Assembly (NCBI GenBank): GCA_021811315.1 | Contig: JAJZPF010000001.1 | Location: 62,001 to 126,000 of the forward strand | Length of the DNA stretch: 64,000 nucleotides | Direction: 5' to 3' | Origin: a bacterium | GTDB lineage: Bacteria > Elusimicrobiota > Elusimicrobia > Elusimicrobiales > UBA9959 | Shown: piece by piece, positions 1-64,000 of the stretch | Layout of the letters: each line of letters starts with the position of its first letter | Numbering within the stretch: position 1 is the stretch's first letter | Notes under the pieces: model-generated | What the model was told of the DNA's origin: nothing | The model's database searches: none | Seen by the model: only the letters and a program-made list of their open reading frames with translations | Position numbers and translations under genes: made by a program

Positions 1-3000
1 ATCAGGCATCGATATGGAACCATAGCTTGCCCCACCCTGTGAACCGCCATGCCCTATCCCGCCGTTACCGCCGTAGCCGCCGCCACCACCGCCGTTTGCG
101 GTTGAGCCGTAACCATAACCCGAACCGAAACCATTTTGTCCCACTATACCACCCGTATACCCGAGACCGGTCGCTTCAATGGTCGCACCAGACTGCACTT
201 CCATGTCACCGCTCACGCTTAAGTTAACCGCATACAACTTGGCTGCCCCGTTAGCCGCATGCGTAAGTTTTGAGCCACTTTTCAATATTAAAGCCCCAAG
301 CTTAAATGGATTAACGCTGGATTGTTCTAATATTGCTCCATTCCCTACGATTAAGCTTACAGGAACCGTCAAACTGGACACTGACAGGGTGGTTCCGCCG
401 GGCAGATCGCTCTTCCCCGGTAATCCCATTCCACCACCCATGAACGTAATCTTGTTTATCCCGCTAAAACTTACCGAGGACGTCACCATTAACGACCCGA
501 CACCAGTAAACGTACTTTCAATGTTTTTCGCAATAAATGTCGAAACATTAAAATCTGTGGCGTCTATGGTTTTTGAAGAGATATTCGTCACCCCGTCCCG
601 GCCTGTGCTGGTTAAACTTGTACGCGATAGGACCAGCAGGGAACCAGCGCCGCTCTTGACGTATATCGGTCCGGCACCGCCGTGCCCGCCGTAATAACCG
701 CCTATCCCCCTGTCCGCGCTCAGCACAAGATTGGAATTATCCGCGCCGGAAGCAAGAAGCGCTATGCGGCCTCCGGCGCCGCCGCCGGCCCCCGTTAAGC
801 CAGCTGTACTGCCGCCATCAGCTTTAAGTATTCCCCCACCTGACAATGTGCCCGCCTTAATGTTAATACTGCCGCCGGACCCGCCGCCTGAGCCATAGTT
901 GGAAGCAACAGTGCTATCACTGCCGCTGACATCGATTACACCATTAAGAATTATACTGCCGGCGTCGATTATCACCGCGCCGCCGCCGGAACCACCAGGG
1001 ATTCCGGAGCCGCTTGTGCCCCCGCCGCCGCTGCCGAGATCGATCGGATTAACCAGTGAGCCATATGCCATACCCGGATTACCGCAACCGTTCCAAGGCA
1101 TGCCGCTCTGGCCGCCGTATCCACCGCCGGAAGCGTTGCCGTAAGCGCCGCAGCCGCCGCCGGGACCGCTACCGGACTGTCCGGGAGCTCCACCGGCATA
1201 GCCAAGGCTTTTTGCTGTAATATTTGAACCCTGCTGCATCTCAAACATGTTCGCAATCTTTAGATTTACCAGAGTTGAACGTGTCACATTATTTCCCGTG
1301 TGGTTAAGCATTGAGCCGGAATACATTGTTAGTGCTGCCAGAGCCACCTGCGCTGTTGTGTTTTGTGTCAGCGCGGCCCCGGGATATATTATTACCGGGC
1401 CCGCGGAAAGCGTCCCGGTTGATAACTTTAAAGTCGATGATTTCGTACCGGAGGGACTCCCGAGTGTCAAAGAGGCGAAACTGATGGCCGGATTGGTGGA
1501 ATATGTCATCACCAGAACAGAATCGTTAATGGTCACTGGGTCTATAGCTGTGGGAACCGCGCCATTATCCCAATTGGCAGGATTCTGCCAATCACCGCCG
1601 CTTGGACCCACCCAGGTTTCGCCTGGCTGCCGCAGCGTTCGTGTAGATCCCAAGCTGACGAAATCGGAAGCAACCATGCCATTATTCATAACAGCAACGC
1701 GGGCGTGGTACGTCGTGTTTCCGGTTAAACCCGTAAACGAAGCATTCGCATTATATGAGGCAGTTGAAAGGATTCCTGAACTAAAATCCGGCTTATTAGA
1801 AATTTCAGCCCAATACGACGCTCCCGGATTACCCGTCCAGTTTGCAGTTAGTCCTGAGTCGCCTACTTCTGGAAACACCGGCGACGCAATACCGGGTTGG
1901 GAAACTGTAGGGTCATACCATGTTCCGCTTTGCCCCGCCTGCGCGCCGGCGCCGCCAGTAACACTTTTTCCAGCGTGGAACAAATGCGCGCCGCTCACGC
2001 GCCCGCCCGCGCCCCCGCCGCCGATAGCTCCGTATCCTTGGCCACCCGCACCGCCATTCACATTAATAATCCCGTAACCCTCGATATTCACGGCACTTAG
2101 CCTTATTGTGCCGCCGCTGCCCCCGCCGCTGCCATAATTCCAGGTGGCGGAGCCATCCTCGCCTTTGGCGCTTAATATTCCGTTCATACTCAAAGTTTGA
2201 TCGACTATCAAAACTATTTTACCTCCACCGGCACCGCCATTTGCGCCATTTGCACCGCCACCACCGCTGCCTAAATCATCAGGAGATGAAACACTACCAT
2301 ACCAGCCGCCACCTGACACACCACCGCTTCCTGTTCCACCAATTCCGCCATGTCCAGCCCCACCCCCTCCGCCCTCATTTGACCCGTTCCCTTTCCCTAA
2401 ACCAGATCCGCTCTGCCCGGATATGCCGCCGGCATAACCCTTGCCGTCCACATTAATACTGCCGCCGAGCTCCACATTCATATTCCCCAATACATGCATA
2501 TTCAGCATATACTGCTTTGTTGAGCTATTGGCTTTATGGGTAACTTTACTTCCAAAGTTCACGGTTAAATTACCGATAGTCCACTGTGAGAGCCCGGTTT
2601 GTTCCAGGACAGAACCAACCCCATCAATACTGTCAAGTATCACATTCCCCAACGCAGTAAGACTAGAGACCCGCAATGTCGCACCAGACAGCCTAAGCGT
2701 GGATGCGGCCGGGAAAGTCATAGTAGCTATAAGTATGTCGTTAAATTTAGGCAGTAAAACCCCCAAGCCGGGGAAATTTCCTTCTCCAATAGAATTCTCC
2801 AGAAAATTAACGCCTGCGAATTCCGCAGTATCTAAAATACTTATACGATTTATGCCATAAAAACGCATTCCGGCATTTCTAAAAACAATAGAATTCAGAA
2901 CCAGATTTGCGGCCTCGATGGTACCTGAAGATATATCCGTTAGACCGTCTCGCCCGGTAGTGCTTACACTCGTACGCGATAAGACCAGCCGGGAACTGGC

Positions 3001-6000
3001 CCCGCTTTTTATATATATCGTTCCGGCACCGCCATGCCCGCCGTAATAACCGCCTATCCCCCTGTCCGCGCTCAGCACAAGATTGGAATTATCTGCGCCG
3101 AAAGCAAGAAGCGCTATACGGCCACCGGCTCCGCCACTGGCCCCCGTAAAGCCCGCCGTACTGCCGCCATCAGCTTTAAGTATTCCCCCACCTGACAACG
3201 TGCCCGCCTTAATGTTAATACTGCCGCCTGAACCTCCGCCGGAACCAAAACTGGAGCCCGAGCTATTGTTGCCGCTGGCATCTATAACTCCGTTAAGGAC
3301 CGCGCTACCGGCGTCGATTAGTACTGCGCCGCCGCCGGAACCACCTGTGATTCCTGAGCCGCTTGTGCCCCCGCCGCCGCTGCCAATATCCATCGGATTA
3401 ACCAGTGAAGCATACGCCATACCCGGACTACTGCAACCATTCCAAGGCATGCCGCTCTGGCCGCCGTATCCACCACCGGAAGCGTTGCCGTAAGCGCCGC
3501 AGCCGCCGCCGGGGCCGCTACCCGACTGTCCGGGAATTCCGCCAGCATAGCCAAGGCCTTTTACCGCGATACTTGAGCCTTGCTGCATTTCGAAGGCGTC
3601 TGTTATTTTCAGGTTCACTAAGGATGAACGTGTATTACTATTCCCCGCATGGTTAAGCAATGAGCCGGAATACATTGTTAGCGCCGCTAACGCAACCTGT
3701 ACTGGTGTATTTTGCATTAGCACAGCACCGGAATACACCGTAACCGGACCCGACGAAAGAGTCCCGGTCGATAACTTTAAAGTCAATGATTTCGTACCGG
3801 AGGGGCTCCCGAGTGTCAAAGAGGCGAAACTGATGGCCGGATTGGTGGAATATGTCATCACCAGAACAGAATCGTTAATGGTCACTGGGTCTATAGCTGT
3901 GGGAACCGCGCCATTATTCCAATTGGCGGGATTCTGCCAATCACCGCCGCTTGAACCCACCCAGGTTTCGCCTGGCTGCCGCAGTGTTTGAGTGGAGCCC
4001 AAGCTGACGAAATCTGAGGCAACCATGCCGTCGTTCATAGCAGCCACACGGACATAATACGTGGAACTACCAGATAATTTATCGAACACAATGTTCATAC
4101 TGTAAGTATCAGAGGATGTGATTCCGGAACTAAAATCCGGCTGTTTTGAAATTTCAGCCCGATATTGTGTACCACCAGTCCCCATCCAATTGACCGTTAA
4201 GCTGGATGAAAACACTTCAGAGAATGGTGGATTTACTGTAATTGGGGCAGCAATTTCCGGATTATACCATGTGCCGTTCTGCCCTGCTTCAGCCCCGCTT
4301 CCAGCGCCACCTCCGGCGACACTTTTGACCCCTGCAAACCGATGCGCTCCGCTCACGCGTCCGCCGGCGCCACCCCCACCATTGGCGGTCGAACCGATAC
4401 CACCTGCTCCGCCGCTCACGCTGATACGACCATTACCACTTATACCCGAAGCAAAAATTTCCGCCGTGCCGCCGCTTCCGCCGCCGCTGCCATAATTGCT
4501 GCTGGAATTACCGTTAGCGCCATTTGCGCTGACCACCCCGTTTAGCGTAAAAGCATTACCCACTATCAAAGATATCACGCCTCCACCGGCGCCGCCAGTA
4601 AGTCCACTTGCCCCTCCGCCACCACTCCCCAACTCGTCCGGCGCGGAAACATTTTGATACCACCTCCCACCAGCCCTCCCGCCGCTGGAAGCCCCGCCCA
4701 GGCCGCCATAGCCGCCGCCTCCTCCCCCAAAATTAAGACTGCCTGCCCCATAGCCAGGCCCTGAACCATTTATCGCGTAGCCTCCGCCCGCATAGCCGAG
4801 GCCATCAGCATTAATGCTTGCCCCGTGTTGTAAATCCAAATTATTAGATACTTCCAAATTTAGGCCATATGTTTTGCTTGTGTTGTTTGCCGGATGTGTA
4901 AGCATCGAACCGCTTTTCATGGTCAGATTCCCCGTCACAGTAAGGCTGGACACTGACAGGGTGGTTCCGCCGGGCAGATCGCTCTTCCCCGGCAATCCCA
5001 TCCCGCCGCCCACGAACGTGATCTTGTTTATCCCGGCAAAGCTTACAGAGGACGTCACCATTAACGACCCGACACCAGTAAACGTACTTTCAATGTTTTT
5101 CACAATAAATGTCGAAACATTAAAATCTGTGGCGTCTATGGTTTTTGAAGAGATATTCGTCACCCCGTCCCGGCCTGTGCTGGTTAAACTTGTACGCGAC
5201 AAGATCAACCGGGAACTGGCGCCGCTCTTGACATATATCGTTCCAGCTCCGCCGTGCCCGCCATACAAATTACCAACCCCCCTATCCGCGCTCAATGCAA
5301 GATTGGAGTCATCCTCACCGGAAACAAGAAGCGCTATGCGTCCCCCCGCGCCGCCGCCAGGGCCAGATGCGCTTGTTGAACTGCCGCCATCAGCTTTAAG
5401 TATTCCCCCACCTGACAATGTGCCCGCCTTAATGTTAATACTGCCACCGGACCCGCCGCCTGAGCCATAGTTGGAAGCAACAGCGCTATCACTGCCGCTG
5501 ACATCGATTACACCATTAAGAATTATACTGCCGGCGTCGATTATCACCGCGCCGCCGCCAGAACCGCCGGAAACGCCTTCGCCGCTCGTGCCCCCGCCGC
5601 CGCTGCCGAGATCGATCGGATTAACCAGTGAGCCATATGCCATACCCGGATTACCGCAACCGTTCCAAGGCATGCCGCTCTGGCCGCCGTATCCACCACC
5701 GGAAGCGTTGCCGTAAGCGCCGCAACCGCCGCCGGGACCGCTACCGGACTGTCCTGGAGCTCCACCGGCATAGCCAAGGCCCTTTGCATTTATCACGGTG
5801 TTAGATTCTATTACGAGATTTGCGCCTATTTTCAAGTTAACAATACTTTGTACTGTATCTGCATTGGAAACATGTTCTATTTTCCCTCCGGATAAAATGA
5901 AAAGGCTGTTTATCTTAAACTGTTCGAGGGTATTCTGCGTTAAAGTCGCATTTGTATGAATCGTCCATTTGCCTGAAGAAACCACCCCTGTAGAAATTAA

Positions 6001-7272
6001 CAATACCGGCGCAGACAAACCCTCCGCGTCGCCCAAAACCAGATTATGCACCCGCAGGGCAGGAGAATTGGCACCCACCTGAACAGTATCCCGCGTGGCA
6101 AGCACGGCGGTATCATTTACCCCCGGCACGTCATTGTTGCGCCAGTTGCCCGGGTTGTACCAGTCTCCACCGCCGGCGAGGCCGCTCCAGATTGTGGTTT
6201 TAGGTCCGGCGCCGACAAAGAACTCAAAAATATGTGGCAGCTCAGCGTTTCCCACGTTGTCAATACCGAAGAATTTTATTTTATGGTGGCCTGCGAAAAG
6301 GGTAAACGTTGTTGAATAAACAGAATATTCGACGTCATCTATACTACACATTATCCAGTTTAAACCGGAGGCGGGGGCGGTGGAAAGATTATCAGCCCCG
6401 TCCAAGCTTATATACGCATCGGTCGATATCACCAGATTCCCTTTGGAATCCGTGACGCTGGAGCCGATAATCTGTAGATTTACTGCGGGCGCCGTGCCGT
6501 CCACATAAACAACCGTTGATCTTATCACCTCAGTATTACCGGCATTGTCCCGGCTGGCGAAATATAAAGTGTGCTGGCCCTCAGCAAGCAAGATAGTCTC
6601 GGTAGAGATAGCAAGTTCTTCGAAAGCAGCCGCCGGATCGTCTACCTTATGACCTGTAACCGCTATTCTCGAAATCACAGAGTTAGCGTCATACTGATCA
6701 AAGCCGTCAAAATAGACGTTATTGAATGTTGAGATGAAAAGCCGGCTCTGTTCGTCCACGTATTCCGGCATTTCAAACGAGGGGCTTGACTGCGGGGCAA
6801 AGGTGTCGGAGGAGATATACTCTCCGCAGTACATCCCGTCATTGTCCACGCATTTGCCGCGCATAGTCAAAAAACCGTTATCCGTAGTAAACCGCCACGT
6901 CAAAGATGCTGGAACGAAATTAGTGCTATCCGACAAAAGATCCAGTATTATCTCGCCGGTAGAATTTAAGGCTTCATAGTCAGAAGATATCTCGAAGTCA
7001 AAATTAAAAACAATATTTCTGCCCGGATAAATTGTAGAGGGCCCCATAAACGAGTCTGAAACAGGGGTAATCCAGGATGGGATAGAGGTCGTTGTTATAC
7101 GCACATTCACTATAGGTGAAACACCTCCTTCCATGTTTCCAAAGGGGATTGTAATGGTCCCCATATCCCCCGGCTCAATAATCCCGGGATTGATATGCAA
7201 AGCAGATGCTTTTGTCCCGAAAAACAGGGACAATAAGAAAATACAGGTAGTTAAAACTACTTTTCGGGTCAT
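1..7272 (-). CDS. Giant glycine-rich repeat surface protein (3' end outside window)
   Basis: One open frame of 2,424 codons starts with ATG at 7272 and leaves the left edge, so the C-terminus is unseen. Residues 1-24 form a signal peptide ending in ASA. Residues about 205-264 resemble an OmpL47/Ig-like domain (ASRDNAGNTE, then VYVDGTAP). A W-G-GG-DW-NP-NW module like the start of autotransporter-associated beta-strand repeats occurs near residues 355-385, 1105-1124 and about 1885-1905. Between these lie FN3-like segments (YYVRVAAMND) and long Gly-rich stretches (LGYAGG, GGGGGYGG, GRIAL). The ATG overlaps the stop of the preceding gene as ATGA, so translation is probably coupled. An exported or cell-surface adhesin/matrix role is inference; no anchor or sorting signal is visible in the available part. 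Confidence 0.85.
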   Translation of the reverse strand, partial: MTRKVVLTTCIFLLSLFFGTKASALHINPGIIEPGDMGTITIPFGNMEGGVSPIVNVRITTTSIPSWITPVSDSFMGPSTIYPGRNIVFNFDFEISSDYEALNSTGEIILDLLSDSTNFVPASLTWRFTTDNGFLTMRGKCVDNDGMYCGEYISSDTFAPQSSPSFEMPEYVDEQSRLFISTFNNVYFDGFDQYDANSVISRIAVTGHKVDDPAAAFEELAISTETILLAEGQHTLYFASRDNAGNTEVIRSTVVYVDGTAPAVNLQIIGSSVTDSKGNLVISTDAYISLDGADNLSTAPASGLNWIMCSIDDVEYSVYSTTFTLFAGHHKIKFFGIDNVGNAELPHIFEFFVGAGPKTTIWSGLAGGGDWYNPGNWRNNDVPGVNDTAVLATRDTVQVGANSPALRVHNLVLGDAEGLSAPVLLISTGVVSSGKWTIHTNATLTQNTLEQFKINSLFILSGGKIEHVSNADTVQSIVNLKIGANLVIESNTVINAKGLGYAGGAPGQSGSGPGGGCGAYGNASGGGYGGQSGMPWNGCGNPGMAYGSLVNPIDLGSGGGGTSGEGVSGGSGGGAVIIDAGSIILNGVIDVSGSDSAVASNYGSGGGSGGSINIKAGTLSGGGILKADGGSSTSASGPGGGAGGRIALLVSGEDDSNLALSADRGVGNLYGGHGGAGTIYVKSGASSRLILSRTSLTSTGRDGVTNISSKTIDATDFNVSTFIVKNIESTFTGVGSLMVTSSVSFAGINKITFVGGGMGLPGKSDLPGGTTLSVSSLTVTGNLTMKSGSMLTHPANNTSKTYGLNLEVSNNLDLQHGASINADGLGYAGGGYAINGSGPGYGAGSLNFGGGGGGYGGLGGASSGGRAGGRWYQNVSAPDELGSGGGGASGLTGGAGGGVISLIVGNAFTLNGVVSANGANGNSSSNYGSGGGSGGTAEIFASGISGNGRISVSGGAGGIGSTANGGGGAGGRVSGAHRFAGVKSVAGGGAGSGAEAGQNGTWYNPEIAAPITVNPPFSEVFSSSLTVNWMGTGGTQYRAEISKQPDFSSGITSSDTYSMNIVFDKLSGSSTYYVRVAAMNDGMVASDFVSLGSTQTLRQPGETWVGSSGGDWQNPANWNNGAVPTAIDPVTINDSVLVMTYSTNPAISFASLTLGSPSGTKSLTLKLSTGTLSSGPVTVYSGAVLMQNTPVQVALAALTMYSGSLLNHAGNSNTRSSLVNLKITDAFEMQQGSSIAVKGLGYAGGIPGQSGSGPGGGCGAYGNASGGGYGGQSGMPWNGCSSPGMAYASLVNPMDIGSGGGGTSGSGITGGSGGGAVLIDAGSAVLNGVIDASGNNSSGSSFGSGGGSGGSINIKAGTLSGGGILKADGGSTAGFTGASGGAGGRIALLAFGADNSNLVLSADRGIGGYYGGHGGAGTIYIKSGASSRLVLSRTSVSTTGRDGLTDISSGTIEAANLVLNSIVFRNAGMRFYGINRISILDTAEFAGVNFLENSIGEGNFPGLGVLLPKFNDILIATMTFPAASTLRLSGATLRVSSLTALGNVILDSIDGVGSVLEQTGLSQWTIGNLTVNFGSKVTHKANSSTKQYMLNMHVLGNMNVELGGSINVDGKGYAGGISGQSGSGLGKGNGSNEGGGGGAGHGGIGGTGSGGVSGGGWYGSVSSPDDLGSGGGGANGANGGAGGGKIVLIVDQTLSMNGILSAKGEDGSATWNYGSGGGSGGTIRLSAVNIEGYGIINVNGGAGGQGYGAIGGGGAGGRVSGAHLFHAGKSVTGGAGAQAGQSGTWYDPTVSQPGIASPVFPEVGDSGLTANWTGNPGASYWAEISNKPDFSSGILSTASYNANASFTGLTGNTTYHARVAVMNNGMVASDFVSLGSTRTLRQPGETWVGPSGGDWQNPANWDNGAVPTAIDPVTINDSVLVMTYSTNPAISFASLTLGSPSGTKSSTLKLSTGTLSAGPVIIYPGAALTQNTTAQVALAALTMYSGSMLNHTGNNVTRSTLVNLKIANMFEMQQGSNITAKSLGYAGGAPGQSGSGPGGGCGAYGNASGGGYGGQSGMPWNGCGNPGMAYGSLVNPIDLGSGGGGTSGSGIPGGSGGGAVIIDAGSIILNGVIDVSGSDSTVASNYGSGGGSGGSINIKAGTLSGGGILKADGGSTAGLTGAGGGAGGRIALLASGADNSNLVLSADRGIGGYYGGHGGAGPIYVKSGAGSLLVLSRTSLTSTGRDGVTNISSKTIDATDFNVSTFIAKNIESTFTGVGSLMVTSSVSFSGINKITFMGGGMGLPGKSDLPGGTTLSVSSLTVPVSLIVGNGAILEQSSVNPFKLGALILKSGSKLTHAANGAAKLYAVNLSVSGDMEVQSGATIEATGLGYTGGIVGQNGFGSGYGYGSTANGGGGGGYGGNGGIGHGGSQGGASYGSISMPD
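655..1212 (-). repeat. Gly-rich module, copy 1 (C-terminal-most)
   Basis: This block inside the giant gene is nearly identical at DNA level to two others starting about 2.3 and 4.5 kb to the right. It encodes a Gly-rich beta-strand region with the LGYAGG and GRIAL signatures. The shared DNA extends over flanking parts of the module, so the whole repeat unit is about 2.2-2.35 kb. Confidence 0.8.
2995..3562 (-). repeat. Gly-rich module, copy 2
   Basis: Second copy of the block. The segment to its right (about 3745-3995) also repeats the FN3/W-module DNA seen at about 1395-1640. The segment to its left (about 2470-2930) has diverged from the equivalent parts of the other copies. Confidence 0.8.
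5210..5782 (-). repeat. Gly-rich module, copy 3 (N-terminal-most)
   Basis: Third copy of the block. Its left flank (about 4950-5200) is nearly identical to about 390-640, 4.56 kb away. Copies 1 and 3 therefore match each other over a longer stretch than either matches copy 2, which points to recombination among modules. Confidence 0.8.
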
Positions 7273-8144
7273 TTTTTATCAGCTTCACTTAGTTTTAGCA
7301 GATATACTTTTGCTTTTGCCGCTATCACAGGGTCCTTATGCTTCAAGGCCTTCTCAAGCATGAAGCTTACTTTGTAAACGTAGTAATACTTCAGCGCTCT
7401 TAAAACCTCCTCCCACTTGACGCTATAGAACCACTCATGGTTCTGGACGGCAGGGTCAAGCTGCTTGGGCTTGGTGGTTTTAGCGAGTTTTTTTGCGCGG
7501 GCCCACATTTCCATTAAGTCGTCGTACTGGTCGCCCAAAGTATGCCCCTTCATTTCTTCTGCTTGCCGTTTCAAATCTCTTTTTTTCTCTTTGAGAGTGG
7601 TTCCATTGAATTGACTGGCCCAATTTTCATACCACATCTGATAGAAGCGTAAAGCGCTTTTATAGTCATTATTCCATTCAAGCGCTTCGATAACCTGAGG
7701 CAACACTGGATACCCCATTGGACCGCCAGATGTGCAAACGCTGTCGGTTCCGGCCCCGGATTTCATCGGTTTCTGTGCACATCCGATATCTTGCTGATAA
7801 TCTTTGTAGTAGTATTTTGCTGATTTATCCCAGTACTCATACTGACTATATTTGTAGGCAATCAATGCATAGGTCACATATCCGCCGTCTTTATAGAATG
7901 TGAATGCATTTTTTCCGATTTTGTCCGCATCAAGTTCAGAAAACGGCTTGCCTAGGTTTTTTATGCAATATTCCAGTTCTGTACGATACTTTTCCAAAAC
8001 CATCGCCTTATCTTTTTCAGATAGATTCTCAAAATGATACCGGGGGTTATCACCGCTATCCCAAAGTTCATCCTTTACTTCCCCGGCATATAGCCCTGCT
8101 ACTGGCACTACAGAAATAATAATCCAAAATACAATTCTCAACAT
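7269..8144 (-). CDS. Secreted helical protein, paralogue of the gene at 9464-10348
   Basis: This 291-residue protein has an N-terminal signal peptide (hydrophobic core IIISVVPVAGLYAG). The rest is mostly alpha-helical and rich in Tyr, Trp and Lys, perhaps TPR- or HEAT-like. It shares the motif LDPAVQNHEWFYS and the C-terminal stretch FMLEKALKHKDPVIAAKAK with the 294-residue protein two genes upstream, so the two are duplicates. Cysteines near residues 53, 125 and 141 could form disulfides. I do not recognise the family. Its TGA overlaps the ATG of the giant Gly-rich gene, which suggests a fixed stoichiometry or a helper role in its export or assembly (inference). Confidence 0.85.
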   Translation of the reverse strand: MLRIVFWIIISVVPVAGLYAGEVKDELWDSGDNPRYHFENLSEKDKAMVLEKYRTELEYCIKNLGKPFSELDADKIGKNAFTFYKDGGYVTYALIAYKYSQYEYWDKSAKYYYKDYQQDIGCAQKPMKSGAGTDSVCTSGGPMGYPVLPQVIEALEWNNDYKSALRFYQMWYENWASQFNGTTLKEKKRDLKRQAEEMKGHTLGDQYDDLMEMWARAKKLAKTTKPKQLDPAVQNHEWFYSVKWEEVLRALKYYYVYKVSFMLEKALKHKDPVIAAKAKVYLLKLSEADKK

Positions 8145-8148
8145 ATTC

Positions 8149-9480
8149 TCACCTCCCTAAATGCAAGCAATTCGCTTGATCATATAAACTGGGCTCCGTA
8201 TATGGTGGCTTAACCACGGTGGGAGTAGTAGCAGACTCTTTAACTAGCATCGCTTTCACGCCAGGCGCCTCTAAAATCTTAGGCTCAACCGCATCGTCCC
8301 AAAGACCCTTCCAATCTTTGGGCGCGCTCAGATATTTTATATCAACAGCATCGCCGAACATGTGCCGACTTGTTTTTGCTGCCGGTGGCAGAGGATTCTT
8401 GCCTTTATACAGGTCCAGATTACTTCGTGGGCTTCGGTACCCACTACTAATCTTAGTGCGTGGAAATTGGGAAACAAGGGTAACGGCCTCGTCGGCCCGG
8501 GTTGGATATATATAAGAGTAACAGTCTTTAACATCCTGGGAAAAATTCTTATCCGTACCGATTCTAAATCGGTTCCGGGATATCTCCGTAAAAGCTACGC
8601 CGACGTCAATATACTCCTGCCTGCATTTGTCTATTTCATCCTGTTGTGCCTTTGCTTCTACCTTGGTCATTACGCCGTTGCGTATAATATGGGCGGTCAC
8701 TTTATAGGCTAACGGCAGCGGCCGGCCCGCAGGGGCAGCCGGGAGCCCTTTTGTAGGGTCATTTGGAAAATTCTCCACCCGGAAAGAGCTTGCGGGGCCT
8801 GGTGCGGGCTGTGCGGGCGTGCCGCTGTCTATGTAATCGTCGGGGGCGTCGCCCACCTGCCAGATCACATTGACCGAGTCGTTAAGGCATACAGGCAGCA
8901 CAGTCGCGTTCAGGCCGATGAGGTTCTCATTACCGGCGGAGGTGAATGAAACCCTGTCGTTCGGCAGCGTGACCATTTTCATCCTGAGCACCGGCGTAAT
9001 AGGGCAACAGCCGGAGCCGCAGTCGCCGCCGGGATCGCCGCCGGCGTTCCCTTCGGCCTCGGTCGTGATATTGTATGCCTTAGCCGTGCCGCGCGCTATC
9101 TGCTCCTGGCCGCTCAGGCAGGTCTCGCAGCGGGCACGCACTATATACGTTCCCTCCGCCGGGCCTAAGATCAAAGAGTAGCGGGCAATACCGGAAGGGT
9201 CCGTGGTCGAGCCGGACGGGCTAGGTGTTGCCCCATTGGCGCCGGAGACCGTATTCCCGTTTTTATCGATTAAGTTTATAACATCATAGGCTACAGGAAT
9301 ATTAGGCACCGGGTCGCCGGTAAGCTTATCGATAACTTTAAACTCGAATGGATTATTTAACGCTCTGCCGACCGTACCGGAGAACCCGCAGTTGACGCAG
9401 ACAAGCTCCTTGTCAACCGCGGTAGCGGTGAAAGTGACCTCCCTGGCGCCGAAGGTTTTATCTTCAATGTTTCGTATCAT
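8149..9480 (-). CDS. Truncated Big_1-peptidase M15 protein (second copy)
   Basis: The 443-residue product is a shortened paralogue of the protein at 10350-12647. It starts in the middle of what is an Ig-like domain in the long copy, so it has no signal peptide. It keeps one Big_1-type Ig domain, a Cys-rich linker (CETC, CGSGCC) and a C-terminal peptidase-M15-like domain with GYRSP, H-x2-G-x3-D (HMFGDAVD) and a terminal CLHLG. These would be the zinc ligands of D-Ala-D-Ala carboxypeptidase-type enzymes. The ATG lies inside the last codons of the preceding gene (17-base overlap). It may be a product of partial duplication that is expressed but not exported, or a decaying copy. Confidence 0.75.
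   Translation of the reverse strand: MIRNIEDKTFGAREVTFTATAVDKELVCVNCGFSGTVGRALNNPFEFKVIDKLTGDPVPNIPVAYDVINLIDKNGNTVSGANGATPSPSGSTTDPSGIARYSLILGPAEGTYIVRARCETCLSGQEQIARGTAKAYNITTEAEGNAGGDPGGDCGSGCCPITPVLRMKMVTLPNDRVSFTSAGNENLIGLNATVLPVCLNDSVNVIWQVGDAPDDYIDSGTPAQPAPGPASSFRVENFPNDPTKGLPAAPAGRPLPLAYKVTAHIIRNGVMTKVEAKAQQDEIDKCRQEYIDVGVAFTEISRNRFRIGTDKNFSQDVKDCYSYIYPTRADEAVTLVSQFPRTKISSGYRSPRSNLDLYKGKNPLPPAAKTSRHMFGDAVDIKYLSAPKDWKGLWDDAVEPKILEAPGVKAMLVKESATTPTVVKPPYTEPSLYDQANCLHLGR
8606..9157 (-). repeat. 552-bp near-identical block, copy A
   Basis: This block matches 10819-11370 at a constant offset of 2,213 bases without gaps, with about seven mismatches counted by eye. The coding sequence on both sides is much more diverged. 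That pattern is typical of gene conversion or very recent partial duplication. Confidence 0.9.
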
Positions 9481-10348
9481 GGCCTGTGCCTTTAGCTAAG
9501 CTTTCCAGGTATCCTTTCGCTTTTGCCGCTATTACCGGGTCCTTATGCTTCAACGCCTTCTCAAGCATAAATTTGACTTTATTAGCGTGGTAATACCCCA
9601 AAGCCTTCAACACTTCTTTCTGTTTGCTGCTGTAGAACCATTCGTGATTTTGGACGGCAGGGTCCAAGGGTTTAGGCTTCTCGGTTTTGGCGAGTTTTTT
9701 AGCCTTTTCCCAGGCCTGCATAAGGTCATTATATAGTCGACTGATTTCAGAATCTGTTTCTGCTTTTTGCTTTAGTATTGAGTGTTTTTCCTCATAGGTC
9801 TTCCCCTCCATCCTGCTAACCCAGTCATCCAAATATATCTTGTAATACGGCAAGACACCTTTATAATCATTGTTCATCTCAAGAGTATTTATAACATGCC
9901 CTAAAACAGGCCCTTCCCCGATAGCCCCAGGCCAGCAATCTTCCTTAAACCATACTCCAGTTTTTAGGGATTTTTGCTCACAGTTGTGGTACTGGAGATA
10001 GTCTTTGTATTCATATTGTGCGGCTTTTTTATAATCGCCATAGGCGGCATATTTTTCACCTATCAAGCCATATGTAATATACCCGACATCCACCTCATAT
10101 ATATAACTATTCACTCTCTTAGGGTCGATTTCTTTAAAAGATTTCCCAAAATTCTCCGAACAGTAATTTATTTCCTCCTTATATTTTTCGAGGGCAAATG
10201 TTTGATATTCAGTTGTCATATCACTCCATGGTGTGATATAGCGCCCATCCTTATCCCATATCGCCTCCGGGGGCACCGCAGCATATGAACTAAGCTCAAA
10301 TATAACAGAAATAATTAGAACTTGTAAAAACCACTTTTGCCGGCTCAT
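9464..10348 (-). CDS. Secreted helical protein, first paralogue
   Basis: This 294-residue protein has an N-terminal signal peptide (core FLQVLIISVIFELSSYAA) followed by a predicted all-helical body. The C-terminal third, with LDPAVQNHEWFYS and MLEKALKHKDPVIAAKAK, is closely similar to the 291-residue protein at 7269-8144. The middle is more diverged. It sits directly after the long Big_1/M15 gene, so the operon has the order M15-helical, M15-helical, giant protein. No enzymatic motif is visible. A periplasmic scaffold role is a guess from length, signal and context. Confidence 0.85.
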   Translation of the reverse strand: MSRQKWFLQVLIISVIFELSSYAAVPPEAIWDKDGRYITPWSDMTTEYQTFALEKYKEEINYCSENFGKSFKEIDPKRVNSYIYEVDVGYITYGLIGEKYAAYGDYKKAAQYEYKDYLQYHNCEQKSLKTGVWFKEDCWPGAIGEGPVLGHVINTLEMNNDYKGVLPYYKIYLDDWVSRMEGKTYEEKHSILKQKAETDSEISRLYNDLMQAWEKAKKLAKTEKPKPLDPAVQNHEWFYSSKQKEVLKALGYYHANKVKFMLEKALKHKDPVIAAKAKGYLESLAKGTGHDTKH

Positions 10349-10349
10349 A

Positions 10350-12647
10350 CTATTCTCCTAAATGCAGACAATATCCTAAATCATGAATATCTTTCAGCAG
10401 GTAATTAACATATCTTTCCGCTGTCCATTCCGTACCATCTGCCTTTACACCTATCATCGGCACACCTTGATTTGCCTCTAAAATTTTAGGTTTTCCTGCA
10501 GCTTTCCATAAATCTTCCCAATTTTTAGCGCTATGCGGTAAAAAGTCTAAATCCACCGCTCTGCCGAACATATGCCAGCTTGTTTTTACAGCTTTTGCCG
10601 TGGGATCACGGTCTTTATATATATCCCAATTCCGTCTTGGGCTTCTATACCCACTAGTAACCTTAACGCCGCTAAATTTGGCCACCAGATCTCTAGCCTC
10701 CTGAGCTCTTGATGGATAAATATGTGCAAAACAGTCCTTATATTTAACCATCTCAGGGTCTATTCCGACCCCAACGGTGAATCTGCTTCGTGAAACATCT
10801 GTAAGCGGTATCCCGAAATCAATATACTCCTGCCTGCACTTGTCTATTTCATCCTGTTGTGCCTTTGCTTCTACCTTGGTCATTACGCCGTTGCGTATAA
10901 TATGGGCGGTCACTTTATAGGCTAACGGCAGCGGCCGGCCCGCAGTGGCAGCCGGGAGCCCTTTTGTAGGGTCATTTGGAAAATTCTCCACCCGGAAAGA
11001 GCTTGCGGGGCCTGGTGCGGGCTGTACAGGCGTGCCGCTGTCTATGTAATCGCCGGGGTCGTCGCCCACCTGCCAGATCACATTGACCGAGTCGTTAAGG
11101 CATACAGGCAGCACAGTCGCGTTCAGGCCGATGAGGTTCTCATTACCGGCGGAGGTGAATGAAACCCTGTCGTTCGGCAGCGTGACCATTTTCATCCTGA
11201 GCACCGGCGTAATAGGGCAACAGCCGGAGCCGCAGTCGCCGCCGGGATCGCCGCCGGCGTTCCCTTCGGCCTCGGTCGTGATATTGTATGCCTTAGCCGT
11301 GCCGCGCGCTATCTGCTCCTGGCCGCTCAGGCAGGTCTCGCAGCGGGCGCGCACTATATACGTTCCCTCCTCGGAGCCCAGCGTCAAAGAATAATGGCTT
11401 AAGCCCGAAGGTTCCGTTATTGTTTCGTACGGGCTCGGCCCGGCCCCATGAAGATTAGAGCTCGTATTATTGTTTCTATCCATGAAGCTTATGACATTGT
11501 AGATTACAGGAATATTGGGGACCAGTTCGCCTGTGAGCTTATCGATAACTTTAAGCTCGAACGGATTATTCAGCGGCTGGCCGGGACTGCCGGAAAACCG
11601 GCAGTTGACGCAGGTAAGCTCCTTGTCCACCGCTTTCGCGGTGAACTCCACGGTTTTCAAGCCGGCCGCGCAGCCCGGGCAGGTGGCCGTAACATGATAT
11701 GTGCCGACGGCGGAACCCAGCGTGAAATACGTGGTGGCAAAACCGTTAAGGTCGGTGATTGTGTTTGTGAGGGATAACTGCCCGACGGAAGGGCCGCTGG
11801 CCGAAAAAGTAATAGGCTCATTCGGGAAGGGGACGCCGGTTTCGCCGTCCACCACGCGCACATTCAGGCCTTTTGGCAAGAGTTCGGTAACGCGCCTGGT
11901 CTGGGCGTCGCCTTCAGGCAGTTTTATAAGCACTTTACCGATGTAATTCGCGGTAATCCCGTTTATTTCGCTACGATACCCGGCGCTGGTATTTACGTTC
12001 CAGAGGCCAACCCCCCCGATGGCTTCCACCATTCCGAGTTTGTAATACGGTTTTCCTCCCACTGAATACGCTGAACTCACCGGAGTTTGAACCGCCGCAG
12101 TCCATTGCCCGCTGTTACTTGATGAGCCATTCACTATATAACTTACCTCCATTCGGTCGACCTTTGCCCCCACATTTTCACCGGCTGAAGCGTAAAAATA
12201 AAAGCCGGAGGTGCCTTCCTGACCTAATCCAATCCAATTCATGCTGAAATCAGCCTGGATTTTTACCCGGACAGTGCTGCCAGGCACGGCATCCGTATAT
12301 ACATTCATCCGATAAGTGGCCCCTGTCCCGGCTCTATTCTGCCCCGCACCACACCCCATCAAACCCGTAACAAAAGACCTGTCCCCTGATGAATGGCCGT
12401 TGCAGGAATCCGGATTCGCTGACCAGGGTAAAGGCATGGCAAGCGTCACGGGAAAATCCGGCAGTTGCACCCCGTACTCATTCCATGCGGGAGCATAACT
12501 ACCGGAACCTATTCCCATTGTAGCCTGGCTCCATATCGGGACGGGCAACACGGTTATCTGCGTCTGTGCCTGTACCATGGCTTCCAATAAAATGGCGGCC
12601 ACCCCAAGTGAAATAAATTTATAAGATTTGTTGGCAGGCATATCCAT
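10350..12647 (-). CDS. Big_1 Ig-like protein with C-terminal peptidase M15 domain
   Basis: I chose the ATG at 12647 because an upstream GTG start at 12680 would leave almost no leader after the promoter; ATG 12641 is an alternative. About 765 residues: signal peptide to about residue 28, a beta-rich N-terminal region, two Big_1 (invasin-type) Ig domains with paired cysteines (CPGC, CETC), a Cys-rich linker, then an M15-like domain over the last 105 residues. That domain shows GYRSP, HMFGRAVDLD and a terminal CLHLG, matching the His, Asp and His zinc ligands of VanY/DacA-type peptidases. Likely role: an exported cell-wall-trimming enzyme presented on Ig spacers, perhaps making room for the giant surface protein. 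First gene of the operon. Confidence 0.8.
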   Translation of the reverse strand: MDMPANKSYKFISLGVAAILLEAMVQAQTQITVLPVPIWSQATMGIGSGSYAPAWNEYGVQLPDFPVTLAMPLPWSANPDSCNGHSSGDRSFVTGLMGCGAGQNRAGTGATYRMNVYTDAVPGSTVRVKIQADFSMNWIGLGQEGTSGFYFYASAGENVGAKVDRMEVSYIVNGSSSNSGQWTAAVQTPVSSAYSVGGKPYYKLGMVEAIGGVGLWNVNTSAGYRSEINGITANYIGKVLIKLPEGDAQTRRVTELLPKGLNVRVVDGETGVPFPNEPITFSASGPSVGQLSLTNTITDLNGFATTYFTLGSAVGTYHVTATCPGCAAGLKTVEFTAKAVDKELTCVNCRFSGSPGQPLNNPFELKVIDKLTGELVPNIPVIYNVISFMDRNNNTSSNLHGAGPSPYETITEPSGLSHYSLTLGSEEGTYIVRARCETCLSGQEQIARGTAKAYNITTEAEGNAGGDPGGDCGSGCCPITPVLRMKMVTLPNDRVSFTSAGNENLIGLNATVLPVCLNDSVNVIWQVGDDPGDYIDSGTPVQPAPGPASSFRVENFPNDPTKGLPAATAGRPLPLAYKVTAHIIRNGVMTKVEAKAQQDEIDKCRQEYIDFGIPLTDVSRSRFTVGVGIDPEMVKYKDCFAHIYPSRAQEARDLVAKFSGVKVTSGYRSPRRNWDIYKDRDPTAKAVKTSWHMFGRAVDLDFLPHSAKNWEDLWKAAGKPKILEANQGVPMIGVKADGTEWTAERYVNYLLKDIHDLGYCLHLGE
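10819..11370 (-). repeat. 552-bp near-identical block, copy B
   Basis: Partner of the block at 8606-9157. It encodes the second Big_1 domain, the CGSGCC linker and the segment before the M15 domain. Confidence 0.9.
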
Positions 12648-12688
12648 TAAATCCGCGGTCAGAATAAAAAGCCCGGACACCCGTGAAT

Positions 12689-12717
12689 AGTATAGGGTGC
12701 GGACCTCCTGCTGTCAA
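12689..12717 (-). promoter_or_regulatory. Near-consensus sigma-70 promoter of the surface operon
   Basis: Read on the minus strand there is TTGACA (12717-12712), exactly 17 bases, then TATACT (12694-12689). It points into the Big_1/M15 gene and no other strong promoter was noticed between the five genes. Confidence 0.85.
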
Positions 12718-12794
12718 CAACAGGGGTGTTACTCTTCCCTTTTTCATTGGGGAAGTATTTTCATGTTTTTTGCGGTAAATCGCGGAGTGGTAAT

Positions 12795-13502
12795 TTATCG
12801 GGCGCCGGCTTCTTCGGGGGAAGGCGGCACGTAAGCCCAGCCGACGCCTCTCTGGTTCTGGATACGGCCGGCAAGAGTATCACCAAGGTCCCGCCTAAGC
12901 CTGGAAATCAACATGCCCACGGCTTTGGTCTTTTCCCCGGTAAGGTCGGAATAATAGACCCGGTTTACAATATCGTCTTCTTTGACAAAACAAGGACTGC
13001 TCTCTACCAGCAGCGAAAACAGGGTAAAGCGCTCCTCGGAAAGCCGGATGAGAGGTTTAGAATTGAAAAAAACCTGGAAATTGGCGGCTTCCAAGCGGAT
13101 ATCACTTTTTTTAACTATACCGCGCTCCCAACAGACACGGCGCGCAAGGCCGCGGAGAATTTGATGAATTATCCTGTTCGGGGTGCCTTTAAGGACAAAA
13201 TGGTCCGCTTGGCATTCACTATAGGAGGCTTCCCTGCGGGTTTCATCGCCGCTGAGTATTACTATAAGGGTCTTTTTCAGCGCCTCGCTGGACCGGATGC
13301 GGGTGCATACCCCGGCTGCGGTGTCGCCCTGGAGATGGTAATCCAGCAGAATAAAATCGGGCCGCAGTTGCTCCGCGAGCCGGATTCCCTCCGCGGAGGT
13401 GGCGGCTGTGTGGGTTTTATACTGTTCGGCGGTGAAAAAGTCGGCTATTACGTCACGGCAACATTCTTCATCGTCCACAATGAGCAAAGTACGGCCAAAC
13501 AT
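12795..13502 (-). CDS. OmpR/PhoB-type response regulator
   Basis: The 235-residue protein has a receiver domain (residues 1-120) with the acidic pair at D10-D11, phospho-acceptor D54 in LLDYH, SGDE for the switch Ser/Thr and a Lys in VLKG. A C-terminal winged-helix DNA-binding domain follows (residues about 140-230; RLSEERFTLFSLLVES and ISRLRRDLGD). It should act as a phosphorylation-controlled transcription factor. No complete histidine kinase is adjacent; the frameshifted kinase at 29.9-31.2 kb is the only one in the window. It is divergent from the signalling genes starting at 13892. Confidence 0.9.
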   Translation of the reverse strand: MFGRTLLIVDDEECCRDVIADFFTAEQYKTHTAATSAEGIRLAEQLRPDFILLDYHLQGDTAAGVCTRIRSSEALKKTLIVILSGDETRREASYSECQADHFVLKGTPNRIIHQILRGLARRVCWERGIVKKSDIRLEAANFQVFFNSKPLIRLSEERFTLFSLLVESSPCFVKEDDIVNRVYYSDLTGEKTKAVGMLISRLRRDLGDTLAGRIQNQRGVGWAYVPPSPEEAGAR

Positions 13503-13530
13503 GATCCAAACCCCCTTGAGGTGCAGGCTT

Positions 13531-13559
13531 ATTATACAAGAATGCGGGCCTGATGTGGA
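13531..13559 (-). promoter_or_regulatory. Promoter of the response regulator gene
   Basis: On the minus strand, TCCACA (13559-13554), a 17-base spacer and a perfect TATAAT (13536-13531). An AAGGGGG ribosome-binding site follows shortly before the ATG at 13502. Confidence 0.75.
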
Positions 13560-13891
13560 TAGTTCTGAGGCACAAAAATATTCAGAAACGGAGGCTTGGC
13601 AAAATAACTATCGACGGAGTACCGACGAGCTATTTCAGCCTCATGTCTGGATTAGAAAATGCTGGGTGCATTTTATAACAGTAAAGATTGATGGGCGGGG
13701 GCGATAATTTTCCGCGGTGTACGGCGAAGCCGAAAACCGGACGCCGAAGGCGGACGGTGAATATTACCTAGGGCCGCGCGTATTACTCCGTATAGCGGCC
13801 CGGGGCGCGGGAGGGTATCATATAAGTACGGGCGCAGGGGAAATTCAGCCCGGGCCGTCTTATAGCCCGTCCGTGACGAAGGAAACCAGTT
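13560..13891. other. Divergent intergenic region
   Basis: About 330 bases between the response regulator promoter and the REC-DHp gene. I see no convincing gene here. The right end holds AAGGAA seven bases before the ATG at 13892 and an AT-rich patch near 13817-13825 that may be a weak -10. No strong palindrome was found. Confidence 0.5.
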
Positions 13892-14608
13892 ATGAAGGAT
13901 CCTATTAATTCCAAAAACCCTCCGGCCATCCTTATGGTGGACGATACGCCCGCGAATCTGGAACTACTCTCAGGAATGCTGAAGGGAAGGGGCTACAAGG
14001 TGCGCGCCGCCGTAAGCGGGAAACTGGCGCTGCAGGCCGCCCGCAACGACCCGCCGGAACTTATACTTTTAGACATCAATATGCCGGAGATGAACGGCTA
14101 CGAGGTCTGCGCGGAGCTGAAGTCCGACGAAAGGCTGAAAGATATCCCCGTTATTTTCCTGAGCGCCCTCACCGAAACCATGGACAAGGTGAAAGCCTTC
14201 GGGATCGGGGGCGTGGACTACATCACCAAGCCGTTCCAGTTCGAGGAAGTCGAGGCGCGCGTCGAGACCCACCTGGAGCTGCGCCGGCAGAAAAACCGGC
14301 TGCAGGAGAACTATAACGAGCTGCGCGAGCTGAAAAAACTGCGCGACAGCCTGGTGGAAATGCTCATTCACGACCTTCGCCCGCCGCTGAAAAGCATCAG
14401 CGACCAGCTCGGACTTGTTAAGGAAAAGGAGAAAACCACCCTGTCGGCGGATTCCGTCCGCCGCCTCGCCGAAGCCATGAAGACGGCGCTGGAGCTTATT
14501 AACATGATCAGCACGGTCCTGGAAAAAGGCAAACCGGGAGAGGAGAAAACCGCGAACGCCCCCGATAAGCGCGGGGACACGACGCCCCCGCCCGCCGAGC
14601 ACTATTGA
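13892..14608 (+). CDS. Receiver domain fused to a histidine-kinase-like DHp helix pair, no ATPase
   Basis: Residues 12-130 form a receiver domain with DD at 17-18, acceptor D61 (LLDINMPEMNGY), a switch Ser in SALTET and K113 in ITKPF. A coiled-coil linker (about 125-155) leads to a DHp/HisKA-like hairpin with H160 in IHDLRPPL, close to the H-box HDLRNPL of class-I kinases. The protein ends with a disordered tail soon after, without any HATPase domain. It could be a phosphotransfer or dimerisation adaptor served by a kinase in trans. The next gene carries an RsbW-like ATPase but of a different kind. A GC-rich inverted repeat lies in the 57-base gap to that gene. Confidence 0.85.
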   Translation: MKDPINSKNPPAILMVDDTPANLELLSGMLKGRGYKVRAAVSGKLALQAARNDPPELILLDINMPEMNGYEVCAELKSDERLKDIPVIFLSALTETMDKVKAFGIGGVDYITKPFQFEEVEARVETHLELRRQKNRLQENYNELRELKKLRDSLVEMLIHDLRPPLKSISDQLGLVKEKEKTTLSADSVRRLAEAMKTALELINMISTVLEKGKPGEEKTANAPDKRGDTTPPPAEHY

Positions 14609-14665
14609 AGACGGTTCGCGGTCCGGGTCCGGGCGCGCGCGCCGAGGCGGCGCGCCGCCGAAAAT

Positions 14666-16339
14666 ATGCCATTTAAAACCAAAGACCTCGAAGGGCTGCT
14701 TGAGGCTTATGCCCTGCTTACCTCCGCGCTGGACCTTAAAACCGTCCTCACGGAGGTGCTTAGGAAGGCCGGAGCCCAGCTGAAAGCCGAGGCCTCCAGT
14801 ATCATGCTGCTCGACGAGGCCTCCGGAGAGCTGGTCTACGAGGTCGCCCTGGGCGAAGCCGGCCTGCGGATCATGGAACAGCAGCGCCTTAAAGCAGGTG
14901 TCGGCCTCGCAGGCTGGGTGGCCGGGAATCTCAAGCCCCTCTCGGTGGAAGACGCCTACAAGGACGCCAGGTTTTTCCCCGGCTTCGATAAAAAAACGGG
15001 TTTTCTGACAAAAAGCGTTCTTTGCATGCCCCTTTTAGCGAAAGACCGGCTGCTCGGCGTTGCCGAGATCATCAACAAGAAGGACGGGGCTTCTTTTACG
15101 CCCGGCGACCAGGCGCTCTTTGCAAAGTATTGCGAAGTCGCCGCCATAGCCATAGACAACGCCCTGCTTCACGGGAAAGCGCTCGAACAGGACCGCCTGC
15201 AGCACGATATGCGGATCGCGGAGCAGATCCAGAGCGCCTCCCTGCCCTCAGACATCCCCTCCATCCGGAATCTGCGCGTCGAATGCCGCAGCATAGCGTG
15301 CCGCTACGTGGCGGGCGACGTAGTCGACATCACCAGGCTTCCTGACGGCAGGCTGGCCGTGCTGGTGGCGGACGTCTCCGGCAAGGGCGTGCCGGCGGCG
15401 CTCTTCGGCGCTAAATTTTCCGCCGATTTCGAATACCTCGCCCAAGCCGACCCCGAAGGCGGGGCGCTCTTCAACCGGCTGAACGCCATAGTCACCAGGC
15501 GCTCAAAACAGGGGATATTCATCACCGCCGTTTATGCCGTGATAGATCCGGCCTCGGGCGTAGTGGAGTACGTCAACGCTGGCCATCTCCCGCCGGTCAT
15601 CGTGGGCCCGCTCGCGGGCGGCTGCCGCCTGGCCGGCGCCTCCGGCTACCCGCCCCTCGGGGTCATGGAGGACCTGAATTACAAGAGCACCCGGCTCACG
15701 CTGGCCCAGGGAGAACGCATAGTTTTCATGACCGACGGAGTCTGGGACGCCAGGTCCCTGTCCGGCGCCCGCCTGGGCCCGGAGAAGGCGCAGGGGATCC
15801 TGGCCGACTGCCCGGAACTGGCGGTCCCGCGGCTTATGAAGGCGATCACCAAATTTACCGCGGGGGTTCCGCTGGCCGACGATATTACCGTGGTCGGGGT
15901 GGGCTACGGGGATTACGAAGAGCGCACTTTCCCGTCGCAGACCAAGTCCCTGGCCCAGGCCCGGCAGTTCGTGGAGAAACTGGCGCTGGCGCACGGTTTC
16001 GACGACAGGCATACCGGGGCCATTTTACTGGCGCTTACCGAGGCCGCCTCCAACATAATAAAGCATACCTACCGCATGAACCCTGACGAGAGGATCCGCA
16101 TAGGCGTAGGGCGGGGCCCGGACCAGTTCTCGATACATATCCGCGACTGGGGAGACAGGCAGGACCCGGGGCGCTTCGTCTCGCGCGACCTCGCCGATAT
16201 CCGCCCCGGCGGGCTCGGGGTCCGCTACATACGCGAGGTGATGGACGTGGTTGAATTCGACGACAAGCTCTGGGACGGGAACGAGCTCCACATGCTGGTC
16301 CGCGGAAAAAGGAACAAAACGAATGCAGATAAGAACTGA
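14666..16339 (+). CDS. GAF-SpoIIE phosphatase-RsbW-like kinase fusion
   Basis: The 557-residue protein has three parts. A GAF sensor (about 18-165) comes first. A PP2C/SpoIIE phosphatase (about 195-410) follows, with AGDVVD, ADVSGKGVPAAL, NAGHLPP, MTDGVWDA and DDITVV covering the metal-binding Asp positions. A GHKL ATPase of the anti-sigma RsbW type (about 430-550) ends it, with N-box EAASNIIKH and GGLGVRYI. Both opposing activities of a partner switch, dephosphorylating and phosphorylating a STAS protein, are therefore on one chain. Its stop lies inside the overlapping STAS gene, so that protein is the obvious substrate. No sigma factor is nearby; the following genes are mlaEFD. Confidence 0.9.
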   Translation: MPFKTKDLEGLLEAYALLTSALDLKTVLTEVLRKAGAQLKAEASSIMLLDEASGELVYEVALGEAGLRIMEQQRLKAGVGLAGWVAGNLKPLSVEDAYKDARFFPGFDKKTGFLTKSVLCMPLLAKDRLLGVAEIINKKDGASFTPGDQALFAKYCEVAAIAIDNALLHGKALEQDRLQHDMRIAEQIQSASLPSDIPSIRNLRVECRSIACRYVAGDVVDITRLPDGRLAVLVADVSGKGVPAALFGAKFSADFEYLAQADPEGGALFNRLNAIVTRRSKQGIFITAVYAVIDPASGVVEYVNAGHLPPVIVGPLAGGCRLAGASGYPPLGVMEDLNYKSTRLTLAQGERIVFMTDGVWDARSLSGARLGPEKAQGILADCPELAVPRLMKAITKFTAGVPLADDITVVGVGYGDYEERTFPSQTKSLAQARQFVEKLALAHGFDDRHTGAILLALTEAASNIIKHTYRMNPDERIRIGVGRGPDQFSIHIRDWGDRQDPGRFVSRDLADIRPGGLGVRYIREVMDVVEFDDKLWDGNELHMLVRGKRNKTNADKN

Positions 16340-16667
16340 AGTCCTGGAAAGCGGCCTGCTGGGCCGCACGGTCGTGATAACCGCCGAGGGGGAGGTGGAT
16401 ATGCACGAGTCGCCCAGGCTGCGCAAGGCGCTGGCGGACTCTATCGGGTACAGGCCGGCGGCCGTGGTCGTGGACCTCGCGGGCGTGACTTTCATAGACA
16501 GCTCCGGCGTCGCCACGCTGGTCGAGGCGATGAAGCTGGCCAAGGCCGCGGGCCTGGAGCTCGTGCTGAGCGGCATGAACGACAAGGTCAGGGACGTTTT
16601 CGCGCTGGCCAGGCTGGATAAGTTTTTCAGGCTGGCGGCCACGCGGCAGGAAGCGCTAGGGGTGTAA
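16323..16667 (+). CDS. STAS-domain protein (anti-sigma antagonist or MlaB-like)
   Basis: The start is ATG at 16323, which overlaps the preceding gene by 17 bases and has AAGGAAC upstream. The 114-residue protein is a single STAS domain. VDLAGVTFIDSSGVATL contains the phospho-acceptor position of SpoIIAA/RsbV proteins, here S60 after D59. It is followed four bases later by mlaE. In E. coli the STAS protein MlaB binds the ATPase MlaF and is needed for the transporter. This gene could thus be an MlaB equivalent whose binding is set by Ser phosphorylation, or a general antagonist that merely shares the operon. Confidence 0.88.
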   Translation: MQIRTEVLESGLLGRTVVITAEGEVDMHESPRLRKALADSIGYRPAAVVVDLAGVTFIDSSGVATLVEAMKLAKAAGLELVLSGMNDKVRDVFALARLDKFFRLAATRQEALGV

Positions 16668-16671
16668 AAGC

Positions 16672-17478
16672 ATGGAAAACATCGCGGGAGAGCTCGGCGC
16701 CGGATTTTACTCCGGGCTCCGCTATATCGGCGGGATGGCCTGGCTTTTCGCCGACGCCCTGTTTTTCATTTTTATCGCGCCTTTCAGCAAGCGCAAGCTC
16801 CGGGTCCGCGGCGAGCCGGTCCTGGAGCAGATGGTGCGCGTCGGCTTCTCCAGCCTGGGGATAGTCTGCCTGGTGCAGCTTTTTATCGGCGTAGTGATAG
16901 CCCTGCAGCTGGCCAATCTCCTCAAAACATTCGGGATCAAGGAATACGTGGGCAGCGTGGTCGGGCTGGGCATCTTCCGGGAGCTGGGACCGCTTATGAC
17001 CGGCATGGTCATGGCCGGCTACGCGGGCGCGGCGATGTCGGCCGAGCTGGGCACGATGGCCGTAAGCGAGGAGATAGAGGCGCTGCGGGCGCTCGCTATC
17101 TCGCCGGTCCGCTACCTGGTCGCCCCGCGCCTTATCGCGGCGGCGCTGATGATCCCCTGCGTTACCATCATAGGGGACTTTGTCGGGGTCCTGGGAGGGA
17201 TGGGCATCGCCTGGAGCGTCCTGCATATTACCCCGTCCCTCTTCATAAAAATGATGCTGGAGACGCTGGTAACGTCGGATGTGGTGGTCGGCATCTTCAA
17301 GAGCTGGGTTTTCGCGGTCCTCATCACCCTGATCGCCTGTTTCGAGGGCCTGCGGGTCGACTCCGGGGCCGAAGGCGTAGGCCGCGCGGCCACCCGCTCC
17401 GTGGTGTTCTCCGTCGTGATGATCATCTCCGCGGACTGTTTGTTCGCCGCGGTATTCCGGATACTCCTGGGCCGCTGA
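16672..17478 (+). CDS. mlaE: MlaE-family phospholipid ABC transporter permease
   Basis: The 268-residue integral membrane protein carries the MlaE signature FRELGPLMTGMVMAGYAGAAMSAELG around residue 102, then EEIEALRAL. About five to six hydrophobic segments are visible. MlaE permeases form the inner-membrane core that moves phospholipids between the inner membrane and the MCE ring. The gene lies between the STAS gene and mlaF with gaps of only four bases, indicating one operon. Confidence 0.93.
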   Translation: MENIAGELGAGFYSGLRYIGGMAWLFADALFFIFIAPFSKRKLRVRGEPVLEQMVRVGFSSLGIVCLVQLFIGVVIALQLANLLKTFGIKEYVGSVVGLGIFRELGPLMTGMVMAGYAGAAMSAELGTMAVSEEIEALRALAISPVRYLVAPRLIAAALMIPCVTIIGDFVGVLGGMGIAWSVLHITPSLFIKMMLETLVTSDVVVGIFKSWVFAVLITLIACFEGLRVDSGAEGVGRAATRSVVFSVVMIISADCLFAAVFRILLGR

Positions 17479-17482
17479 ATAT

Positions 17483-18304
17483 ATGAATACGGAAGAACCG
17501 AAACCTATCGTAGTCAGGAACCTGGTCAAGAAGTTCGGCGACCAGGTCGTTCTCGACGACCTTAACTTCCATGTCAATAAAGGCGAGATCCTGGTCATCA
17601 TGGGCGGCAGCGGCTGCGGAAAATCCACCCTGCTGCGCCTTCTCATAGGCGCGATGCGCCCCACTTCGGGCAGCATAGAGATGCTGGGAACGGACCTTAC
17701 GCGCCTGAACGAAGAGGGTCTCGACGACCTGCGAAAAAAGACCGGCATCCTCTTCCAGTCCGGAGCGCTCTTCAACTCGATGACGGTGGGCGAGAACATA
17801 GCCCTGCCGCTCAAGGAGCATACCAAGCTTTCCGCGGACGTAATAAACATCATGGTCAAAATGAAGCTGGAGATGGTCGGCCTGCGGGACTTCGAACATC
17901 TCAAGCCCTCGGAGATAAGCGGCGGAATGAAAAAGCGCGTGGGCCTGGCCCGCGCTATGGCGCTGGACCCGCAGATAATGTTCTATGACGAGCCCTCGGC
18001 GGGTCTCGACCCTATCGCCAGCGCGATGATAGACGAGCTTATGATGGACCTGAACAAAAAGACCGGGGTCACCTCTATAGTAGTGACCCACGACATGGGC
18101 AGCGCTTTCAAGATAGCCCACCGGATGATACTGCTTTTCAAGGGCCGCGCCGTGGCCGTCGGAACGCCCGCCCAGATACGCGCCTCCGGGGACCCCCTCA
18201 TCCGCCAGTTCATCAACGGGCTTGCCGACGGGCCCATACCCCTGCGGGTGTCAAGAAAGGATTACGCGGAGGACCTGCTTGAGCCGTTCATCGAACGATT
18301 TTAG
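17483..18304 (+). CDS. mlaF: MlaF-family ABC transporter ATPase
   Basis: The 273-residue ATPase shows Walker A GGSGCGKST (41-49), Q-loop FQSG, the ABC signature ISGGMKKRVGLARA (about 142-155) and Walker B IMFYDEPSAGLDP, followed by the switch His in VVTHD. The SGGM form is typical of MlaF/Mkl proteins. It powers the MlaE permease. In E. coli this subunit is the docking site of the STAS protein MlaB, which fits the STAS gene two positions upstream. Confidence 0.95.
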   Translation: MNTEEPKPIVVRNLVKKFGDQVVLDDLNFHVNKGEILVIMGGSGCGKSTLLRLLIGAMRPTSGSIEMLGTDLTRLNEEGLDDLRKKTGILFQSGALFNSMTVGENIALPLKEHTKLSADVINIMVKMKLEMVGLRDFEHLKPSEISGGMKKRVGLARAMALDPQIMFYDEPSAGLDPIASAMIDELMMDLNKKTGVTSIVVTHDMGSAFKIAHRMILLFKGRAVAVGTPAQIRASGDPLIRQFINGLADGPIPLRVSRKDYAEDLLEPFIERF

Positions 18305-18312
18305 GAGAGACT

Positions 18313-19443
18313 ATGAAAACACGATCCGAACTTAAAGCGGGGGCGGTCATCCTGGCGGCGCTGTTCATGGCGGGCATGATCCTCGTGGCCTCCGGGAACT
18401 GGGGCTCCCTGTTCAAGAAGAAGCAGACGCTGCGCATCCTGTTCACGGACGTGCAGGGTCTGAAGATGGAGGACCCCGTACAGGTGATGGGCATGGAGCT
18501 CGGAAAGGTAACGGGCATAGAAGTTACCCATTTCACGGACAAGGAGGGGCGCCGCGCGGCGGGGGTCGAGGTGACGGCAAGGGTAACCTACGCGGAAGCG
18601 TTCCCGAAGGACACCAGCGTAGCCGTGGACCGCTCGCTGACCGGCATTTCGATGCTCACGGTCACGCCCGGGCGCGCCCCGGAGAAATTATCGCCCGGAG
18701 AGAGAATAACGGGGGACAACCCGGTCCCGGTCACGGAACTGGCCAAAAAGGCCGGGAGCGTGGTCCGGCGCATCGATGATTTTATCGCCTCGCTGGCGGA
18801 TAAGGAAATGGCGGGCGCGGCGCATACCGCCGTTATAAACCTCAAAGAGACCAGCGCTCTGGCCAGATCGGTGATGGCCTCCCTCAACAGGTCTATTCCG
18901 GCCGCGGAGCAGGGCATCATCGACGGCGTAAAGAACCTGGAGCAGTTCTCGGGCTCGATGAACGCCACTATCGCGGGCAACAAGGAAAGCATAAACGACA
19001 CCGTGGTAAAGATCCATTCCGCCTCCGAGTCCCTGGCGCGGGCCGGCGGAGACCTGGAAAATTTCATAGTAAAGAACCGCGACCCGCTCGGCCGCACCAT
19101 CTCTAACGGCGAGAAAGCTTCCGCCAATATTAAATCGCTTACCCGCCAGGTCCGCTGGCAGCCCTGGATCCTGCTGAAAAAGCCGAGCAAAGCCGCCGAG
19201 CTGGAGCGCGGCGTTTATAACGCGGCGCTGGACTTCAGCGAAGGCGCCGATTCGCTTAACTCCTCGGTCAAGGAGCTAGTGTTCTTTATGGACACGGCCG
19301 GAGCCAAAACCGGCGGGGCCGCCGTCGATACGGTAAAATTCAACGCCCTGATCCAGCAGGTCCATGACAACCTGGTAAAATCCGTTGAGCTGGAGAACAA
19401 ATTATGGAAAGACCTGATGAAAAAGGGAGCTAAAGTCCAATAG
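18313..19443 (+). CDS. mlaD: MlaD/MCE-domain lipid-binding protein
   Basis: The 376-residue protein has one N-terminal transmembrane segment (about 8-26) and an MCE domain (about 38-125; GLKMEDPVQVMGMELGKVTGI and LTGISMLTVTPG). A long helical C-terminal part (about 130-375) could form the central needle or coiled coil seen in longer MCE proteins. It is the substrate-binding part of the MlaEFD complex in the periplasm. AGGAGA lies close before the ATG. No mlaC or mlaA homologue was recognised in the window. Confidence 0.92.
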   Translation: MKTRSELKAGAVILAALFMAGMILVASGNWGSLFKKKQTLRILFTDVQGLKMEDPVQVMGMELGKVTGIEVTHFTDKEGRRAAGVEVTARVTYAEAFPKDTSVAVDRSLTGISMLTVTPGRAPEKLSPGERITGDNPVPVTELAKKAGSVVRRIDDFIASLADKEMAGAAHTAVINLKETSALARSVMASLNRSIPAAEQGIIDGVKNLEQFSGSMNATIAGNKESINDTVVKIHSASESLARAGGDLENFIVKNRDPLGRTISNGEKASANIKSLTRQVRWQPWILLKKPSKAAELERGVYNAALDFSEGADSLNSSVKELVFFMDTAGAKTGGAAVDTVKFNALIQQVHDNLVKSVELENKLWKDLMKKGAKVQ

Positions 19444-19488
19444 CCGGCCCCCCTGTGATTACGGGAAAATAGCTGGTACACTATAGGT

Positions 19489-20004
19489 ATGAGACACCTG
19501 ATCCTGGCTGCTCTCTTCGTACCTTTCTCTTTCGCTTACGGATCGCTGCCGGCGCAGCGCGTCTGCCGTCTGCGGATGTTCAATACCCATACCCTGGAGC
19601 GCATCGACGTGGTCTACAGCCGGGACGGCGTCTACGACCGGGAGGCGCTGGCGAAGCTGGACCTGTTCCTGCGCGACTGGCGTGAGGGTAAGGTCAAACA
19701 TTACGACCCGCGGCTCTTCGACCTGCTCACCGAACTCGCCGACAAAGCAGGGCGGCCGGAGGGCGAGATAAATATCATCTGCGGCTACCGTACCCCGAAG
19801 ACCAATAAACAGCTCCGGAGCCGCAGTTCGGGGGTAGGCGGCAACAGCCTGCATATGAAGGCCGAGGCCATGGATATCCGCCTGCCGGGCGTGAGCACCG
19901 CCCGCCTTCGCGACACCGCCCTCGCCCTCAAACGCGGCGGCGTCGGCTACTATCCCGGCTCCGATTTCGTCCACGTGGACATCGGCCGCGTGCGCCGCTG
20001 GTAA
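19489..20004 (+). CDS. DUF882/YcbK-type peptidase M15 murein hydrolase
   Basis: The 171-residue protein has a signal peptide (residues 1-17) and the DUF882/M15A signature: CGYRTPKTN, then SLHMKAEAMDI (zinc ligands His and Asp) and FVHVDIGRVRRW (His). It resembles E. coli MepK (YcbK), an endopeptidase that cuts 3-3 crosslinks in peptidoglycan. The window also encodes an L,D-transpeptidase, which makes such crosslinks. A TACACTATA box lies only a few bases before the ATG, so the gene may have a very short leader. Confidence 0.88.
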   Translation: MRHLILAALFVPFSFAYGSLPAQRVCRLRMFNTHTLERIDVVYSRDGVYDREALAKLDLFLRDWREGKVKHYDPRLFDLLTELADKAGRPEGEINIICGYRTPKTNKQLRSRSSGVGGNSLHMKAEAMDIRLPGVSTARLRDTALALKRGGVGYYPGSDFVHVDIGRVRRW

Positions 20005-20031
20005 TTTTGTTTACTATCCAGGAAGAAAAGA

Positions 20032-20398
20032 ATGAAACTTACATTTGGGACAAAAGATCAAGTTAAGTTTGAAAATGAAGACAGCTATTATTTTACTTTG
20101 GGATTTTTGGCAAAATCAAATTGTACCGAACTTAGATTAGAGCACAACGAGAATCAAGGTGCTTGGGGGAGTGAGGTGCGAATTCATTGGGGATATTGTA
20201 AATTACCCAGCTCCACTTAAAGACGCATTTACAGCTGGCGTTGGGAGGGTTTTAAAAAGAGTAAACTGTAATGAATATGTTCAGCATATCCATGATAAAC
20301 ACAAATTTGTTTACGGGAAGCTTCAAGACGTTGCTGCTATTCGGCGAACCGTTCCCGCAGAACACTTAGCGTCATTCAAGAGAGGGCTTGCTTCCTAA
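20032..20398 (+). pseudogene. Small AT-rich gene split by a probable frameshift
   Basis: The first part (ATG at 20032, AGGAAG before it) reads 62 codons to a stop at 20218-20220. The second part, one frame over, continues with VRCEFIGDIVNYPAPL and ends at 20398. Removing one G from the G5 run at about 20165-20169 joins the two into a protein of about 121 residues. I do not recognise the family. Base composition matches the adjacent restriction island. It may be a true decay product, an assembly error or two small genes. Confidence 0.55.
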
Positions 20399-21151
20399 TT
20401 ATGTAAATAAGTGATTAAACTTATTGACGTTTGACTGTCTTAATCTGTCTGCAAATTCATTTACATAGAACAGATCTGGTGAAAATCTTTGAGCCCTAAC
20501 ACGTATTTCGAAATCCGGATTCTTTATATTAATTTTAAATAAAACTAATCCGGTACCAAACAACATGCATAATGCCTCCAACCGGCTTTTATCTTCCTCG
20601 GTTATAGTGCTGGGCATTACGATGTATGTTTTTGTCGAAAACAAACGATAAGCCATTGCCTGACCAAATGCGACAACCGACTCAGCTGCGTCAGTTTTTA
20701 TTTCAGCAGAGACAATTTCTGGCTGAAATTTAATTAAATTTGATGCTATCGGCTTATACACCCCAACAACATCAGGCGTGCCCCACTTTTTTTGAAACAC
20801 AGCCCCCCCGATTGCAATAACATCCGTAACCTCGTCAAGCTCAGTCTTTAGCCATTCCGCAAAAGGCTCATAAAAATCACTTTCCGATATCTTTGAAGCA
20901 GGAGTTTCTGTTTGCGCCACATTGTCTTGACTCACAGCCATTGGCATAAACAAACCTCGGCTAGGTTTTGTTATCTCTTTCGGGAACTGATCTTGAAGAT
21001 TCCACACGCAACCATTTATTGTGTTCGAGGATGTTTCTGGGTTGGATTTTAAAATACTACTTACAATCTCACCATACCGAATTCCACCAGGAGATCTCGC
21101 TATAAGTTCACGAGCCATGGTTTTGATTTCTTTGGTGTTGAGCTTGGCCAT
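20399..21151 (-). CDS. Winged-helix PD-(D/E)XK nuclease, probable restriction enzyme
   Basis: The 250-residue protein has an N-terminal winged-helix segment of HARE-HTH type (about 8-65) and a PD-(D/E)XK nuclease core. That core shows P126-D127 in WGTPDVVG, E150-x-K152 in SAEIKTD and a downstream Q164 in AFGQAMAYR. It is the last gene of the methyltransferase-HNH-nuclease operon and probably the DNA-cutting subunit for one of the two methylation specificities. Low GC separates it from the genes on either side of the island. Confidence 0.78.
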   Translation of the reverse strand: MAKLNTKEIKTMARELIARSPGGIRYGEIVSSILKSNPETSSNTINGCVWNLQDQFPKEITKPSRGLFMPMAVSQDNVAQTETPASKISESDFYEPFAEWLKTELDEVTDVIAIGGAVFQKKWGTPDVVGVYKPIASNLIKFQPEIVSAEIKTDAAESVVAFGQAMAYRLFSTKTYIVMPSTITEEDKSRLEALCMLFGTGLVLFKINIKNPDFEIRVRAQRFSPDLFYVNEFADRLRQSNVNKFNHLFT

Positions 21152-21189
21152 ACTTTCCCCCTGCCCAGATCGGAAACAACAACCGGTAC

Positions 21190-22365
21190 TTACTTCTTAG
21201 AGATTTGTTGACGGAGTGAGTCAAAAGAGATTAAAAACGGCAGACTCCATGAATACCCTACATTAACGACATTAACAAGAGATTCTTTCCGATAGAAATA
21301 CTGATGCCTCTTTAGAGAGTTCTCTATAGAAATAGATTTAGAAATCAAGCAAATTTTCTGATATTCCCTGTCCACAACATGAGTATCCCCGCCTGGGTGC
21401 GCTTTGGATAAATGCTGCGATGCTGTCAATTTAATTAGGTTTTCTGGATAAGGGCGCAGCTCCGGGAACTCATTTCGCGGGAAGATATGATGGATATGGT
21501 CAGCGGGACCTTTCCCTAAAGAATCAGGCACTTCACTAGTGGCATGCATATCATTTACTTGATTTTTCAACCTTTGATCTGCGTACGCCCCAGATGACTC
21601 CGCAGGGGCCTCCTCTGCTGCCGACGCCCGAGTGACACTCTTTTCCTTATCCTTGTCTCTAAAATTGATTCGATTGTACATCAAATCTTGGTAATAGAAT
21701 GGGTGCTTAGACATCCGCCCAGCTTCTGTCCCCGGCATGCATTTATCGACCGCAAGAATATTAATTATTTTAGGGAAAATCCGGTTAACCTCTGTTGTAC
21801 CATTAATCTTTGTGTTCCCAATTATTAGTTTTTGGAATTTATTTTTAAATTCCAAAAACTCACTTGGTCCCAATGCCCCTTTCCTGTATAAATCCTCATA
21901 GTGTGCTATATCCGCATAGAACTCACTATCTCTCATGACTTTCTCTAGATATAGGCTTAGGAAATTAAAAGCATTCCGGGAATTACTTGCGATATACTGT
22001 AAAACCTCTTTATTATGAATAATAAATTTAGCTGAACGCCCAGAGTTATCAACAGATAATATCTTTGCATACTCCAGAGCTTTGATTGGCTGGCCAATAA
22101 ATTTATCATACTCGTGAACTGCTGTTTCATCTTTTGGGACAGGCTTAGAAAAGACCTGTTGGACAAGTTTCATGAAATACTGAGAATTCCAAATATCCTT
22201 TATGGTGAACTCAGAAGAGGCCTCGCCTAAAGTAAAAACAAGTACACAGTCAGCGATAAAGGAAAGCACATCCGGGGTAACTTTCTGATCCATAAATCTA
22301 GCATTGCCAGTTTTACGAATATCGAAGTCGTAGCTATCTAAGTGCTTCCGGATCTTTTCAATCAT
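21190..22365 (-). CDS. HNH endonuclease, probable restriction enzyme
   Basis: The start is ATG at 22365, overlapping the methyltransferase stop by 8 bases. The 391-residue protein has an alpha-helical N-terminal part without clear homology. Its HNH nuclease motif lies at residues 289-323 (DHIHHIFPRN, PENLIKL, QHLSKAHPGG), with the metal- and phosphate-binding His and Asn residues present. The region at about 240-275 is low-complexity and could be a linker. Co-transcription with a methyltransferase supports a restriction role. The pairing with the cytosine-C5 half of the fused methyltransferase is a guess. Confidence 0.8.
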   Translation of the reverse strand: MIEKIRKHLDSYDFDIRKTGNARFMDQKVTPDVLSFIADCVLVFTLGEASSEFTIKDIWNSQYFMKLVQQVFSKPVPKDETAVHEYDKFIGQPIKALEYAKILSVDNSGRSAKFIIHNKEVLQYIASNSRNAFNFLSLYLEKVMRDSEFYADIAHYEDLYRKGALGPSEFLEFKNKFQKLIIGNTKINGTTEVNRIFPKIINILAVDKCMPGTEAGRMSKHPFYYQDLMYNRINFRDKDKEKSVTRASAAEEAPAESSGAYADQRLKNQVNDMHATSEVPDSLGKGPADHIHHIFPRNEFPELRPYPENLIKLTASQHLSKAHPGGDTHVVDREYQKICLISKSISIENSLKRHQYFYRKESLVNVVNVGYSWSLPFLISFDSLRQQISKK

Positions 22366-25021
22366 GTTTCGCCCCAAAGGCTTCTACCAATAACTGCGTG
22401 CCAGAACCCTTATTAGCAAAGTCTTCTTTTTTTATTCCAAAAAAGAAAACAGAATTGCTATCAATATTTAACGATCGAGTGCCATGGTTGCGGGCGATTG
22501 CATAGAACTTGATGAATTCAGACGTCCCATAGTACTCTAAATCGTTTTTCGTTATAGGTCTGGTCCCATTTTTAAGGGTAAGAATGGCTACAGAACCATC
22601 CGTAATGGAGTTTTTTGGTAAAAAGCAGGCCCGGGGATTATAGGTCAAGTTTGGGACAAGAACCGCTGAGGGATGGTTGCAGTATTTCCAAACCCCCAAT
22701 TGTACTGCCTCATCGACAAAACAATCGTAACCGTCTATCTCAAGTATCTTGTTAGAGGCAATATTGCGCGATTTCAATACACGTATTTTTCCTTTGGGCT
22801 TAGTAATCTTCTTAGTAATTTGCCTATCCCTAAATGCTTTAAAGATATCTAATTTTAGGTTTCGCGCAACCCCGTCAAAATACTCATTCCGGTAAATTAA
22901 CCAGTATGGGAAATCTTCCGGAAAAATGTAAGACTGTTTTTTATGGGAAATTCCATTTATAATATTCGACTCTATCTTTACCAGGTTATTAGCAGGTGTT
23001 TTATTTGTATGCAAGATAAAACTGATAGTCTCAATTTTTACACCCTTAAATCCATCTTCGCCATAATCATTTATTTTTTGAAACTGGAATTTACTAAGCA
23101 ATCCTCTAGTTTTCCCAAACTCCGGCGCATTAAGCAGACTTTTCGGGACAATGAGTGACACGCATGCGCCTAAAGTCAAAGACTTTTCGATAAAATATGC
23201 AAAAATATTTTTTGTGTCAGTATTAATGACATTTTGGCGATATTTCGCCAACAAGAGATCATTAGTTATTTTTTTAAACGGCGGATTTCCAACCACAATG
23301 TCGTATTTAGTGGTGAATTTATGCAGAAGGAAATCCGCATGTATAAAATTTATCTTAATATTTTCCGGGATCGCGAAGTTTTTTAATAGAAGCTTAAGTG
23401 TTTTTAGCGAGTTTCCATCTACATCGACAACATCAATAACTACTTCAGGAACCGATTTATATTTCTCTATCAAGAGCGGCAGAAAATTACCCACTCCAAT
23501 CGAGGGCTCCAAAACCCGCAAGGTTTTAAACCTTTTCGCCGCGGGGAGATCTTTCACAACTGAATAGCATATATCCTGACCCGTATAGTACGCAGCGTTT
23601 TCATTCCTTAAAGTATTAGAAAATTCCGCAATCTTCGACAGGACGGAGTGCGAGTATTTGCCAGCATTTTCGGCAATGAATTCATTCAGACTTACAACAT
23701 CGTTAATTGCATTCTCCCTAATTACCTGCGCTATACTTTGCCCGGTGAAATCACGGCCAAACAAATAATTTTTAATTTTCAGCGCCATCTGCTGAAAAAT
23801 CACCGTCGGAACAGCCTCTCCTAATGAGTGTCGGATATTCATTTCCGCTTTCGAAAGAAACTTCTTTTTATCCGCTATAGGCAAAGAATTAAGAATTGTC
23901 GTTGGAATACTAGTCCATCGGAATGATTCCGGGACTGACATCATCAACATCACCTCACGAACACTAAAAACCCTATTATCCGTGGGGTGGACAGTGTTCT
24001 GGCTCGATAAAATGTCATTTCGCGTATGTATGCACGGGGAGACCTTGTTCCAACTCTGCCTGGTGTATTTATCCCCATTTTTATTTGCATTACAGACTAA
24101 TTCTCCATTTACAATCTTATGCGGAATCTTTTTGGGATCCTTATTATCAAAAGCTGACTGAGCCTCTTTTATATCCTTTATCCACTCCAGCATAGCCGGG
24201 TTATATTTTTTAAAATTATGGTAAACATCTTTCTCCCAGATATCCCCCATATTCTTTAGTGAAGGCAGATGACCTATTATTTCCCTTAGTGTTCTTTCTT
24301 TTCTTCGTTCCGGAAAAAAATCAAAAGGGGTGACATCTTTCAAGTCCTTGCGAGCGCCTATCACTACAGTTCGCGTTCTGCTTGAGGGGCAGCCGAATTC
24401 TTTAAAATTTATCACATCACTATATATGTTGTAGTGTCCCGCTAGATTCGATTCTATTGCATCCTTTATCTTTTTGGTTGCCCCATCCACATCTGTGCAT
24501 GTAGTATTCAAAAATGCGCGCACATTTTCAAAAATAAAGAATCTCGGTTTAATTGATTTTACAAGCAAAACAGACTCGACAACCAGCGAGTTCCTTTGCA
24601 ATTCATTCCCTTTTTTATGATTTGCGACAGACATGCCCTGGCAGGGCGGGGTCGCAATAAGGACGTCAAGAGCCCCCTCACTTTTTAACCCCCACTTCTT
24701 TAATTCAGCAAAAATTTTAGATTTTGTTTCAGGCTTAGAGATATCATCGGATATATATCCGGTCTCATGCCGACATTTTTCATTATACTTCTGTATTTCA
24801 AGCCTTTTTTTTAATATTTCGACTGTAGCGACACAATCATATCCCTCGAGTTTAAATCCATAACACCCAATGCCTGCTCCACTAAACAAGCTTAAATAGG
24901 TAAGTTTTTTGTCGGATTTCCCACTCATACTTATATTATACTTTGTTTGTAAATTCATTTTCTTCTCATAAACATTTAGCAGCTCCGGCTGATAGAGGTT
25001 AGGCTCATTCTTATCTATCAT
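22358..25021 (-). CDS. Bifunctional DNA methyltransferase: cytosine-C5 domain fused to adenine-N6 domain
   Basis: ATG at 25021 is preferred to the upstream alternative start at 25042. The 887-residue chain has a full m5C methyltransferase (about 40-425). Visible motifs are FSGAG (46-50), the PPC loop with catalytic C127, ENV (165-167), SRTRTVVIGA and the SLGEAVP motif X-like segment (399-405). A second methyltransferase of the Eco57I/TaqI gamma type follows (about 465-700). It has EPSIGVGNF (505-513) and catalytic NPPF (579-582), then a TaqI-like target-recognition region to the end. Both active sites look intact. It should modify DNA at two kinds of base and protect against the two downstream nucleases. 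Confidence 0.9.
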   Translation of the reverse strand: MIDKNEPNLYQPELLNVYEKKMNLQTKYNISMSGKSDKKLTYLSLFSGAGIGCYGFKLEGYDCVATVEILKKRLEIQKYNEKCRHETGYISDDISKPETKSKIFAELKKWGLKSEGALDVLIATPPCQGMSVANHKKGNELQRNSLVVESVLLVKSIKPRFFIFENVRAFLNTTCTDVDGATKKIKDAIESNLAGHYNIYSDVINFKEFGCPSSRTRTVVIGARKDLKDVTPFDFFPERRKERTLREIIGHLPSLKNMGDIWEKDVYHNFKKYNPAMLEWIKDIKEAQSAFDNKDPKKIPHKIVNGELVCNANKNGDKYTRQSWNKVSPCIHTRNDILSSQNTVHPTDNRVFSVREVMLMMSVPESFRWTSIPTTILNSLPIADKKKFLSKAEMNIRHSLGEAVPTVIFQQMALKIKNYLFGRDFTGQSIAQVIRENAINDVVSLNEFIAENAGKYSHSVLSKIAEFSNTLRNENAAYYTGQDICYSVVKDLPAAKRFKTLRVLEPSIGVGNFLPLLIEKYKSVPEVVIDVVDVDGNSLKTLKLLLKNFAIPENIKINFIHADFLLHKFTTKYDIVVGNPPFKKITNDLLLAKYRQNVINTDTKNIFAYFIEKSLTLGACVSLIVPKSLLNAPEFGKTRGLLSKFQFQKINDYGEDGFKGVKIETISFILHTNKTPANNLVKIESNIINGISHKKQSYIFPEDFPYWLIYRNEYFDGVARNLKLDIFKAFRDRQITKKITKPKGKIRVLKSRNIASNKILEIDGYDCFVDEAVQLGVWKYCNHPSAVLVPNLTYNPRACFLPKNSITDGSVAILTLKNGTRPITKNDLEYYGTSEFIKFYAIARNHGTRSLNIDSNSVFFFGIKKEDFANKGSGTQLLVEAFGAKHD

Positions 25022-25066
25022 ATTGCCCCCAAAATGCCCCACTTATTTTCCCATAGTGTAGCAGGC

Positions 25067-25092
25067 CAACCCGACAAGGGCTTGTCGGGTTG
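25067..25092. repeat. 26-bp near-perfect palindrome at the restriction island edge
   Basis: Two 12-base arms (CAACCCGACAAG and its complement) are separated by GG. It lies between the end of the L,D-transpeptidase gene and the start of the methyltransferase gene. There is no clear T tract on the minus strand. It could be a terminator for the transpeptidase operon, an operator of the restriction operon or an integration scar. Confidence 0.75.
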
Positions 25093-25175
25093 TAAAAATG
25101 CTTTTAGTGGATATTTAAAGTATTAGGTTAATTGTCCGGAACCTACCCGAACAATCTTATTTACTTGTTAACATT

Positions 25176-26840
25176 TTACCGCGCCGCCAACCTCGCCCTC
25201 TCCTCAAAAGCCTTTCCTTCGGCCGCGTCGCGGCCGTAGATATCCTCAAAAAAACGCACTTCGCCCCCCTCCTTGACCGCCGCCGTCCCGTACTGGAGCA
25301 GCACGCTGACGGGGTCGGAGAGTTTTACCGTGACCGTTTCGGTTCCCTCCATTGCCGCCCGGATGCTCGCTGGCGTCCAGCCCGGCTCGTCGCGCAGCAC
25401 CCAGGCCGCCAGCGCGAGGGGATCTTCCACCCGGATGCAGCCGTGGCTCAGGTCCCGCTCCGATTCCCAGAAGCCCCTCCTTGAGGGCGTGCCGTGAAGG
25501 TAGACGCTGTGGGAGTTGGGCATAAAGAACTTCACCAGGCCGAGCGAATTATGGGGGCCCGGCCTTTGCCTGAGATACAGCTTGCCGTCCCTGAGCCGGG
25601 ACAGGACCTCCGCGCTGACCGCCCCGGTGCTGACTATGGCGTCCCTGCCGTCGATCACATCGATGTCGTTTTCCGCCAGGTAGGCGGCGTTCTTTTCCAA
25701 CTTCGGAACCAGCTCCGCAAGCTGGATGCTCATGGGCACGGTCCACGGAGGACGGAATACCACCTCGGTCAGCTGGCTTGCGAAGACCGGGGTTTCATGC
25801 TCGAAAGCCATGCCGACCACCACTTTCTGCGACGGCGCATTGCCGGCGTAAAGGCGGAATTCCGGGATATTGACGAGGATGGGGGGCCTGGAGAACCGGT
25901 GAGGCAGCCAGCGCCACCGCTCAAGAGTAAGCTGAAGCTGGCGCAGGCGCCGGGCCAGCGGCGTATTGAGCTGGACAAGGGTCTGGGCGCCGAGAAAACC
26001 GTCGGGCGGCAGCCCGTGGCGGCGTTGAAAACGCTTCACGGCTTTCGCAAGAGCCCCCGTATAGCGTCTCGGGCTGGAAGCGGCGCGGCGCGGAAGGTCG
26101 CCCACCAGCTTAAGCAGCCGCGTAAGCCGGGGTATGCCCGGATAGGGGTCCCCGGGCCTGACCGGGGTCGCGGGAGCAGGAAGCTGTTCCCCGTCATCCC
26201 GGAGTGCCAGCTCCTTATAGAGCTGCACGGCTTTTACAAGCCTGCGGTAGGAGGGAAAAGCCGGTTCTACGGACCGGAAAGCCGCCTCTACGTCGGCGGC
26301 GGACAGGACCCGTTTCCGGAGGAAATCAGAGGGGCCGCGGATATCCGGCTCAAGTTCAAAAGTGGAATGAAAAGGCTGCGGATTGATGCGGCCCAGCCGC
26401 AGGTCAAGGATATAGCGCATCGCGCAGACGGTCAGGGCCAGGTCGAAACGGAGAAGCTCGGAGTCCGAGGCGTCGCCTGAACTTCCCAGTTCCGCGAGGC
26501 GTCCGGCCCATAAGGGACTGTCGTAATCCTGGGCCAGCAGGCCTTCATTGTCGGCCGCCTGCAGCCGTTTGATCACGGCGCGGGCCTTCGCGGTCGGCCT
26601 GGACTTCAGCACCCAGGTCAGCGCGTAGCCCGCGGAATTGTAAAAATCCCCGATCTCTTCCCGGTACTCGCCGAACTCAGGCCGCTGAAGAACGGCCAGG
26701 CTCCCCGAGGCCACGAGACCGCGCAGTTCGCTTTCCCCTGACGCGGAAAGGCGCTGCGGCTCCGCGGGAGGCTCTTCTTGCGCTGCGGAAGCATGGGAAA
26801 ACAGGAGGGCAAGCAGCACCGCGCAAAGAGCTTTCGCCAT
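25176..26840 (-). CDS. YcbB/LdtD-type L,D-transpeptidase
   Basis: The 554-residue protein has a signal peptide (1-19), a YcbB-type scaffold domain (about 50-230), a peptidoglycan-binding domain (about 255-290; AVKRFQRRHGLPPDGFLGAQTL) and a YkuD catalytic domain. The catalytic motif is SHGCIRVEDP with nucleophile C468, preceded by the conserved LHGTPSR. These periplasmic enzymes make 3-3 peptidoglycan crosslinks or attach proteins to the wall. It ends a five-gene minus-strand run of outer-membrane and secreted proteins, starting one base after the preceding gene. Confidence 0.92.
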   Translation of the reverse strand: MAKALCAVLLALLFSHASAAQEEPPAEPQRLSASGESELRGLVASGSLAVLQRPEFGEYREEIGDFYNSAGYALTWVLKSRPTAKARAVIKRLQAADNEGLLAQDYDSPLWAGRLAELGSSGDASDSELLRFDLALTVCAMRYILDLRLGRINPQPFHSTFELEPDIRGPSDFLRKRVLSAADVEAAFRSVEPAFPSYRRLVKAVQLYKELALRDDGEQLPAPATPVRPGDPYPGIPRLTRLLKLVGDLPRRAASSPRRYTGALAKAVKRFQRRHGLPPDGFLGAQTLVQLNTPLARRLRQLQLTLERWRWLPHRFSRPPILVNIPEFRLYAGNAPSQKVVVGMAFEHETPVFASQLTEVVFRPPWTVPMSIQLAELVPKLEKNAAYLAENDIDVIDGRDAIVSTGAVSAEVLSRLRDGKLYLRQRPGPHNSLGLVKFFMPNSHSVYLHGTPSRRGFWESERDLSHGCIRVEDPLALAAWVLRDEPGWTPASIRAAMEGTETVTVKLSDPVSVLLQYGTAAVKEGGEVRFFEDIYGRDAAEGKAFEERARLAAR

Positions 26841-26841
26841 A

Positions 26842-27408
26842 TTACCGCCTCATAAAAGATTTCATGCGTTCCATCCAGGTTTTTTTCGGCTCCCCCGTTT
26901 TCGCGTCCTTCCCGGATTTTTCCGCCTTCCCCTGTTCCTTGATCTTTTCGACTTCGCTCTCTTTAGCCCTGTCGCCCTTTTCATCCTTGCGGACCTCTGC
27001 CGATATCTTTTGGACCCTGCTTATGACCGGGCCGAGCTTCAGACCGAGGTCTTTAGCTATCACGCCCCAGCCCATGACCGGCGGCCCCTGGCGCATGGAG
27101 ACTATTTTATACAGGTCTTCGTCCTTGATAATGCGGTGCAGGTCCTGGGCCAGGCTCAGCGCTATGGCTATTTCTCCGTAGCCCAGCTTCTTGAAGCGCA
27201 GCCCCATTATGAGGCCGTCGCTCACCCCGAACTGCGCCTTTATCATGTCGGCCACGCGCTGCTGCCCTTCGGAATGGTTTTTATCCAGCTCGGCGGCAAT
27301 GGCCTCCAATTTCTTTTCTTCCCCGGATATTCCCCCGGCCAAGGCCGGCAGCGCCGCGGCGCACAGGAAAAGACCGGTGAACATCAGGCTGAATTTAATA
27401 TTTTTCAT
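26842..27408 (-). CDS. Small secreted basic protein, copy 1
   Basis: The 188-residue protein has a signal peptide (to about residue 24). Its conserved core reads KKLGYGEIAIAL, MRQGPPVMGWG and IAKDLGLKLGPV, followed by a charged Lys/Glu tail and a basic C-terminus. A close paralogue lies at 28380-28928. No known catalytic motif is visible. Placement between an outer-membrane barrel and an L,D-transpeptidase suggests a periplasmic accessory role. Confidence 0.82.
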   Translation of the reverse strand: MKNIKFSLMFTGLFLCAAALPALAGGISGEEKKLEAIAAELDKNHSEGQQRVADMIKAQFGVSDGLIMGLRFKKLGYGEIAIALSLAQDLHRIIKDEDLYKIVSMRQGPPVMGWGVIAKDLGLKLGPVISRVQKISAEVRKDEKGDRAKESEVEKIKEQGKAEKSGKDAKTGEPKKTWMERMKSFMRR

Positions 27409-27441
27409 AACTTTTCCTTTTCCCCCGTCTCTAAAATGACG

Positions 27442-28248
27442 CTAAAACCTCGTGATGAAACCCGCGCCTATGCCGAGGTCGGGGCTTCCGTCGGACATGC
27501 CCAGCGTAACTCCGCCCGCGATTTGGGCGCCGCCCGGCATACTGTAGGAAAAAGTCCCGCTGACGCAGCGCGGGTCCGCGTTCCCGTCCAGAATAGCGCT
27601 GCGGGTCTCGTAAAGCACTGTAAGGCCGATATTTTTGCGCAGCGGGCAGTAAAAACCTACGTCCAGAAAGACCTCATTATTAAAATCGATCCCGTCCGGG
27701 TCCCCTATTATGGTGAAGTAGCCGTCTGAAAGCAGGGTCAGGCCGGGAGTGACTTCTTTGGCGAATTCAAGCCCGGCTCCTTCGTCCATTTCGCCTGTGC
27801 CCAGGCCCTTGCTCTTGCTGGCGGTCGGGAGCTTCAGCCTGCCGGCCAGCGCCAGGTCGAAGGACCGGGGGCCGTCCAGCTTGAGCGTGTAGGCGGCGCT
27901 TAACAGTATGTCGCCCAGCCCCGACTCCGCGGTATTTTCAGCGCCGGCGTTCCCGGTGTTAATGCGTACGGGCTTGCCGCCGACACGCGTGACCTGTCCC
28001 CTGGAGCTTTGGCGCAGGTAAGGCGCCGTCACTGCGAAATCAGCGTCATAATATTTCAGCTTCAGGGTAAGAGGAATATAGACCGATTCAACACGGTCCT
28101 TCGCGCCGTATCTGCCGGTGTCATAGTTGACCGTGGAACTGAATTCCCAGTCCTCCGCCGCGGCGGCCGGAAGCAGGAGCGCCGCGCAGGCGAGCGCGGC
28201 CGGAATTGTCCGGCATACTGCCGCCGCCGTCTTTAAAAAAAATCGCAT
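27442..28248 (-). CDS. Outer-membrane beta-barrel protein (MetA/phenol-pathway-like), copy 1
   Basis: Start ATG 28248 has AGGA seven bases upstream and gives a signal peptide ending near AAAAE. The 268-residue mature-type sequence is rich in alternating beta strands and ends in Phe (ITRF), as outer-membrane barrels do. It shows the pattern of the MetA-pathway-of-phenol-degradation family of putative transporters: YLRQSS, ESGLGDILLSAAY, GRLKLPT and GTGEMDEGAGLEFAKE. A paralogue at 28964-29770 aligns along the full length. The ligand is unknown. Confidence 0.82.
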   Translation of the reverse strand: MRFFLKTAAAVCRTIPAALACAALLLPAAAAEDWEFSSTVNYDTGRYGAKDRVESVYIPLTLKLKYYDADFAVTAPYLRQSSRGQVTRVGGKPVRINTGNAGAENTAESGLGDILLSAAYTLKLDGPRSFDLALAGRLKLPTASKSKGLGTGEMDEGAGLEFAKEVTPGLTLLSDGYFTIIGDPDGIDFNNEVFLDVGFYCPLRKNIGLTVLYETRSAILDGNADPRCVSGTFSYSMPGGAQIAGGVTLGMSDGSPDLGIGAGFITRF

Positions 28249-28318
28249 AGGTCGTCCTTGATCCATGGCTATCCCAGGTATCCCGCCGTTCCCGCCGAAG
28301 AAGTCCAGGGAAACGGGA

Positions 28319-28353
28319 CAGCGGCCTTAATTACATCGTAATAGCGGCCGCTG
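28319..28353. terminator. Hairpin between duplicated cassettes
   Basis: CAGCGGCC and GGCCGCTG arms (28319-28326, 28346-28353) enclose an AT-rich loop that itself pairs partly (ATTAC/GTAAT). It lies about 25 bases after the stop of the copy-2 small protein on the minus strand and before the copy-1 barrel gene. The T content after it is poor, so it may be an RNA-processing or partial-termination element. Confidence 0.5.
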
Positions 28354-28379
28354 CCCCGATATTTTTTACCGCTTATGAC

Positions 28380-28928
28380 TTAGTGCTTTCCGCCCATCTC
28401 GGGCTTTTCGCGCTTCTCCATCTTTTCATGCTTTTCCATCTTTTCGCGCTTCTCCATCTTTTCGCGCTTCTTTCCCTTTTCATTTTCCGCTTTTTTGTCT
28501 TTTTTCATTTCGGCGGATATTTTGTGAACCTTGCTTTGCACCGGGCCGAGCTTCAAGCCGAGGTCCTTGGCTATCTTGCCCCAGCCCATGACGGGCGGGC
28601 CCTGCCGCATGGCCATTATCTTGTCCACATTGGCGTCGGTGATGCCGCCGGGCAGGCTCTGGGCCAGGCCAAGCGCTATGGAGATCTCGCCGTAGCCCAG
28701 CTTCTTGTCGCGCAGGCTCTGCACGCGCGCTTCGTCCACGGCGTACTCCGCCTTTATCTTGTCGGTCACGAGCTTCTCCCCTTCGGGCTTGGAGGCGTCT
28801 TTATCCAGCACGGCGCCGCTTGTCTCCAGCTTCTTCTCTTCGCCGGTTTTTTCCTCGGCGAAAGCGGGCATGGCCGCCGCGCAGAGGAAAAGCCCAGCGA
28901 ACATCAACTGCAGTTTATTATTGTTCAT
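28380..28928 (-). CDS. Small secreted basic protein, copy 2, with repetitive Lys/Glu tail
   Basis: This 182-residue paralogue of the protein at 26842-27408 keeps the signal peptide and the KKLGYGEISIAL, MRQGPPVMGWG, IAKDLGLKLGPV core. Its C-terminus is a near-tandem KREKMEK / KHEKMEK repeat encoded by short DNA repeats at about 28405-28475. The repeat may vary in length between strains. Family function is unknown. Confidence 0.82.
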   Translation of the reverse strand: MNNNKLQLMFAGLFLCAAAMPAFAEEKTGEEKKLETSGAVLDKDASKPEGEKLVTDKIKAEYAVDEARVQSLRDKKLGYGEISIALGLAQSLPGGITDANVDKIMAMRQGPPVMGWGKIAKDLGLKLGPVQSKVHKISAEMKKDKKAENEKGKKREKMEKREKMEKHEKMEKREKPEMGGKH

Positions 28929-28963
28929 TTTTTCTCCTTCTATCCATACCCTTGACGTTTACT

Positions 28964-29770
28964 CTAAAACTTACGGCTGAAGCCCGCGCTCAGGCCGACA
29001 TCCGGGCTGCCGTCGGACAGACCCAGCGTCAGCCCGCCCGAGAACTCCAGCCCGTCCTGCGCGCTGTAGGACAGCGTGCCGCCGACGCTGCGGGGGTCGG
29101 CGTTGCCGTCGACAATGGAATTCTGCGTCTCGAAGAGAACGGTCAGCCCCATATTCCCGGACAACGTCCTGTAAAAGCCCGCGTCCAGCGAAAGCTGGTT
29201 GTTAAGATCAACGCCGCTCGGGTCCCCTATGACGGTATAATAGCCGTCGGCAAGGAGCGTCCAGCCGGGACTTACCTCTTTCGCGAACTCCAGGCCCGCT
29301 CCCGCATCCGCCTTGCCGGTGCCCAATCCTTTGTTCTCGTCGGCTGTGGGCAATTTCAGCTTGCCGGCGAGGCCCAGGTCGAAAGATCCCGGCTCGTCCC
29401 GCATCAGCGCGTAGGTCCCGCGAAGCATTATATCGCCAAGGCCTGACTCGGAAGAAGTCGCGGAGGAGGGGACTGCGGCCCCTTTTCCCATGCCCACATG
29501 CACCGGCTTGCCGCCTACCCAGGTTACCTGCCCGGAGGAGCTTTGGCGCAGGTACGGCACGGTTACCGAAAGGCCGGCCTCGCTGTAATAGCGCTTCAGC
29601 GTGAACGGTATATAGAGGGAGTTGGTGCGGTCCGGAGTTCCGTATTTGCCGGTATCATAGTTGACCGAAGAGCTGAACTTCCAGTCCTTAGCTTCGGCCG
29701 CCTCCTGCGGCGGCTCAGCGCGGACGCCTGCGGCCGCTAATATGCAAACCAAAGTTAATAATATTTTCAT
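28964..29770 (-). CDS. Outer-membrane beta-barrel protein, copy 2
   Basis: The 268-residue paralogue of the barrel at 27442-28248 shares the WKFSSSVNYDTGKYG, YLRQSSSGQVT, ESGLGDIMLRG and KLPTADENKGLGTG patterns and ends in Phe (SRKF). It has a signal peptide (core LLTLVCILAAAGVRA) and AGGAA eight bases before the ATG. It is the first gene of the barrel-small-barrel-small-transpeptidase run. The signalling gene before it ends about 125 bases away, so a promoter may lie in that gap. Confidence 0.82.
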   Translation of the reverse strand: MKILLTLVCILAAAGVRAEPPQEAAEAKDWKFSSSVNYDTGKYGTPDRTNSLYIPFTLKRYYSEAGLSVTVPYLRQSSSGQVTWVGGKPVHVGMGKGAAVPSSATSSESGLGDIMLRGTYALMRDEPGSFDLGLAGKLKLPTADENKGLGTGKADAGAGLEFAKEVSPGWTLLADGYYTVIGDPSGVDLNNQLSLDAGFYRTLSGNMGLTVLFETQNSIVDGNADPRSVGGTLSYSAQDGLEFSGGLTLGLSDGSPDVGLSAGFSRKF

Positions 29771-29895
29771 GGATTTATTCCTAGGCAGACTTCCGCCCCG
29801 TGGTCATATTCATATATTACTCTTCCCGCAGCTTTCCCGTATATACGGAATTGTACTCGCGCTTATAAGTAATCTTCACGCGGTCCCGGGCCCGG

Positions 29896-31220
29896 CTATG
29901 AAGAGACCGCTCCTGCCATCGCGCCAGCTTCCGCGCCCTTTTTGAGTCCCGGAACCTTAACCGTAAAAACCGCGCCGCCGCCGGGCGCCGCCCCGGCCGT
30001 CACGTCGCCTCCGTGCCTCTCCACTATCCGTTTAGCTATGGTCAGCCCCACCCCTTCTCCGGGAACCGCCAGTTTAGGGGCCCCCCTGTAGAAAAGCTCC
30101 CAAACCTTGCCCTGTTCTTCGGCCGGAGAGAGACCGCGCCCGTTGTCGGATACCGCATAGGAGACCTCCCCGGCGGCGCCATACTTTCCGGAGATATTTA
30201 TCAGCAGTTTGCGCGCGGGGTCCCGGAATTTAACCGAATTATCAAGAAGATTGGAGAAAACCTGCCTGAGCTGGGCTTTGTCCGCGAAGCAGGGCGGAAG
30301 GTCCCCGAGCGTAATTTCGGCGCCGGCTTCTTTAAAATGGAAAGTCATAGACTTCACCAGCTCCCCCACAAGGTCGTTCATGTTCACCGGCTCCTGCTCC
30401 AACGGTACGGACCAGAGGCGCGACATCCTGAGCAGCCCGCAGAGCAGGCGGTCCATATCGGCCACTCCTGAAGCGATATACCCAACCGCCTCCGGCAGCT
30501 TCCTGACAAGCAGCTCTTCGAGCCGCCCCGCGCCTCCCGCCCCCCCTTCAGCAGACCGGGGAGTTCGGCGCAATATTTCCTGATGAGTTCCGAGAAGCCC
30601 TGCATGTGCACAAGCGGGTTGCGCAGGTCGTGCGAAGAGATATAAAGGAAATCCTGCAGCTCGCAGTTCTTTTCCTTCAGCTCCATCGTCACCTGCCTAA
30701 GAGCAAGCTCCGCCGCCCCGCGGGCGGCTACTTCCGCTTCCAGCTGGACGACTTTCTGCTGCAGCTTCCGGAAGATGACCTCGCTGTACCCGCGCATAAC
30801 CTCTTCTTCGTCTACCGGATCCTTGGAGGGCGCTGGCAGCGTCCCCTTGCGGCTCGCTTCCAGGAGCTCCTTCACTACCTTTTCCAGCGCCTCTATCTTC
30901 ACCGGTTTTGCCACGAACCTGTCGGCCCCGAGACTCAGGCCGTACGCCTCGTCCTTAGGGTCAGTGTAGGTGGCTGTATAAAAAACAAAAGGGATCCGCC
31001 GCAACAGCCCGTCAGCCTTCCACTTCGCGCATAGCTCGTACCCGTCCATGACCGGCATAAGGATATCGGAGATGACGAGGTCTGGCGGCTGTTTTCGCGC
31101 AAGTTCAAGGGCTTCCTGCCCGTTCCCGCACGAAACCACCCCATAACCGCTCTCCCTTAACACCGCCTCGAACAGTTCTATATTTATTTTATTATCATCA
31201 ACGATAAGTATGCGGCTCAT
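29896..31220 (-). pseudogene. Receiver-histidine kinase with a frameshift at a G7 tract
   Basis: The first part (from ATG at 31220) holds a receiver domain with acceptor D52, a coiled coil and a HisKA H-box SSHDLRNPLVHMQGF, then runs out of frame. The second part, one frame over, holds the rest of the DHp region and a complete HATPase: N-box QVFSNLLDNSVKF, G1 DNGRGLS and G2 GEGVGLTIAKRI. Adding one G to the seven-G run (minus strand, 30546-30540) joins them into a protein of about 441 residues. It may be a phase-variable tract, a real mutation or an assembly error. A restored product would be a response-regulator-type hybrid kinase without a membrane segment. Confidence 0.8.
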
Positions 31221-31295
31221 AGAGCCTCCTTTTTCCGGCGTTCCGCTCCGGAGATATTTTCCCGTCCGCGCGGCTGCGGCGCTATAATTAAAAAT

Positions 31296-31652
31296 TCATT
31301 TTTTCCGCGGAGTCATATCCGTAGTCCTGTCCGGAAGGTCAAGCTGCACTCCGCCGCCCAGCGCCTCGCCCGGCTCCCTGAGCAGGGAGACCCGTTTTTT
31401 TCGCTTTTTCCCGGGCTTCGGGGGCGCCGGGACCGCTTTGATCAGGCCCGGCCCGGCAGCACTTTGCTCCGGAGACTTCTTTTTTTCCCTAACAGGCTCA
31501 ACAGCGGGCCTGGCAGGCTCAACGATGTTCCCGGCGGGCGCAGCCGGGAGCGTCCAGGGCGAATAAACGTCGCGCTTCGAGAAAAAAAGTGTAAGCAAGG
31601 CGGCTATTATCAGAGCGGCAAGCACCATCAAACCAAGTTTTATTTTGTTCAT
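31296..31652 (-). CDS. Small single-pass membrane protein with Pro/Lys-rich periplasmic tail
   Basis: The 118-residue protein has one N-terminal transmembrane segment (about 5-25; LMVLAALIIAALLTLFF) and a soluble part rich in Pro, Lys and Arg without known domains. It begins two bases after the stop of the Omp85 gene, so the two are co-transcribed. It could be a periplasm-spanning partner of that barrel, in the way TamB or other linker proteins accompany Omp85 members, but it is far shorter and this is inference. Confidence 0.7.
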   Translation of the reverse strand: MNKIKLGLMVLAALIIAALLTLFFSKRDVYSPWTLPAAPAGNIVEPARPAVEPVREKKKSPEQSAAGPGLIKAVPAPPKPGKKRKKRVSLLREPGEALGGGVQLDLPDRTTDMTPRKK

Positions 31653-31654
31653 AG

Positions 31655-33205
31655 TCAGAAAGCCTGCCCCCCGAGAATAGATAAAGACCAGCGCGGGCGG
31701 TCAGGGCTGCCGTTCAGCGCGCGGGCCAGGTCGATGCGCACCGGGCTGTTCGCGGAAGAGCGCGACGGGGCAATGCGCAGACCCACGCCCACGCTATTCT
31801 TAAGGTCTGACAGCTTCACAGGGCTCGACTGCGGCCACACATACCCCGAGTCGCAGAAGAAGACCAGACCGACGTCCATCAGATTAAGCAGTTCATCCCA
31901 GATATAGACGCGGTCTTCCAAATTGATCAGGAAACGGCGGCTGCCGGTGAACTGGCCGACGCCGTAGCCGCGCAGGCCGTTGAACTCGCCCAGCACCAGG
32001 GGCGCCGCTGGGTCGAGCCGCCAGCCGAGGGCCAGGCTGGTGTGGGCGGCCATGGTCTGATACCTGAAGCCGCGCCTGAAATAAGCAGCGTCGAAAGAAG
32101 CCATAAGGTTGCTGTTCTCCCCGTTGGCGTACTGCGAGCTGTAGCCGGAGTTCAGGAGCAGGAGCTGCCTCCCCCAGGTGAAGCCCTTGTGCACGGTGAC
32201 GGAGGGGAGTATCCGCGTCTGCTTGCTCCCCAGCGCGCGAATGGCCGGCGCCAGCCCCACCGAAGGAAAGACCCCGAACCCGAGATTAAAGTCCTCGTCG
32301 TGCGTGAATTTTTGTATCCGCCGCGCCGTCAGGAAGTCCAGGTCTTCCCACTCCGCGCCTATCTGGAAGGTCAGCGACCGGGCCCTGTCCGGAACGGGGC
32401 CGGTGGACTCGGCGCGCTGGGCCGCGAGGCCGAATTTAATGCGCCTAGTCCGCTCCGTGGACGGCGTCATGGAGATGCCGTAGTTTACCCCGGCGGCTAT
32501 GGTCTGCCTTGAGACCGGGCCTGTATCCACCGTGCCGTAACTGACGCCGCCGCCCATGGCCGAGCGCGCGATCGAAGCGTAGAAGGGCCGGTCCAGCGAC
32601 ATGGATAAATTCTTGCTCCCGGAAGCCGCGCGGGCCGCAATAGAATATTGCATTCGCTTGTAATTAAAGAACTGGCGGTCCTTATAGCTTAAATCCGCGG
32701 AGGCCGCGCCCCAGTCATTGCTGTACACGGCGGAGCCGGACTTCCCCATCCCCAGAATATTCCCCTCCGATAGTCCCGCTTTCATGCTGGTGGCGCCGCC
32801 GGCGCGCTTGTAGTTGGCGACGATCTCCAGGGTCCAGGAGTCGTAAGTATGCACCGTAACTTCCACTCCGCCGGCTTTATTGACCACCGCTTCTATCTCG
32901 GCGCGCCGCACGAAAGGCAGGGCGCGGAGGTTACGCTCCGTTTCCGCGACCAGGGCCGCATTGTAGCGGTCACCAACCTCAAAGAGCAGTTCTCTCCGTA
33001 TCGCCGGCTCACGCGTGGTAAAGTGTATGCGGTTAGCTGCCCGGTAAACCAATTTATCTTCCGCCGGGAGCTCGGTATCAAAGACGTTATGAGAGTCTAT
33101 GGTTACGGAAGAAATAACGAGCCCCGCAGGCAGCAGAAGGGACGCGCGCGTGGCGGCCTCCAACGGCGCGGCATGCAGGCAGAGCAGCAGGATCAAATAG
33201 CGCAT
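31655..33205 (-). CDS. Omp85/BamA-superfamily outer-membrane protein
   Basis: The 516-residue protein has a signal peptide (1-17), a single POTRA-like domain (about 50-125; IRRELLFEVGDRYNAALVAETERNLRAL split over its strands) and a beta-barrel of roughly 380 residues. FNGLRGYG matches the conserved L6 loop (R)GY/F motif of Omp85 barrels. One POTRA domain is fewer than BamA (five) or TamA (three), and resembles small patatin-linked or TamA-like members. Role: insertion or export of outer-membrane substrates, unknown which. Confidence 0.87.
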   Translation of the reverse strand: MRYLILLLCLHAAPLEAATRASLLLPAGLVISSVTIDSHNVFDTELPAEDKLVYRAANRIHFTTREPAIRRELLFEVGDRYNAALVAETERNLRALPFVRRAEIEAVVNKAGGVEVTVHTYDSWTLEIVANYKRAGGATSMKAGLSEGNILGMGKSGSAVYSNDWGAASADLSYKDRQFFNYKRMQYSIAARAASGSKNLSMSLDRPFYASIARSAMGGGVSYGTVDTGPVSRQTIAAGVNYGISMTPSTERTRRIKFGLAAQRAESTGPVPDRARSLTFQIGAEWEDLDFLTARRIQKFTHDEDFNLGFGVFPSVGLAPAIRALGSKQTRILPSVTVHKGFTWGRQLLLLNSGYSSQYANGENSNLMASFDAAYFRRGFRYQTMAAHTSLALGWRLDPAAPLVLGEFNGLRGYGVGQFTGSRRFLINLEDRVYIWDELLNLMDVGLVFFCDSGYVWPQSSPVKLSDLKNSVGVGLRIAPSRSSANSPVRIDLARALNGSPDRPRWSLSILGGQAF

Positions 33206-33231
33206 AGGGTCGCCGGCAGACTTCTATATTA

Positions 33232-33260
33232 AGTATAGCCGCGGCCGGAGCAAGGGACAA
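33232..33260 (-). promoter_or_regulatory. Promoter of the Omp85 gene
   Basis: On the minus strand TTGTCC (33260-33255), 17 bases, TATACT (33237-33232), about 27 bases before the ATG. A similar TATACTTAA box occurs upstream of the SBBP/IPT gene at 63010. Confidence 0.75.
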
Positions 33261-33315
33261 TGCGGAGTTATACCCGCCTATGAGGGTAAAATTACGCAGA
33301 GCCGCTTTACCCGCC

Positions 33316-34983
33316 TTATTCCAGCTGATTCGTCTTCGCCATTGACCGGCCCGCGCTGCGCAGCGCCTCCGGGCAGTCCAGCCGCCCCGTGTGAATTTCA
33401 ATGAATACAAGACCGTCCGCCCTCAAGGCCTTGTTAAGCGCGGTTTCGAGCTCTCCTTCAGTGCGCACGTCAAAGCCGGGCCCTCCGCCGAAAACGTCGG
33501 GCAGTTTATGATATTTCCAGGGCTGGAGATCATTGTAAGAGCGGTCGGTGATCACCCTCTCTATAGTGTACCCGTCATTGTTGATCAGGAAAATGACCGG
33601 CTTGAGGCGGTTCCGTATCATCGTGGAAAGGTCCTGGCAGGTGACCTGGAAAGAGCCGTCGCCGATGAAAAGCACGGCGCGCCGTTCCGGCGCGGCTATG
33701 CAGGCGCCCAGGGTCGCCCCGACCGTATAGCCGATAGAGCCGTAAAAAGTCTGGCCGATAAAGGTCGCGCCTTCCGGCATCAGCATCTCCGCGGCGCTGA
33801 AGAGGGACACGCCCGTTTCCGCCACGACCAGCGAGTTCTTTTCCACGAAGTGGCTCATGCGGTCGAAAAACCGCTTTATGGTCAGCGGTTTCGCCGCGTC
33901 GGGCTCGTACGGCTCGGTATGCCGGTGCACGCAGCCGCTTCCGGCGCACTGTATATCCAGGGCCGGGGACTCCCGGCGGGAAAGTTTTTCCGTAAGCCCG
34001 AGGATAAAATCACGCAGCGAAACGTTCTCGTAATGATGGTGCTTTATCTTTACGGAGCGGATATTTGCGCTTATCAAATTGGACCCGTCGATATCCGCGG
34101 TGAAGCCGCCGGTGTTGAAATCCGTCAGCAGGGCCCCGAACTGCAGGATGCAGTCCGCGGACTCGACCCGGCTCCGCACATACTCCCGGCTGCGGTCCCC
34201 CTCGTAGAGCCCGATAAATTGCGGATGCTGCTCGGAAAGCACGGTCTTGCCAAGCATCATGGTGGCGTACGGAAAGCCGGTTTTGTCCAGAAAGCCCGAG
34301 AATTCTTTTTGCAGCTTGTAGCGTATCAGCTCCACGTCGCCTATTACTACGGGGCGCCGGGCCTTCTCCAGCATGGCCAGCGCTTCTTTGAGCGCTTCCG
34401 CCAAAGCGTCTTTGTCGCTGACCGCGGCCGCCGGGAAAGCGAAAGGCTCCGGGCGCCCGCATTTCATGTTCACGACATCCGAGGGGAGGCTGATGTAAAC
34501 CGGCTGGTGCCGCGCAAGACAAGCCGACAGGACCCGGTCTATCTCGGCCGGGGCCGTACCGTCCGAAGCGAGCTGGGTCGAAGCGGCCGTAACCTTTTCA
34601 TACATCTTCATCGGGATCCTGTAGTCCCCAAGGGTATGGTGCAGCAGCGGCCTCGTACGGAAATTTATCGCGGCCGGCGAGCCTGTGATCGCCACTACCG
34701 GAACTCTTTCGGCGAACGCCCCCGCAACGCCGTTGATCGCGCTCAGTTCCCCTACGCCGTAGGTGGTGGCGAAAGCGCCTATGCCCCGTATGCGCGCGTA
34801 GCCGTCCGCGGCATAAGCGGCATTGAGCTCGTTACAGGTTCCGATATACTTAACTTCGCTTCTCAGGACCTGGTTCAAAAAGCCAAGGACAAAATCCCCC
34901 GGCACGCCGAACAAATGGTCCACGCCGATCTCTTTCAGCCGGGTTATGAGGTACTCCGCGACGGTGATCTCAGAATTTACCAT
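33316..34983 (-). CDS. pdc: Pyruvate (or indolepyruvate) decarboxylase
   Basis: The chosen ATG at 34983 has GGAAGGA ten bases upstream and lies one base after the stop of the alcohol dehydrogenase gene. The 555-residue thiamine-diphosphate enzyme shows E52 in CNELNAAYAADGYAR, the paired histidines in LLHHTLGD (115-116) and the ThDP-Mg motif GDGSF...NNDGYTIE of the PDC/IPDC group. Family members decarboxylate 2-oxo acids to aldehydes in the cytosol. Coupling to an alcohol dehydrogenase favours pyruvate to acetaldehyde to ethanol; indolepyruvate or phenylpyruvate cannot be excluded from sequence. Confidence 0.9.
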   Translation of the reverse strand: MVNSEITVAEYLITRLKEIGVDHLFGVPGDFVLGFLNQVLRSEVKYIGTCNELNAAYAADGYARIRGIGAFATTYGVGELSAINGVAGAFAERVPVVAITGSPAAINFRTRPLLHHTLGDYRIPMKMYEKVTAASTQLASDGTAPAEIDRVLSACLARHQPVYISLPSDVVNMKCGRPEPFAFPAAAVSDKDALAEALKEALAMLEKARRPVVIGDVELIRYKLQKEFSGFLDKTGFPYATMMLGKTVLSEQHPQFIGLYEGDRSREYVRSRVESADCILQFGALLTDFNTGGFTADIDGSNLISANIRSVKIKHHHYENVSLRDFILGLTEKLSRRESPALDIQCAGSGCVHRHTEPYEPDAAKPLTIKRFFDRMSHFVEKNSLVVAETGVSLFSAAEMLMPEGATFIGQTFYGSIGYTVGATLGACIAAPERRAVLFIGDGSFQVTCQDLSTMIRNRLKPVIFLINNDGYTIERVITDRSYNDLQPWKYHKLPDVFGGGPGFDVRTEGELETALNKALRADGLVFIEIHTGRLDCPEALRSAGRSMAKTNQLE

Positions 34984-34984
34984 G

Positions 34985-36043
34985 CTAGTTAAGTCCTTCC
35001 GCACCCGCGTTCCTGATCACTACCTTTATCGCGCGCTCTTTCGCGGCGTTCCCGAAAGTGTCGTACGCCTTCAGGATCTCCGGCAGCCCGAACCGGTGGC
35101 TCACCAGCTTTTTCGCGTCGAGACGTCCGGACTGGACCATCTTGAGCAGCATAGGCGTCGTGCCCGCGTCCACCAGGCGGGTAGTCAGGGTGATATTGGC
35201 CGACCAGAGCCTTTCCAGGTGCAGGCCGGCCGGTTTGCCGTGAACGCCCACATTGGCGATGCGCCCGCCGGGCGCTATGATGGCCTGGCACAGGTCGAAG
35301 GTCGCGGACAGCCCGACGGCCTCTATCGCCACATCCACGCCGGCGGCCCGGGTAAGGTCCATGACCCGCTCCGCCGCTTTCCCGTCGGAACTATTTACCG
35401 CCTTCGTCGCGCCGAAAGAGAGAGCGGCCTTCAGCCGGTTGTCGTCCAGGTCTATCATTATTATCTCTGCCGGGGAGTAAAGCTGCGCCGTGAGCAGGGC
35501 GGCGAGGCCAACAGGGCCGGCCCCGACTATCGCCACTATGTCCCCGGGCTTTACCTGCCCGTTCAGCGCCCCGCATTCGAGGCCCGTGGGCAGAATGCAG
35601 CTCAGCATTACCGCCGCTTCTTCATCGGCTTCAGGCGGAAGATGGTACAAACCGGTATCCGCGAAAGGGACCCTGACATATTCGGCCTGCGTGCCGTCTA
35701 TGCCGTTGCCCAGCCGCCAGCCGCCGGCGATGCAATGCGAGAACATCCCTTTCCTGCAGAAGCCGCAGCGGCCGCAGGAAGTTATAAGGGAAATGAGCAC
35801 TTTGTCGCCTTTGTGAAAATTAGCCACGTCGGCGCCAGCCTCCTCCACTATCCCTACCCCTTCATGGCCGAGGATGCGCCCGGGCGCTATCGCGGGCACA
35901 TCCCCCTTCAGTATGTGCAGGTCCGTGCCGCAGATGGTGGTGGTAGTGATCCTCACGATAGCGTCAGTCGCCTGCGCGAGGACCGGCCTCGGCCTGTCCT
36001 CCAGGGCAAGATCGTTCGGCCCGTGGAAAACAAGGGCCTTCAT
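34985..36043 (-). CDS. adh: Zinc-dependent alcohol dehydrogenase
   Basis: The 352-residue medium-chain dehydrogenase has catalytic zinc ligands C38 and H60-E61 (ICGTD, GHEGVG) and a structural zinc site C90-x2-C93-x2-C96-x7-C104. Its Rossmann motif is GAGPVGLA. The family oxidises alcohols or reduces aldehydes with NAD(P)H. The start overlaps the hydrolase stop as ATGA, and pdc follows directly, so acetaldehyde reduction is the likely role. Confidence 0.92.
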   Translation of the reverse strand: MKALVFHGPNDLALEDRPRPVLAQATDAIVRITTTTICGTDLHILKGDVPAIAPGRILGHEGVGIVEEAGADVANFHKGDKVLISLITSCGRCGFCRKGMFSHCIAGGWRLGNGIDGTQAEYVRVPFADTGLYHLPPEADEEAAVMLSCILPTGLECGALNGQVKPGDIVAIVGAGPVGLAALLTAQLYSPAEIIMIDLDDNRLKAALSFGATKAVNSSDGKAAERVMDLTRAAGVDVAIEAVGLSATFDLCQAIIAPGGRIANVGVHGKPAGLHLERLWSANITLTTRLVDAGTTPMLLKMVQSGRLDAKKLVSHRFGLPEILKAYDTFGNAAKERAIKVVIRNAGAEGLN

Positions 36044-36945
36044 ACTGTTTGCTTTATACCGGCCGTTTGCTGATTTTTCAAGGGTTTTTCCGCCTTCCGT
36101 GTTCCGGAATCTTCCCGGCCGAGGAACTCCGTCAGCTCCAGGTTCACTTTCTCCGCGTGGGTCCAGAGCAGGCCGTGCGGCCCGTCCTTCACCACTTCCA
36201 GGCGGGCGCCCTTGACGGCTTTATGAGTGCGCGTTCCCGTGGCGGCCAGAGGAAGGATCCGGTCGGCGTCGCCATGGATCACAAGCGTAGGCACGTCGAT
36301 CAGGGACAGGTCCTTGCGGAAATCGGTTCCCCACGCCGAAACGCAGTCAAAGGTCCCTTTGAACGAGGCGCCGACGGCTACGTTCCAGTTCGATTGAACG
36401 GCCTGGTCGCTGATAAGCTTGCCGCCGAGCAGGTCGAAATTATAGAAATCTCTTAAGAAGGTGGAAAGGAAAGCCGGCCTGTCGGCGGCGAGGGCGCTCT
36501 CTATTCCCTTGAAAACTCCGCCATCCACCCCCTCCGGATTGTCGGCGGTCTTCAGGAGGAACGGCGGGACGGAAGAGATGAATACCGCCTTGTTAACGCG
36601 GTCCGAACCGTAGCGCCCCAGGTACCTCGCCACTTCGCCTCCGCCCATGGAGAAGCCGACCAGCGCGGCGTCACGAAGGTCGAGCTTAAGCACGAGCTTG
36701 TGCAGGTCCGTGGTTAAAGTGTCATAGTCGTAGCCTCCGGAAGGCTGGGCCGAGCGGCCGAACCCTCTCCGGTCATAGGTTATGACCCGGTAGCCCGCGG
36801 CCAGCAGGGCCGTTACCTGCTTCTCCCAGGAAGCCCCGCTCAGCGGCCAACCGTGGATCAGAACTACCGGCTTGCCGGCGCCGAGGTCCTCGTAATAAAG
36901 GTCGATACTGCCCGAATTTTCATCTCCGACATTAATATACGGCAT
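36040..36945 (-). CDS. Alpha/beta hydrolase (chloroperoxidase/perhydrolase/esterase type)
   Basis: The 301-residue protein has the oxyanion motif HGWPLSG, nucleophile S99 in GFSMGGGE, an acid in HGDADRILP and His in KDGPHGL. This is the pattern of cofactor-free haloperoxidases and arylesterases. AGGAGA lies before the ATG. It is the first gene of the hydrolase-adh-pdc unit, so it may release an alcohol, act on an ester of the fermentation or handle peroxyacids. The substrate is unknown. Confidence 0.88.
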   Translation of the reverse strand: MPYINVGDENSGSIDLYYEDLGAGKPVVLIHGWPLSGASWEKQVTALLAAGYRVITYDRRGFGRSAQPSGGYDYDTLTTDLHKLVLKLDLRDAALVGFSMGGGEVARYLGRYGSDRVNKAVFISSVPPFLLKTADNPEGVDGGVFKGIESALAADRPAFLSTFLRDFYNFDLLGGKLISDQAVQSNWNVAVGASFKGTFDCVSAWGTDFRKDLSLIDVPTLVIHGDADRILPLAATGTRTHKAVKGARLEVVKDGPHGLLWTHAEKVNLELTEFLGREDSGTRKAEKPLKNQQTAGIKQTV

Positions 36946-36971
36946 AAGATTCTCCTTAATAAATCCGATAC

Positions 36972-37006
36972 TCCGCGCTTTTCCCGGCTAAGAGGCAAAG
37001 CGCGGA
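36972..37006. terminator. Perfect 10-bp hairpin after the exported SOD gene
   Basis: TCCGCGCTTT (36972-36981) pairs with AAAGCGCGGA (36997-37006) over a 15-base loop. It lies between the SOD stop and the hydrolase start on the minus strand. No T run follows directly, so termination may be partial. Confidence 0.6.
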
Positions 37007-37022
37007 ACGTGCTATAAGCGGC

Positions 37023-37721
37023 TTATTTAGAGCAGCGTTTCCCGACCACTTCCCAGTCGACCACATTAAAGAACGCTTCTATGTACTTGGCGCGCTCCAA
37101 CTGGTAGTCGGTAAGGTAGGCGTGCTCGAACACGTCCAGGACCAGCAGCGGCGTGCAGCCGGCCAGGTGCCCGCCGTCATGCTCGTTTATCCAGGCGTTG
37201 AACAGCCGGCCGGAGACGTTGTCCTGGTACAGGACGACCCAGCCGATACCCCGCATAGCGCCGGTGGCCGCGAAGTCTTTTTTCCAGTTCTCGAAACTTC
37301 CGAAGTCTTCCTTTATCGTTTTATAGACCCGGGTCTCCTGCTGCGGGGTCCCGTCCGAGCCCATATTCGCGAAATACAGTTCGTGCATCCGCATCCCGTT
37401 GAATTCCCAGCCGAAGCGCCGCTTCAGCTCGGCGTATTCCTGGGTTTTCTCTTTGCCGTCGGCAAGCAGAGCCGTCAGCTTCTCCGAAAGCGTGTTCGTG
37501 TTGGTCACATAGCCCTGGTAGAGCTTCATGTGGTTGGCTATCAGCTGCGCGCTGAAGCCGGGCATCTTCGAAAGACGCGGATAGTCCCCCGCTTTATAAG
37601 CTTGTGCTGTTTGTAACATGGTTTCTCCTTTTTTTACCGCTTCCTGCGCATTGATAGCAGCCGCCGTAAGTGCGCAAGCCGTAAAGGCGAGCGCGATAAC
37701 AGATCTTTTTATCATAGCCAT
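37023..37721 (-). CDS. Exported Fe/Mn superoxide dismutase
   Basis: The 232-residue protein is an Fe/Mn SOD preceded by a signal peptide (IALAFTACALTAAAINAQEA). Metal ligands fit His in IANHMKLYQGY, His in GMRMHELYF, and Asp and His in DVFEHAYLTDY. The N-terminal signal places it in the periplasm, unlike the cytosolic SOD at 48310-48930. An in-frame ATG at 37715 has better Shine-Dalgarno spacing and is an alternative start. It follows the catalase gene by 16 bases, so superoxide and peroxide removal are co-expressed. Confidence 0.92.
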   Translation of the reverse strand: MAMIKRSVIALAFTACALTAAAINAQEAVKKGETMLQTAQAYKAGDYPRLSKMPGFSAQLIANHMKLYQGYVTNTNTLSEKLTALLADGKEKTQEYAELKRRFGWEFNGMRMHELYFANMGSDGTPQQETRVYKTIKEDFGSFENWKKDFAATGAMRGIGWVVLYQDNVSGRLFNAWINEHDGGHLAGCTPLLVLDVFEHAYLTDYQLERAKYIEAFFNVVDWEVVGKRCSK

Positions 37722-37737
37722 GATCCTTTTTTATCCG

Positions 37738-39195
37738 TCAGATTTTCGCCGGTTCGGCGAGCGGAATTCCGAGCGCTTCGGCCACGCCCGCGCCGTAGGC
37801 GGGGTCGGCTTTCAGGCAGTTCCCGATATGCCGCTGCTTGATCTCCGGGGGCGCGTCGCCCAGCGCCCTGGCCGTATTCTCGAACAGAACCTGCCGCTGC
37901 GCCGGGCTCATCAGCCGGAACAGCTTGCCGGGCTGGGTGTAATAGTCGGTGTCCTCGCGGTGGTTCCAGTGGTCCGCGGCCCCTTCGAGCGCGAGCGGCG
38001 GCTCCGCGAAGTCGGGCTGGTCCTTCCATTCCCCGTAGCTATTGGGCTCGTAGCCGGGCGTGCCGCCGTGGTTCCCGTCCGTCCGCATGGCCCCGTCGCG
38101 GTGATAGCTGTGGAAAGGGCAGCGCGCGGCGTTCACCGGTATCAGGTGGTGGTTCACCCCCAGGCGGTAGCGCTGCGCGTCGCCGTAGGAGAACAGCCGC
38201 CCCTGCAGCATCTTGTCCGGGGAAAAACCTATGCCGGGCACGATATTGGCCGGGTTGAAAGCCGCCTGCTCCACCTCCGCGAAATAGTTCTCCGGGTTGC
38301 GGTTCAGCTCCATCACCCCGACCTCCATAAGCGGGTAATCCCCGTGGAACCAGACCTTGGTCAGGTCGAAGGGGTGGTAGGGCAGCTTTGCCGCGTCTTT
38401 CTCCGGCATGACCTGGACGAACATCGTCCACTTCGGGAAGTCCCTGCGCTCTATGCTCTCGTAGAGGTCCCGCTGGTTGCTGTCGCGGTCCTTGCCGATC
38501 AGGGTTTCGGCCTCCTGGTCGGTAATGTTCTTTATGCCCTGCTGCGTCCTGAGGGTGAACTTGACCCAGTACCTTTCGTTCTTCGCGTTGATAAAACTGA
38601 AAGTATGGCTGCCGAAGCCGTGCATATGCCGGAAAGAATAAGGTATGCCGCGGTCGCTCATCGTAATAGTGACCTGGTGCAGCGCCTCGGGCAGCGAGCT
38701 CCAGAAATCCCAGTTGTTCTTCGCGCTGCGCAAATTGGTGCGCGGGTCGCGCTTGATGGCGTGGTTCAGGTCCGGGAACTTCAGCGGGTCGCGCATGAAG
38801 AAGACCGGGGTATTGTTCCCCACCAGGTCCCAGTTGCCTTCCTCGGTGTAGTACTTCATGGCGAAGCCGCGTATATCCCTCTCGGCGTCGGCCCCTCCGC
38901 GCTCCGCGGCCACGATGGAAAAACGCGCGAACATGTCGGTCTTCTTGCCGACCTGCGAGAAAATTTTAGCCTTGGTGTAGCGGGTTATGTCTTTAGTCAC
39001 CGTGAAAGTTCCGTAGGCCCCCGAGCCCTTGGCGTGCATGCGCCGCTCCGGTATCACCTCGCGGTCGAAGTGCCCGAGCTTCTCGAGGTACCAGACGTCC
39101 TGCAGCAGCGCCGGCCCTCGTTTGCCGGCCGTCATTATGTTCTGATTGTCCGCCACGGGCGCCCCCGCGTTCGTGGTAAGTTTCTTTTTTCCCAT
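37738..39195 (-). CDS. katA: Monofunctional haem catalase
   Basis: The 485-residue protein is a typical small-subunit catalase. Catalytic H54 lies in [11 protein letters not shown], the distal Asn in [15 protein letters not shown], and the haem Tyr in [14 protein letters not shown]. It decomposes hydrogen peroxide in the cytosol. GAGGGGG precedes the ATG. It heads a kat-sod unit, and the 190 bases upstream hold a perfect 16-bp palindrome that may be a regulator site. Confidence 0.96.
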
Positions 39196-39304
39196 CGCTT
39201 TACCCCCTCTTTCCGCTTAAACCAATTCAGAACCGTCATATTCGCGGCGCCGCGCGGCGCGTATAGCGAAATGCCGGCCCGGCGGCCTTATTTATAAGAT
39301 ACTT

Positions 39305-39314
39305 TACCCGGGTA
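39305..39314. promoter_or_regulatory. TACCCGGGTA palindrome upstream of katA
   Basis: A perfect 10-bp palindrome. It is followed by a stretch (ATTTTCCGG) resembling the GGTATCTTTACCG stretch in the two duplicated divergent promoters at 46.1 and 50.6 kb. Confidence 0.5.
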
Positions 39315-39347
39315 TTTTCCGGCAATATGGATTTATACCGGCGATTA

Positions 39348-39363
39348 TCGGTAATATTACCGA
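39348..39363. promoter_or_regulatory. Perfect 16-bp palindrome upstream of katA
   Basis: TCGGTAATATTACCGA lies about 155 bases before the catalase ATG. GGTAATAT also occurs in both copies of the duplicated bidirectional promoter. Likely an operator of a redox-responsive dimeric regulator (inference). Confidence 0.65.
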
Positions 39364-39388
39364 GAGGTCCGCCGCGGCGCCATAGAAT

Positions 39389-40174
39389 TCAGGGCTTCAA
39401 GGTGCTGGTGGAGCTATGGACCATGCGCCCGAAGCCGGAATCCGGCTCATCTGAAAGATATTCCAGGCCTTTCATGCTCTCCTTCACTCCGGGCATCGGT
39501 ATATCCCATACGCCCATAGAGAGGACATCCCGCACAAATTCCCTGCGGCCCTCTTTGCCGGCCTTTCCCCATTGCGGCGAAACCCATTCAAGCGAGGCGC
39601 GCAGGAGCAGGTCCCGCAATATTTCGTCATAATTCCTGACGAAGTCGTCTATCAGGGGCGACAGCCCCGGGCGCGGGCGCCTGCGGGAAACGCGCGGACC
39701 CCGGTTAACCAGGCCGGCGCCGGCCTGCCCCGTGATCCCGGCCGCGGAATAGTTCTTGTTATACCGCTCCTCCGACAGGATCAGCCTCCACGGATTGCCC
39801 TTCATCCCGTAAAAGTCGAACCTGGTGTGCTTCGTCACGTCCCAGGAAGAAACCGCTCTAAAGCCGGAAGACATAGCTTTAAAGCCGTGCCGGAAAGATA
39901 AAATGTCTTTAAAGTCCCACCTTACCGAATAATCCAGCCCTACGCGCGAGTCGTCCGAGTTCGTTGAAAAATTGAGCGTCAGGTCTATTTCCGCCGGCGC
40001 GGCGGCCCCGGCGGCCGGAGCCGTAGAGACGGCCGTTTCCCGCTGCGGCGCCTGGTTTTGCGCCCCCGCGAGAAGGCCTCCGGCGATAATAAGAAGAAAA
40101 ACAAAAAGGCCCCGCAAGAACAGCGGGTTCAAAGTCCACCAGGGGACACGGGGAGGCTGACGCGGACAGGTCAT
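39389..40174 (-). CDS. Exported hypothetical protein
   Basis: ATG 40174 is chosen because the hydrophobic segment FLRGLFVFLLIIAGGLLAGA then acts as a signal peptide or anchor; longer starts would run into the RNase gene. The 261-residue product has a Pro/Ala-rich linker, a beta-rich middle (LTLNFSTNSDDSRVGLDYSV, DFYGMKGNPWRL) and an acidic, Ser-containing C-terminus. No family recognised. The beta content and export signal suggest an outer-membrane or periplasmic protein. Confidence 0.7.
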   Translation of the reverse strand: MTCPRQPPRVPWWTLNPLFLRGLFVFLLIIAGGLLAGAQNQAPQRETAVSTAPAAGAAAPAEIDLTLNFSTNSDDSRVGLDYSVRWDFKDILSFRHGFKAMSSGFRAVSSWDVTKHTRFDFYGMKGNPWRLILSEERYNKNYSAAGITGQAGAGLVNRGPRVSRRRPRPGLSPLIDDFVRNYDEILRDLLLRASLEWVSPQWGKAGKEGRREFVRDVLSMGVWDIPMPGVKESMKGLEYLSDEPDSGFGRMVHSSTSTLKP

Positions 40175-40211
40175 GATATATAAAGCAAAAGAACCATAGA
40201 GCCATGCTGGC

Positions 40212-40228
40212 GAATATCGGTCATATTC
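40212..40228. promoter_or_regulatory. GAATAT-N5-ATATTC inverted repeat
   Basis: Dyad just beyond the RNase stop and about 40 bases before the ATG of the exported hypothetical protein. Possible operator. Confidence 0.4.
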
Positions 40229-40253
40229 ACGGGAGCCGGCGCGGCAGCTGTCC

Positions 40254-41732
40254 TTATTGCTCCGCTCTCCTGAAGTCGATATAGCCGCGCTCCACATCCG
40301 TGCTCAGCAGCCGGACGCGGAGCCGGCGGCCTACATCCAGCCCCTCGAACCCGCTCGCCAGCCTGCCTTCCACGGGCGGACGCAGAAGCCGCACCCAGGT
40401 GCCTTTGGGCCCGGCGCCGGTGACGAAAGCGTCGAATTCCTCTCCTATCCTCGAGCCGAGCAGCAGGGCGGCGGCGGACTTTATGACCTGCCTTTCCACT
40501 TTTTTAGCCGCGTCCTCCTCCTCCGTGCAGTGCTTTGCGAGCTCCGCTAATTCTTCGTTAGCATAAGGAAGGAGCCGCCCAGCCATCGCCGCCTTCAGCA
40601 GCCGCTGCGTGATCAGGTCGGGATATCTCCGGTTCGGGGCGGTGGAATGGGCGTAGTCCTTTACCGCGAGCCCGAAATGCCCGGCGACCGTTTCGCCCGG
40701 AAGCTGGACCGCGTATTCACCCGGCCCCAGCAGTTTGATCACGCTGAGGGAAAGATCGGGAAAGCGGGCGGGGTCCGCGGCTTTCGCCGTTACCAGGAAT
40801 CGCTCCAAAGCTTTAGGGTCCGGTTCCGCCGGCAGCGCCGCGCCCTGTTCGGCGGCAAGCTCCCGGAGCCGGTCCCAGCGTTTGGGCGCGCGGACCACGC
40901 GCCGCAGCGACGGGAACCCCTTGGCCGCGAGGTAGCGCGCGCTGACCCCGTTGGCGGCGATCATAAAGTCCTCGATTATATCTTTTGCCCCGTTCCGGCT
41001 GTCGGCCCTCAGTTCCTTAAGCTCATCGCCGTCGAAGACGGGCCTGGCCTCTATCGTTTCCAGCTCAAGCGCGCCATGCTCGTGCCTGAGCGACTTCAGC
41101 AGCCGGGCCGCGCGCTCCTGGAGCCGCAGGTTCCCGTCCAGACCGCTTACCGCCCCGAGCCCTTGCGGAGCCGGCCCGCTTCCCTCCAGCCAGGCGGCGA
41201 GGCTGTTATAGGCCAGCTTGGCTTTATTGCTCACCACCGCCCGGTAAAGGTCCGAGTTTTTAAGCGAGCCGTCTTCGGCCACTACGAGTTCCACGACTAC
41301 GGCGAGGCGGTCGGCGGCGTAGTTCAGGGAGGTAAAATCCGTGGAGAGTTTCGCCGGCAGCATCGGGAACATCTCGGCTACCGTGTAGACCGAAGTGGTG
41401 TTCTGCCGCGCGTGCTCGTCGAGCGCCGAAAACTTCCTGACCAGGGCGTCGACGTCGGCGATGGCGACCAGGACCTTTATGGCCCCGCCCGGCATGGCTT
41501 CGGCGACGGTAAGCTGGTCCAGGTCGCGGGAGTCGTCGTTATCGATGGAGCACCAGGGAAGGGACCGGAGGTCCCGCGCCGCTCCTTCGCCCCGGACCGC
41601 CGGCCCGCGTATCGCCGCCAGCTCGGCCAGCGCCGGGCGCGGGAAATCCGGAGAAAGCCCCCGTTCCAGCATCGCCCTGCGGGCGATCCTCTGCAGGATA
41701 GCCCGGTGTTTCTGGTCGTCCGTATACTTCAT
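40254..41732 (-). CDS. RNB-domain exoribonuclease (RNase II/R family)
   Basis: The 492-residue protein consists of an RNB catalytic domain with the metal-binding Asp cluster SIDNDDSRDLDQ (about 62-73), the conserved YAHSTAPNRRYPDL segment and a C-terminal S1-like beta region. The N-terminal cold-shock domains of RNase II and R are missing, as in compact RNB proteins. It degrades RNA 3' to 5'. The genes around it are redox enzymes, but no functional link is evident. Confidence 0.92.
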   Translation of the reverse strand: MKYTDDQKHRAILQRIARRAMLERGLSPDFPRPALAELAAIRGPAVRGEGAARDLRSLPWCSIDNDDSRDLDQLTVAEAMPGGAIKVLVAIADVDALVRKFSALDEHARQNTTSVYTVAEMFPMLPAKLSTDFTSLNYAADRLAVVVELVVAEDGSLKNSDLYRAVVSNKAKLAYNSLAAWLEGSGPAPQGLGAVSGLDGNLRLQERAARLLKSLRHEHGALELETIEARPVFDGDELKELRADSRNGAKDIIEDFMIAANGVSARYLAAKGFPSLRRVVRAPKRWDRLRELAAEQGAALPAEPDPKALERFLVTAKAADPARFPDLSLSVIKLLGPGEYAVQLPGETVAGHFGLAVKDYAHSTAPNRRYPDLITQRLLKAAMAGRLLPYANEELAELAKHCTEEEDAAKKVERQVIKSAAALLLGSRIGEEFDAFVTGAGPKGTWVRLLRPPVEGRLASGFEGLDVGRRLRVRLLSTDVERGYIDFRRAEQ

Positions 41733-41787
41733 ATGCCGCCCTCCTCGCTGAATCTGCGCTTTAGCCCCTCGTCTTAAGTTCTTTTGT

Positions 41788-43464
41788 CTACTGCCAGGCC
41801 TCTTTCAGGCTGACTTTGCTTTTTGTGAGCTTATTGTCGGCCAGGTACTTATAGGCGGAAAGGGCCGCCAGCGCTCCCTGCCCCGCCGCTATGGAGATCT
41901 GTTTCTCTTCGGTGTCGGTCACGTCCCCGGCCGCGAACAGGCCTTTTTCCGCGGTATTCTGGTTCCGGTCCACCGGGACTTCCCCTACCGGGTTCAGCTC
42001 TATGAAGTTCTTCAGCGGCGCGCTGTTGGGCGTAAGGCCTATTTCAAGGAAGACCCCGTCCACCGCCAGGTCCAGTTTCTTTTTCCCGTCGGGCGATTCA
42101 AGCCTTATTCCCGTAAGCTTGTCGGTTCCAAGGTACTCCTGTACTTCCATCGGGTTATGAAAGGTCACGTTCGCCGCCCTGCTGACTTCCTGCACTAAAG
42201 AAGCGTCGGCCCGGAAATCCAGCCTGCGGTGCACCAGGTGTATCTCGGAGGCGAAGCCGAGCAGGTCCCTGGCCGAAGTGAACGCGGAGTTCCCGCCGCC
42301 GATAACGGCCACCTTCTTCCCCTTGTAAAGCGGGGCGTCGCAGGTGGCGCAGAAAGCTATGCCTTTTCCCATGAACCGCTCTTCGCCCGGCACGTCGAGC
42401 CGCCGGTATTCTTTGCCCGCGCAGTAAATCACGGACAGCGCCTTGAACAGTTTGCCGTCCTCCATGGATAGAACGAATTCAGGCCCGCTCTTTTCTATTT
42501 TGGTAACACGCGAGCCCAGGGCCTGGGCGACGGGGTGCCGCTCCATGTGGGCCCGGAACGCTTCGGTCATCTCGGCGCCGCTGACTTTCGCCAGGCCCAG
42601 GTAATTTTCTATGCCGGCGGTATAGTTTATCTGCCCGCCCAGCTTTTTGGCGACCAGGGCGACGTCCAGGCCTTTGCGCGCGGCATAAACGGCCGCCGAC
42701 ATAGCCGCCGGGCCGCCGCCGACTATGACCAGTTCATACAGATGCCCCGGTTCGGCTTTTTTAATTTTCCCGGCCGACTGCGCTTTACGCACCTGTTCCA
42801 TCAGGGTCTCGTATTGCCCGGGGTCAACGGCCTTGATGATCTCCAGGTAGGCCGCCGGCGCGGGCAGCGCCCCGGTGAACGAGGCGGTCCCGTTTATGAT
42901 AGTCTTGGGAACGCCCGTAACCTCGTGTTTTTTGGAAAGTTCGGGAAACTCCGCCGCCTCGACCATGTCCGCGCGGATGTGTTCGTTAATGAACGCGAAC
43001 TGCTGCGCCACGTGCACCATAGCGGGGCAGTACTGGCAGGTCAGCGTGGTCATCACCTGCAGGTGCACCGGTTTTTCTATCTTTTTCACCAGGGCTTCCA
43101 GCTGCGGGTCCAGGTTCGTCCGCCCGGTGGAAACCATGATTATGGCTTCAAGCAGGGAGCTGAACTCGAACCCGCCGGTAAAACCGTAGAACCGTATACC
43201 GTGATCCCGCGCGCCGACGACAGCCGTGGCCGGGGTCTTGTCTATCTTGTAATTCAGGGCGGTATCGCCGTCCAGCACTGTATCATGCACTTCCAGTTTC
43301 AGGATAGCCGTAAGCGCGCATAATTCGCGCAGCAGCTCCTCCTGCCGGGCGCAGGCCGGGCAGGCGCTTTTCCGCGTGAACAGCAGGAGGCGCACCGGCG
43401 ACTTAAGATCCGCCAGGATGAGCTTCAGCTCCGCCCTGTCTTTTTCATTTATCATGTCCGCCAT
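41788..43464 (-). CDS. AhpF-like protein: tandem thioredoxin-fold domain fused to thioredoxin reductase
   Basis: The 558-residue protein begins with a protein-disulfide-oxidoreductase-like region of two thioredoxin folds, each with CxxC (C35-PA-C38 and C143-QY-C146). A flavin thioredoxin reductase domain follows (about 240-540), with GGGPAAMSAAVYAARKG, redox pair CATC and the NAD motif GGGNSAF. AhpF normally keeps only one working CxxC in the N-terminal part, so two intact sites are notable. It should pass electrons from NAD(P)H to a peroxiredoxin or other disulfide target. No ahpC lies in the window. It starts just after korB. Confidence 0.9.
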   Translation of the reverse strand: MADMINEKDRAELKLILADLKSPVRLLLFTRKSACPACARQEELLRELCALTAILKLEVHDTVLDGDTALNYKIDKTPATAVVGARDHGIRFYGFTGGFEFSSLLEAIIMVSTGRTNLDPQLEALVKKIEKPVHLQVMTTLTCQYCPAMVHVAQQFAFINEHIRADMVEAAEFPELSKKHEVTGVPKTIINGTASFTGALPAPAAYLEIIKAVDPGQYETLMEQVRKAQSAGKIKKAEPGHLYELVIVGGGPAAMSAAVYAARKGLDVALVAKKLGGQINYTAGIENYLGLAKVSGAEMTEAFRAHMERHPVAQALGSRVTKIEKSGPEFVLSMEDGKLFKALSVIYCAGKEYRRLDVPGEERFMGKGIAFCATCDAPLYKGKKVAVIGGGNSAFTSARDLLGFASEIHLVHRRLDFRADASLVQEVSRAANVTFHNPMEVQEYLGTDKLTGIRLESPDGKKKLDLAVDGVFLEIGLTPNSAPLKNFIELNPVGEVPVDRNQNTAEKGLFAAGDVTDTEEKQISIAAGQGALAALSAYKYLADNKLTKSKVSLKEAWQ

Positions 43465-43475
43465 AATGCGCTCCT

Positions 43476-44324
43476 TCAGCGGAAATCCGCCAGTACCGGG
43501 CTTATATCTATATTGCCGATGTCGGAGTCGGCCAGCGGTTCCATCCCGTCCAGGCCGCTCAGTTCGCCGTAGGAAGGCCTCTCTTTTTTATAAATGATCC
43601 CTATCGGCAGTTTTTCCTTTTCCGCCGCCAGCGCCTGTGCCGCGGCTTTATTCGACGGGTCGTGCTCCGGCCCGACCTTGTAGACCCGCTGGGCGTACCA
43701 TTCGAACGTATTCAGCTTGTTGAACGTTTTGCAGGGCTGGAACACGTCTATAAGCGAAAAACCTTTGTGAGCTATCCCGGCCAGGATAAGCTCCGCCAGG
43801 TGTTCTTTTTCGGCCGCGTAACCGCGCGCCACGAAGCCGCAGCCCAGCGCCAACGCCGCCTCCAGCGGCGGGAACGGGGCCAGTATCACCCCGCCGGGCT
43901 GGATCTTGGTCTTCATGCCGGGTTCCGAGGTGGGCGAGGCCTGCCCCTTGGTCAGGCCGTAGATCTGGTTATCGTGCACTATCACGGTCATATCCACGTT
44001 GCGCCGGATATTATGGAGGAAGTGGTTGCCGCCCTCGCCGTAGCAGTCGCCGTCGCCGGTGGTCACTATCACGGTCAGTCCGCGGTTGGCGATCTTCGCC
44101 GCCGCGGCCGCCGGCAGAGCCCTCCCGTGCAGGCCGTTGAAGAAATTGGCGTTGATATAATGCGGCATTTTCGCCGCCTGACCTATGCCCGAGACCAGAA
44201 GCAGCTCCTGCGGCTTTTTGCCAAGTTTCACAAGGGCGGTTTTTAACGCCGCCTGCATGCCGAAATTACCGCAGCCGCCGCACCAGGCCACGGGATCGGA
44301 AGAATCAAAGTCCTTTAGCTCCAT
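43476..44324 (-). CDS. korB: 2-oxoacid:ferredoxin oxidoreductase, beta subunit
   Basis: ATG 44324 has AGGAGG eight bases upstream, inside the last codons of korA. The 282-residue protein carries WCGGCG (C15, C18) and the thiamine diphosphate site GDGDCYGEGGNHF...NQIYGLTKGQ. Together with the alpha subunit it oxidatively decarboxylates 2-oxo acids to acyl-CoA with ferredoxin. The two-subunit form without separate gamma and delta genes fits 2-oxoglutarate or general 2-oxoacid enzymes. Confidence 0.93.
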   Translation of the reverse strand: MELKDFDSSDPVAWCGGCGNFGMQAALKTALVKLGKKPQELLLVSGIGQAAKMPHYINANFFNGLHGRALPAAAAAKIANRGLTVIVTTGDGDCYGEGGNHFLHNIRRNVDMTVIVHDNQIYGLTKGQASPTSEPGMKTKIQPGGVILAPFPPLEAALALGCGFVARGYAAEKEHLAELILAGIAHKGFSLIDVFQPCKTFNKLNTFEWYAQRVYKVGPEHDPSNKAAAQALAAEKEKLPIGIIYKKERPSYGELSGLDGMEPLADSDIGNIDISPVLADFR

Positions 44325-44325
44325 A

Positions 44326-46020
44326 TTAAATTCCTCCTGCCAGCGCGGCAAGCACTTCGTCCGGCGTGAACGGCCGCCCGTCGTATTTAAGGATCGACCC
44401 GGCGGGCTTCAACCCGGTTTCGCGCCGGATAAGCCGGGCCAGCTGGCCGGCGGCGTTGTTCTCCACGGTAAGTACGCGCGCCGACCCCTTCAGCGCGGCC
44501 AGCGTGGCGGCCTCCGGGAAAGGCCAGACTTGCGGATAATGAACGAAACCCGCGTCTTTTACGGCGGCGCAGGCTTCCCGCATAACGCCCAGAGTGGAAC
44601 CGAAACCGCAAAGCATGGTTTTGGCCCCCGGGTTCACCACGGTGGGCGGCAGTATTTCCCTCGCGAGCCCGGCCATTTTAAGGTGCAGGCGTTTCCAGGT
44701 CATCTTAACGCGGACTTCCGCCAATTCGGTAATGTGGCCTTCCGGGCCGTGTTCGTCGCTGTCGGCCCGCGCCAGCGTTCCGGACCGCCCGGGGATGATC
44801 CGGGGCGAAATGCCGTCCGGAGAATACGCGTAGCGGCCCTCCTCCGGATCGACGCCGCTTTTGAAGATGCGCCCCCTGTCGGGCGCTTCGGCCAAAGTAC
44901 CGGGGAATTCTATATTCGTGAACGATTCGGCCAGGTACTGGTCGGAAAGTATCAGCACCGGTACCTGGAAGCGTTCGGCGGTATTGAACGCGCGCTTCGC
45001 GGCCAAAAAGCATTCCGTCGGAGAGCCCGGCGTGTAGACCGCGCGGGCGAACTCGCCGTGCCCGGCATGCAGCACGAAATCGAGGTCTTCCTGCGCGGTG
45101 CGGGTGGGGAACCCGGTGGCGGGGCCGGGGCGCATTACCACGGCTATCACCAGCGGGGTTTCAGTTATTGCCGCCAGGCTCACGCCCTCGCACATCAGGG
45201 CGAAGCCGCCGCCGGAACTGGCCGTCATGGCCCTGACTCCGGCAAAAGAGGCGCCCACGGCCATGTTCACGGCCGCTATCTCGTCCTCGGCCTGTTCCAC
45301 TATTATGCCGTACCTGCCCGCGTAGTCGGCCACCGTGTTCATTATGCCCGTGGAAGGCGACATCGGATAGGCCGTGTAAAATTTGCAGCCGGCGGAGATC
45401 ACGCCCAGGGCGAGCGCTTCGTTGCCGGCCAGCAGGAGGTTGCTGCTGTGCGGCGCGCCGGCAACCCGGAACATACAGCCCTTTATGTTCTCCATGCCGT
45501 AATCATAGCCCTTCAGGGCGGCGGCCTTGTTCGCCGCGGCCACCTCTCCGCCTTTCGCGGAGAACTCGCGCCCGACAGCTTCGCCGGCTTTCTCGAAATT
45601 CTCGCAGGTAAGCGCGGCTATTATGCCCAGGGCGACGGAGTTCGCGTATTTAGGCCCGCCGGCGGCCTGCGCCAGCGCGTAGATGGGCGCGCTGACCCAC
45701 CCATTCTCCAGGTCCTTTACTCCGTAATTTTCCGCGTCGAGCACGAATAAGCCGCCGGGAGCCAGCGCGGTTTTATTCGCCTCCACGGCCTCTTTATCAA
45801 GGGCGATTATCAGATCGGCCTTTTCCCTGGGCGCGTAGACCGGGCGGGCGGCCGCGCGCACCTGGAAGAAATTATTGCCGCCGCGGATGCGGGACATATA
45901 GTCCTGTATAGAAAAAACGTACAGGCCGCTGTCCTTGTAAGTGCGCGCCAGCATCATCCCCGCCGCCACGACGCCGTGCCCGGCTTTACCCGTTATCCTT
46001 ACGCTTATTTCTTCGTTCAT
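44326..46020 (-). CDS. korA: 2-oxoacid:ferredoxin oxidoreductase, fused gamma-alpha subunit
   Basis: The 564-residue protein has an N-terminal gamma-type domain (about 1-185; GKAGHGVVAAG, YMSRIRGGNNF) fused to the pyrimidine-binding alpha domain (YPMSPSTGIMN, EQAEDEIAAVNMAVGASFAG, TASSGGGFALM), as in KorA/IorA-type enzymes. It forms the complex with korB, whose start is one base beyond this stop. Transcription starts from one arm of the duplicated bidirectional promoter; AGAGGG lies just before the ATG. Confidence 0.93.
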   Translation of the reverse strand: MNEEISVRITGKAGHGVVAAGMMLARTYKDSGLYVFSIQDYMSRIRGGNNFFQVRAAARPVYAPREKADLIIALDKEAVEANKTALAPGGLFVLDAENYGVKDLENGWVSAPIYALAQAAGGPKYANSVALGIIAALTCENFEKAGEAVGREFSAKGGEVAAANKAAALKGYDYGMENIKGCMFRVAGAPHSSNLLLAGNEALALGVISAGCKFYTAYPMSPSTGIMNTVADYAGRYGIIVEQAEDEIAAVNMAVGASFAGVRAMTASSGGGFALMCEGVSLAAITETPLVIAVVMRPGPATGFPTRTAQEDLDFVLHAGHGEFARAVYTPGSPTECFLAAKRAFNTAERFQVPVLILSDQYLAESFTNIEFPGTLAEAPDRGRIFKSGVDPEEGRYAYSPDGISPRIIPGRSGTLARADSDEHGPEGHITELAEVRVKMTWKRLHLKMAGLAREILPPTVVNPGAKTMLCGFGSTLGVMREACAAVKDAGFVHYPQVWPFPEAATLAALKGSARVLTVENNAAGQLARLIRRETGLKPAGSILKYDGRPFTPDEVLAALAGGI

Positions 46021-46023
46021 ATC

Positions 46024-46164
46024 GCCCTCTGGCCGCGTTAAGTTTAAATCAATTTTTAGTATACCCGAATAGCGGGCCGGGTAATATGCGTATATTTACC
46101 AGCAATACCGGGTATCTTTACCGATTGCACGGGGGCGGCGGGATGGTGTATTTTATCTTAAAGG
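46024..46164. promoter_or_regulatory. Bidirectional promoter repeat, copy 1
   Basis: About 140 bases nearly identical to 50510-50655. Minus-strand promoter towards korA: TATACT at 46063-46058 with no good -35. The inverted repeat TACCCG-N10-CGGGTA (46062-46083) covers the spacer. Plus-strand promoter: TTGCAC, 18 bases, TATTTT (about 46125-46154), leading to the FAD oxidoreductase gene. GGTAATAT and TACCGGGTAT are possible further regulator half-sites. Confidence 0.8.
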
Positions 46165-46175
46165 CTAAAAAGGCG

Positions 46176-46197
46176 GGCGTCCCTTCTGCGGGACGCC
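46176..46197 (+). other. Leader hairpin before the FAD oxidoreductase gene
   Basis: GGCGTCCC pairs with GGGACGCC over a six-base loop, followed by GGTTT. It lies between the divergent promoter and the ATG at 46251. Possible attenuator or mRNA stabiliser; it is not shared with the second promoter copy. Confidence 0.55.
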
Positions 46198-46250
46198 GGT
46201 TTCCCTGCCTTCGAGAATATTTATTCCTGCTGACAGTAGAGGGCCTATAA

Positions 46251-47900
46251 ATGACCGCCAAGATAGTGATTTTCGGAGCCGGCATCTCCGGGTTAAGCGC
46301 CGCCCATGAATTAGTCCAGTTGGGATACAGCGTTTCAATATATGAAGCTGCCAATGAACCGGGCGGGTTCTTCAGGAGTTACCGGCATCCCCAGGACAAC
46401 CTGCCTACGGAGTACTCCTGGCACGGAATGGGGCCCTGGTATATTAATACTTTCGACTTATTGCGGCACATTCCTTTCAACGAAAAAGGGAACATCTATG
46501 ACCTGGCGCTCTCACGCCCCGTTGATTTCGGGATCTTTCCGGATACGGAGAAAGCCGAATTCTATGACCAGGGGCTTAGGAGCATCCCTAAAATGTTCAG
46601 GATGAACAATTGGGAATTCATTAAATGGTCTTACTTGATGTTTAAAACCTGGACTTCCGGCAACAGGAGCAGGATAAAATACGATAAACTCAACGCGGCG
46701 CAAGCCTGGAAACCTTTAATAAAAGATAAAGCGTATAAAACCTGGCGTTCCTGCTTTGGCCCTTGGATAGGCTCGGATTGGTCAAGAGTTTCCTTGCACA
46801 CCACCGGCGCTTTTTTCAGAAAGCAGCTGACGACAAAAACCATACATAGACATAAAGCCGATAAAGACGGCCCGGGGTGGGCGCAAAAAACCGGTGCAGG
46901 CTGGCTGTTGTTCAAAGGTCCCAGCAGCGAATACTGGTTTGCGCCCTGGGTTAAATACCTTAAAGCGAAAGGTGTAAGCTTCTTTTGGCAGCAACCCCTG
47001 ACAAAATTGGGATTTGACGGGGAGAAGATAGCCGCGGCTTTCAGCCGTGAAGAAAAGATCCAGGGCGACATCTATATCCTCGCGCTCAATCCTTTTATTA
47101 CAGCCGAGATCTTAAGCGCGACTCCCGCGCTTGAGCGGCAGGAAGAATTAAAATTATTCAAACCGCTCATCCAGGGCGGCCCTCATGTCCAGGTTTCTTT
47201 CCGGGTGGCATTTTCCGAGGAAATAAAATTCCCCCGCGCGAGGACCGCCGTAGTGATAAGCGATTCCGAATTCAACCTGACGCTTTTCGCCGAGGAACAG
47301 GTCTGGGATAAAGAAGTGGACCTGGGGCTGAACGTTAAATCCCTTTGGACCGGCACCTCCTGCATCAGCAGCGCCCCGGGAAGGATCTACCGCAACCCGG
47401 TAAACAATTGCACAAAAGATGAATTTAAAGAGGAAGTCAAAGCCCAGATACTCAGCTGCGGCGCGCTTAACGAATTAATTAAAGAAGCCAATAACGGCAA
47501 AGAACTTAAAGACTTCCCGATAATGAAGATAGAAGTCTGGCATGAATGGGAATTCTCCCGTGAAGGGATCAGCTCCCCGCAGCCTAAATGGGTTAATTCA
47601 ACTTATACCGAAGCATACCTGCCTTCCCAGAAAACTCCGGTCCCGAATCTGTTCCTGGCCGGAGCCCACACCAGGACCCGGGCCCAGGTATGGAGTATCG
47701 AAGGCGCCGTGGAAAGCGGCAGAAGAGCCGCGAAAGCTATCGACGGCCGGGTTGAAGTTTTAGACCAGTATCAGCCTGTGTGGTTTAAATTACTGTCGGG
47801 GATAGATGATATTTTATATTCGCTTAAAGCGCCGCAGCTTATTGATTCCGCTTTATTGGTCATGGTTTTATTTTTAGTTTGGATCATTCTTGTTAGATAA
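46251..47900 (+). CDS. FAD-dependent oxidoreductase (phytoene desaturase/amine oxidase-like) with C-terminal membrane tail
   Basis: The 549-residue protein begins with a dinucleotide-binding motif GAGISGLSAAHEL and EAANEPGGFFRS, as in NAD(P)-binding-8 proteins such as phytoene desaturases, HpnE and amine oxidases. The C-terminal FAD motif NLFLAGAHTRT...IEGAVESGRRAA is also present. The last 20 residues are a hydrophobic segment (ALLVMVLFLVWIILVR), so the enzyme is probably tail-anchored in the membrane. No carotenoid or hopanoid genes adjoin it, so the substrate cannot be named. AGAGGG precedes the ATG. Confidence 0.87.
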   Translation: MTAKIVIFGAGISGLSAAHELVQLGYSVSIYEAANEPGGFFRSYRHPQDNLPTEYSWHGMGPWYINTFDLLRHIPFNEKGNIYDLALSRPVDFGIFPDTEKAEFYDQGLRSIPKMFRMNNWEFIKWSYLMFKTWTSGNRSRIKYDKLNAAQAWKPLIKDKAYKTWRSCFGPWIGSDWSRVSLHTTGAFFRKQLTTKTIHRHKADKDGPGWAQKTGAGWLLFKGPSSEYWFAPWVKYLKAKGVSFFWQQPLTKLGFDGEKIAAAFSREEKIQGDIYILALNPFITAEILSATPALERQEELKLFKPLIQGGPHVQVSFRVAFSEEIKFPRARTAVVISDSEFNLTLFAEEQVWDKEVDLGLNVKSLWTGTSCISSAPGRIYRNPVNNCTKDEFKEEVKAQILSCGALNELIKEANNGKELKDFPIMKIEVWHEWEFSREGISSPQPKWVNSTYTEAYLPSQKTPVPNLFLAGAHTRTRAQVWSIEGAVESGRRAAKAIDGRVEVLDQYQPVWFKLLSGIDDILYSLKAPQLIDSALLVMVLFLVWIILVR

Positions 47901-47916
47901 TCTCTAAACCCGGCCT

Positions 47917-48219
47917 TTATTTAATTTTCCTGATCATTTCTTCCACTTCTTCCGCTCCCTCGGCGTATAACTTTTTTTCTCCGGGCGCGAGCTGGTGAAG
48001 CAGGCGCAGGAACTCCCCGGCATGCACTATTTCTTCCTCCGCAATGTCCTTGAGCACCGCAGCGGCCAGCTTGTTATCGGTCGACTCGGCAAGCTGCGTA
48101 TACAGCTGGGTCGCTTCGTATTCCGCGGCCACCATGAAACGGACTGCCCTGACGAGCTCCTCATCCGTAAGCTTCCTGTTGTTCGCTAACCCTGAAAAGG
48201 GCGATCCAAAATCCGGCAT
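47917..48219 (-). CDS. Small ferritin-like protein (encapsulated-ferritin/rubrerythrin type)
   Basis: The 100-residue protein starts with FGSPFSGLANNRKLTDEELV and has two helices with the di-iron-type residues AAEYEATQLY and DIAEEEIVHAGEF. It resembles ferritin-like proteins carried by encapsulins, for example the N-terminal part of the Pyrococcus encapsulin. Such proteins are half-ferritins that oxidise iron as dimers or decamers. No encapsulin shell gene was recognised in the window. It lies next to the cytosolic SOD gene and fits an iron and oxygen defence role. Confidence 0.82.
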   Translation of the reverse strand: MPDFGSPFSGLANNRKLTDEELVRAVRFMVAAEYEATQLYTQLAESTDNKLAAAVLKDIAEEEIVHAGEFLRLLHQLAPGEKKLYAEGAEEVEEMIRKIK

Positions 48220-48309
48220 ATCTATTCTCCTTTATAATTATTCCCGGCTTGCGCATGATACACAAGCCGGGCAATACCGCGCGGCGGGCCTTTCCCGCGC
48301 AGGCGGCTG

Positions 48310-48930
48310 TCAGCCGAGGTTCGCAGCCGCGAACTCCCAGTTGATCAGTTTCTCGAGAACAGCGCTGACATAGTCCGCGCGGCGGTTCTGATAGTCCAGG
48401 TAGTAGGCGTGTTCCCACACGTCGATAGTCAATAACGGCTTCATACCCTTGGTCAGCGGCGAATCAGCGTTGCCGGTCTTGACCACCTTCAGCTTGCCGC
48501 CGTCCAGCGCGAGCCAAGCCCAGCCGCTGCCGAACTGGGTTGTTGCCGCAGCCGCCAGTTCCTTCTTGCAACCATCCAGGTTTCCAAAAGCGGCATCTAT
48601 CTTCAGTTTCAGCGCGGCAGGCGGTTCACCGCCGCCCTTCGGCATCAGGCTGCGCCAGTAGAACGCATGGTTCCAGGCTTGCGCGGCATTATTAAAGATC
48701 GCGGCATCGTCCGCTTTACCGGCTGTCGCGGTGATTATTTCTTCCAGCGTCAGCTCCGCGAACTTCGTTCCCGCCGCCAGCTTGTTGAGGTTATCCACGT
48801 ATCCCTTGTGATGCTTTCCGTAATGGAAGCCGATAGTATTCGCCGAGATCACCGGGGCCAGCGCGCTATCCGCGTATGGCAGGGCCGGAAGCATATGCGG
48901 AGCCGCGCTTGCAGTTTTATTTTTGTTCAT
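48310..48930 (-). CDS. sodB: Cytosolic iron superoxide dismutase
   Basis: The 206-residue protein is a standard Fe/Mn SOD without a signal peptide. Ligands fit His in [17 protein letters not shown], His in AWNHAFYW, and Asp and His in [25 protein letters not shown] and GSGWAWLA favour the iron form. AGGAGG lies close before the ATG. It is distinct from the exported SOD at 37023, giving the cell one enzyme per compartment. Confidence 0.95.
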
Positions 48931-48983
48931 TGTTTTTCCTCCTGATATATTTACGTAAACCTAACGCCGCATTTACAGCAACT

Positions 48984-49103
48984 TCAGGACTTAAGGAACG
49001 CCAGAGGGCGGGAGTTGAGTTTGTCCTTGTGCCTATACGCAAGGCCGTGCGGCGCGCCCGCGTAGACCTTGAGGACCGCGTTCTTAACCAGCTTTGCAGA
49101 GCG
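48984..49103 (-). pseudogene. 3' remnant of an alpha/beta hydrolase gene
   Basis: In a frame different from the lpd-like gene, the minus strand reads RSAKLVKNAVLKV, YAGAPHGLAYRHKD and LNSRPLAFLKS, then TGA. This is the usual C-terminus of chloroperoxidase/esterase-type hydrolases, including the GAPHG catalytic His region. The first 15 or so codons overlap the 3' end of the lpd-like gene; the rest of the hydrolase is missing. The remnant marks a rearrangement joint. Confidence 0.75.
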
Positions 49104-50499
49104 TGCGCCCGCGGCCGCGCAGCTTGGCGGACAGGTCTTCCAGCGCTTCGCGCAGCCCCTCCTCCAGGACGGGGTGGTACACCGGCAGGCGCAGCATCTC
49201 CGATACCGTCATTTTCTTCTCGATGCACCAAGCCAGCAGATGCGCCGCGTGCTCCGCGCGCGGCCCGGCTATCTCCGCGCCGAGCAGCAGCCCCGTGCGC
49301 TTCCCGCCATAAACCTTCAGCCTGCCGCGGCCGGCGTTCATAATGCGCGCCCGGCCCTGATCTTTATACTCCAGCTCGCCGCAGCAGAAGGCTCCAGGCG
49401 CCAGTTCTTTGCGCGCTTTGCCGACCACGGCGAGCTGCGGGTCGGTGAAGGCGATGGCCAGCTGGCAATACCGCCGCTCGGCCTCCACCCTGGGATAGCG
49501 GGCCGCGTTGCGCCCGGCCACCCGGCCCTCGAAAGCGGCTTCGTGTTGGGACGGGCGGAAGGGGTCCGCATCGCCCGCTATGAAGAAACAGGTAGAGCCG
49601 ACGCGCATAGTGCCGGTATCGGCTTGCGGCAGGCCGCGGCCGTCGAGCGGCATACCGGTCTTTTCCAGGCCTAAATTATCCAGCGCGGGCCGCTGCCCGG
49701 CGGCTACCAGCACGCCATCAAAGGCCCCGGAGCGCTTTTTGCCCGCGGCGTCCTTGTAGGAGACGCGCAGCAGTTTCCCCTCCCGCTTCAGGCCCGCCAA
49801 CTGGTGATGCGGGCAGAGATCCAGCTCGGAGGAAAATATTTTTATCGCCTCCTCGCGCAGCGCCGGGTCCGTAAGCGGGCCCAGCAGGCGGTCCAGCCCC
49901 AGCACGGTTACCCTTACCCCCAGGCGGCTGAGCGCCTGCCCCAGCTCCAGCCCGATAAGCCCCGCCCCCACTACCAGCAGGCGGGCGGGGAGCTTCTTGA
50001 GCTCAAAAATATTCTCGCGGGTAAGCAGGAACTCCGGATAGGCCTGGTACGGCTTCGGCACCAGGGTCACGCTACCGGTGGCAATAACGGCGGCCTTGAA
50101 CTCTATGGTCCTGCCGCCGGCCGTAAGCGTACGCGGGCCCGTGAACTCGGCGCGCTCTTTGAGCAGCTGCTTTTTTGCCAGGAGTTCGTTGCATTCGTCC
50201 ATCGTCGAGACCACAAAGGCGTCCCGCCCGAGCCTTACTTTGCGCAGAACCTCGGAGCCGTCCACGCTGACCCTGGCCTTCACCCCGTAAAGGGCGGCCT
50301 GCCTGGCGCCGTGCGCCGCCTCGGCGGCCGCTATCAGCAGCTTGGAAGGCATGCAGCCCACGCGCGCGCAGGTGGTGCCCAGCGGGCCGGGGTCCAGCAT
50401 TATGGTTTTGGCCCCCGCCTTTACCGCGTAATACCGCGCGAAAAGCCCCGCCGTCCCCGCCCCGATAACCGCCACATCCACCTTCATATTTTTAGCCAT
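49084..50499 (-). CDS. Dihydrolipoamide dehydrogenase-like flavoprotein
   Basis: ATG 50499 is chosen over a TTG at 50541; AGAGGG lies 12 bases upstream, and ATG 50487 is also possible. The 471-residue class-I pyridine nucleotide-disulfide oxidoreductase has GAGTAGLFARYYAVKAG, the redox pair in GTTCARVGCMPSK, NAD motif GAGLIGLELG and a C-terminal interface domain with VYHPVLEEGL, matching the catalytic His-Glu pair. It could be a lipoamide dehydrogenase, transhydrogenase-like or other NADH-disulfide enzyme. No lipoylated complex genes adjoin it. Confidence 0.87.
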   Translation of the reverse strand: MAKNMKVDVAVIGAGTAGLFARYYAVKAGAKTIMLDPGPLGTTCARVGCMPSKLLIAAAEAAHGARQAALYGVKARVSVDGSEVLRKVRLGRDAFVVSTMDECNELLAKKQLLKERAEFTGPRTLTAGGRTIEFKAAVIATGSVTLVPKPYQAYPEFLLTRENIFELKKLPARLLVVGAGLIGLELGQALSRLGVRVTVLGLDRLLGPLTDPALREEAIKIFSSELDLCPHHQLAGLKREGKLLRVSYKDAAGKKRSGAFDGVLVAAGQRPALDNLGLEKTGMPLDGRGLPQADTGTMRVGSTCFFIAGDADPFRPSQHEAAFEGRVAGRNAARYPRVEAERRYCQLAIAFTDPQLAVVGKARKELAPGAFCCGELEYKDQGRARIMNAGRGRLKVYGGKRTGLLLGAEIAGPRAEHAAHLLAWCIEKKMTVSEMLRLPVYHPVLEEGLREALEDLSAKLRGRGRTLCKAG

Positions 50500-50509
50500 A
50501 CCGATATAT

Positions 50510-50655
50510 TGCCCTCTGGCCGCATTAAATTTATAAATCAATTTTTAGTATACCCGAATAGCGGGCCGGGTAATATGCGTATATTTACCAGTAATACCGG
50601 GTATCTTTACCGATTGAACGGCCGCGGCGGGATAGTGTATTTTATCTGAAAGGCC
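50510..50655. promoter_or_regulatory. Bidirectional promoter repeat, copy 2
   Basis: Near-identical to 46024-46164 in the same orientation. Minus promoter towards the lpd-like gene: TATACT at 50552-50547 with inverted repeat TACCCG-N10-CGGGTA at 50551-50572. Plus promoter towards wrbA: TTGAAC, 18 bases, TATTTT (about 50615-50644). The core between the two -10 boxes is conserved almost base for base; the leaders differ. Confidence 0.8.
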
Positions 50656-50687
50656 TTAAAGGCCGGAGAAAATATAAGGAGAGAACC

Positions 50688-51311
50688 ATGAAAATTCTTG
50701 TCGTTTACTATTCAATGTACGGGCATATTTACCAGATGATGCAGGCGGCCGTAGAGGGCGCAAAATCCGTCAAAGGCGCGGAAGTCACGCTTAAGCGCGT
50801 TCCGGAAACGCTGCCTAAAGAAGTTATCGCGCAGATGGGCGCTGCGGACGCGCAGAAAGCGCAGGAGAAAGTGGAGGTCTGCACGGTGGAAGACCTGGCC
50901 GCCGCCGACGCTATCATCTTCGGCACGCCCACGCGCTTCGGAAATATGTGCGGGCAGATGCGCCAGTTCCTCGATTCCACCGGCGGCCTGTGGGGGAAAG
51001 GAACCCTGGTAGGCAAGGTCGGCAGCGTGATCTCCAGCTCCGCCACGCAGCACGGCGGGCAGGAATCCACCATCCTCTCTTTCCATACCACGCTGCTTCA
51101 CCACGGCATGGTCATAGCTGGGCTGCCTTATTCTTTCAAGGGGCAGATGAGCATCGCGGAAATAACCGGCGGCTCACCCTACGGCGCGACCACCATAGCG
51201 GGCGGCCAGGGAGAACGGATGCCGAGCAAGAACGAGCTGGAAGGCGCGAAGTTCCAGGGCAGGTATGCGGCCCAGCTGGCCGAAAAGCTCGCCGGGATAA
51301 AGTTGGGCTGA
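50688..51311 (+). CDS. wrbA: NAD(P)H:quinone oxidoreductase, WrbA family
   Basis: The 207-residue flavodoxin-like protein has an N-terminal FMN phosphate loop [30 protein letters not shown] and [13 protein letters not shown], all typical of WrbA. It reduces quinones by two electrons, avoiding semiquinone radicals, and uses FMN. AAGGAGAG lies before the ATG. It starts a plus-strand unit with a hydrolase and cydAB, so quinone reduction and the quinol oxidase are expressed together. Confidence 0.95.
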
Positions 51312-51394
51312 GCGCCGCGAAAGCCGGTTTCGCGGACATCGGAGCTTTTCTTCCGGGCACGACCGTGCCCGGGGAGATCAAGGAGGCGGGAACC

Positions 51395-52189
51395 ATGGAA
51401 GGAACGGTGAACGGCATCTCATTCGAGGACAGCGGGCCGCGCGACGGAATACCCGTGGTTTTTATCCACGGCTTCCCGTTCGACCGCACCATGTGGGAAC
51501 TCCAGATGAAGGAGGCCGGGAAAATTCGCCGCGCGCTCGCCTATGACGTGCGCGGGCACGGCCGGAGCGAGGCCGGCGACGGGCAATACAGCGTGGAACT
51601 CTTCGTGGACGACCTGGTGGCCCTGCTCGACCATCTCAGGGTGGATCGCGCCGTTCTCTGCGGTCTTTCCATGGGAGGCTATATCGCTCTCCGCGCCGCC
51701 GAACGCCAGCCGGAGCGTTTAAGCGGGCTGGTCCTGTGCGACACGAAAAGCAGCCCCGACACCGACGAAGCTAAAATAAAACGCGCCGCCGCCATCACCG
51801 CCGTGAAAAAATACGGCGTCCCCAAGTTCGCCGAAGAGTTCATAAAAGCGGTCCTGACGGAAAACACTCTTAAAACAAAACCCGCTATAGCGAGCTCTCT
51901 TCTGAACAGCGTCCTCGGAAACTCCCCGCTGGGTATCTCCGGGGCTTTGCTCGCGATGGCCGCGCGGACGGACACCACCGCCGCTTTGGCGAAGATAGCC
52001 GTCCCCGCTTTGATCCTCGTCGGGGAGCATGATAAGATTACGCCGCCCTCCGCAGCGGAGGCCATGCTTAAAGCTCTTCCGAAAGCGGAGATGCACGTGA
52101 TCCCCGGAGCGGCCCATATGTCCAATTTGGAAAACCCGGCCGTCTTTAATGAAAAGCTCCTGGCCTTTCTGAAACAGCAGAGAATATAA
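51395..52189 (+). CDS. Alpha/beta hydrolase (3-oxoadipate enol-lactonase-like)
   Basis: The start ATG 51395 has AGGAGG eight bases upstream. The 264-residue protein has HGFPFDRTMW (oxyanion loop), nucleophile S92 in CGLSMGGYIA, acid in VGEHDKITP and His in PGAAHMSNLE. This is the pattern of PcaD-like hydrolases. The substrate is unknown. It sits between wrbA and cydA and ends three bases before the cydA start, so it is part of this operon. Confidence 0.88.
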   Translation: MEGTVNGISFEDSGPRDGIPVVFIHGFPFDRTMWELQMKEAGKIRRALAYDVRGHGRSEAGDGQYSVELFVDDLVALLDHLRVDRAVLCGLSMGGYIALRAAERQPERLSGLVLCDTKSSPDTDEAKIKRAAAITAVKKYGVPKFAEEFIKAVLTENTLKTKPAIASSLLNSVLGNSPLGISGALLAMAARTDTTAALAKIAVPALILVGEHDKITPPSAAEAMLKALPKAEMHVIPGAAHMSNLENPAVFNEKLLAFLKQQRI

Positions 52190-52192
52190 CTT

Positions 52193-53503
52193 ATGGATAC
52201 CCTCGCCCTAAGCAGGCTGCAGTTCGCGGCCACGGCCATGTTCCACTTTCTTTTTGTGCCGCTGACGCTGGGCCTGGCCTGGCTCGTAGCCTGGTTCGAG
52301 ACCCGCTATGCCCGCTCCGGGGACGGGCGATACCTGTCCATGGCGCGCTTCTGGGGCAAGCTTTTCCTGATAAACTTCGCGCTGGGCGTGGTCACCGGGA
52401 TAACACTCGAGTTCCAGCTCGGCATGAACTGGGCCGAATACTCGAAATACACCGGCGACGTCTTCGGCGCCCCGCTGGCCATAGAGGGCCTGGCCGCTTT
52501 TTTCCTGGAGTCCACCTTTATCGGCGTCTGGATCTTCGGCTGGGACCGCCTGTCCGCGAAGGCCCACGCCGCCGTCATGTGGATAGTCGCTTTCGCCGCC
52601 AACATGTCCGCGCTGTGGATCCTGCTGGCTAACGGCTGGATGCAGCACCCCGTCGGTTATATCCTGCGCAACGGCCGCGCCGAAATGACGGATTTCAGGG
52701 CCCTGCTGCTCAACCCCTACGGCTGGATAGAGTTCTTCCATACCGTCTTCGCGGGCTGGATAGTGGCCGGCTTCTTCGTGATGGGCGTCTCGGCCTGGCA
52801 CCTGCTGCGCAAGAACCAGGAAGACCTCTTTGAAAGGTCTTTAGGCGCGGGGGCCGTGTTCGCCCTTGCCGGCTCCCTGCTGGTGGCCGGAGTCGGAGAC
52901 ATGAGCGCCGTGAACGCCGCCAAAACCCAGCCCGCCAAGTTCGCCGCCATGGAAGCGGTCTGGGAAACGCGCCCGGCCGCGCCTTATACGCTGCTTGCTT
53001 TCCCCTCCCCGAAGGACGAGAGGAACGCTTTCGAGGCCCTGAAGATCCCGTACGGGCTTTCGCTTATGGCCTTCCATTCTCCCGGCGCCGAAGTAAAGGG
53101 CCTAAAAGCTTTCCCCCCGCAGGACCGGCCGCCGGTGCTCCCGGTCTTCCTCGGCTTCAGGATAATGGTCTCGCTCGGCCTGTTTTTCATACTGCTTTCA
53201 GGAGCGGCCGTACTGCTCCGGCGGAAAAACCTGCTGGCTGAATACCCGCTATTCCTTAAGGTCATATTCTTCTCCCTCCCGCTGCCTTATATAGCGGTAC
53301 AGCTCGGCTGGGTGGTTACGGAGCTTGGCCGCCAGCCCTGGGCGGTATACGGGCTGATGCGCACCGCCGAGGGAGTTTCTAAAACAGTTACCCCGGCCCA
53401 GGTCTGGCTGAGCCTTGGCGGGTTCACGCTCCTTTATTCCGCGATCGGAGCGATAGATTTCTGGCTGCTGGCCAAATATGCCCGGAAGGGGATGGAGGCC
53501 TGA
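52193..53503 (+). CDS. cydA: Cytochrome bd quinol oxidase subunit I
   Basis: The 436-residue membrane protein shows the hallmark GRQPWAVYG, the haem-ligand His in LSRLQFAATAMFHF, the GWIEFFHTVFAGW segment and about nine hydrophobic helices. The length fits the short Q-loop type. With CydB it oxidises quinol and reduces oxygen at high affinity, which suits a microaerophile or an anaerobe that detoxifies oxygen. cydB follows after one base. Confidence 0.96.
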   Translation: MDTLALSRLQFAATAMFHFLFVPLTLGLAWLVAWFETRYARSGDGRYLSMARFWGKLFLINFALGVVTGITLEFQLGMNWAEYSKYTGDVFGAPLAIEGLAAFFLESTFIGVWIFGWDRLSAKAHAAVMWIVAFAANMSALWILLANGWMQHPVGYILRNGRAEMTDFRALLLNPYGWIEFFHTVFAGWIVAGFFVMGVSAWHLLRKNQEDLFERSLGAGAVFALAGSLLVAGVGDMSAVNAAKTQPAKFAAMEAVWETRPAAPYTLLAFPSPKDERNAFEALKIPYGLSLMAFHSPGAEVKGLKAFPPQDRPPVLPVFLGFRIMVSLGLFFILLSGAAVLLRRKNLLAEYPLFLKVIFFSLPLPYIAVQLGWVVTELGRQPWAVYGLMRTAEGVSKTVTPAQVWLSLGGFTLLYSAIGAIDFWLLAKYARKGMEA

Positions 53504-53504
53504 G

Positions 53505-54530
53505 ATGGACTACGCTAAACTCTGGTTCGTTCTATGGGCGGTGCTGTGGACGGGGTATTTCGCCCTGGACGGCTTCGACCTGGGGGTAGGGTTTTCCGGC
53601 TGGCTGGCGGCTGACGGCGCCGAGGAACGCGGGCTGGTTTTCTCCTCGATAGGGCCTTTCTGGGACGGCAACGAGGTCTGGCTGATAACGGCGGGCGGGG
53701 CGACTTTCGCCGCCTTTCCGCCTGTTTACGCCGGCCTCTTCAGCTGGCTTTATCCCGCGGTGCTGCTGATCCTGCTTTCGCTTATCGTGCGCGGCGCCGC
53801 GCTTGAATTCAGGGGCAAAGTCCGGTCCCCGGAGTGGAAATCGTTCTGGGAGCGCGCGGCGGCGGTTTCGAGCTTCCTGTCCGCCCTGCTCCTTGGAGTT
53901 ACTTTCGGGAATATTTTCCGCGGCCTTGAAATAGGCCCTGGCGGATACAGCGGGACTTTCTCAGGCCTGCTCAATCCTTACTCGTTGCTGACCGGCCTGC
54001 TGCTCTGCGCTTTTTTCTTTTTCCACGGCCAGCTCTGGCTCTCGTTCAAGACCTCGGGGCCTGTCGCCGGCAGGGCCGCGAAACTCGCCGGAGCCGCCTG
54101 GTACGCGCTTTTGCCTCTTTTCGCCGTTTTCACGGCCTGGAGCTGCACCGCCACCAGGCTTGCCGGAAACTTCCTTGCCAGACCGATGCTGCTGGCGCTG
54201 CCGGCGCTGCTGATAGCGGCGCTCATAACTTCCAGGCTCCTGCTGCTGCGCGGATCCCCGGGCAGGGCTTTCCTGGCCTCTTTCGCGGCAATAGCCCTTT
54301 TTTCCCTGACAGGTTTTGCCGGGATCTACCCCGCGCTGCTGCCCTCACGCCTGGACCCGGCCTTCAGCCTTACCGTCTACGACTCGGCGTCCGGAGCCTA
54401 CACGCTTAAACTGATGACCGCGGCTGCGCTGCTTTTGCTGCCCGTGGCGATAGCCTGCCAGGTCTGGGTGCACCGGCTTTTCAGAACGCCGCTGACCGCC
54501 GAAGAGCTTCAGAAGAGCGGGATGTATTAA
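53505..54530 (+). CDS. cydB: Cytochrome bd quinol oxidase subunit II
   Basis: ATG 53505 comes one base after the cydA stop. The 341-residue protein has the CydB start (WFVLWAVLWTGYFALDGFDLGVG), FWDGNEVWLITAGGATFAAFP and about eight to nine transmembrane helices. It is the second core subunit of the bd oxidase. No short cydX-like subunit was found after it. A hairpin terminator follows about 45 bases later. Confidence 0.95.
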   Translation: MDYAKLWFVLWAVLWTGYFALDGFDLGVGFSGWLAADGAEERGLVFSSIGPFWDGNEVWLITAGGATFAAFPPVYAGLFSWLYPAVLLILLSLIVRGAALEFRGKVRSPEWKSFWERAAAVSSFLSALLLGVTFGNIFRGLEIGPGGYSGTFSGLLNPYSLLTGLLLCAFFFFHGQLWLSFKTSGPVAGRAAKLAGAAWYALLPLFAVFTAWSCTATRLAGNFLARPMLLALPALLIAALITSRLLLLRGSPGRAFLASFAAIALFSLTGFAGIYPALLPSRLDPAFSLTVYDSASGAYTLKLMTAAALLLLPVAIACQVWVHRLFRTPLTAEELQKSGMY

Positions 54531-54572
54531 GTTTCTTGCGCCTTTACGCGCGAGTACTCGGGAAGCGGCCGG

Positions 54573-54896
54573 TTACGGGCGCCGGGGGGGCGCCCTTCTT
54601 ATATTTCTCAACCCTAAAAGAGTCAGACCGACAACTATGAGCTTTAAAAAGTAATGGCCGCGGATATCAATGAAGTTTTTGGTGAATGGCGTTACCTTGC
54701 CGATCACGAGATGAGTCGCGATCCCGATCGGCAAAGTTAAATACAGCCAATTTATCCTGGGTATCTCCAGGCCGGTTTTCCTGAATAGTTTGGATAAAAC
54801 CGGGCTCAGCAGGAAAATCCCCAGGAACGCGGCCGCAAAATCAAAAACCGCGTATCCCGTGACCCGGAATTGTCTTAAATAATTAATTGCGTCCAT
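54573..54896 (-). CDS. Small integral membrane protein
   Basis: The 107-residue protein has about three hydrophobic helices (VFDFAAAFLGIFLLSPVLSKLF, WLYLTLPIGIATHLVIG, FLKLIVVGLTLLGL). It resembles uncharacterised membrane proteins of similar size seen in other bacteria; no function can be named. Its 3' end overlaps the cydB terminator on the opposite strand. Confidence 0.7.
   Translation of the reverse strand: MDAINYLRQFRVTGYAVFDFAAAFLGIFLLSPVLSKLFRKTGLEIPRINWLYLTLPIGIATHLVIGKVTPFTKNFIDIRGHYFLKLIVVGLTLLGLRNIRRAPPRRP
54577..54600 (+). terminator. Intrinsic terminator after cydB
   Basis: GGGCGCC and GGCGCCC arms with a five-G loop, followed by TTCTT. It closes the wrbA-hydrolase-cydAB unit. 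The same bases code for the C-terminal end of the convergent small membrane protein. Confidence 0.75.
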
Positions 54897-54913
54897 TTCG
54901 CCCCCGGGCCCCG

Positions 54914-55342
54914 CTACGGCCCCGGCTCGTCCTGTTTTTTCTTCACCGTCCAGGGTTTGTCCGAGGTCTTTTTGCCGCCTTCCAGGTCCGTGACCGCGTT
55001 AAGGACGACCCGCCGCAGGCTCACGACGTCGAAAGGCTTGGTTATGTAGCCTGACGCGCCCATGGTCAGCGTCTTCATCACGACGGCGAGGTCCTCGACG
55101 CCGGTGAGCATCCAGACCGCGGCGGGGACGCCGGTAGCTTTTATAAGCTTAAGCGCCTCGACCCCGCTTATCCCAGGCATATTGATGTCGAGGAAAACCA
55201 GGTCCGGGCGCTCGGTTTTCACAAGCTCGACGGCGCCGAGCCCTTCCGCCGCCGTGAAGACGGCGTAATCGGCGGAAAAAGCCGACGTGAAAGTGAAGCG
55301 GATATTGTCCGAATCGTCCACGATAAGTATTTTATGCCGCAT
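54914..55342 (-). CDS. Stand-alone receiver (CheY-like) response regulator
   Basis: The 142-residue protein is one receiver domain with D9-D10, acceptor D52 (FLDINMPGISG), a switch Thr in MLTGVED and Lys in YITKPFD, plus a short charged tail. No output domain. It likely acts by protein interaction or as a phosphate relay. No kinase adjoins it. It is followed 15 bases upstream by the AsmA-like gene in the same direction. Confidence 0.9.
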   Translation of the reverse strand: MRHKILIVDDSDNIRFTFTSAFSADYAVFTAAEGLGAVELVKTERPDLVFLDINMPGISGVEALKLIKATGVPAAVWMLTGVEDLAVVMKTLTMGASGYITKPFDVVSLRRVVLNAVTDLEGGKKTSDKPWTVKKKQDEPGP

Positions 55343-55356
55343 ACAGCCCTCCAGTT

Positions 55357-56409
55357 CTATTTACCGCCATGCGAGCCGGTCCCGGGGCCCTGGGAAGAAA
55401 CCTTCATCGCGGCTTCTTTCATTCCCCTCAGGGCGAAGCTTATGACCGTCTCTTTCGGCTTCCGCTCGAGGCCGACCTCTCCCGTGCGGTCGTAATTGCC
55501 GCTGTCCGCGTTCTGTTTCCGGATCGTGACGGAAGCCAGGAAAGTCTGAAAGAACGCCGACAGCCCGCTCCGCTCCCCGTTCTTTTTTATCCTGACCTTG
55601 AGTCCTTTATAGCGCACGTAGGAGGAGGCCTTCAGGCCCGCCCCGCGGATCGCCACCGAGCTGCGCCCCTCGATGAGCGCGCCCTTCAGCCGCACGCCGT
55701 CGCTCGGCTCGAAGAAAGCGTTGAGGGCCGCGAGGTCCTGCCCCGCTATCTGCAGATCAATGTCGGCGTCGGGCGCCTTCGCGAAGAGCCTGGCCCGCAC
55801 TTGCAGTTTAAATCGCCCGGAATGCTCCAGCAGGCCTTCCGCGCCCGCCGCGACGTCCATATTCCGGAGGCGTTCCGAGGTCCCGGCGGGCCCCGCGGCC
55901 GCGTTTATACCCGAAACTTCCAGGCTACCTTTCCGGCCGGGATATTCCCGCGCGTAAGTGAAAGAGCCTTTCTTGACTTCGACACCTTCTATCTCCAGAT
56001 CGAAAGGCCGCGCCGTTCCGTCTTCGGAAGAAGAAGGGCCGTACAGATCGCCTTCCGTTACGTCCACCGACGGCTGTTCTATTTCTACCCGGCCGACGCG
56101 GAAACGGCTCTTGAAAAGCGGAAAAAGGGCGAACGGCGCGTAAACGCGCTTCGCTTCGGCGCGGACGACGGTAGCGTTCGGAGTCCCGCCGGTAAAACCG
56201 ACGTTCACTCCGATCAGCGCGGGCGGAAGCAGGGAGAGGCGGACCCTGCCGAGAGAAAGCTCGCAGGTTCCGCAGTTCTTGCGGACTTCGGAAATGAGCC
56301 GCCGGCTGACCAGCGCCGGAGCGACGGCCTCTTTCAGAATTATACCGGCCGCCAGAAAAGCCAGGCAGAAAGCCAGCGTCCATACCGCCCTGCGTCTTCC
56401 GATATTCAT
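55357..56409 (-). CDS. AsmA/DUF748-type envelope protein
   Basis: The 350-residue protein has an N-terminal membrane anchor (about 8-28) and a periplasmic beta-rich body with the AsmA-like patterns VEIEQPSVDV, FDLEIEGVEVKKGSFTY and ADIDLQIAGQDLAALN. DUF748/AsmA proteins are relatives of the bridge-like lipid transport proteins TamB and YhdP. A role in envelope lipid or protein homeostasis is plausible. Two Cys (CGTC) in the first third could form a disulfide. Confidence 0.75.
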   Translation of the reverse strand: MNIGRRRAVWTLAFCLAFLAAGIILKEAVAPALVSRRLISEVRKNCGTCELSLGRVRLSLLPPALIGVNVGFTGGTPNATVVRAEAKRVYAPFALFPLFKSRFRVGRVEIEQPSVDVTEGDLYGPSSSEDGTARPFDLEIEGVEVKKGSFTYAREYPGRKGSLEVSGINAAAGPAGTSERLRNMDVAAGAEGLLEHSGRFKLQVRARLFAKAPDADIDLQIAGQDLAALNAFFEPSDGVRLKGALIEGRSSVAIRGAGLKASSYVRYKGLKVRIKKNGERSGLSAFFQTFLASVTIRKQNADSGNYDRTGEVGLERKPKETVISFALRGMKEAAMKVSSQGPGTGSHGGK

Positions 56410-56435
56410 AGCGTAGATAGCGAGAGTCCGCTCCC

Positions 56436-56864
56436 CTAAGTGTTTTTAAGCGCGGGGGGCAGGCTGATGTCTTCAGTGTGGGTGTCCGCCTTCCCCTTTT
56501 TCAGGTCTTCCTTGGTTTTCTCGGCGAGCAAACCGTACTTTTTCTGGATCCTGTCCAGGTCCGCATCCGTAAGCTTCTCGATGTCCATCATTTCGTTATG
56601 GGCGCCTTTGGTGGCGCGGATGATCTCGTCGAGCTTAAGCTGTATGGCGATGGTGTGGCGGTTCTGGCTGTTCTGGATAATGAAAAGCATGAGGATGGAA
56701 ATTACCGCCGCCAGGCTGCTGACTATCAGATGCCAGGTATAGTTAAAATGCAGCGGCAGGCCCGACAGGCCCCAAAGCAGAACGATAAAAAAAGCCATGA
56801 CGAACGCCAGCGGCTGCGCGGCCTGGGTCGAGATCCATTTTGCGACTGCGGAGAAATATTCCAT
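56436..56864 (-). CDS. Low-affinity iron permease family protein
   Basis: The 142-residue protein has two transmembrane helices (FVMAFFIVLLWGLSG, WHLIVSSLAAVISILMLFIIQNSQNR) and the conserved QLKLDEIIRATKGAHNEMMDIE segment of the Fet4-like small bacterial family, then a charged tail. The family name comes from yeast Fet4; transport by the bacterial members is not well proven. Confidence 0.85.
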   Translation of the reverse strand: MEYFSAVAKWISTQAAQPLAFVMAFFIVLLWGLSGLPLHFNYTWHLIVSSLAAVISILMLFIIQNSQNRHTIAIQLKLDEIIRATKGAHNEMMDIEKLTDADLDRIQKKYGLLAEKTKEDLKKGKADTHTEDISLPPALKNT

Positions 56865-56881
56865 CTGTTTATGAAGCCTTA

Positions 56882-57052
56882 TTATTTGCCGCGCGCGGCC
56901 CTCTTTTTCCCTGTGAACGGGTGCCCCGCGTCGGCCGCGTCGATTATTTTCTTCTGCGCTTCGGCTTTTTTCAGCGTGGTCCGCTTCGCTTTGATCCCGT
57001 GCGGGGTGCTCACCTGATAGCCGCCCTTGACCTTTTTAATTTTTACCGGCAT
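56882..57052 (-). CDS. Small basic protein of 56 residues
   Basis: ATG at 57052 reads MPVKIKKVKGGYQVSTPHG and ends in GKKRAARGK. It is very Lys/Arg-rich. Similar small proteins with a P-V-K-I-K-K start and a STPHG-like core are common as uncharacterised chromosomal proteins; a nucleic-acid-binding role is only suggested by charge. It lies between the lipoprotein and iron-permease genes in the same direction. Confidence 0.75.
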   Translation of the reverse strand: MPVKIKKVKGGYQVSTPHGIKAKRTTLKKAEAQKKIIDAADAGHPFTGKKRAARGK

Positions 57053-57056
57053 AGGA

Positions 57057-57437
57057 TCAATTCCCGGCCAGCTTTTTGGGAGGGGTGGCGCCGGGGGGCT
57101 GGAGCACGGCGGGCTGGGCTACGGGAGAGGGCGCGGTTTTATTATTAGTCTCGGAAGACCCGGATATTCCGGCGGGCGCGGGCGCCGTGCTTCTGAAAAA
57201 GTTCAGTTTCTCGAGAGATCTTTCGCTGAATGATTTGACCGGGACCAGCTTGGGCAGAGGTTTCTCCCCGGTTCCGCCAATGGCCGCAGGGGTTTTAGAA
57301 GCTGATCCGGGAACGGACCTTTCAGAGACGTCCTCCCGGGGAGCGTTCGGTCCCGGGACCGCGTCACGCTGCTTGCAGGCGGCTAAAGATACCGAAGCAA
57401 ATAAAGCCGCCCCCAGAACTATCCAGGTAGTTTTCAT
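57057..57437 (-). CDS. Small lipoprotein
   Basis: The 126-residue protein has a lipoprotein signal with lipobox LAAC (C20) and a Pro/Ser/Ala-rich mature part without known domains. It is expected in the periplasmic face of the inner or the outer membrane. The residue after the Cys is Lys, so Asp-type inner-membrane retention is not indicated. It is four bases upstream of the small basic protein gene. Confidence 0.78.
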   Translation of the reverse strand: MKTTWIVLGAALFASVSLAACKQRDAVPGPNAPREDVSERSVPGSASKTPAAIGGTGEKPLPKLVPVKSFSERSLEKLNFFRSTAPAPAGISGSSETNNKTAPSPVAQPAVLQPPGATPPKKLAGN

Positions 57438-57487
57438 GTTCGCCTTTTACTCCAGATACTTTGCAGGGTTCACGCGTAAACGCTAAG

Positions 57488-57539
57488 CGCTTTGCAAAGG
57501 GGTTAGACGTCCTTGGACTCGCCCCCCTTTGTCAAAGCG
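57488..57539. repeat. Long inverted repeat with nested stem
   Basis: CGCTTTGCAAAGGGG (57488-57502) pairs with CCCCTTTGTCAAAGCG (57524-57539) with one bulge; the loop has an inner GTCC-TT-GGAC stem. It lies between the lipoprotein start and the end of the YtxH-like gene. It may be a transcript-ending hairpin of the latter (minus strand), or a structured leader. Confidence 0.65.
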
Positions 57540-57555
57540 TCGTTAGGGCCGCCGG

Positions 57556-57873
57556 TTATTTCACCAGCTCCCGGTTCAGGTGCGCCCAGGCGCCTTTAAG
57601 CTCTCCGGTCAGGTGCTTAAGCTCCTCCGCGCCCACCTTCTGCACCTTAGCGTAGCGCGCCGTGACCTCGTCGACTATCTTATAATACTCCTGCTCGTTC
57701 AGGTCCTTTATCTCTTCCGCTTTTTCAAGGACCTCGCCTTTCAGCTTGAGCATCCAGCCGGAGATCTTTTCGCGGTTCTCCGCTCCCCTCTTGCCGTAAA
57801 AGAGGTAAGTCCCCAGCGCGGCCAGGGCCGCCAGCCCGAGGCCGGCTTCTATCATTTTTTCCGTTTTTGACAT
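57556..57873 (-). CDS. YtxH-like small membrane-associated protein
   Basis: ATG 57873 has GGAG at proper distance. The 105-residue protein has one N-terminal hydrophobic segment (LGLAALAALGTYLFYG) and a long amphipathic, Lys/Glu-rich helix (GEVLEKAEEIKDLNEQEYYKIVDEV). This is the layout of YtxH/gas-vesicle-like stress proteins. No catalytic motif. The direction is the same as the lipoprotein gene, separated by the inverted repeat. Confidence 0.75.
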   Translation of the reverse strand: MSKTEKMIEAGLGLAALAALGTYLFYGKRGAENREKISGWMLKLKGEVLEKAEEIKDLNEQEYYKIVDEVTARYAKVQKVGAEELKHLTGELKGAWAHLNRELVK

Positions 57874-57961
57874 AATGTCTCCTTGTGAAATACCGTCTAA
57901 ATCAGCTGCGCCCCTACCGCAGGGCAAGGGCGCAGTTACTGAAAAACATCTTTCTGCTTAC

Positions 57962-59431
57962 TTACTGCACCCGCTGCCCGGGCGAGGTCAGCTCTACCCG
58001 CCTGTTGGCTTTGGCGGCGTCCGTGTGGATCAGGTTAGGATCTTCCTCGAACTCCACGGGCCGCAGCTCCCCGAAACCGACCGTGACGATCCGGTCAGGC
58101 GCGATGCCTTCCTTGATCATGAACGTCGTGACGGCGACCGCCCTTCTCTCGCTCAGCAGCTGGTTGTACTCTTCGGTGCCGCTGGCGGAGGCATACCCCG
58201 CGACGCGCACCTTGGCTTTAGGATTATCTTTAAGCAGCTGGATATTCTGCCTCAGCGCCGACATACCGGAGCGCCTGAGAACGGAGGAGTCGAAGTCGAA
58301 ATGCGAGTCTTCAAGGATGACCCACTTGAGCACGATAGGCGGGGCCACGGGCGCCGCGGGCTGGACGAAGGCCGCCTGCGCCGGAATAACGGGCGCGGGC
58401 TCGGGCTCGGCCGGAACTTCTACGGCCATGACCACGACCGGCTTCCGTCCTTTCGGGCAGTCGAACTTTACGGTCAGGCTCAGGCGGTGTGAGGCGCCCA
58501 GGTCTCCGACCGGCACGATAGCGTAGTCCATTGCCATTGACGGGGTGAACTGAAAACCGATGCCCATGGTCAGGCCGGTCAGGCCGCTCAATTGGGGATC
58601 GGGATAGTTGAGCTGATAGCCGGCCCGGAGAGCCGTGATATTCTTTTTGTTCTCCGTGTTGCCGATCAGATACTCTCCTCCGACCTGCAGGCGGTCCATC
58701 TCGCTTTTCTGCAGCTCGCCGGAGGCGGTCAGGAGCAGGTGTTTGTCCACGGTCCAGGCCGCGCCCAGGCGCAGGCCCGAGACCACGTCGCCGATGCCGC
58801 TTTTAAGACTGATATTGGAATAGGTCAGGCCCAGGTCCAGGGAGCGCCTGACATTCCATAGCACGCCTACGTCCGCGGCATAATTGAAATATGTCTTGTT
58901 CGGGAATATGGATTGATTCACCTTCAAGGCTATACCGCCGGCGAAGTAGGGCAGCAGTTTCTTGCCCCAGCCCAGGCTGCCGGAATAGTCCCGCGTCCTG
59001 TAGTCGCTGGTGTGCTGTCCGAGGTCGTTCCGGCCGTCGAAACTTCCGTAGTCCAGGTAGGCGAAGGAGGCCGCGATGCCGCCCAGGGAACCGCCGTAGC
59101 ACTCCTTTCCATTGCACTCCGTTTTAGCAGTGCCCAGCGGCATCCCGATGATGCCGATCTCCTGGTTGATGCCCGCGAGACCGGAGTTATGGTGAACCCC
59201 CACCTCGGTGCATTTTATCCTGCTCAGGCCGGCCGGGTTCCAGAGCAGGGAAGCCGAGCCCTGGTCCAGCGCTACCACGGCCGACCCCATGGCCGCGGCC
59301 CTGGCCGTGCCGCCCGCCTGCTGCATGGGCAAGGCCCGGGTGCCGGCGTCATAATCCGTTTCGACGGCCGAGGCCTGGCCGCATAGTAATGCGGCGGAGA
59401 TAAACCCTATTCCTATAGATAGTATTTTCAT
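57962..59431 (-). CDS. PorV-like outer-membrane barrel fused to an OmpA peptidoglycan-binding domain
   Basis: The 489-residue protein has a signal peptide (1-22), a PorV/PorQ/UPF0164-type barrel (about 30-330; GGTARAAAMGSAVVAL, SLLWNPAGLSR, GIGFQFTPSMAMDYAI), a Pro/Ala linker and a C-terminal OmpA domain (about 365-489) with VAGYASASGTEEYNQLLSERRA and the ANRRVEL end. The first part resembles PorV, which shuttles T9SS cargo at the outer membrane. The OmpA domain should anchor the barrel to the cell wall. A second PorV-like gene without OmpA domain lies at the right edge. The SBBP/IPT protein gene precedes it by 12 bases. Confidence 0.87.
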   Translation of the reverse strand: MKILSIGIGFISAALLCGQASAVETDYDAGTRALPMQQAGGTARAAAMGSAVVALDQGSASLLWNPAGLSRIKCTEVGVHHNSGLAGINQEIGIIGMPLGTAKTECNGKECYGGSLGGIAASFAYLDYGSFDGRNDLGQHTSDYRTRDYSGSLGWGKKLLPYFAGGIALKVNQSIFPNKTYFNYAADVGVLWNVRRSLDLGLTYSNISLKSGIGDVVSGLRLGAAWTVDKHLLLTASGELQKSEMDRLQVGGEYLIGNTENKKNITALRAGYQLNYPDPQLSGLTGLTMGIGFQFTPSMAMDYAIVPVGDLGASHRLSLTVKFDCPKGRKPVVVMAVEVPAEPEPAPVIPAQAAFVQPAAPVAPPIVLKWVILEDSHFDFDSSVLRRSGMSALRQNIQLLKDNPKAKVRVAGYASASGTEEYNQLLSERRAVAVTTFMIKEGIAPDRIVTVGFGELRPVEFEEDPNLIHTDAAKANRRVELTSPGQRVQ

Positions 59432-59443
59432 GAAATCCTCCAG

Positions 59444-62400
59444 TTAATGCCGCACAGCGAACTTCTTTACTTTCGAGGCAGTAGAATTCCCGTTGCCGTA
59501 GTCTTTTTCCAGACGGTAGAGATAGACGCCCGTAGCCAGCCTGGCGGTGTTGAGCACGGAGACCTGGGCGCCCGCCGCCTTGGACTCCTCTATCTTGGCT
59601 ACCAGGTCGCCGATCGCATTGTAGATCTTGATCGTAACCGCGCCCGGCTGGGTCATGCAGTACGCGAAGTTCCCCGTGTCGCCGGTAGCCGGCGAGGGGA
59701 AGAAGTAGTCATCTCCGCTGCAGCTGGCCGCGAGCACGTAGGTATAAGAGGCCGAGCAGGTTCCGTTGCCGGTAGTGACCCTGAAGGGTACGACCCCCGG
59801 CATCAGCGCACCTACCAGGGGGTGCCTGGGCACCGTCGCGGTGATCACGGTGGAGGAAGCGTTCGTCGTATAGGCCGAGGCGTTCACCCCGTCGAAGGTC
59901 ACGCCGCCGGGACCGGAGAAGCCGTAGAAGCCCGTTCCGGTGACAGTGACCACGTTACCCCCGGGCGTAAACCCGAAAGCCGGGGCGATATTGCTGATAG
60001 TGCAGACAGGCGGCGGCGCGTTGACGTAGGTATAAGTCGACGAGCACGTGCCGCCGCTTCTGGTAAACAGCGTGATGAGCACCGACCCCGGGTTAAGCGT
60101 TCCCGTAAGGGGACGCCTGGGCGAGATCGCGGTGACCATGGTGGACGAAGTGTTCACCGTATAGGTAGAAGCGTCAACCCCGCCGAAAGCAACTTCGGTC
60201 GAAGTAGTGAGGTCGAAGAAGCCCGTACCGATGATGGTAACCGTAGTGCCCCCGACGGTGAACCCTGACACAGGGCTGATGCCGCTGATCGTGCAGGTGA
60301 CTACGGGAGCGACATAGGCGTAATTCGCCGAGCAGGTCCCGGCAGGCGTCGTCACGGTGAGCGGGACGATCCCGGCCGTGGTGTGGCTGGAGGTTACCGC
60401 GGTGATCACCGTAGAGGAAGCGTACACGGTAAAGCTCGAGGAGATCACCCCGTCGAACTCAACGGTGCTGCGATAGATGTCGAACCCGGTGCCGGTGATG
60501 GTGACGGTGTCGCCGCCGACCAGGTACCCGGAACTGGGATTAACCCCGGTGATCGTGCAGACGGCGGCCGGCGGAGGCAGCGGGGCGCCGAACGTCAGCA
60601 CAGGGGCGATCTTAGTGACGAAGCCGTCGAAAGCGCCCGCGGTTCCGCTGCGGTTTATAGCCTTGGCAGGCGTCGAGCCGTCCATCAGCGAGCCGGTCAC
60701 GAGAGGGAAGATGGCCGACGGCGTGTAGCCCGCCACATAGATATTATGGGCGGAGTCTATGGCGATGCCGGTCGCGGCCTGGCCGGGAGGGGTAGCGCCG
60801 AGATAAGAGAAGAAAGGCTGGTACTGCCCCGTAGGGCCGATGGCCGCCACGAAGGCGTCCTGCCCGCCCGAGGTATTCTGCGTAGTGGCGCCGGTAACGT
60901 TGATGCCGTTCGCCCCGGGGGTAACCGGGTCGGCCGCAAGCGTCCAGTTGGACGACAGCGTCCAGCCGGCGATATAGGCGTCGTCGAGGTCGTCAAGAGC
61001 GAGGGCGTAAGCGCGGTCCGCGCCGGTGGCGCCCAAATGGGTCGCGTACTGCATTTCAAGAGGATTGTCCGCCCCGGGGACCGGGTTCGGCTCATTGGGA
61101 TTCAGCCTGAGGATGAACGGATCGTCCGCGCCCACCAGGTCTTTCTGGTAGACTACGGGACGCACCGAGACAGGCAGATTGTAATATGCCGTAGAAGGAA
61201 AGCCCGTCGAGGACAGCGTCCACCCGGCCACGAACACGTGGTAGGGCGCCGCGCCGTTGTTATTCAGAGCGATGGCTGTCGCCGCCTGGTCTGAATTGCC
61301 GTTGATATAAGTAGCGTAGAGCAGGCCGGTGCCGGGAGCGTTGACCTGGGCTACGAAGGCGTTGGTGGTTCCGATCTTGGAGCTTGAGAAGTGACCAAGG
61401 ACGGAGGGAAGCATGCTTGAAGTGGTCATGCCCGCTACCCAGGCGTTGAAACCGGCGTCCACCGTGATGGCATTGCCGTTGGTGATCACATCCTGCGGTC
61501 CGAGGAACATTGAATAACCGAGGGAAGCGCCGGCGGGAGCGATCTTTGTCACAAAAGCCGCCTGCGACGCCGCGCCCATAGTATTATAAGGGAAAGGCAT
61601 TCCGGGGCTGACCGGGAAATTGGACGCGAAAGTCGTCCCGGTGATATAAGCCGCGCCGAGAGAGTCCACCGCTATAGCGTTGCCGCTGGTTCCGAGAGTG
61701 TTGACGCCGCCCCAGCAGGTAGAGTAGACCAGGGCCGGGATATTCGCCGGCTGCTGGATCTCCGTCACGAAAGCAAGCGAACCCGTATTAGGGGAACATT
61801 CCTGCAGCACGGTCGGGTTGCCCAGGGTCGGGTAAGAAGTACCGCCGCCGGCCGATGAGGTAACGCCGGTGATAAAGACCTTGGGCGTGCTGACGCTCGA
61901 TTTGTCCAAAGCTATGCCATAGGCCTGTTCGTCAAGGGTGCCGCCAAGCCAGGCCAGCCAAAGCAGTGAAGAACCGTCCGCGCTGAACTTGGCCACGAAC
62001 ACGTCCGAACCGCCCCTTTCCGCGGGGCCGGGGGAAGCCAGGGTATGGCCGCCGGCCGGGGTAGTGGCGGGAAAGCCGCCGGAGCCGGTCATGGCCGAGC
62101 GGGAATAACCGGTCACATAGGCCTGCTTCGTTCCGTCCACGGCGATCGCGTTGATCTTGTCTTCGACGCTGCCGCCCAGATAAGAAGAGTAGACCAGCTG
62201 GGGGTCGATAACCAGTTCTTTGCTCTTTATATAGTTTCCGACTTCGAACCGGACATTATTGTTCGACGCCAGCACGAAGCGCCCTTTAACGGGGACCTGC
62301 CGGCTGCCCAGCTTCTGGTACAACTCGGGGGCCTTGTAAGTAAGCTCGCCGCCCTCGACGCCGAGGACCAGGTTGCCTTTGGCGTCCAGCCGGAGGCTCT

Positions 62401-63010
62401 TTGCGCCTTCGAAACCCAAAATGATGCGCGCGGGGTTGGCGCCCGGCGCCACTATAAAATCGTATTCCACCTTTCCCTGGGCGAAGCGATAGACCATATC
62501 GATGCCGGGATAGACCTGGCTGAGCTTCACCTTCGAGTACTGCTCCACGCCGACCTGCCATTTCGTCTTGTCGCTTCCGAAGAAATAGCTGGTGCGCCCG
62601 GGCAGGATGCCCGCGCCACGGACGGCCGGCTTGGCATTGGCGCCCTTCAGCTTCATGCGCACAACTACCGGTTCCTGGCCCTTGACTTCGTCGGCCTTCG
62701 GCATGACCGTGACGGCTTCCGTGTCGGTCAAATAGAGGTTATAGCCGGCGGCTCGGGTAAAGAACTTCACCGAAGCGTCGGTCTGGCCGCGGTTGGCCTC
62801 GAAATACATCGGGAGCTTCGAACTGCCCATAGCCGGGGTCGGGGAGCTTTGAACTGTTTCAGCGCCGCCCGTCCGTATCGCGGCCGTATCCTTATTAGAG
62901 GAAGAAGGCGCGCTCGCCAGGCCCGCGAAGGCAGGGCCAGTAGGTCCGGCTATCAAGGTCAGTGCCATGAGCAGCCTGCCCGTCTGGATGATCGATTTAA
63001 TTAATCTCAT
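59444..63010 (-). CDS. Large SBBP-repeat, IPT/TIG-domain exported protein with T9SS-like tail
   Basis: The 1,188-residue protein has a signal peptide (1-29; MALTLIAGPTGPAFAG), an N-terminal beta domain (about 65-270; YFEANRGQTDASVKFF, VYPGIDMVYRF) and a long SBBP beta-propeller-like region (about 275-810) with repeats such as YSSYLGGSVEDKINAIAVD and AYVTGYS. Three IPT/TIG domains (about 810-1100; CTITGVNPSSGYLVGGDTVTITGTGF and two copies) follow. The C-terminal 80 residues read VTIKIYNAIGDLVAKIEE and LATGVYLYRLEKD, as FlgD-like and T9SS sorting domains do. An exported surface protein is likely. The PorV-OmpA gene directly follows it. Confidence 0.85.
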   Translation of the reverse strand: MRLIKSIIQTGRLLMALTLIAGPTGPAFAGLASAPSSSNKDTAAIRTGGAETVQSSPTPAMGSSKLPMYFEANRGQTDASVKFFTRAAGYNLYLTDTEAVTVMPKADEVKGQEPVVVRMKLKGANAKPAVRGAGILPGRTSYFFGSDKTKWQVGVEQYSKVKLSQVYPGIDMVYRFAQGKVEYDFIVAPGANPARIILGFEGAKSLRLDAKGNLVLGVEGGELTYKAPELYQKLGSRQVPVKGRFVLASNNNVRFEVGNYIKSKELVIDPQLVYSSYLGGSVEDKINAIAVDGTKQAYVTGYSRSAMTGSGGFPATTPAGGHTLASPGPAERGGSDVFVAKFSADGSSLLWLAWLGGTLDEQAYGIALDKSSVSTPKVFITGVTSSAGGGTSYPTLGNPTVLQECSPNTGSLAFVTEIQQPANIPALVYSTCWGGVNTLGTSGNAIAVDSLGAAYITGTTFASNFPVSPGMPFPYNTMGAASQAAFVTKIAPAGASLGYSMFLGPQDVITNGNAITVDAGFNAWVAGMTTSSMLPSVLGHFSSSKIGTTNAFVAQVNAPGTGLLYATYINGNSDQAATAIALNNNGAAPYHVFVAGWTLSSTGFPSTAYYNLPVSVRPVVYQKDLVGADDPFILRLNPNEPNPVPGADNPLEMQYATHLGATGADRAYALALDDLDDAYIAGWTLSSNWTLAADPVTPGANGINVTGATTQNTSGGQDAFVAAIGPTGQYQPFFSYLGATPPGQAATGIAIDSAHNIYVAGYTPSAIFPLVTGSLMDGSTPAKAINRSGTAGAFDGFVTKIAPVLTFGAPLPPPAAVCTITGVNPSSGYLVGGDTVTITGTGFDIYRSTVEFDGVISSSFTVYASSTVITAVTSSHTTAGIVPLTVTTPAGTCSANYAYVAPVVTCTISGISPVSGFTVGGTTVTIIGTGFFDLTTSTEVAFGGVDASTYTVNTSSTMVTAISPRRPLTGTLNPGSVLITLFTRSGGTCSSTYTYVNAPPPVCTISNIAPAFGFTPGGNVVTVTGTGFYGFSGPGGVTFDGVNASAYTTNASSTVITATVPRHPLVGALMPGVVPFRVTTGNGTCSASYTYVLAASCSGDDYFFPSPATGDTGNFAYCMTQPGAVTIKIYNAIGDLVAKIEESKAAGAQVSVLNTARLATGVYLYRLEKDYGNGNSTASKVKKFAVRH

Positions 63011-63269
63011 TTTTTTATACCCCTTTACTGTTACGCCGACTTGGCTTGATATTTAAGTATAGCCCTTGGCCGTTTAAGTATCTATTCGGAATTCTGCTTA
63101 GACCGCTCCGTAGTACTACTGAAGTAGCTGCCCGGGGAAAACTACGCGCTCCCTTGCCCTATCGACGGAGAAACCCCCCGGGACCGCCGCAGGAGCGCCG
63201 CTCGCTAATAACACTCCCGCATATATTCCGCCGCGATTTTTAACCGCCCGACCGGGACGCCGCGGATAA
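63011..63269. other. Intergenic region upstream of the SBBP/IPT gene
   Basis: The minus strand holds TATACTTAA (about 63057-63049) and a second ATACTTAAA about 20 bases before it, so a promoter of the SBBP/IPT gene is likely here. A GGGG run precedes the ATG by 9 bases. Nothing else recognisable. Confidence 0.5.
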
Positions 63270-64000
63270 CTATCTCTTGCAATTGAATTTATAGGTCAAG
63301 CTGAAGCGATGGGAGGTTCCCAGCTCGCCGGCCGGCGCCATGGCATAATCCAGGGCCAGGTAGCGGCTGAGATTATATCCCAAACCCAGCGTAAGCCCGG
63401 TTAAACCGCTTAATTTCGGATCGGGAAAGCTAAGCTGGTAACCGGCGCGGAGGGCCAGGGCTTTACCCTTGTCTTCGGCATTTCCCACTAAATATTCTCC
63501 GCCGAACTGGAGGCGGTCCACCGCTTCGTTCTGCAGCTCGCCTGAAACGGCCAGGAGCAGGTTCTTCTCCACGGCCCAGGCCGCGCCCAGGCGCCAGCCG
63601 GAGGCAAGTTTTTGCCCGCCGATCTCGTTGCCCAGGTTGATATTGGAATAAGCCAGGCCCAGGTCCAGGCCGGGGATCACGTTATACAGGAACCCCATGT
63701 CCGCGGTGAAGGCGTTATAGCTTTTGCCGGCGAAGCGCGACTGGTTGAGCTTCATCGCCATCCCGACGGCGACCCCGGGCAGCAATTCCAGGCCCCAGCC
63801 GCCGCTGCCCGAAAAATCCCCGGCGTGGTATTTCCCCGAGGCCGCCCCCAGAGTATCCCTGCCGCTGAAATCTCCGTAGTTCACGTAGCCGAGGGAAGCG
63901 GCGATGCCTCCCAGGGCAGCTCCTCTGCACCCTTTTTTAACATCGCTTCCGGAGTCCCCGCTGCATTCCTCTTTTATCTCTCCCACCGGCAAGCCGATGA
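63270..64000 (-). CDS. PorV-like outer-membrane barrel without OmpA domain (5' end outside window)
   Basis: The open frame continues through the right edge; the visible 243 codons align with residues about 95-325 of the PorV-OmpA fusion (IGLPVG, ALGGIAASLGYVNYGDFSGRD, LGLAYSNINLG, LSGLTGLTLGLGY). It ends after the barrel (LTYKFNCKR), without linker or OmpA domain. It is thus a paralogue of the plain barrel type. The true start lies beyond position 64000. Confidence 0.85.
   Translation of the reverse strand, partial: IGLPVGEIKEECSGDSGSDVKKGCRGAALGGIAASLGYVNYGDFSGRDTLGAASGKYHAGDFSGSGGWGLELLPGVAVGMAMKLNQSRFAGKSYNAFTADMGFLYNVIPGLDLGLAYSNINLGNEIGGQKLASGWRLGAAWAVEKNLLLAVSGELQNEAVDRLQFGGEYLVGNAEDKGKALALRAGYQLSFPDPKLSGLTGLTLGLGYNLSRYLALDYAMAPAGELGTSHRFSLTYKFNCKR

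Follow-up and report, generated by a model that had tools for sequence, protein, structure and literature searches.

Closest Described Systems

The described transporter closest to the one reported here is that of Escherichia coli (MlaFEDB/MlaFB), which likewise combines MlaE and MlaD with a MlaF that carries a C-terminal handshake and with a STAS protein, MlaB, in which the residue at the Thr52 position could accept a phosphate (PMC7367683, PMC5016091). According to the literature, the MlaB site in E. coli is built in part from a C-terminal extension of MlaF, which includes Tyr261, Leu265 and Leu266, and Thr52 of MlaB is central in the MlaF interface; the substitution T52E weakens binding (PMC7367683), and T52A leaves MlaB bound and abolishes ATPase activity (PMC5016091, PMC7367683). 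The Thr52 site is no simple on/off handle even in E. coli. Control of MlaB by phosphorylation was put forward in 2016 and again in 2020 without a kinase (PMC5016091, PMC7367683); the later paper treats the regulation of MlaB as an open question and considers phosphorylation at Thr52 an intriguing possibility (PMC7367683). In the excerpts of these two papers, the proposal names neither a kinase nor a phosphatase, whereas both lie in the operon analysed here. In the open PMC literature, neither a described kinase for MlaB nor a paper that connects the Mla system to partner switching was found.

Partner switching toward an output other than a sigma factor has a precedent in SiaABCD of Pseudomonas aeruginosa, in which a PP2C phosphatase, a kinase and a small switch protein are encoded in one operon, no sigma factor is involved, and the dephosphorylated switch protein binds and activates an enzyme; it differs in that the output is a diguanylate cyclase rather than a putative ABC transporter, SiaB is an unusual kinase and the phosphorylated residue is Thr68 (PMC7278518). 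SypE/SypA of Vibrio fischeri also combines kinase and phosphatase on one protein with a stand-alone STAS target that is active when dephosphorylated, but SypE has a receiver domain instead of GAF and the order kinase-REC-phosphatase, and the output is given as unknown (PMC3610818, PMC8256260). The general-stress phosphatases of the RsbU/RsbP type share the sensor, the helical linker and the PPM phosphatase; their kinase is a separate anti-sigma factor and their output is SigB (PMC12143880). The best fold match of the fusion protein described below was Rv1364c of Mycobacterium tuberculosis (PDB 3ke6), which has RsbU and RsbW in that order on one chain. Rv1364c presumably belongs to a sigma-factor system. 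In this protein, the STAS domain is also fused, and the sensor is a PAS domain (PMC12143880).

Organization of the Locus

The window analysed comprises 64,000 nucleotides of an Elusimicrobiota contig. At positions 14,666–19,443, five genes are arranged head to tail on the + strand, coding for a GAF-SpoIIE-HATPase_c_2 fusion protein (14,666–16,339; 557 aa), a STAS protein (16,323–16,667; 114 aa), the permease MlaE (16,672–17,478), the ATPase MlaF (17,483–18,304) and MlaD (18,313–19,443; 376 aa, with one MCE domain and a long C-terminal part). The original prediction of a fusion gene overlapping a STAS gene, with mlaE, mlaF and mlaD following at gaps of 4–8 bases, was confirmed by the coordinates and by Pfam: the overlap is 17 bases, and the gaps are 4 bases (STAS–mlaE), 4 bases (mlaE–mlaF) and 8 bases (mlaF–mlaD). 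A response-regulator gene upstream of the fusion (13,892–14,608, + strand) is regarded as accessory, being found in six of the eight Elusimicrobiota cassettes and absent beside those of G256 and G108.

Together, the matches to PF02405, TIGR00056, PF00005 and PF02470 identify an ABC transporter of the MlaE/MlaF/MlaD type. MlaE was recognized by Pfam (E-value, 5e-72; PF02405, 242.4 bits) and by TIGR00056 (218.1 bits against a cut-off of 212.2), MlaF by its ABC_tran domain (4e-34) and MlaD by its MlaD domain (3.5e-9). The equivalog cut-offs of the E. coli types were missed both by MlaF (NF008809, 258.1 against 441 bits) and by MlaD (TIGR04430, 47.9 against 135 bits). Compared with E. coli Mla, the gene order differs, no mlaC is found in the operon, and MlaD is twice as long.

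The Fusion Protein

Pfam analysis of the fusion revealed a SpoIIE/PPM phosphatase domain at residues 226–411 (15,341–15,898; 4e-42) and an RsbW/SpoIIAB-like HATPase_c_2 kinase domain at residues 422–543 (15,929–16,294; 1e-21). The scores were 144.7 bits for PF07228 (cut-off, 25) and 77.6 bits for PF13581 (cut-off, 27.4). The motif residues D218/D221, D236, D357 and D405/D406 of the phosphatase and E459, N463, H467, D494, G496 and GGLG (515–518) of the kinase, which we take to be catalytic, are invariant in 8/8 fusion orthologues, so the motifs are intact; about 35 residues within the phosphatase domain are missing in the fusion of G002. As the phosphatase, the kinase and the STAS protein all exceed curated cut-offs, the three are predicted to constitute a module of the RsbU-RsbW-RsbV type.

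The N-terminal GAF sensor domain (residues 23–163; 14,732–15,154), judged by its sequence, appears to be of the cyclic-nucleotide class. Among the 26 PDB sequences that it matched at E ≤ 0.001, 19 came from cyclic-nucleotide phosphodiesterases, an adenylate cyclase or Lcd1 (1e-23 to 8e-11), one was an HD-GYP protein (4e-16), and DevS and the remainder were at 2e-4 or worse. The fold search agreed with this class; the PDB is rich in cyclic-nucleotide GAF domains, which makes the ligand assignment a lead only. Between GAF and phosphatase, the AlphaFold2 model places a linker helix of 47 residues (146–192; 15,101–15,241), and linkers of this helical type are said to pass signals to PPM phosphatases (Baral et al., PMC12143880). 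The model has a mean pLDDT of 71, with about 56–89 in the linker and a poor kinase part, and was applied to fold matches and the linker only.

The STAS Protein and S60

The STAS domain was detected by Pfam at 2e-22, with 79.6 bits for PF01740 (cut-off, 22.6) and 76.6 bits for TIGR00377 ant_ant_sig (cut-off, 53.45). The protein is nearer to SpoIIAA/RsbV/TM1442 (E-values, 1e-17 and 1e-11) than to MlaB (2e-4), and structural comparison gave Z-scores of about 18 on the SpoIIAA/RsbV/TM1442 side and about 13 for MlaB. The suggestion that it plays the part of MlaB is supported by the handshake tail of MlaF and by the alignment of S60 with Thr52, with the refinement that the equivalog cut-off of the MlaB family NF033618 (mlaB_1) was missed, at 31.1 against 90 bits. 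The protein is therefore of the anti-anti-sigma type and stands outside the MlaB family, and we propose that it works like MlaB within a variant of partner switching, its position in the transporter complex being assigned by analogy.

The predicted phospho-acceptor S60 (codon, 16,500–16,502) is the first serine of the motif FIDSSG, and D59-S60 aligns with D51-T52 of E. coli MlaB. We equate S60 with Ser58 of SpoIIAA. In agreement with the original prediction of a phospho-serine at this position, S60 and DSSG are invariant in 8/8 Elusimicrobiota STAS proteins; S60 is present in three Desulfobacterota cassettes, and DSSG was also found in L071, L072, L145 and L183. In the AlphaFold2 model of the STAS protein (pLDDT, 94), S60 heads the second helix (residues 60–76), and the fold is full length, with a fifth strand and a last helix that set it apart from E. 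coli MlaB. Since T52A abolishes the ATPase activity of the E. coli complex without loss of binding, residue 60 may, by analogy, also have a catalytic role.

The Handshake Tail of MlaF

The C-terminal extension of MlaF (18,221–18,301) aligns with that of E. coli and has the same residues, Y261, L265 and L266, which in E. coli contribute to the handshake and the MlaB groove (PMC7367683). The three residues are Y/L/L in all eight Elusimicrobiota cassettes and in L145, Y/L/M in L072 and Y/L/F in L183. Within the same genus, the ordinary MlaF stops before the handshake tail, and no STAS gene adjoins that Mla locus. Among 77 distinct complete MlaF proteins encoded next to MlaE, the tail was found in 14, with a free STAS beside 13 of them, compared with 2 of the 63 without the tail (Fisher p = 8e-12, and 4e-5 with relatives collapsed; the set is a non-random draw with many related members, and the 13 include E. 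coli, known beforehand). The exceptions are L247, with a handshake and no STAS, and L169 and L171, with STAS and no handshake.

In a tail-less MlaF tree, constructed without rows from short loci or L042, L043, L063 and L150, the eight Elusimicrobiota and two Desulfobacterota cassette proteins and the STAS-linked MlaF of G303 split from the 61 others with support of 97/87. The cassette MlaE proteins fell outside a clade of generic MlaE (100/99); a single cassette clade, which would have spoken for one origin, was not recovered and was not rejected (p-AU = 0.42) in this tree, which held four of the eight Elusimicrobiota cassette rows, duplicates keyed to shorter loci having been dropped. The helical subdomain of MlaF is more like that of E. 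coli in cassette (0.495) than in generic proteins (0.403), some generic ones being equally high, and 6 of 12 discriminating MlaF positions fall in it (p = 0.016); this signal is suggestive and is given little weight. By these comparisons, the cassette transporter seems adapted to work with a STAS protein. The tail may also be simply ancestral to the cassette MlaF lineage.

Distribution of the Cassette

Among 294 Elusimicrobiota genomes, the fusion (E ≤ 1e-60) and the cassette-type MlaE (E ≤ 1e-52) were found in the same eight, and the cassette-type STAS (E ≤ 1e-10) in ten, namely these eight and two with relatives of 27–28% identity and no cassette. The order fusion-STAS-MlaE-MlaF-MlaD is kept in 8/8 carriers, one of which is from another family of the class, with fusion, STAS and MlaE 61–64% identical. 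The five-gene cassette is a conserved unit, beyond chance, and part of the co-occurrence could reflect transfer of the operon as a block.

The phosphatase was found in 5 of 345 Desulfobacterota genomes: the cassette is present in G301 and G323, the locus of G361 is interrupted by the end of its contig, and in G515 and G579 the phosphatase stands by itself. The Desulfobacterota cassettes (G301, G302 and G323) code for GAF-SpoIIE, a separate HATPase, STAS, MlaE and MlaF in the same order, and MlaD is present in the two that are not truncated. In G323, the phosphatase gene overlaps the kinase gene, the kinase gene the STAS gene and the STAS gene mlaE, by 4 bases each time. As phosphatase and kinase are separate neighbours in Desulfobacterota, the Elusimicrobia fusion is most simply explained by the joining of two adjacent genes.

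A scan of genome contigs yielded 76 loci, eight of which (L064–L069, L071 and L072) carry the fusion or GAF-SpoIIE with STAS and MlaE, and added two Desulfobacterota loci; since it was narrow, with two peptide patterns only, the spread is a lower bound. Fusion and STAS as a general, Mla-independent module were considered and rejected: the other 68 loci lack STAS, MlaE or both next to the match, and most of them are weaker hits to part of GAF or SpoIIE, L070 having GAF-SpoIIE and HATPase with neither STAS nor MlaE adjoining.

In G303, G515 and G579, the GAF-SpoIIE-family phosphatase is encoded at a distance from Mla, and another mlaE directly follows a STAS gene of the DSSG type. For the best MlaE locus of each of 30 genomes (from 50 searched; STAS fused to MlaE not counted as free), a free STAS lies beside MlaE in 6/6 genomes with a GAF-SpoIIE-family phosphatase and in 0/24 without (p = 1.7e-6; 3e-4 collapsed), the phosphatase being on another contig than STAS-MlaE in three of the six. 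Within the phylum of G303, a near MlaE was found in 7 of 14 genomes; in L247, the MlaF tail is present and an aminotransferase gene lies upstream, L248–L251 have no MlaF or STAS next to MlaE, and L246 was read within its 1.5-kb flanks.

Proposed Mechanism and Alternatives

We consider it likely that the locus encodes a complete partner-switching module that acts on an ABC lipid transporter and not on a sigma factor, with the dephosphorylated STAS protein acting as MlaB and phosphorylation releasing it. Dephosphorylated STAS would occupy the MlaB site of MlaF, and assembly or ATPase activity would depend on it; once its S60 is phosphorylated by the kinase domain, it would leave MlaF, and the transporter, presumably of phospholipids, would be turned off. 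Binding of a ligand, probably a cyclic nucleotide, to GAF would activate the phosphatase through the linker helix, and STAS, once dephosphorylated, would bind MlaF again and turn the transporter on. The broader reading, that in at least two phyla a cyclic-nucleotide-sensing kinase/phosphatase loads and unloads the ATPase of a lipid transporter through a MlaB-like STAS protein, and so gates an ABC transporter directly, is in our view rather probable on balance.

An ordinary transcriptional partner switch, with no more than its operon in common with mlaEFD, would account for the resemblance of STAS to RsbV/SpoIIAA, for that of the kinase domain to RsbW/SpoIIAB and for the Rv1364c-type fold match. 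It appears unlikely, given that linkage to mlaEF is kept in 8/8 and 3/3 cassettes of two phyla with no sigma gene seen adjoining any of them, and that the MlaF tail correlates with STAS linkage. In no relative examined do the fusion and STAS adjoin a sigma factor while mlaEFD lies at another place, the arrangement that would have refuted the original prediction. In G019, the most complete carrier, listed as 100% complete, and in G227, the only HATPase_c_2 domain at E ≤ 1e-6 is that of the cassette; Besides the STAS domain of the cassette, G019 has two, which lie in long open frames of 568 and 759 codons. Two G019 proteins contain Sigma70 region 3, by eye RpoD and an RpoD-like protein of 355 aa, a count that covers only sigma factors with this region. 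An alternative partner of the usual kind was not found among the G019 proteins covered. The idea of a switchable STAS-MlaF pair under GAF control is accordingly favoured, at the level of sequence comparison, by cassette linkage, the MlaF tail and the sole HATPase_c_2 of G019.

STAS might instead be a constitutive structural MlaB, with the fusion acting on something else or only tuning assembly. The E. coli complex needs MlaB without a known kinase (PMC7367683), and STAS-Mla without a linked kinase occurs both there and in L192; against this, which we judge quite unlikely, kinase-linked STAS proteins keep the serine of DSSG whereas threonine stands in the two MlaB-like proteins without a linked kinase (E. 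coli and L192), and the kinase and STAS genes overlap both in the window and in G323. Opposite polarity, in which phospho-STAS activates MlaF or free STAS inhibits it, seems very improbable: STAS proteins that act in reverse exist, such as BtrV (PMC8256260), but with T52E, MlaB and MlaF of E. coli pair less firmly (PMC7367683), and SiaC (PMC7278518) and SypA (PMC8256260) act in the dephosphorylated form. The polarity of the proposed switch was chosen for these last reasons.

With kinase and phosphatase supplied in the same operon, the question of MlaB regulation becomes directly testable. If the proposed mechanism is correct, signalling, and not transcription, could switch envelope lipid traffic quickly, and MlaF would have in its MlaB site a true regulatory port of an ABC ATPase.

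Other Partner-Switch Genes in Elusimicrobiota

In G003, two more STAS-HATPase pairs were found elsewhere in the genome, so carriers of the cassette can also hold other partner switches. In an unrelated Elusimicrobiota operon (L063), genes for STAS, a kinase and SpoIIE lie next to one whose product joins an ABC ATPase and an RsbW-type domain in a single chain; taken with this operon, a lipid transporter gated as proposed would add ABC transporters, as a new class, to the outputs of partner switching.

Possible variants of the proposed partner switch and genes flanking the cassette

Within the same family as the window genome, a member of another genus (G238) carries an amino-acid-type ABC importer together with STAS, HATPase and SpoIIE genes (L063:6901-13285). 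The importer ATPase (372 aa) has a HATPase_c_2 domain at its C-terminus (35.8 bits; cut-off, 27.4), and its gene is followed by genes for a solute-binding protein and a STAS protein, then by those for a stand-alone HATPase, an NMT1-like binding protein and a phosphatase of Cache-HAMP-SpoIIE architecture. This locus is a second partner switch coupled to an ABC transporter, unrelated to the mla cassette.

STAS-mlaE-mlaF operons with no linked kinase were found at L183:3096-6236 (genome G303), L169 and L171, and the genomes concerned encode the GAF-SpoIIE phosphatase far off or on a separate contig. These operons possibly represent a trans-acting form of the switch. In the cassette carrier G002, the fusion (L036:10693-12246; also L068) lacks about 35 residues of the SpoIIE domain in frame, around query positions 256-290, while its kinase half is intact. 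It is perhaps a natural variant without the phosphatase, or else an assembly fault.

Response regulators lie upstream of six of the eight cassettes (window 13892-14608; L037:12513-16704; L036), in several genomes as tandem copies of about 70% identity. Their short C-terminal part contains IHDLRPPL, which, by our own reading, is an H-box-like string. On the 3' side of mlaD, an M15 (DUF882) peptidase gene (window 19489-20004), present in 6/8 cassettes, encodes a possible envelope partner. Elsewhere in the window (22358-25042), an 894-aa protein combines C-5 cytosine methylase and Eco57I-type methylase domains on one chain.

Follow-up and report, generated by a model that had tools for sequence, protein, structure and literature searches.

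The low-GC segment at positions 20006..25176 of the window, by which we mean the entire 64,000-nucleotide stretch of DNA that was analysed, carries the genes of a fused DNA methyltransferase (M), an HNH restriction endonuclease (R) and a winged-helix protein with a PD-(D/E)XK-like nuclease motif, together with the remnant of a small conserved gene. With a probability of about 94%, this locus represents a Type IIS restriction-modification system of the HpyAV/Hin4II type that resides on a recently inserted block of 5.17 kb, next to a co-inserted PD-(D/E)XK gene that is probably a passenger. The system is real, apparently intact and of an already described kind. As a result of the analysis, the locus no longer counts as a candidate for a "new composite system", and a conserved, putatively accessory gene came to light that matched no family in the libraries scanned.

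The fused methyltransferase and its HNH endonuclease

The methyltransferase gene is located on the minus strand (22358..25042) and specifies 894 amino acids when the GTG codon at position 25042 is taken as start, or 887 amino acids with the ATG codon at position 25021; it ends at position 22358. The protein consists of an N-terminal m5C domain (residues ~45-428) with canonical motif order and a gamma-class m6A domain (residues ~440-872). In the 894-residue numbering, the m5C domain contains motif I (FSGAG, 53), PPCQ (132) with the catalytic cysteine C134 (C127 in the 887-residue numbering), ENV (172) and a motif-X region (GEAVPT, ~408), and the m6A domain contains motif I (EPSIGVGNF, 512) and motif IV (NPPF, 586). 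Searches against Pfam detected PF00145 (DNA_methylase) at residues 48-376 with an E-value of 1e-40 and PF07669 (Eco57I) at residues 555-662 with an E-value of 3e-13. The motifs and Pfam matches confirmed that intact m5C and gamma-type m6A motifs are present on one polypeptide, as stated in the preliminary description.

The PADLOC profile PDLC03277, a Type II methyltransferase profile of 823 positions that covers the entire fusion, matched residues 44-872 with an E-value of 3.6e-234, and the two halves matched PDLC03370 (387 positions, E 7e-139) and PDLC03382 (445 positions, E 9e-97). The lengths of these profiles are identical to the published lengths of M.HpyAV (823 aa) and M1/M2.Hin4II (387/445 aa; PMC2816704). 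All three profiles also match split methyltransferase genes of Acinetobacter.

The adjacent ORF on the same strand (21190..22377) encodes an HNH restriction endonuclease of the HpyAV type. Its likely start is the ATG codon at position 22365, with an overlap of 8 nt with the stop of the methyltransferase gene. The protein matched the PADLOC profile PDLC03488 (REase_II, Type II restriction enzyme) with an E-value of 3e-93. The earlier view of the locus as a restriction system was correct. The catalytic residues H296, H297, N313 and H322 are invariant among 32 homologues, and their spacing equals that of the published catalytic residues H294, H295, N311 and H320 of HpyAV (PMC2816704). The identity to the Helicobacter-like group is only ~40%. 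The structure of the HNH protein was predicted with a pLDDT of 85.6, and a Foldseek search of this model against the PDB returned no match at E <= 0.001. Profiles of the HNH, PD-(D/E)XK and small proteins likewise gave no credible match among PDB sequences.

A scan with the HNH alignment of one genome per species confirmed 119 relatives, 80 of which were kept and combined with five viral contigs and three plasmids into a set of 88 HpyAV-type loci. Single-protein scans of viral contigs yielded one weak relative for P0001 and none for P0003. The relatives belong to Bacteroidota, Patescibacteria, Bacillota, proteobacteria and other groups, so that the HpyAV type is widespread. Both methyltransferase halves are present in 83 loci, where they form a one-frame fusion in 70 cases and are separate in 13, and the methyltransferase gene is located immediately upstream of the endonuclease gene in 81 out of 84 loci. 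The survey also bears on the question of whether the fusion in the window might be an assembly chimera of two separate methyltransferase genes. Such an artefact is conceivable in a draft genome of 48 contigs and 63% completeness, but its probability is vanishingly small, as 70 independent loci from different phyla show the same in-frame fusion and as the junction of M.HpyAV, a true C5-cytosine/N6-adenine methyltransferase fusion, was resequenced (Chan 2010, PMC2816704).

The window system was compared with HpyAV and Hin4II by means of profiles, Helicobacter relatives and published residues. HpyAV of Helicobacter pylori 26695 (HP0054/HP0053, CCTTC 6/5) shares the single methyltransferase chain with N-terminal m5C and C-terminal gamma-class m6A domains, the HNH endonuclease gene immediately downstream on the same strand, the equal catalytic spacing and the avoidance of CCTTC in the family genes. 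It differs by the low identity of the HNH proteins noted above and by the additional PD-(D/E)XK gene and broken small gene of the window. Hin4II of Haemophilus influenzae RFL4, an isoschizomer of HpyAV (PMC2816704), has homologous m5C, m6A and HNH components, but its two methyltransferases are encoded by separate genes, as in the 13 surveyed loci with separate halves.

Fusions of this general kind have been reviewed as "DoubleMTases" for asymmetric sites, including those of Esp3I/BsmBI and BseRI (PMC3874165). The earlier statement that restriction systems normally use one chemistry per polypeptide is incorrect for Type IIS systems, and the arrangement, which had been considered possibly undescribed, is on record from HpyAV since 2010 (PMC2816704) and from these DoubleMTases. 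Esp3I/BsmBI (CGTCTC) resembles the window system as a Type IIS system with a fused gamma-class m6A and m5C modification enzyme (PMC3874165), but there the gamma-class m6A domain comes first and is followed by a circularly permuted m5C domain (PMC5944983), whereas the window protein starts with an m5C domain in canonical order. An assignment to the Esp3I/BsmBI fused type was rejected on account of this domain order and of the partial match to the NCBIfam model met_A_Alw26, which reached 51 bits against a cut-off of 353.5. HphI/NgoAXVI (GGTGA) and MnlI/HpyAVI (CCTC) also act on asymmetric sites; HphI and MnlI are HNH enzymes, and separate m5C and m6A methyltransferases are reported for NgoAXVI and HpyAVI. 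These systems differ from that of the window in their separate methyltransferase genes and in sites other than CCTTC. Membership in DISARM, Druantia or BREX was rejected as well, the methyltransferase giving only weak partial matches.

Predicted target site

The HNH endonuclease HpyAV is encoded next to M.HpyAV and recognises CCTTC(6/5) in a system that works with a single restriction endonuclease (PMC2816704). In the SMRT methylome of H. pylori, HP0054 alone was assigned both the m5C mark in CCTTC (91.9% detected) and the m6A mark on the opposite strand (96.0%; PMC3936762). The methyltransferase and endonuclease genes of 53 systems were examined for avoided pentamers with a maximal-order Markov model, in which CCTTC/GAAGG showed the strongest depletion among 512 pentamer pairs, with 95 observed and 191 expected occurrences. 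Moreover, the depletion was compared with shuffled sequences in which only synonymous codons were exchanged, and the protein sequence was thereby controlled for. CCTTC/GAAGG ranked first in the window-like subgroup (52 observed, 144 expected) and in the HpyAV-like subgroup (29 observed, 70 expected), and it ranked second behind AGATC in the pooled set. The two genes of the window itself contain two copies of CCTTC in comparison with 5.4 expected (z -1.6), which is in the direction of depletion and not significant alone.

Across phyla, Helicobacter included, the m5C TRD and the catalytic part of the domain are equally conserved, the TRD with 48-70% identity to the window protein, and such conservation would be unusual if the specificities were different. 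These in-silico data support CCTTC/GAAGG as the common target of the whole family, and the site of the window copy is most likely 5'-CCTTC-3'/5'-GAAGG-3'. A target other than CCTTC within the same family, namely a one-base variant, might be suspected from the divergence of the HNH protein from the Helicobacter-like group. This alternative is nevertheless unlikely, since the same pentamer is the most avoided one in both subgroups and the m5C TRD is conserved. In the DNA flanking the 53 HpyAV-type loci, CCTTC/GAAGG occurs 754 times in comparison with 1010 expected occurrences (rank 4 of 512), hinting at a long-term avoidance of CCTTC by the carrier genomes.

From the features of the family we infer the activity, the exact specificity and the cut position of the window copy. 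An asymmetric site such as CCTTC/GAAGG would need one mark per strand, and therefore no single methyltransferase could protect both strands. One strand would receive its mark from the m5C domain, at a cytosine of CCTTC, while the gamma-class domain would methylate the adenine of GAAGG on the opposite strand. DNA without methylation would be cut by the HNH enzyme downstream of the site, at a distance of a few bases (6/5 for HpyAV). The suggestion in the preliminary description that both marks protect one site corresponds to the established logic of the HpyAV family, with one mark on each strand of an asymmetric site.

The inserted block and the PD-(D/E)XK gene

The block has a GC content of 39% in comparison with ~60% in its surroundings, and the GC3 values of the methyltransferase, HNH and PD-(D/E)XK genes range from 0.36 to 0.41, compared with 0.75-0.81 in the neighbouring genes. 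In a genome of the same genus (G019), the flanks of which are 90% identical, the block is replaced by 4-5 bp between two convergent neighbours, and the site is empty in a second genome (G027) too. The HNH gene was absent from all 295 genomes sampled across the phylum, that of the window excepted. We therefore interpret the block as most probably acquired by recent horizontal transfer. The insertion point (20004-20008 / 25173-25180) lies exactly between the 3' ends of the two convergent genes, and no integrase or transposase gene was found within the 5.17-kb block.

The third gene of the block (20399..21151, minus strand) begins 38 nt past the stop of the HNH gene, and the order of an HNH nuclease followed by a winged-helix PD-(D/E)XK protein downstream of the fusion was recovered as originally described. 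The deduced protein contains the signature T125-P-D127, E150-x-K152 and Q164, which is kept in its relatives, and its structure was predicted poorly (pLDDT 53.7). It yielded no Pfam match at the curated cut-off and no match in NCBIfam, PADLOC or PHROGs. A relative in Novosphingobium follows an 1148-aa Eco57I-like methyltransferase, and one in another genome of the phylum (L103:1489-2226) follows a beta-class methyltransferase. Other relatives have a Fic gene as their neighbour (L104), lie in the vicinity of a Type I-like system (L112) or occur alone in prophage-like contigs (L113:5983-6744 and L114:5980-6729). L015:7998-8786 also belongs to this winged-helix PD-(D/E)XK family, whose members are found in prophage-like contigs and immediately downstream of unrelated DNA methyltransferase genes.

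The distribution of these relatives is relevant to the earlier proposal that the locus forms a new composite system, with the HNH nuclease enforcing one methyl mark and the PD-(D/E)XK nuclease the other. The three genes follow one another on the same strand at short distances (the 8-nt overlap and the 38-nt gap), share equally low GC3 values and are part of one inserted block, all of which would agree with such a composite. Examination of the co-occurrence of the fusion with both nucleases upheld only its HNH part, as relatives of the PD-(D/E)XK protein were found in none of the 88 HpyAV-type loci. Since they also occur independently of the fusion in the contexts described above, and since HpyAV needs only one restriction endonuclease (PMC2816704), a pairing of each nuclease with one mark is highly improbable. 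The PD-(D/E)XK gene rather appears to move separately and to insert frequently in the neighbourhood of modification genes. In the window it is probably a co-inserted passenger outside the conserved M-R unit, and none of the observations connects it with the HpyAV-type system. With the PD-(D/E)XK gene as a separate passenger, the arrangement of the locus is therefore ordinary. As the examined relatives either have the whole block or lack it, the PD-(D/E)XK gene may be co-transcribed with the M and HNH genes.

A small gene beside HNH and variant loci

The remnant of a small conserved gene (20032..20398, plus strand) abuts the stop of the PD-(D/E)XK gene; it is frameshifted and inverted with respect to the other genes of the block. 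Of 86 HpyAV-type loci, 31 have a relative of this gene as the neighbour of the HNH gene. Intact relatives comprise 115-130 amino acids with the pattern QGAWGSEGRI ... R-x-NCN-E/D-F, for example in the Flavobacterium johnsoniae locus (L039:10215-10592) and at L023:6622-6996 and L073:10251-10613. No Pfam or PADLOC family was found for the small protein. The gene was detected on only two of 72,556 plasmids, both of which carry an HpyAV-type system, and both matches in viral contigs are HpyAV-type loci; one weak match came from an unannotated phage record of 4.6 kb.

This linkage suggests that the small gene is an accessory of HpyAV-type systems, and no description of a small conserved gene beside HNH was found. 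We tentatively consider, as a possibility somewhat short of even odds, that HpyAV-type systems can include a third, optional component that has gone unreported, almost absent elsewhere in the searched collections, that may modulate or assist the restriction endonuclease and that is broken and inverted in the window, with the winged-helix PD-(D/E)XK gene in its place.

Several loci of the survey deviate from the common organisation. Some cases with separate methyltransferase halves are not true splits, as those of L050 and L064 resemble damaged genes, and at L078 all three genes are fragmented under the standard code, which may reflect a recoded stop. At L031:1290-4690 (Flavobacterium restrictum) and L052:5996-10137 (Paludibacter), the m5C gene ends just short of motif X without an m6A half, and a NOV_C (PF13020) protein of ~253 aa is encoded between the truncated gene and an intact-looking HNH gene, an arrangement that is either a recurrent variant or a common state of decay. 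At L059:8989-11760, the HNH ORF is extended to 923 aa by a long C-terminal extension, possibly a fusion or an assembly effect, with a YGTHF stretch that resembles the MACPF signature.
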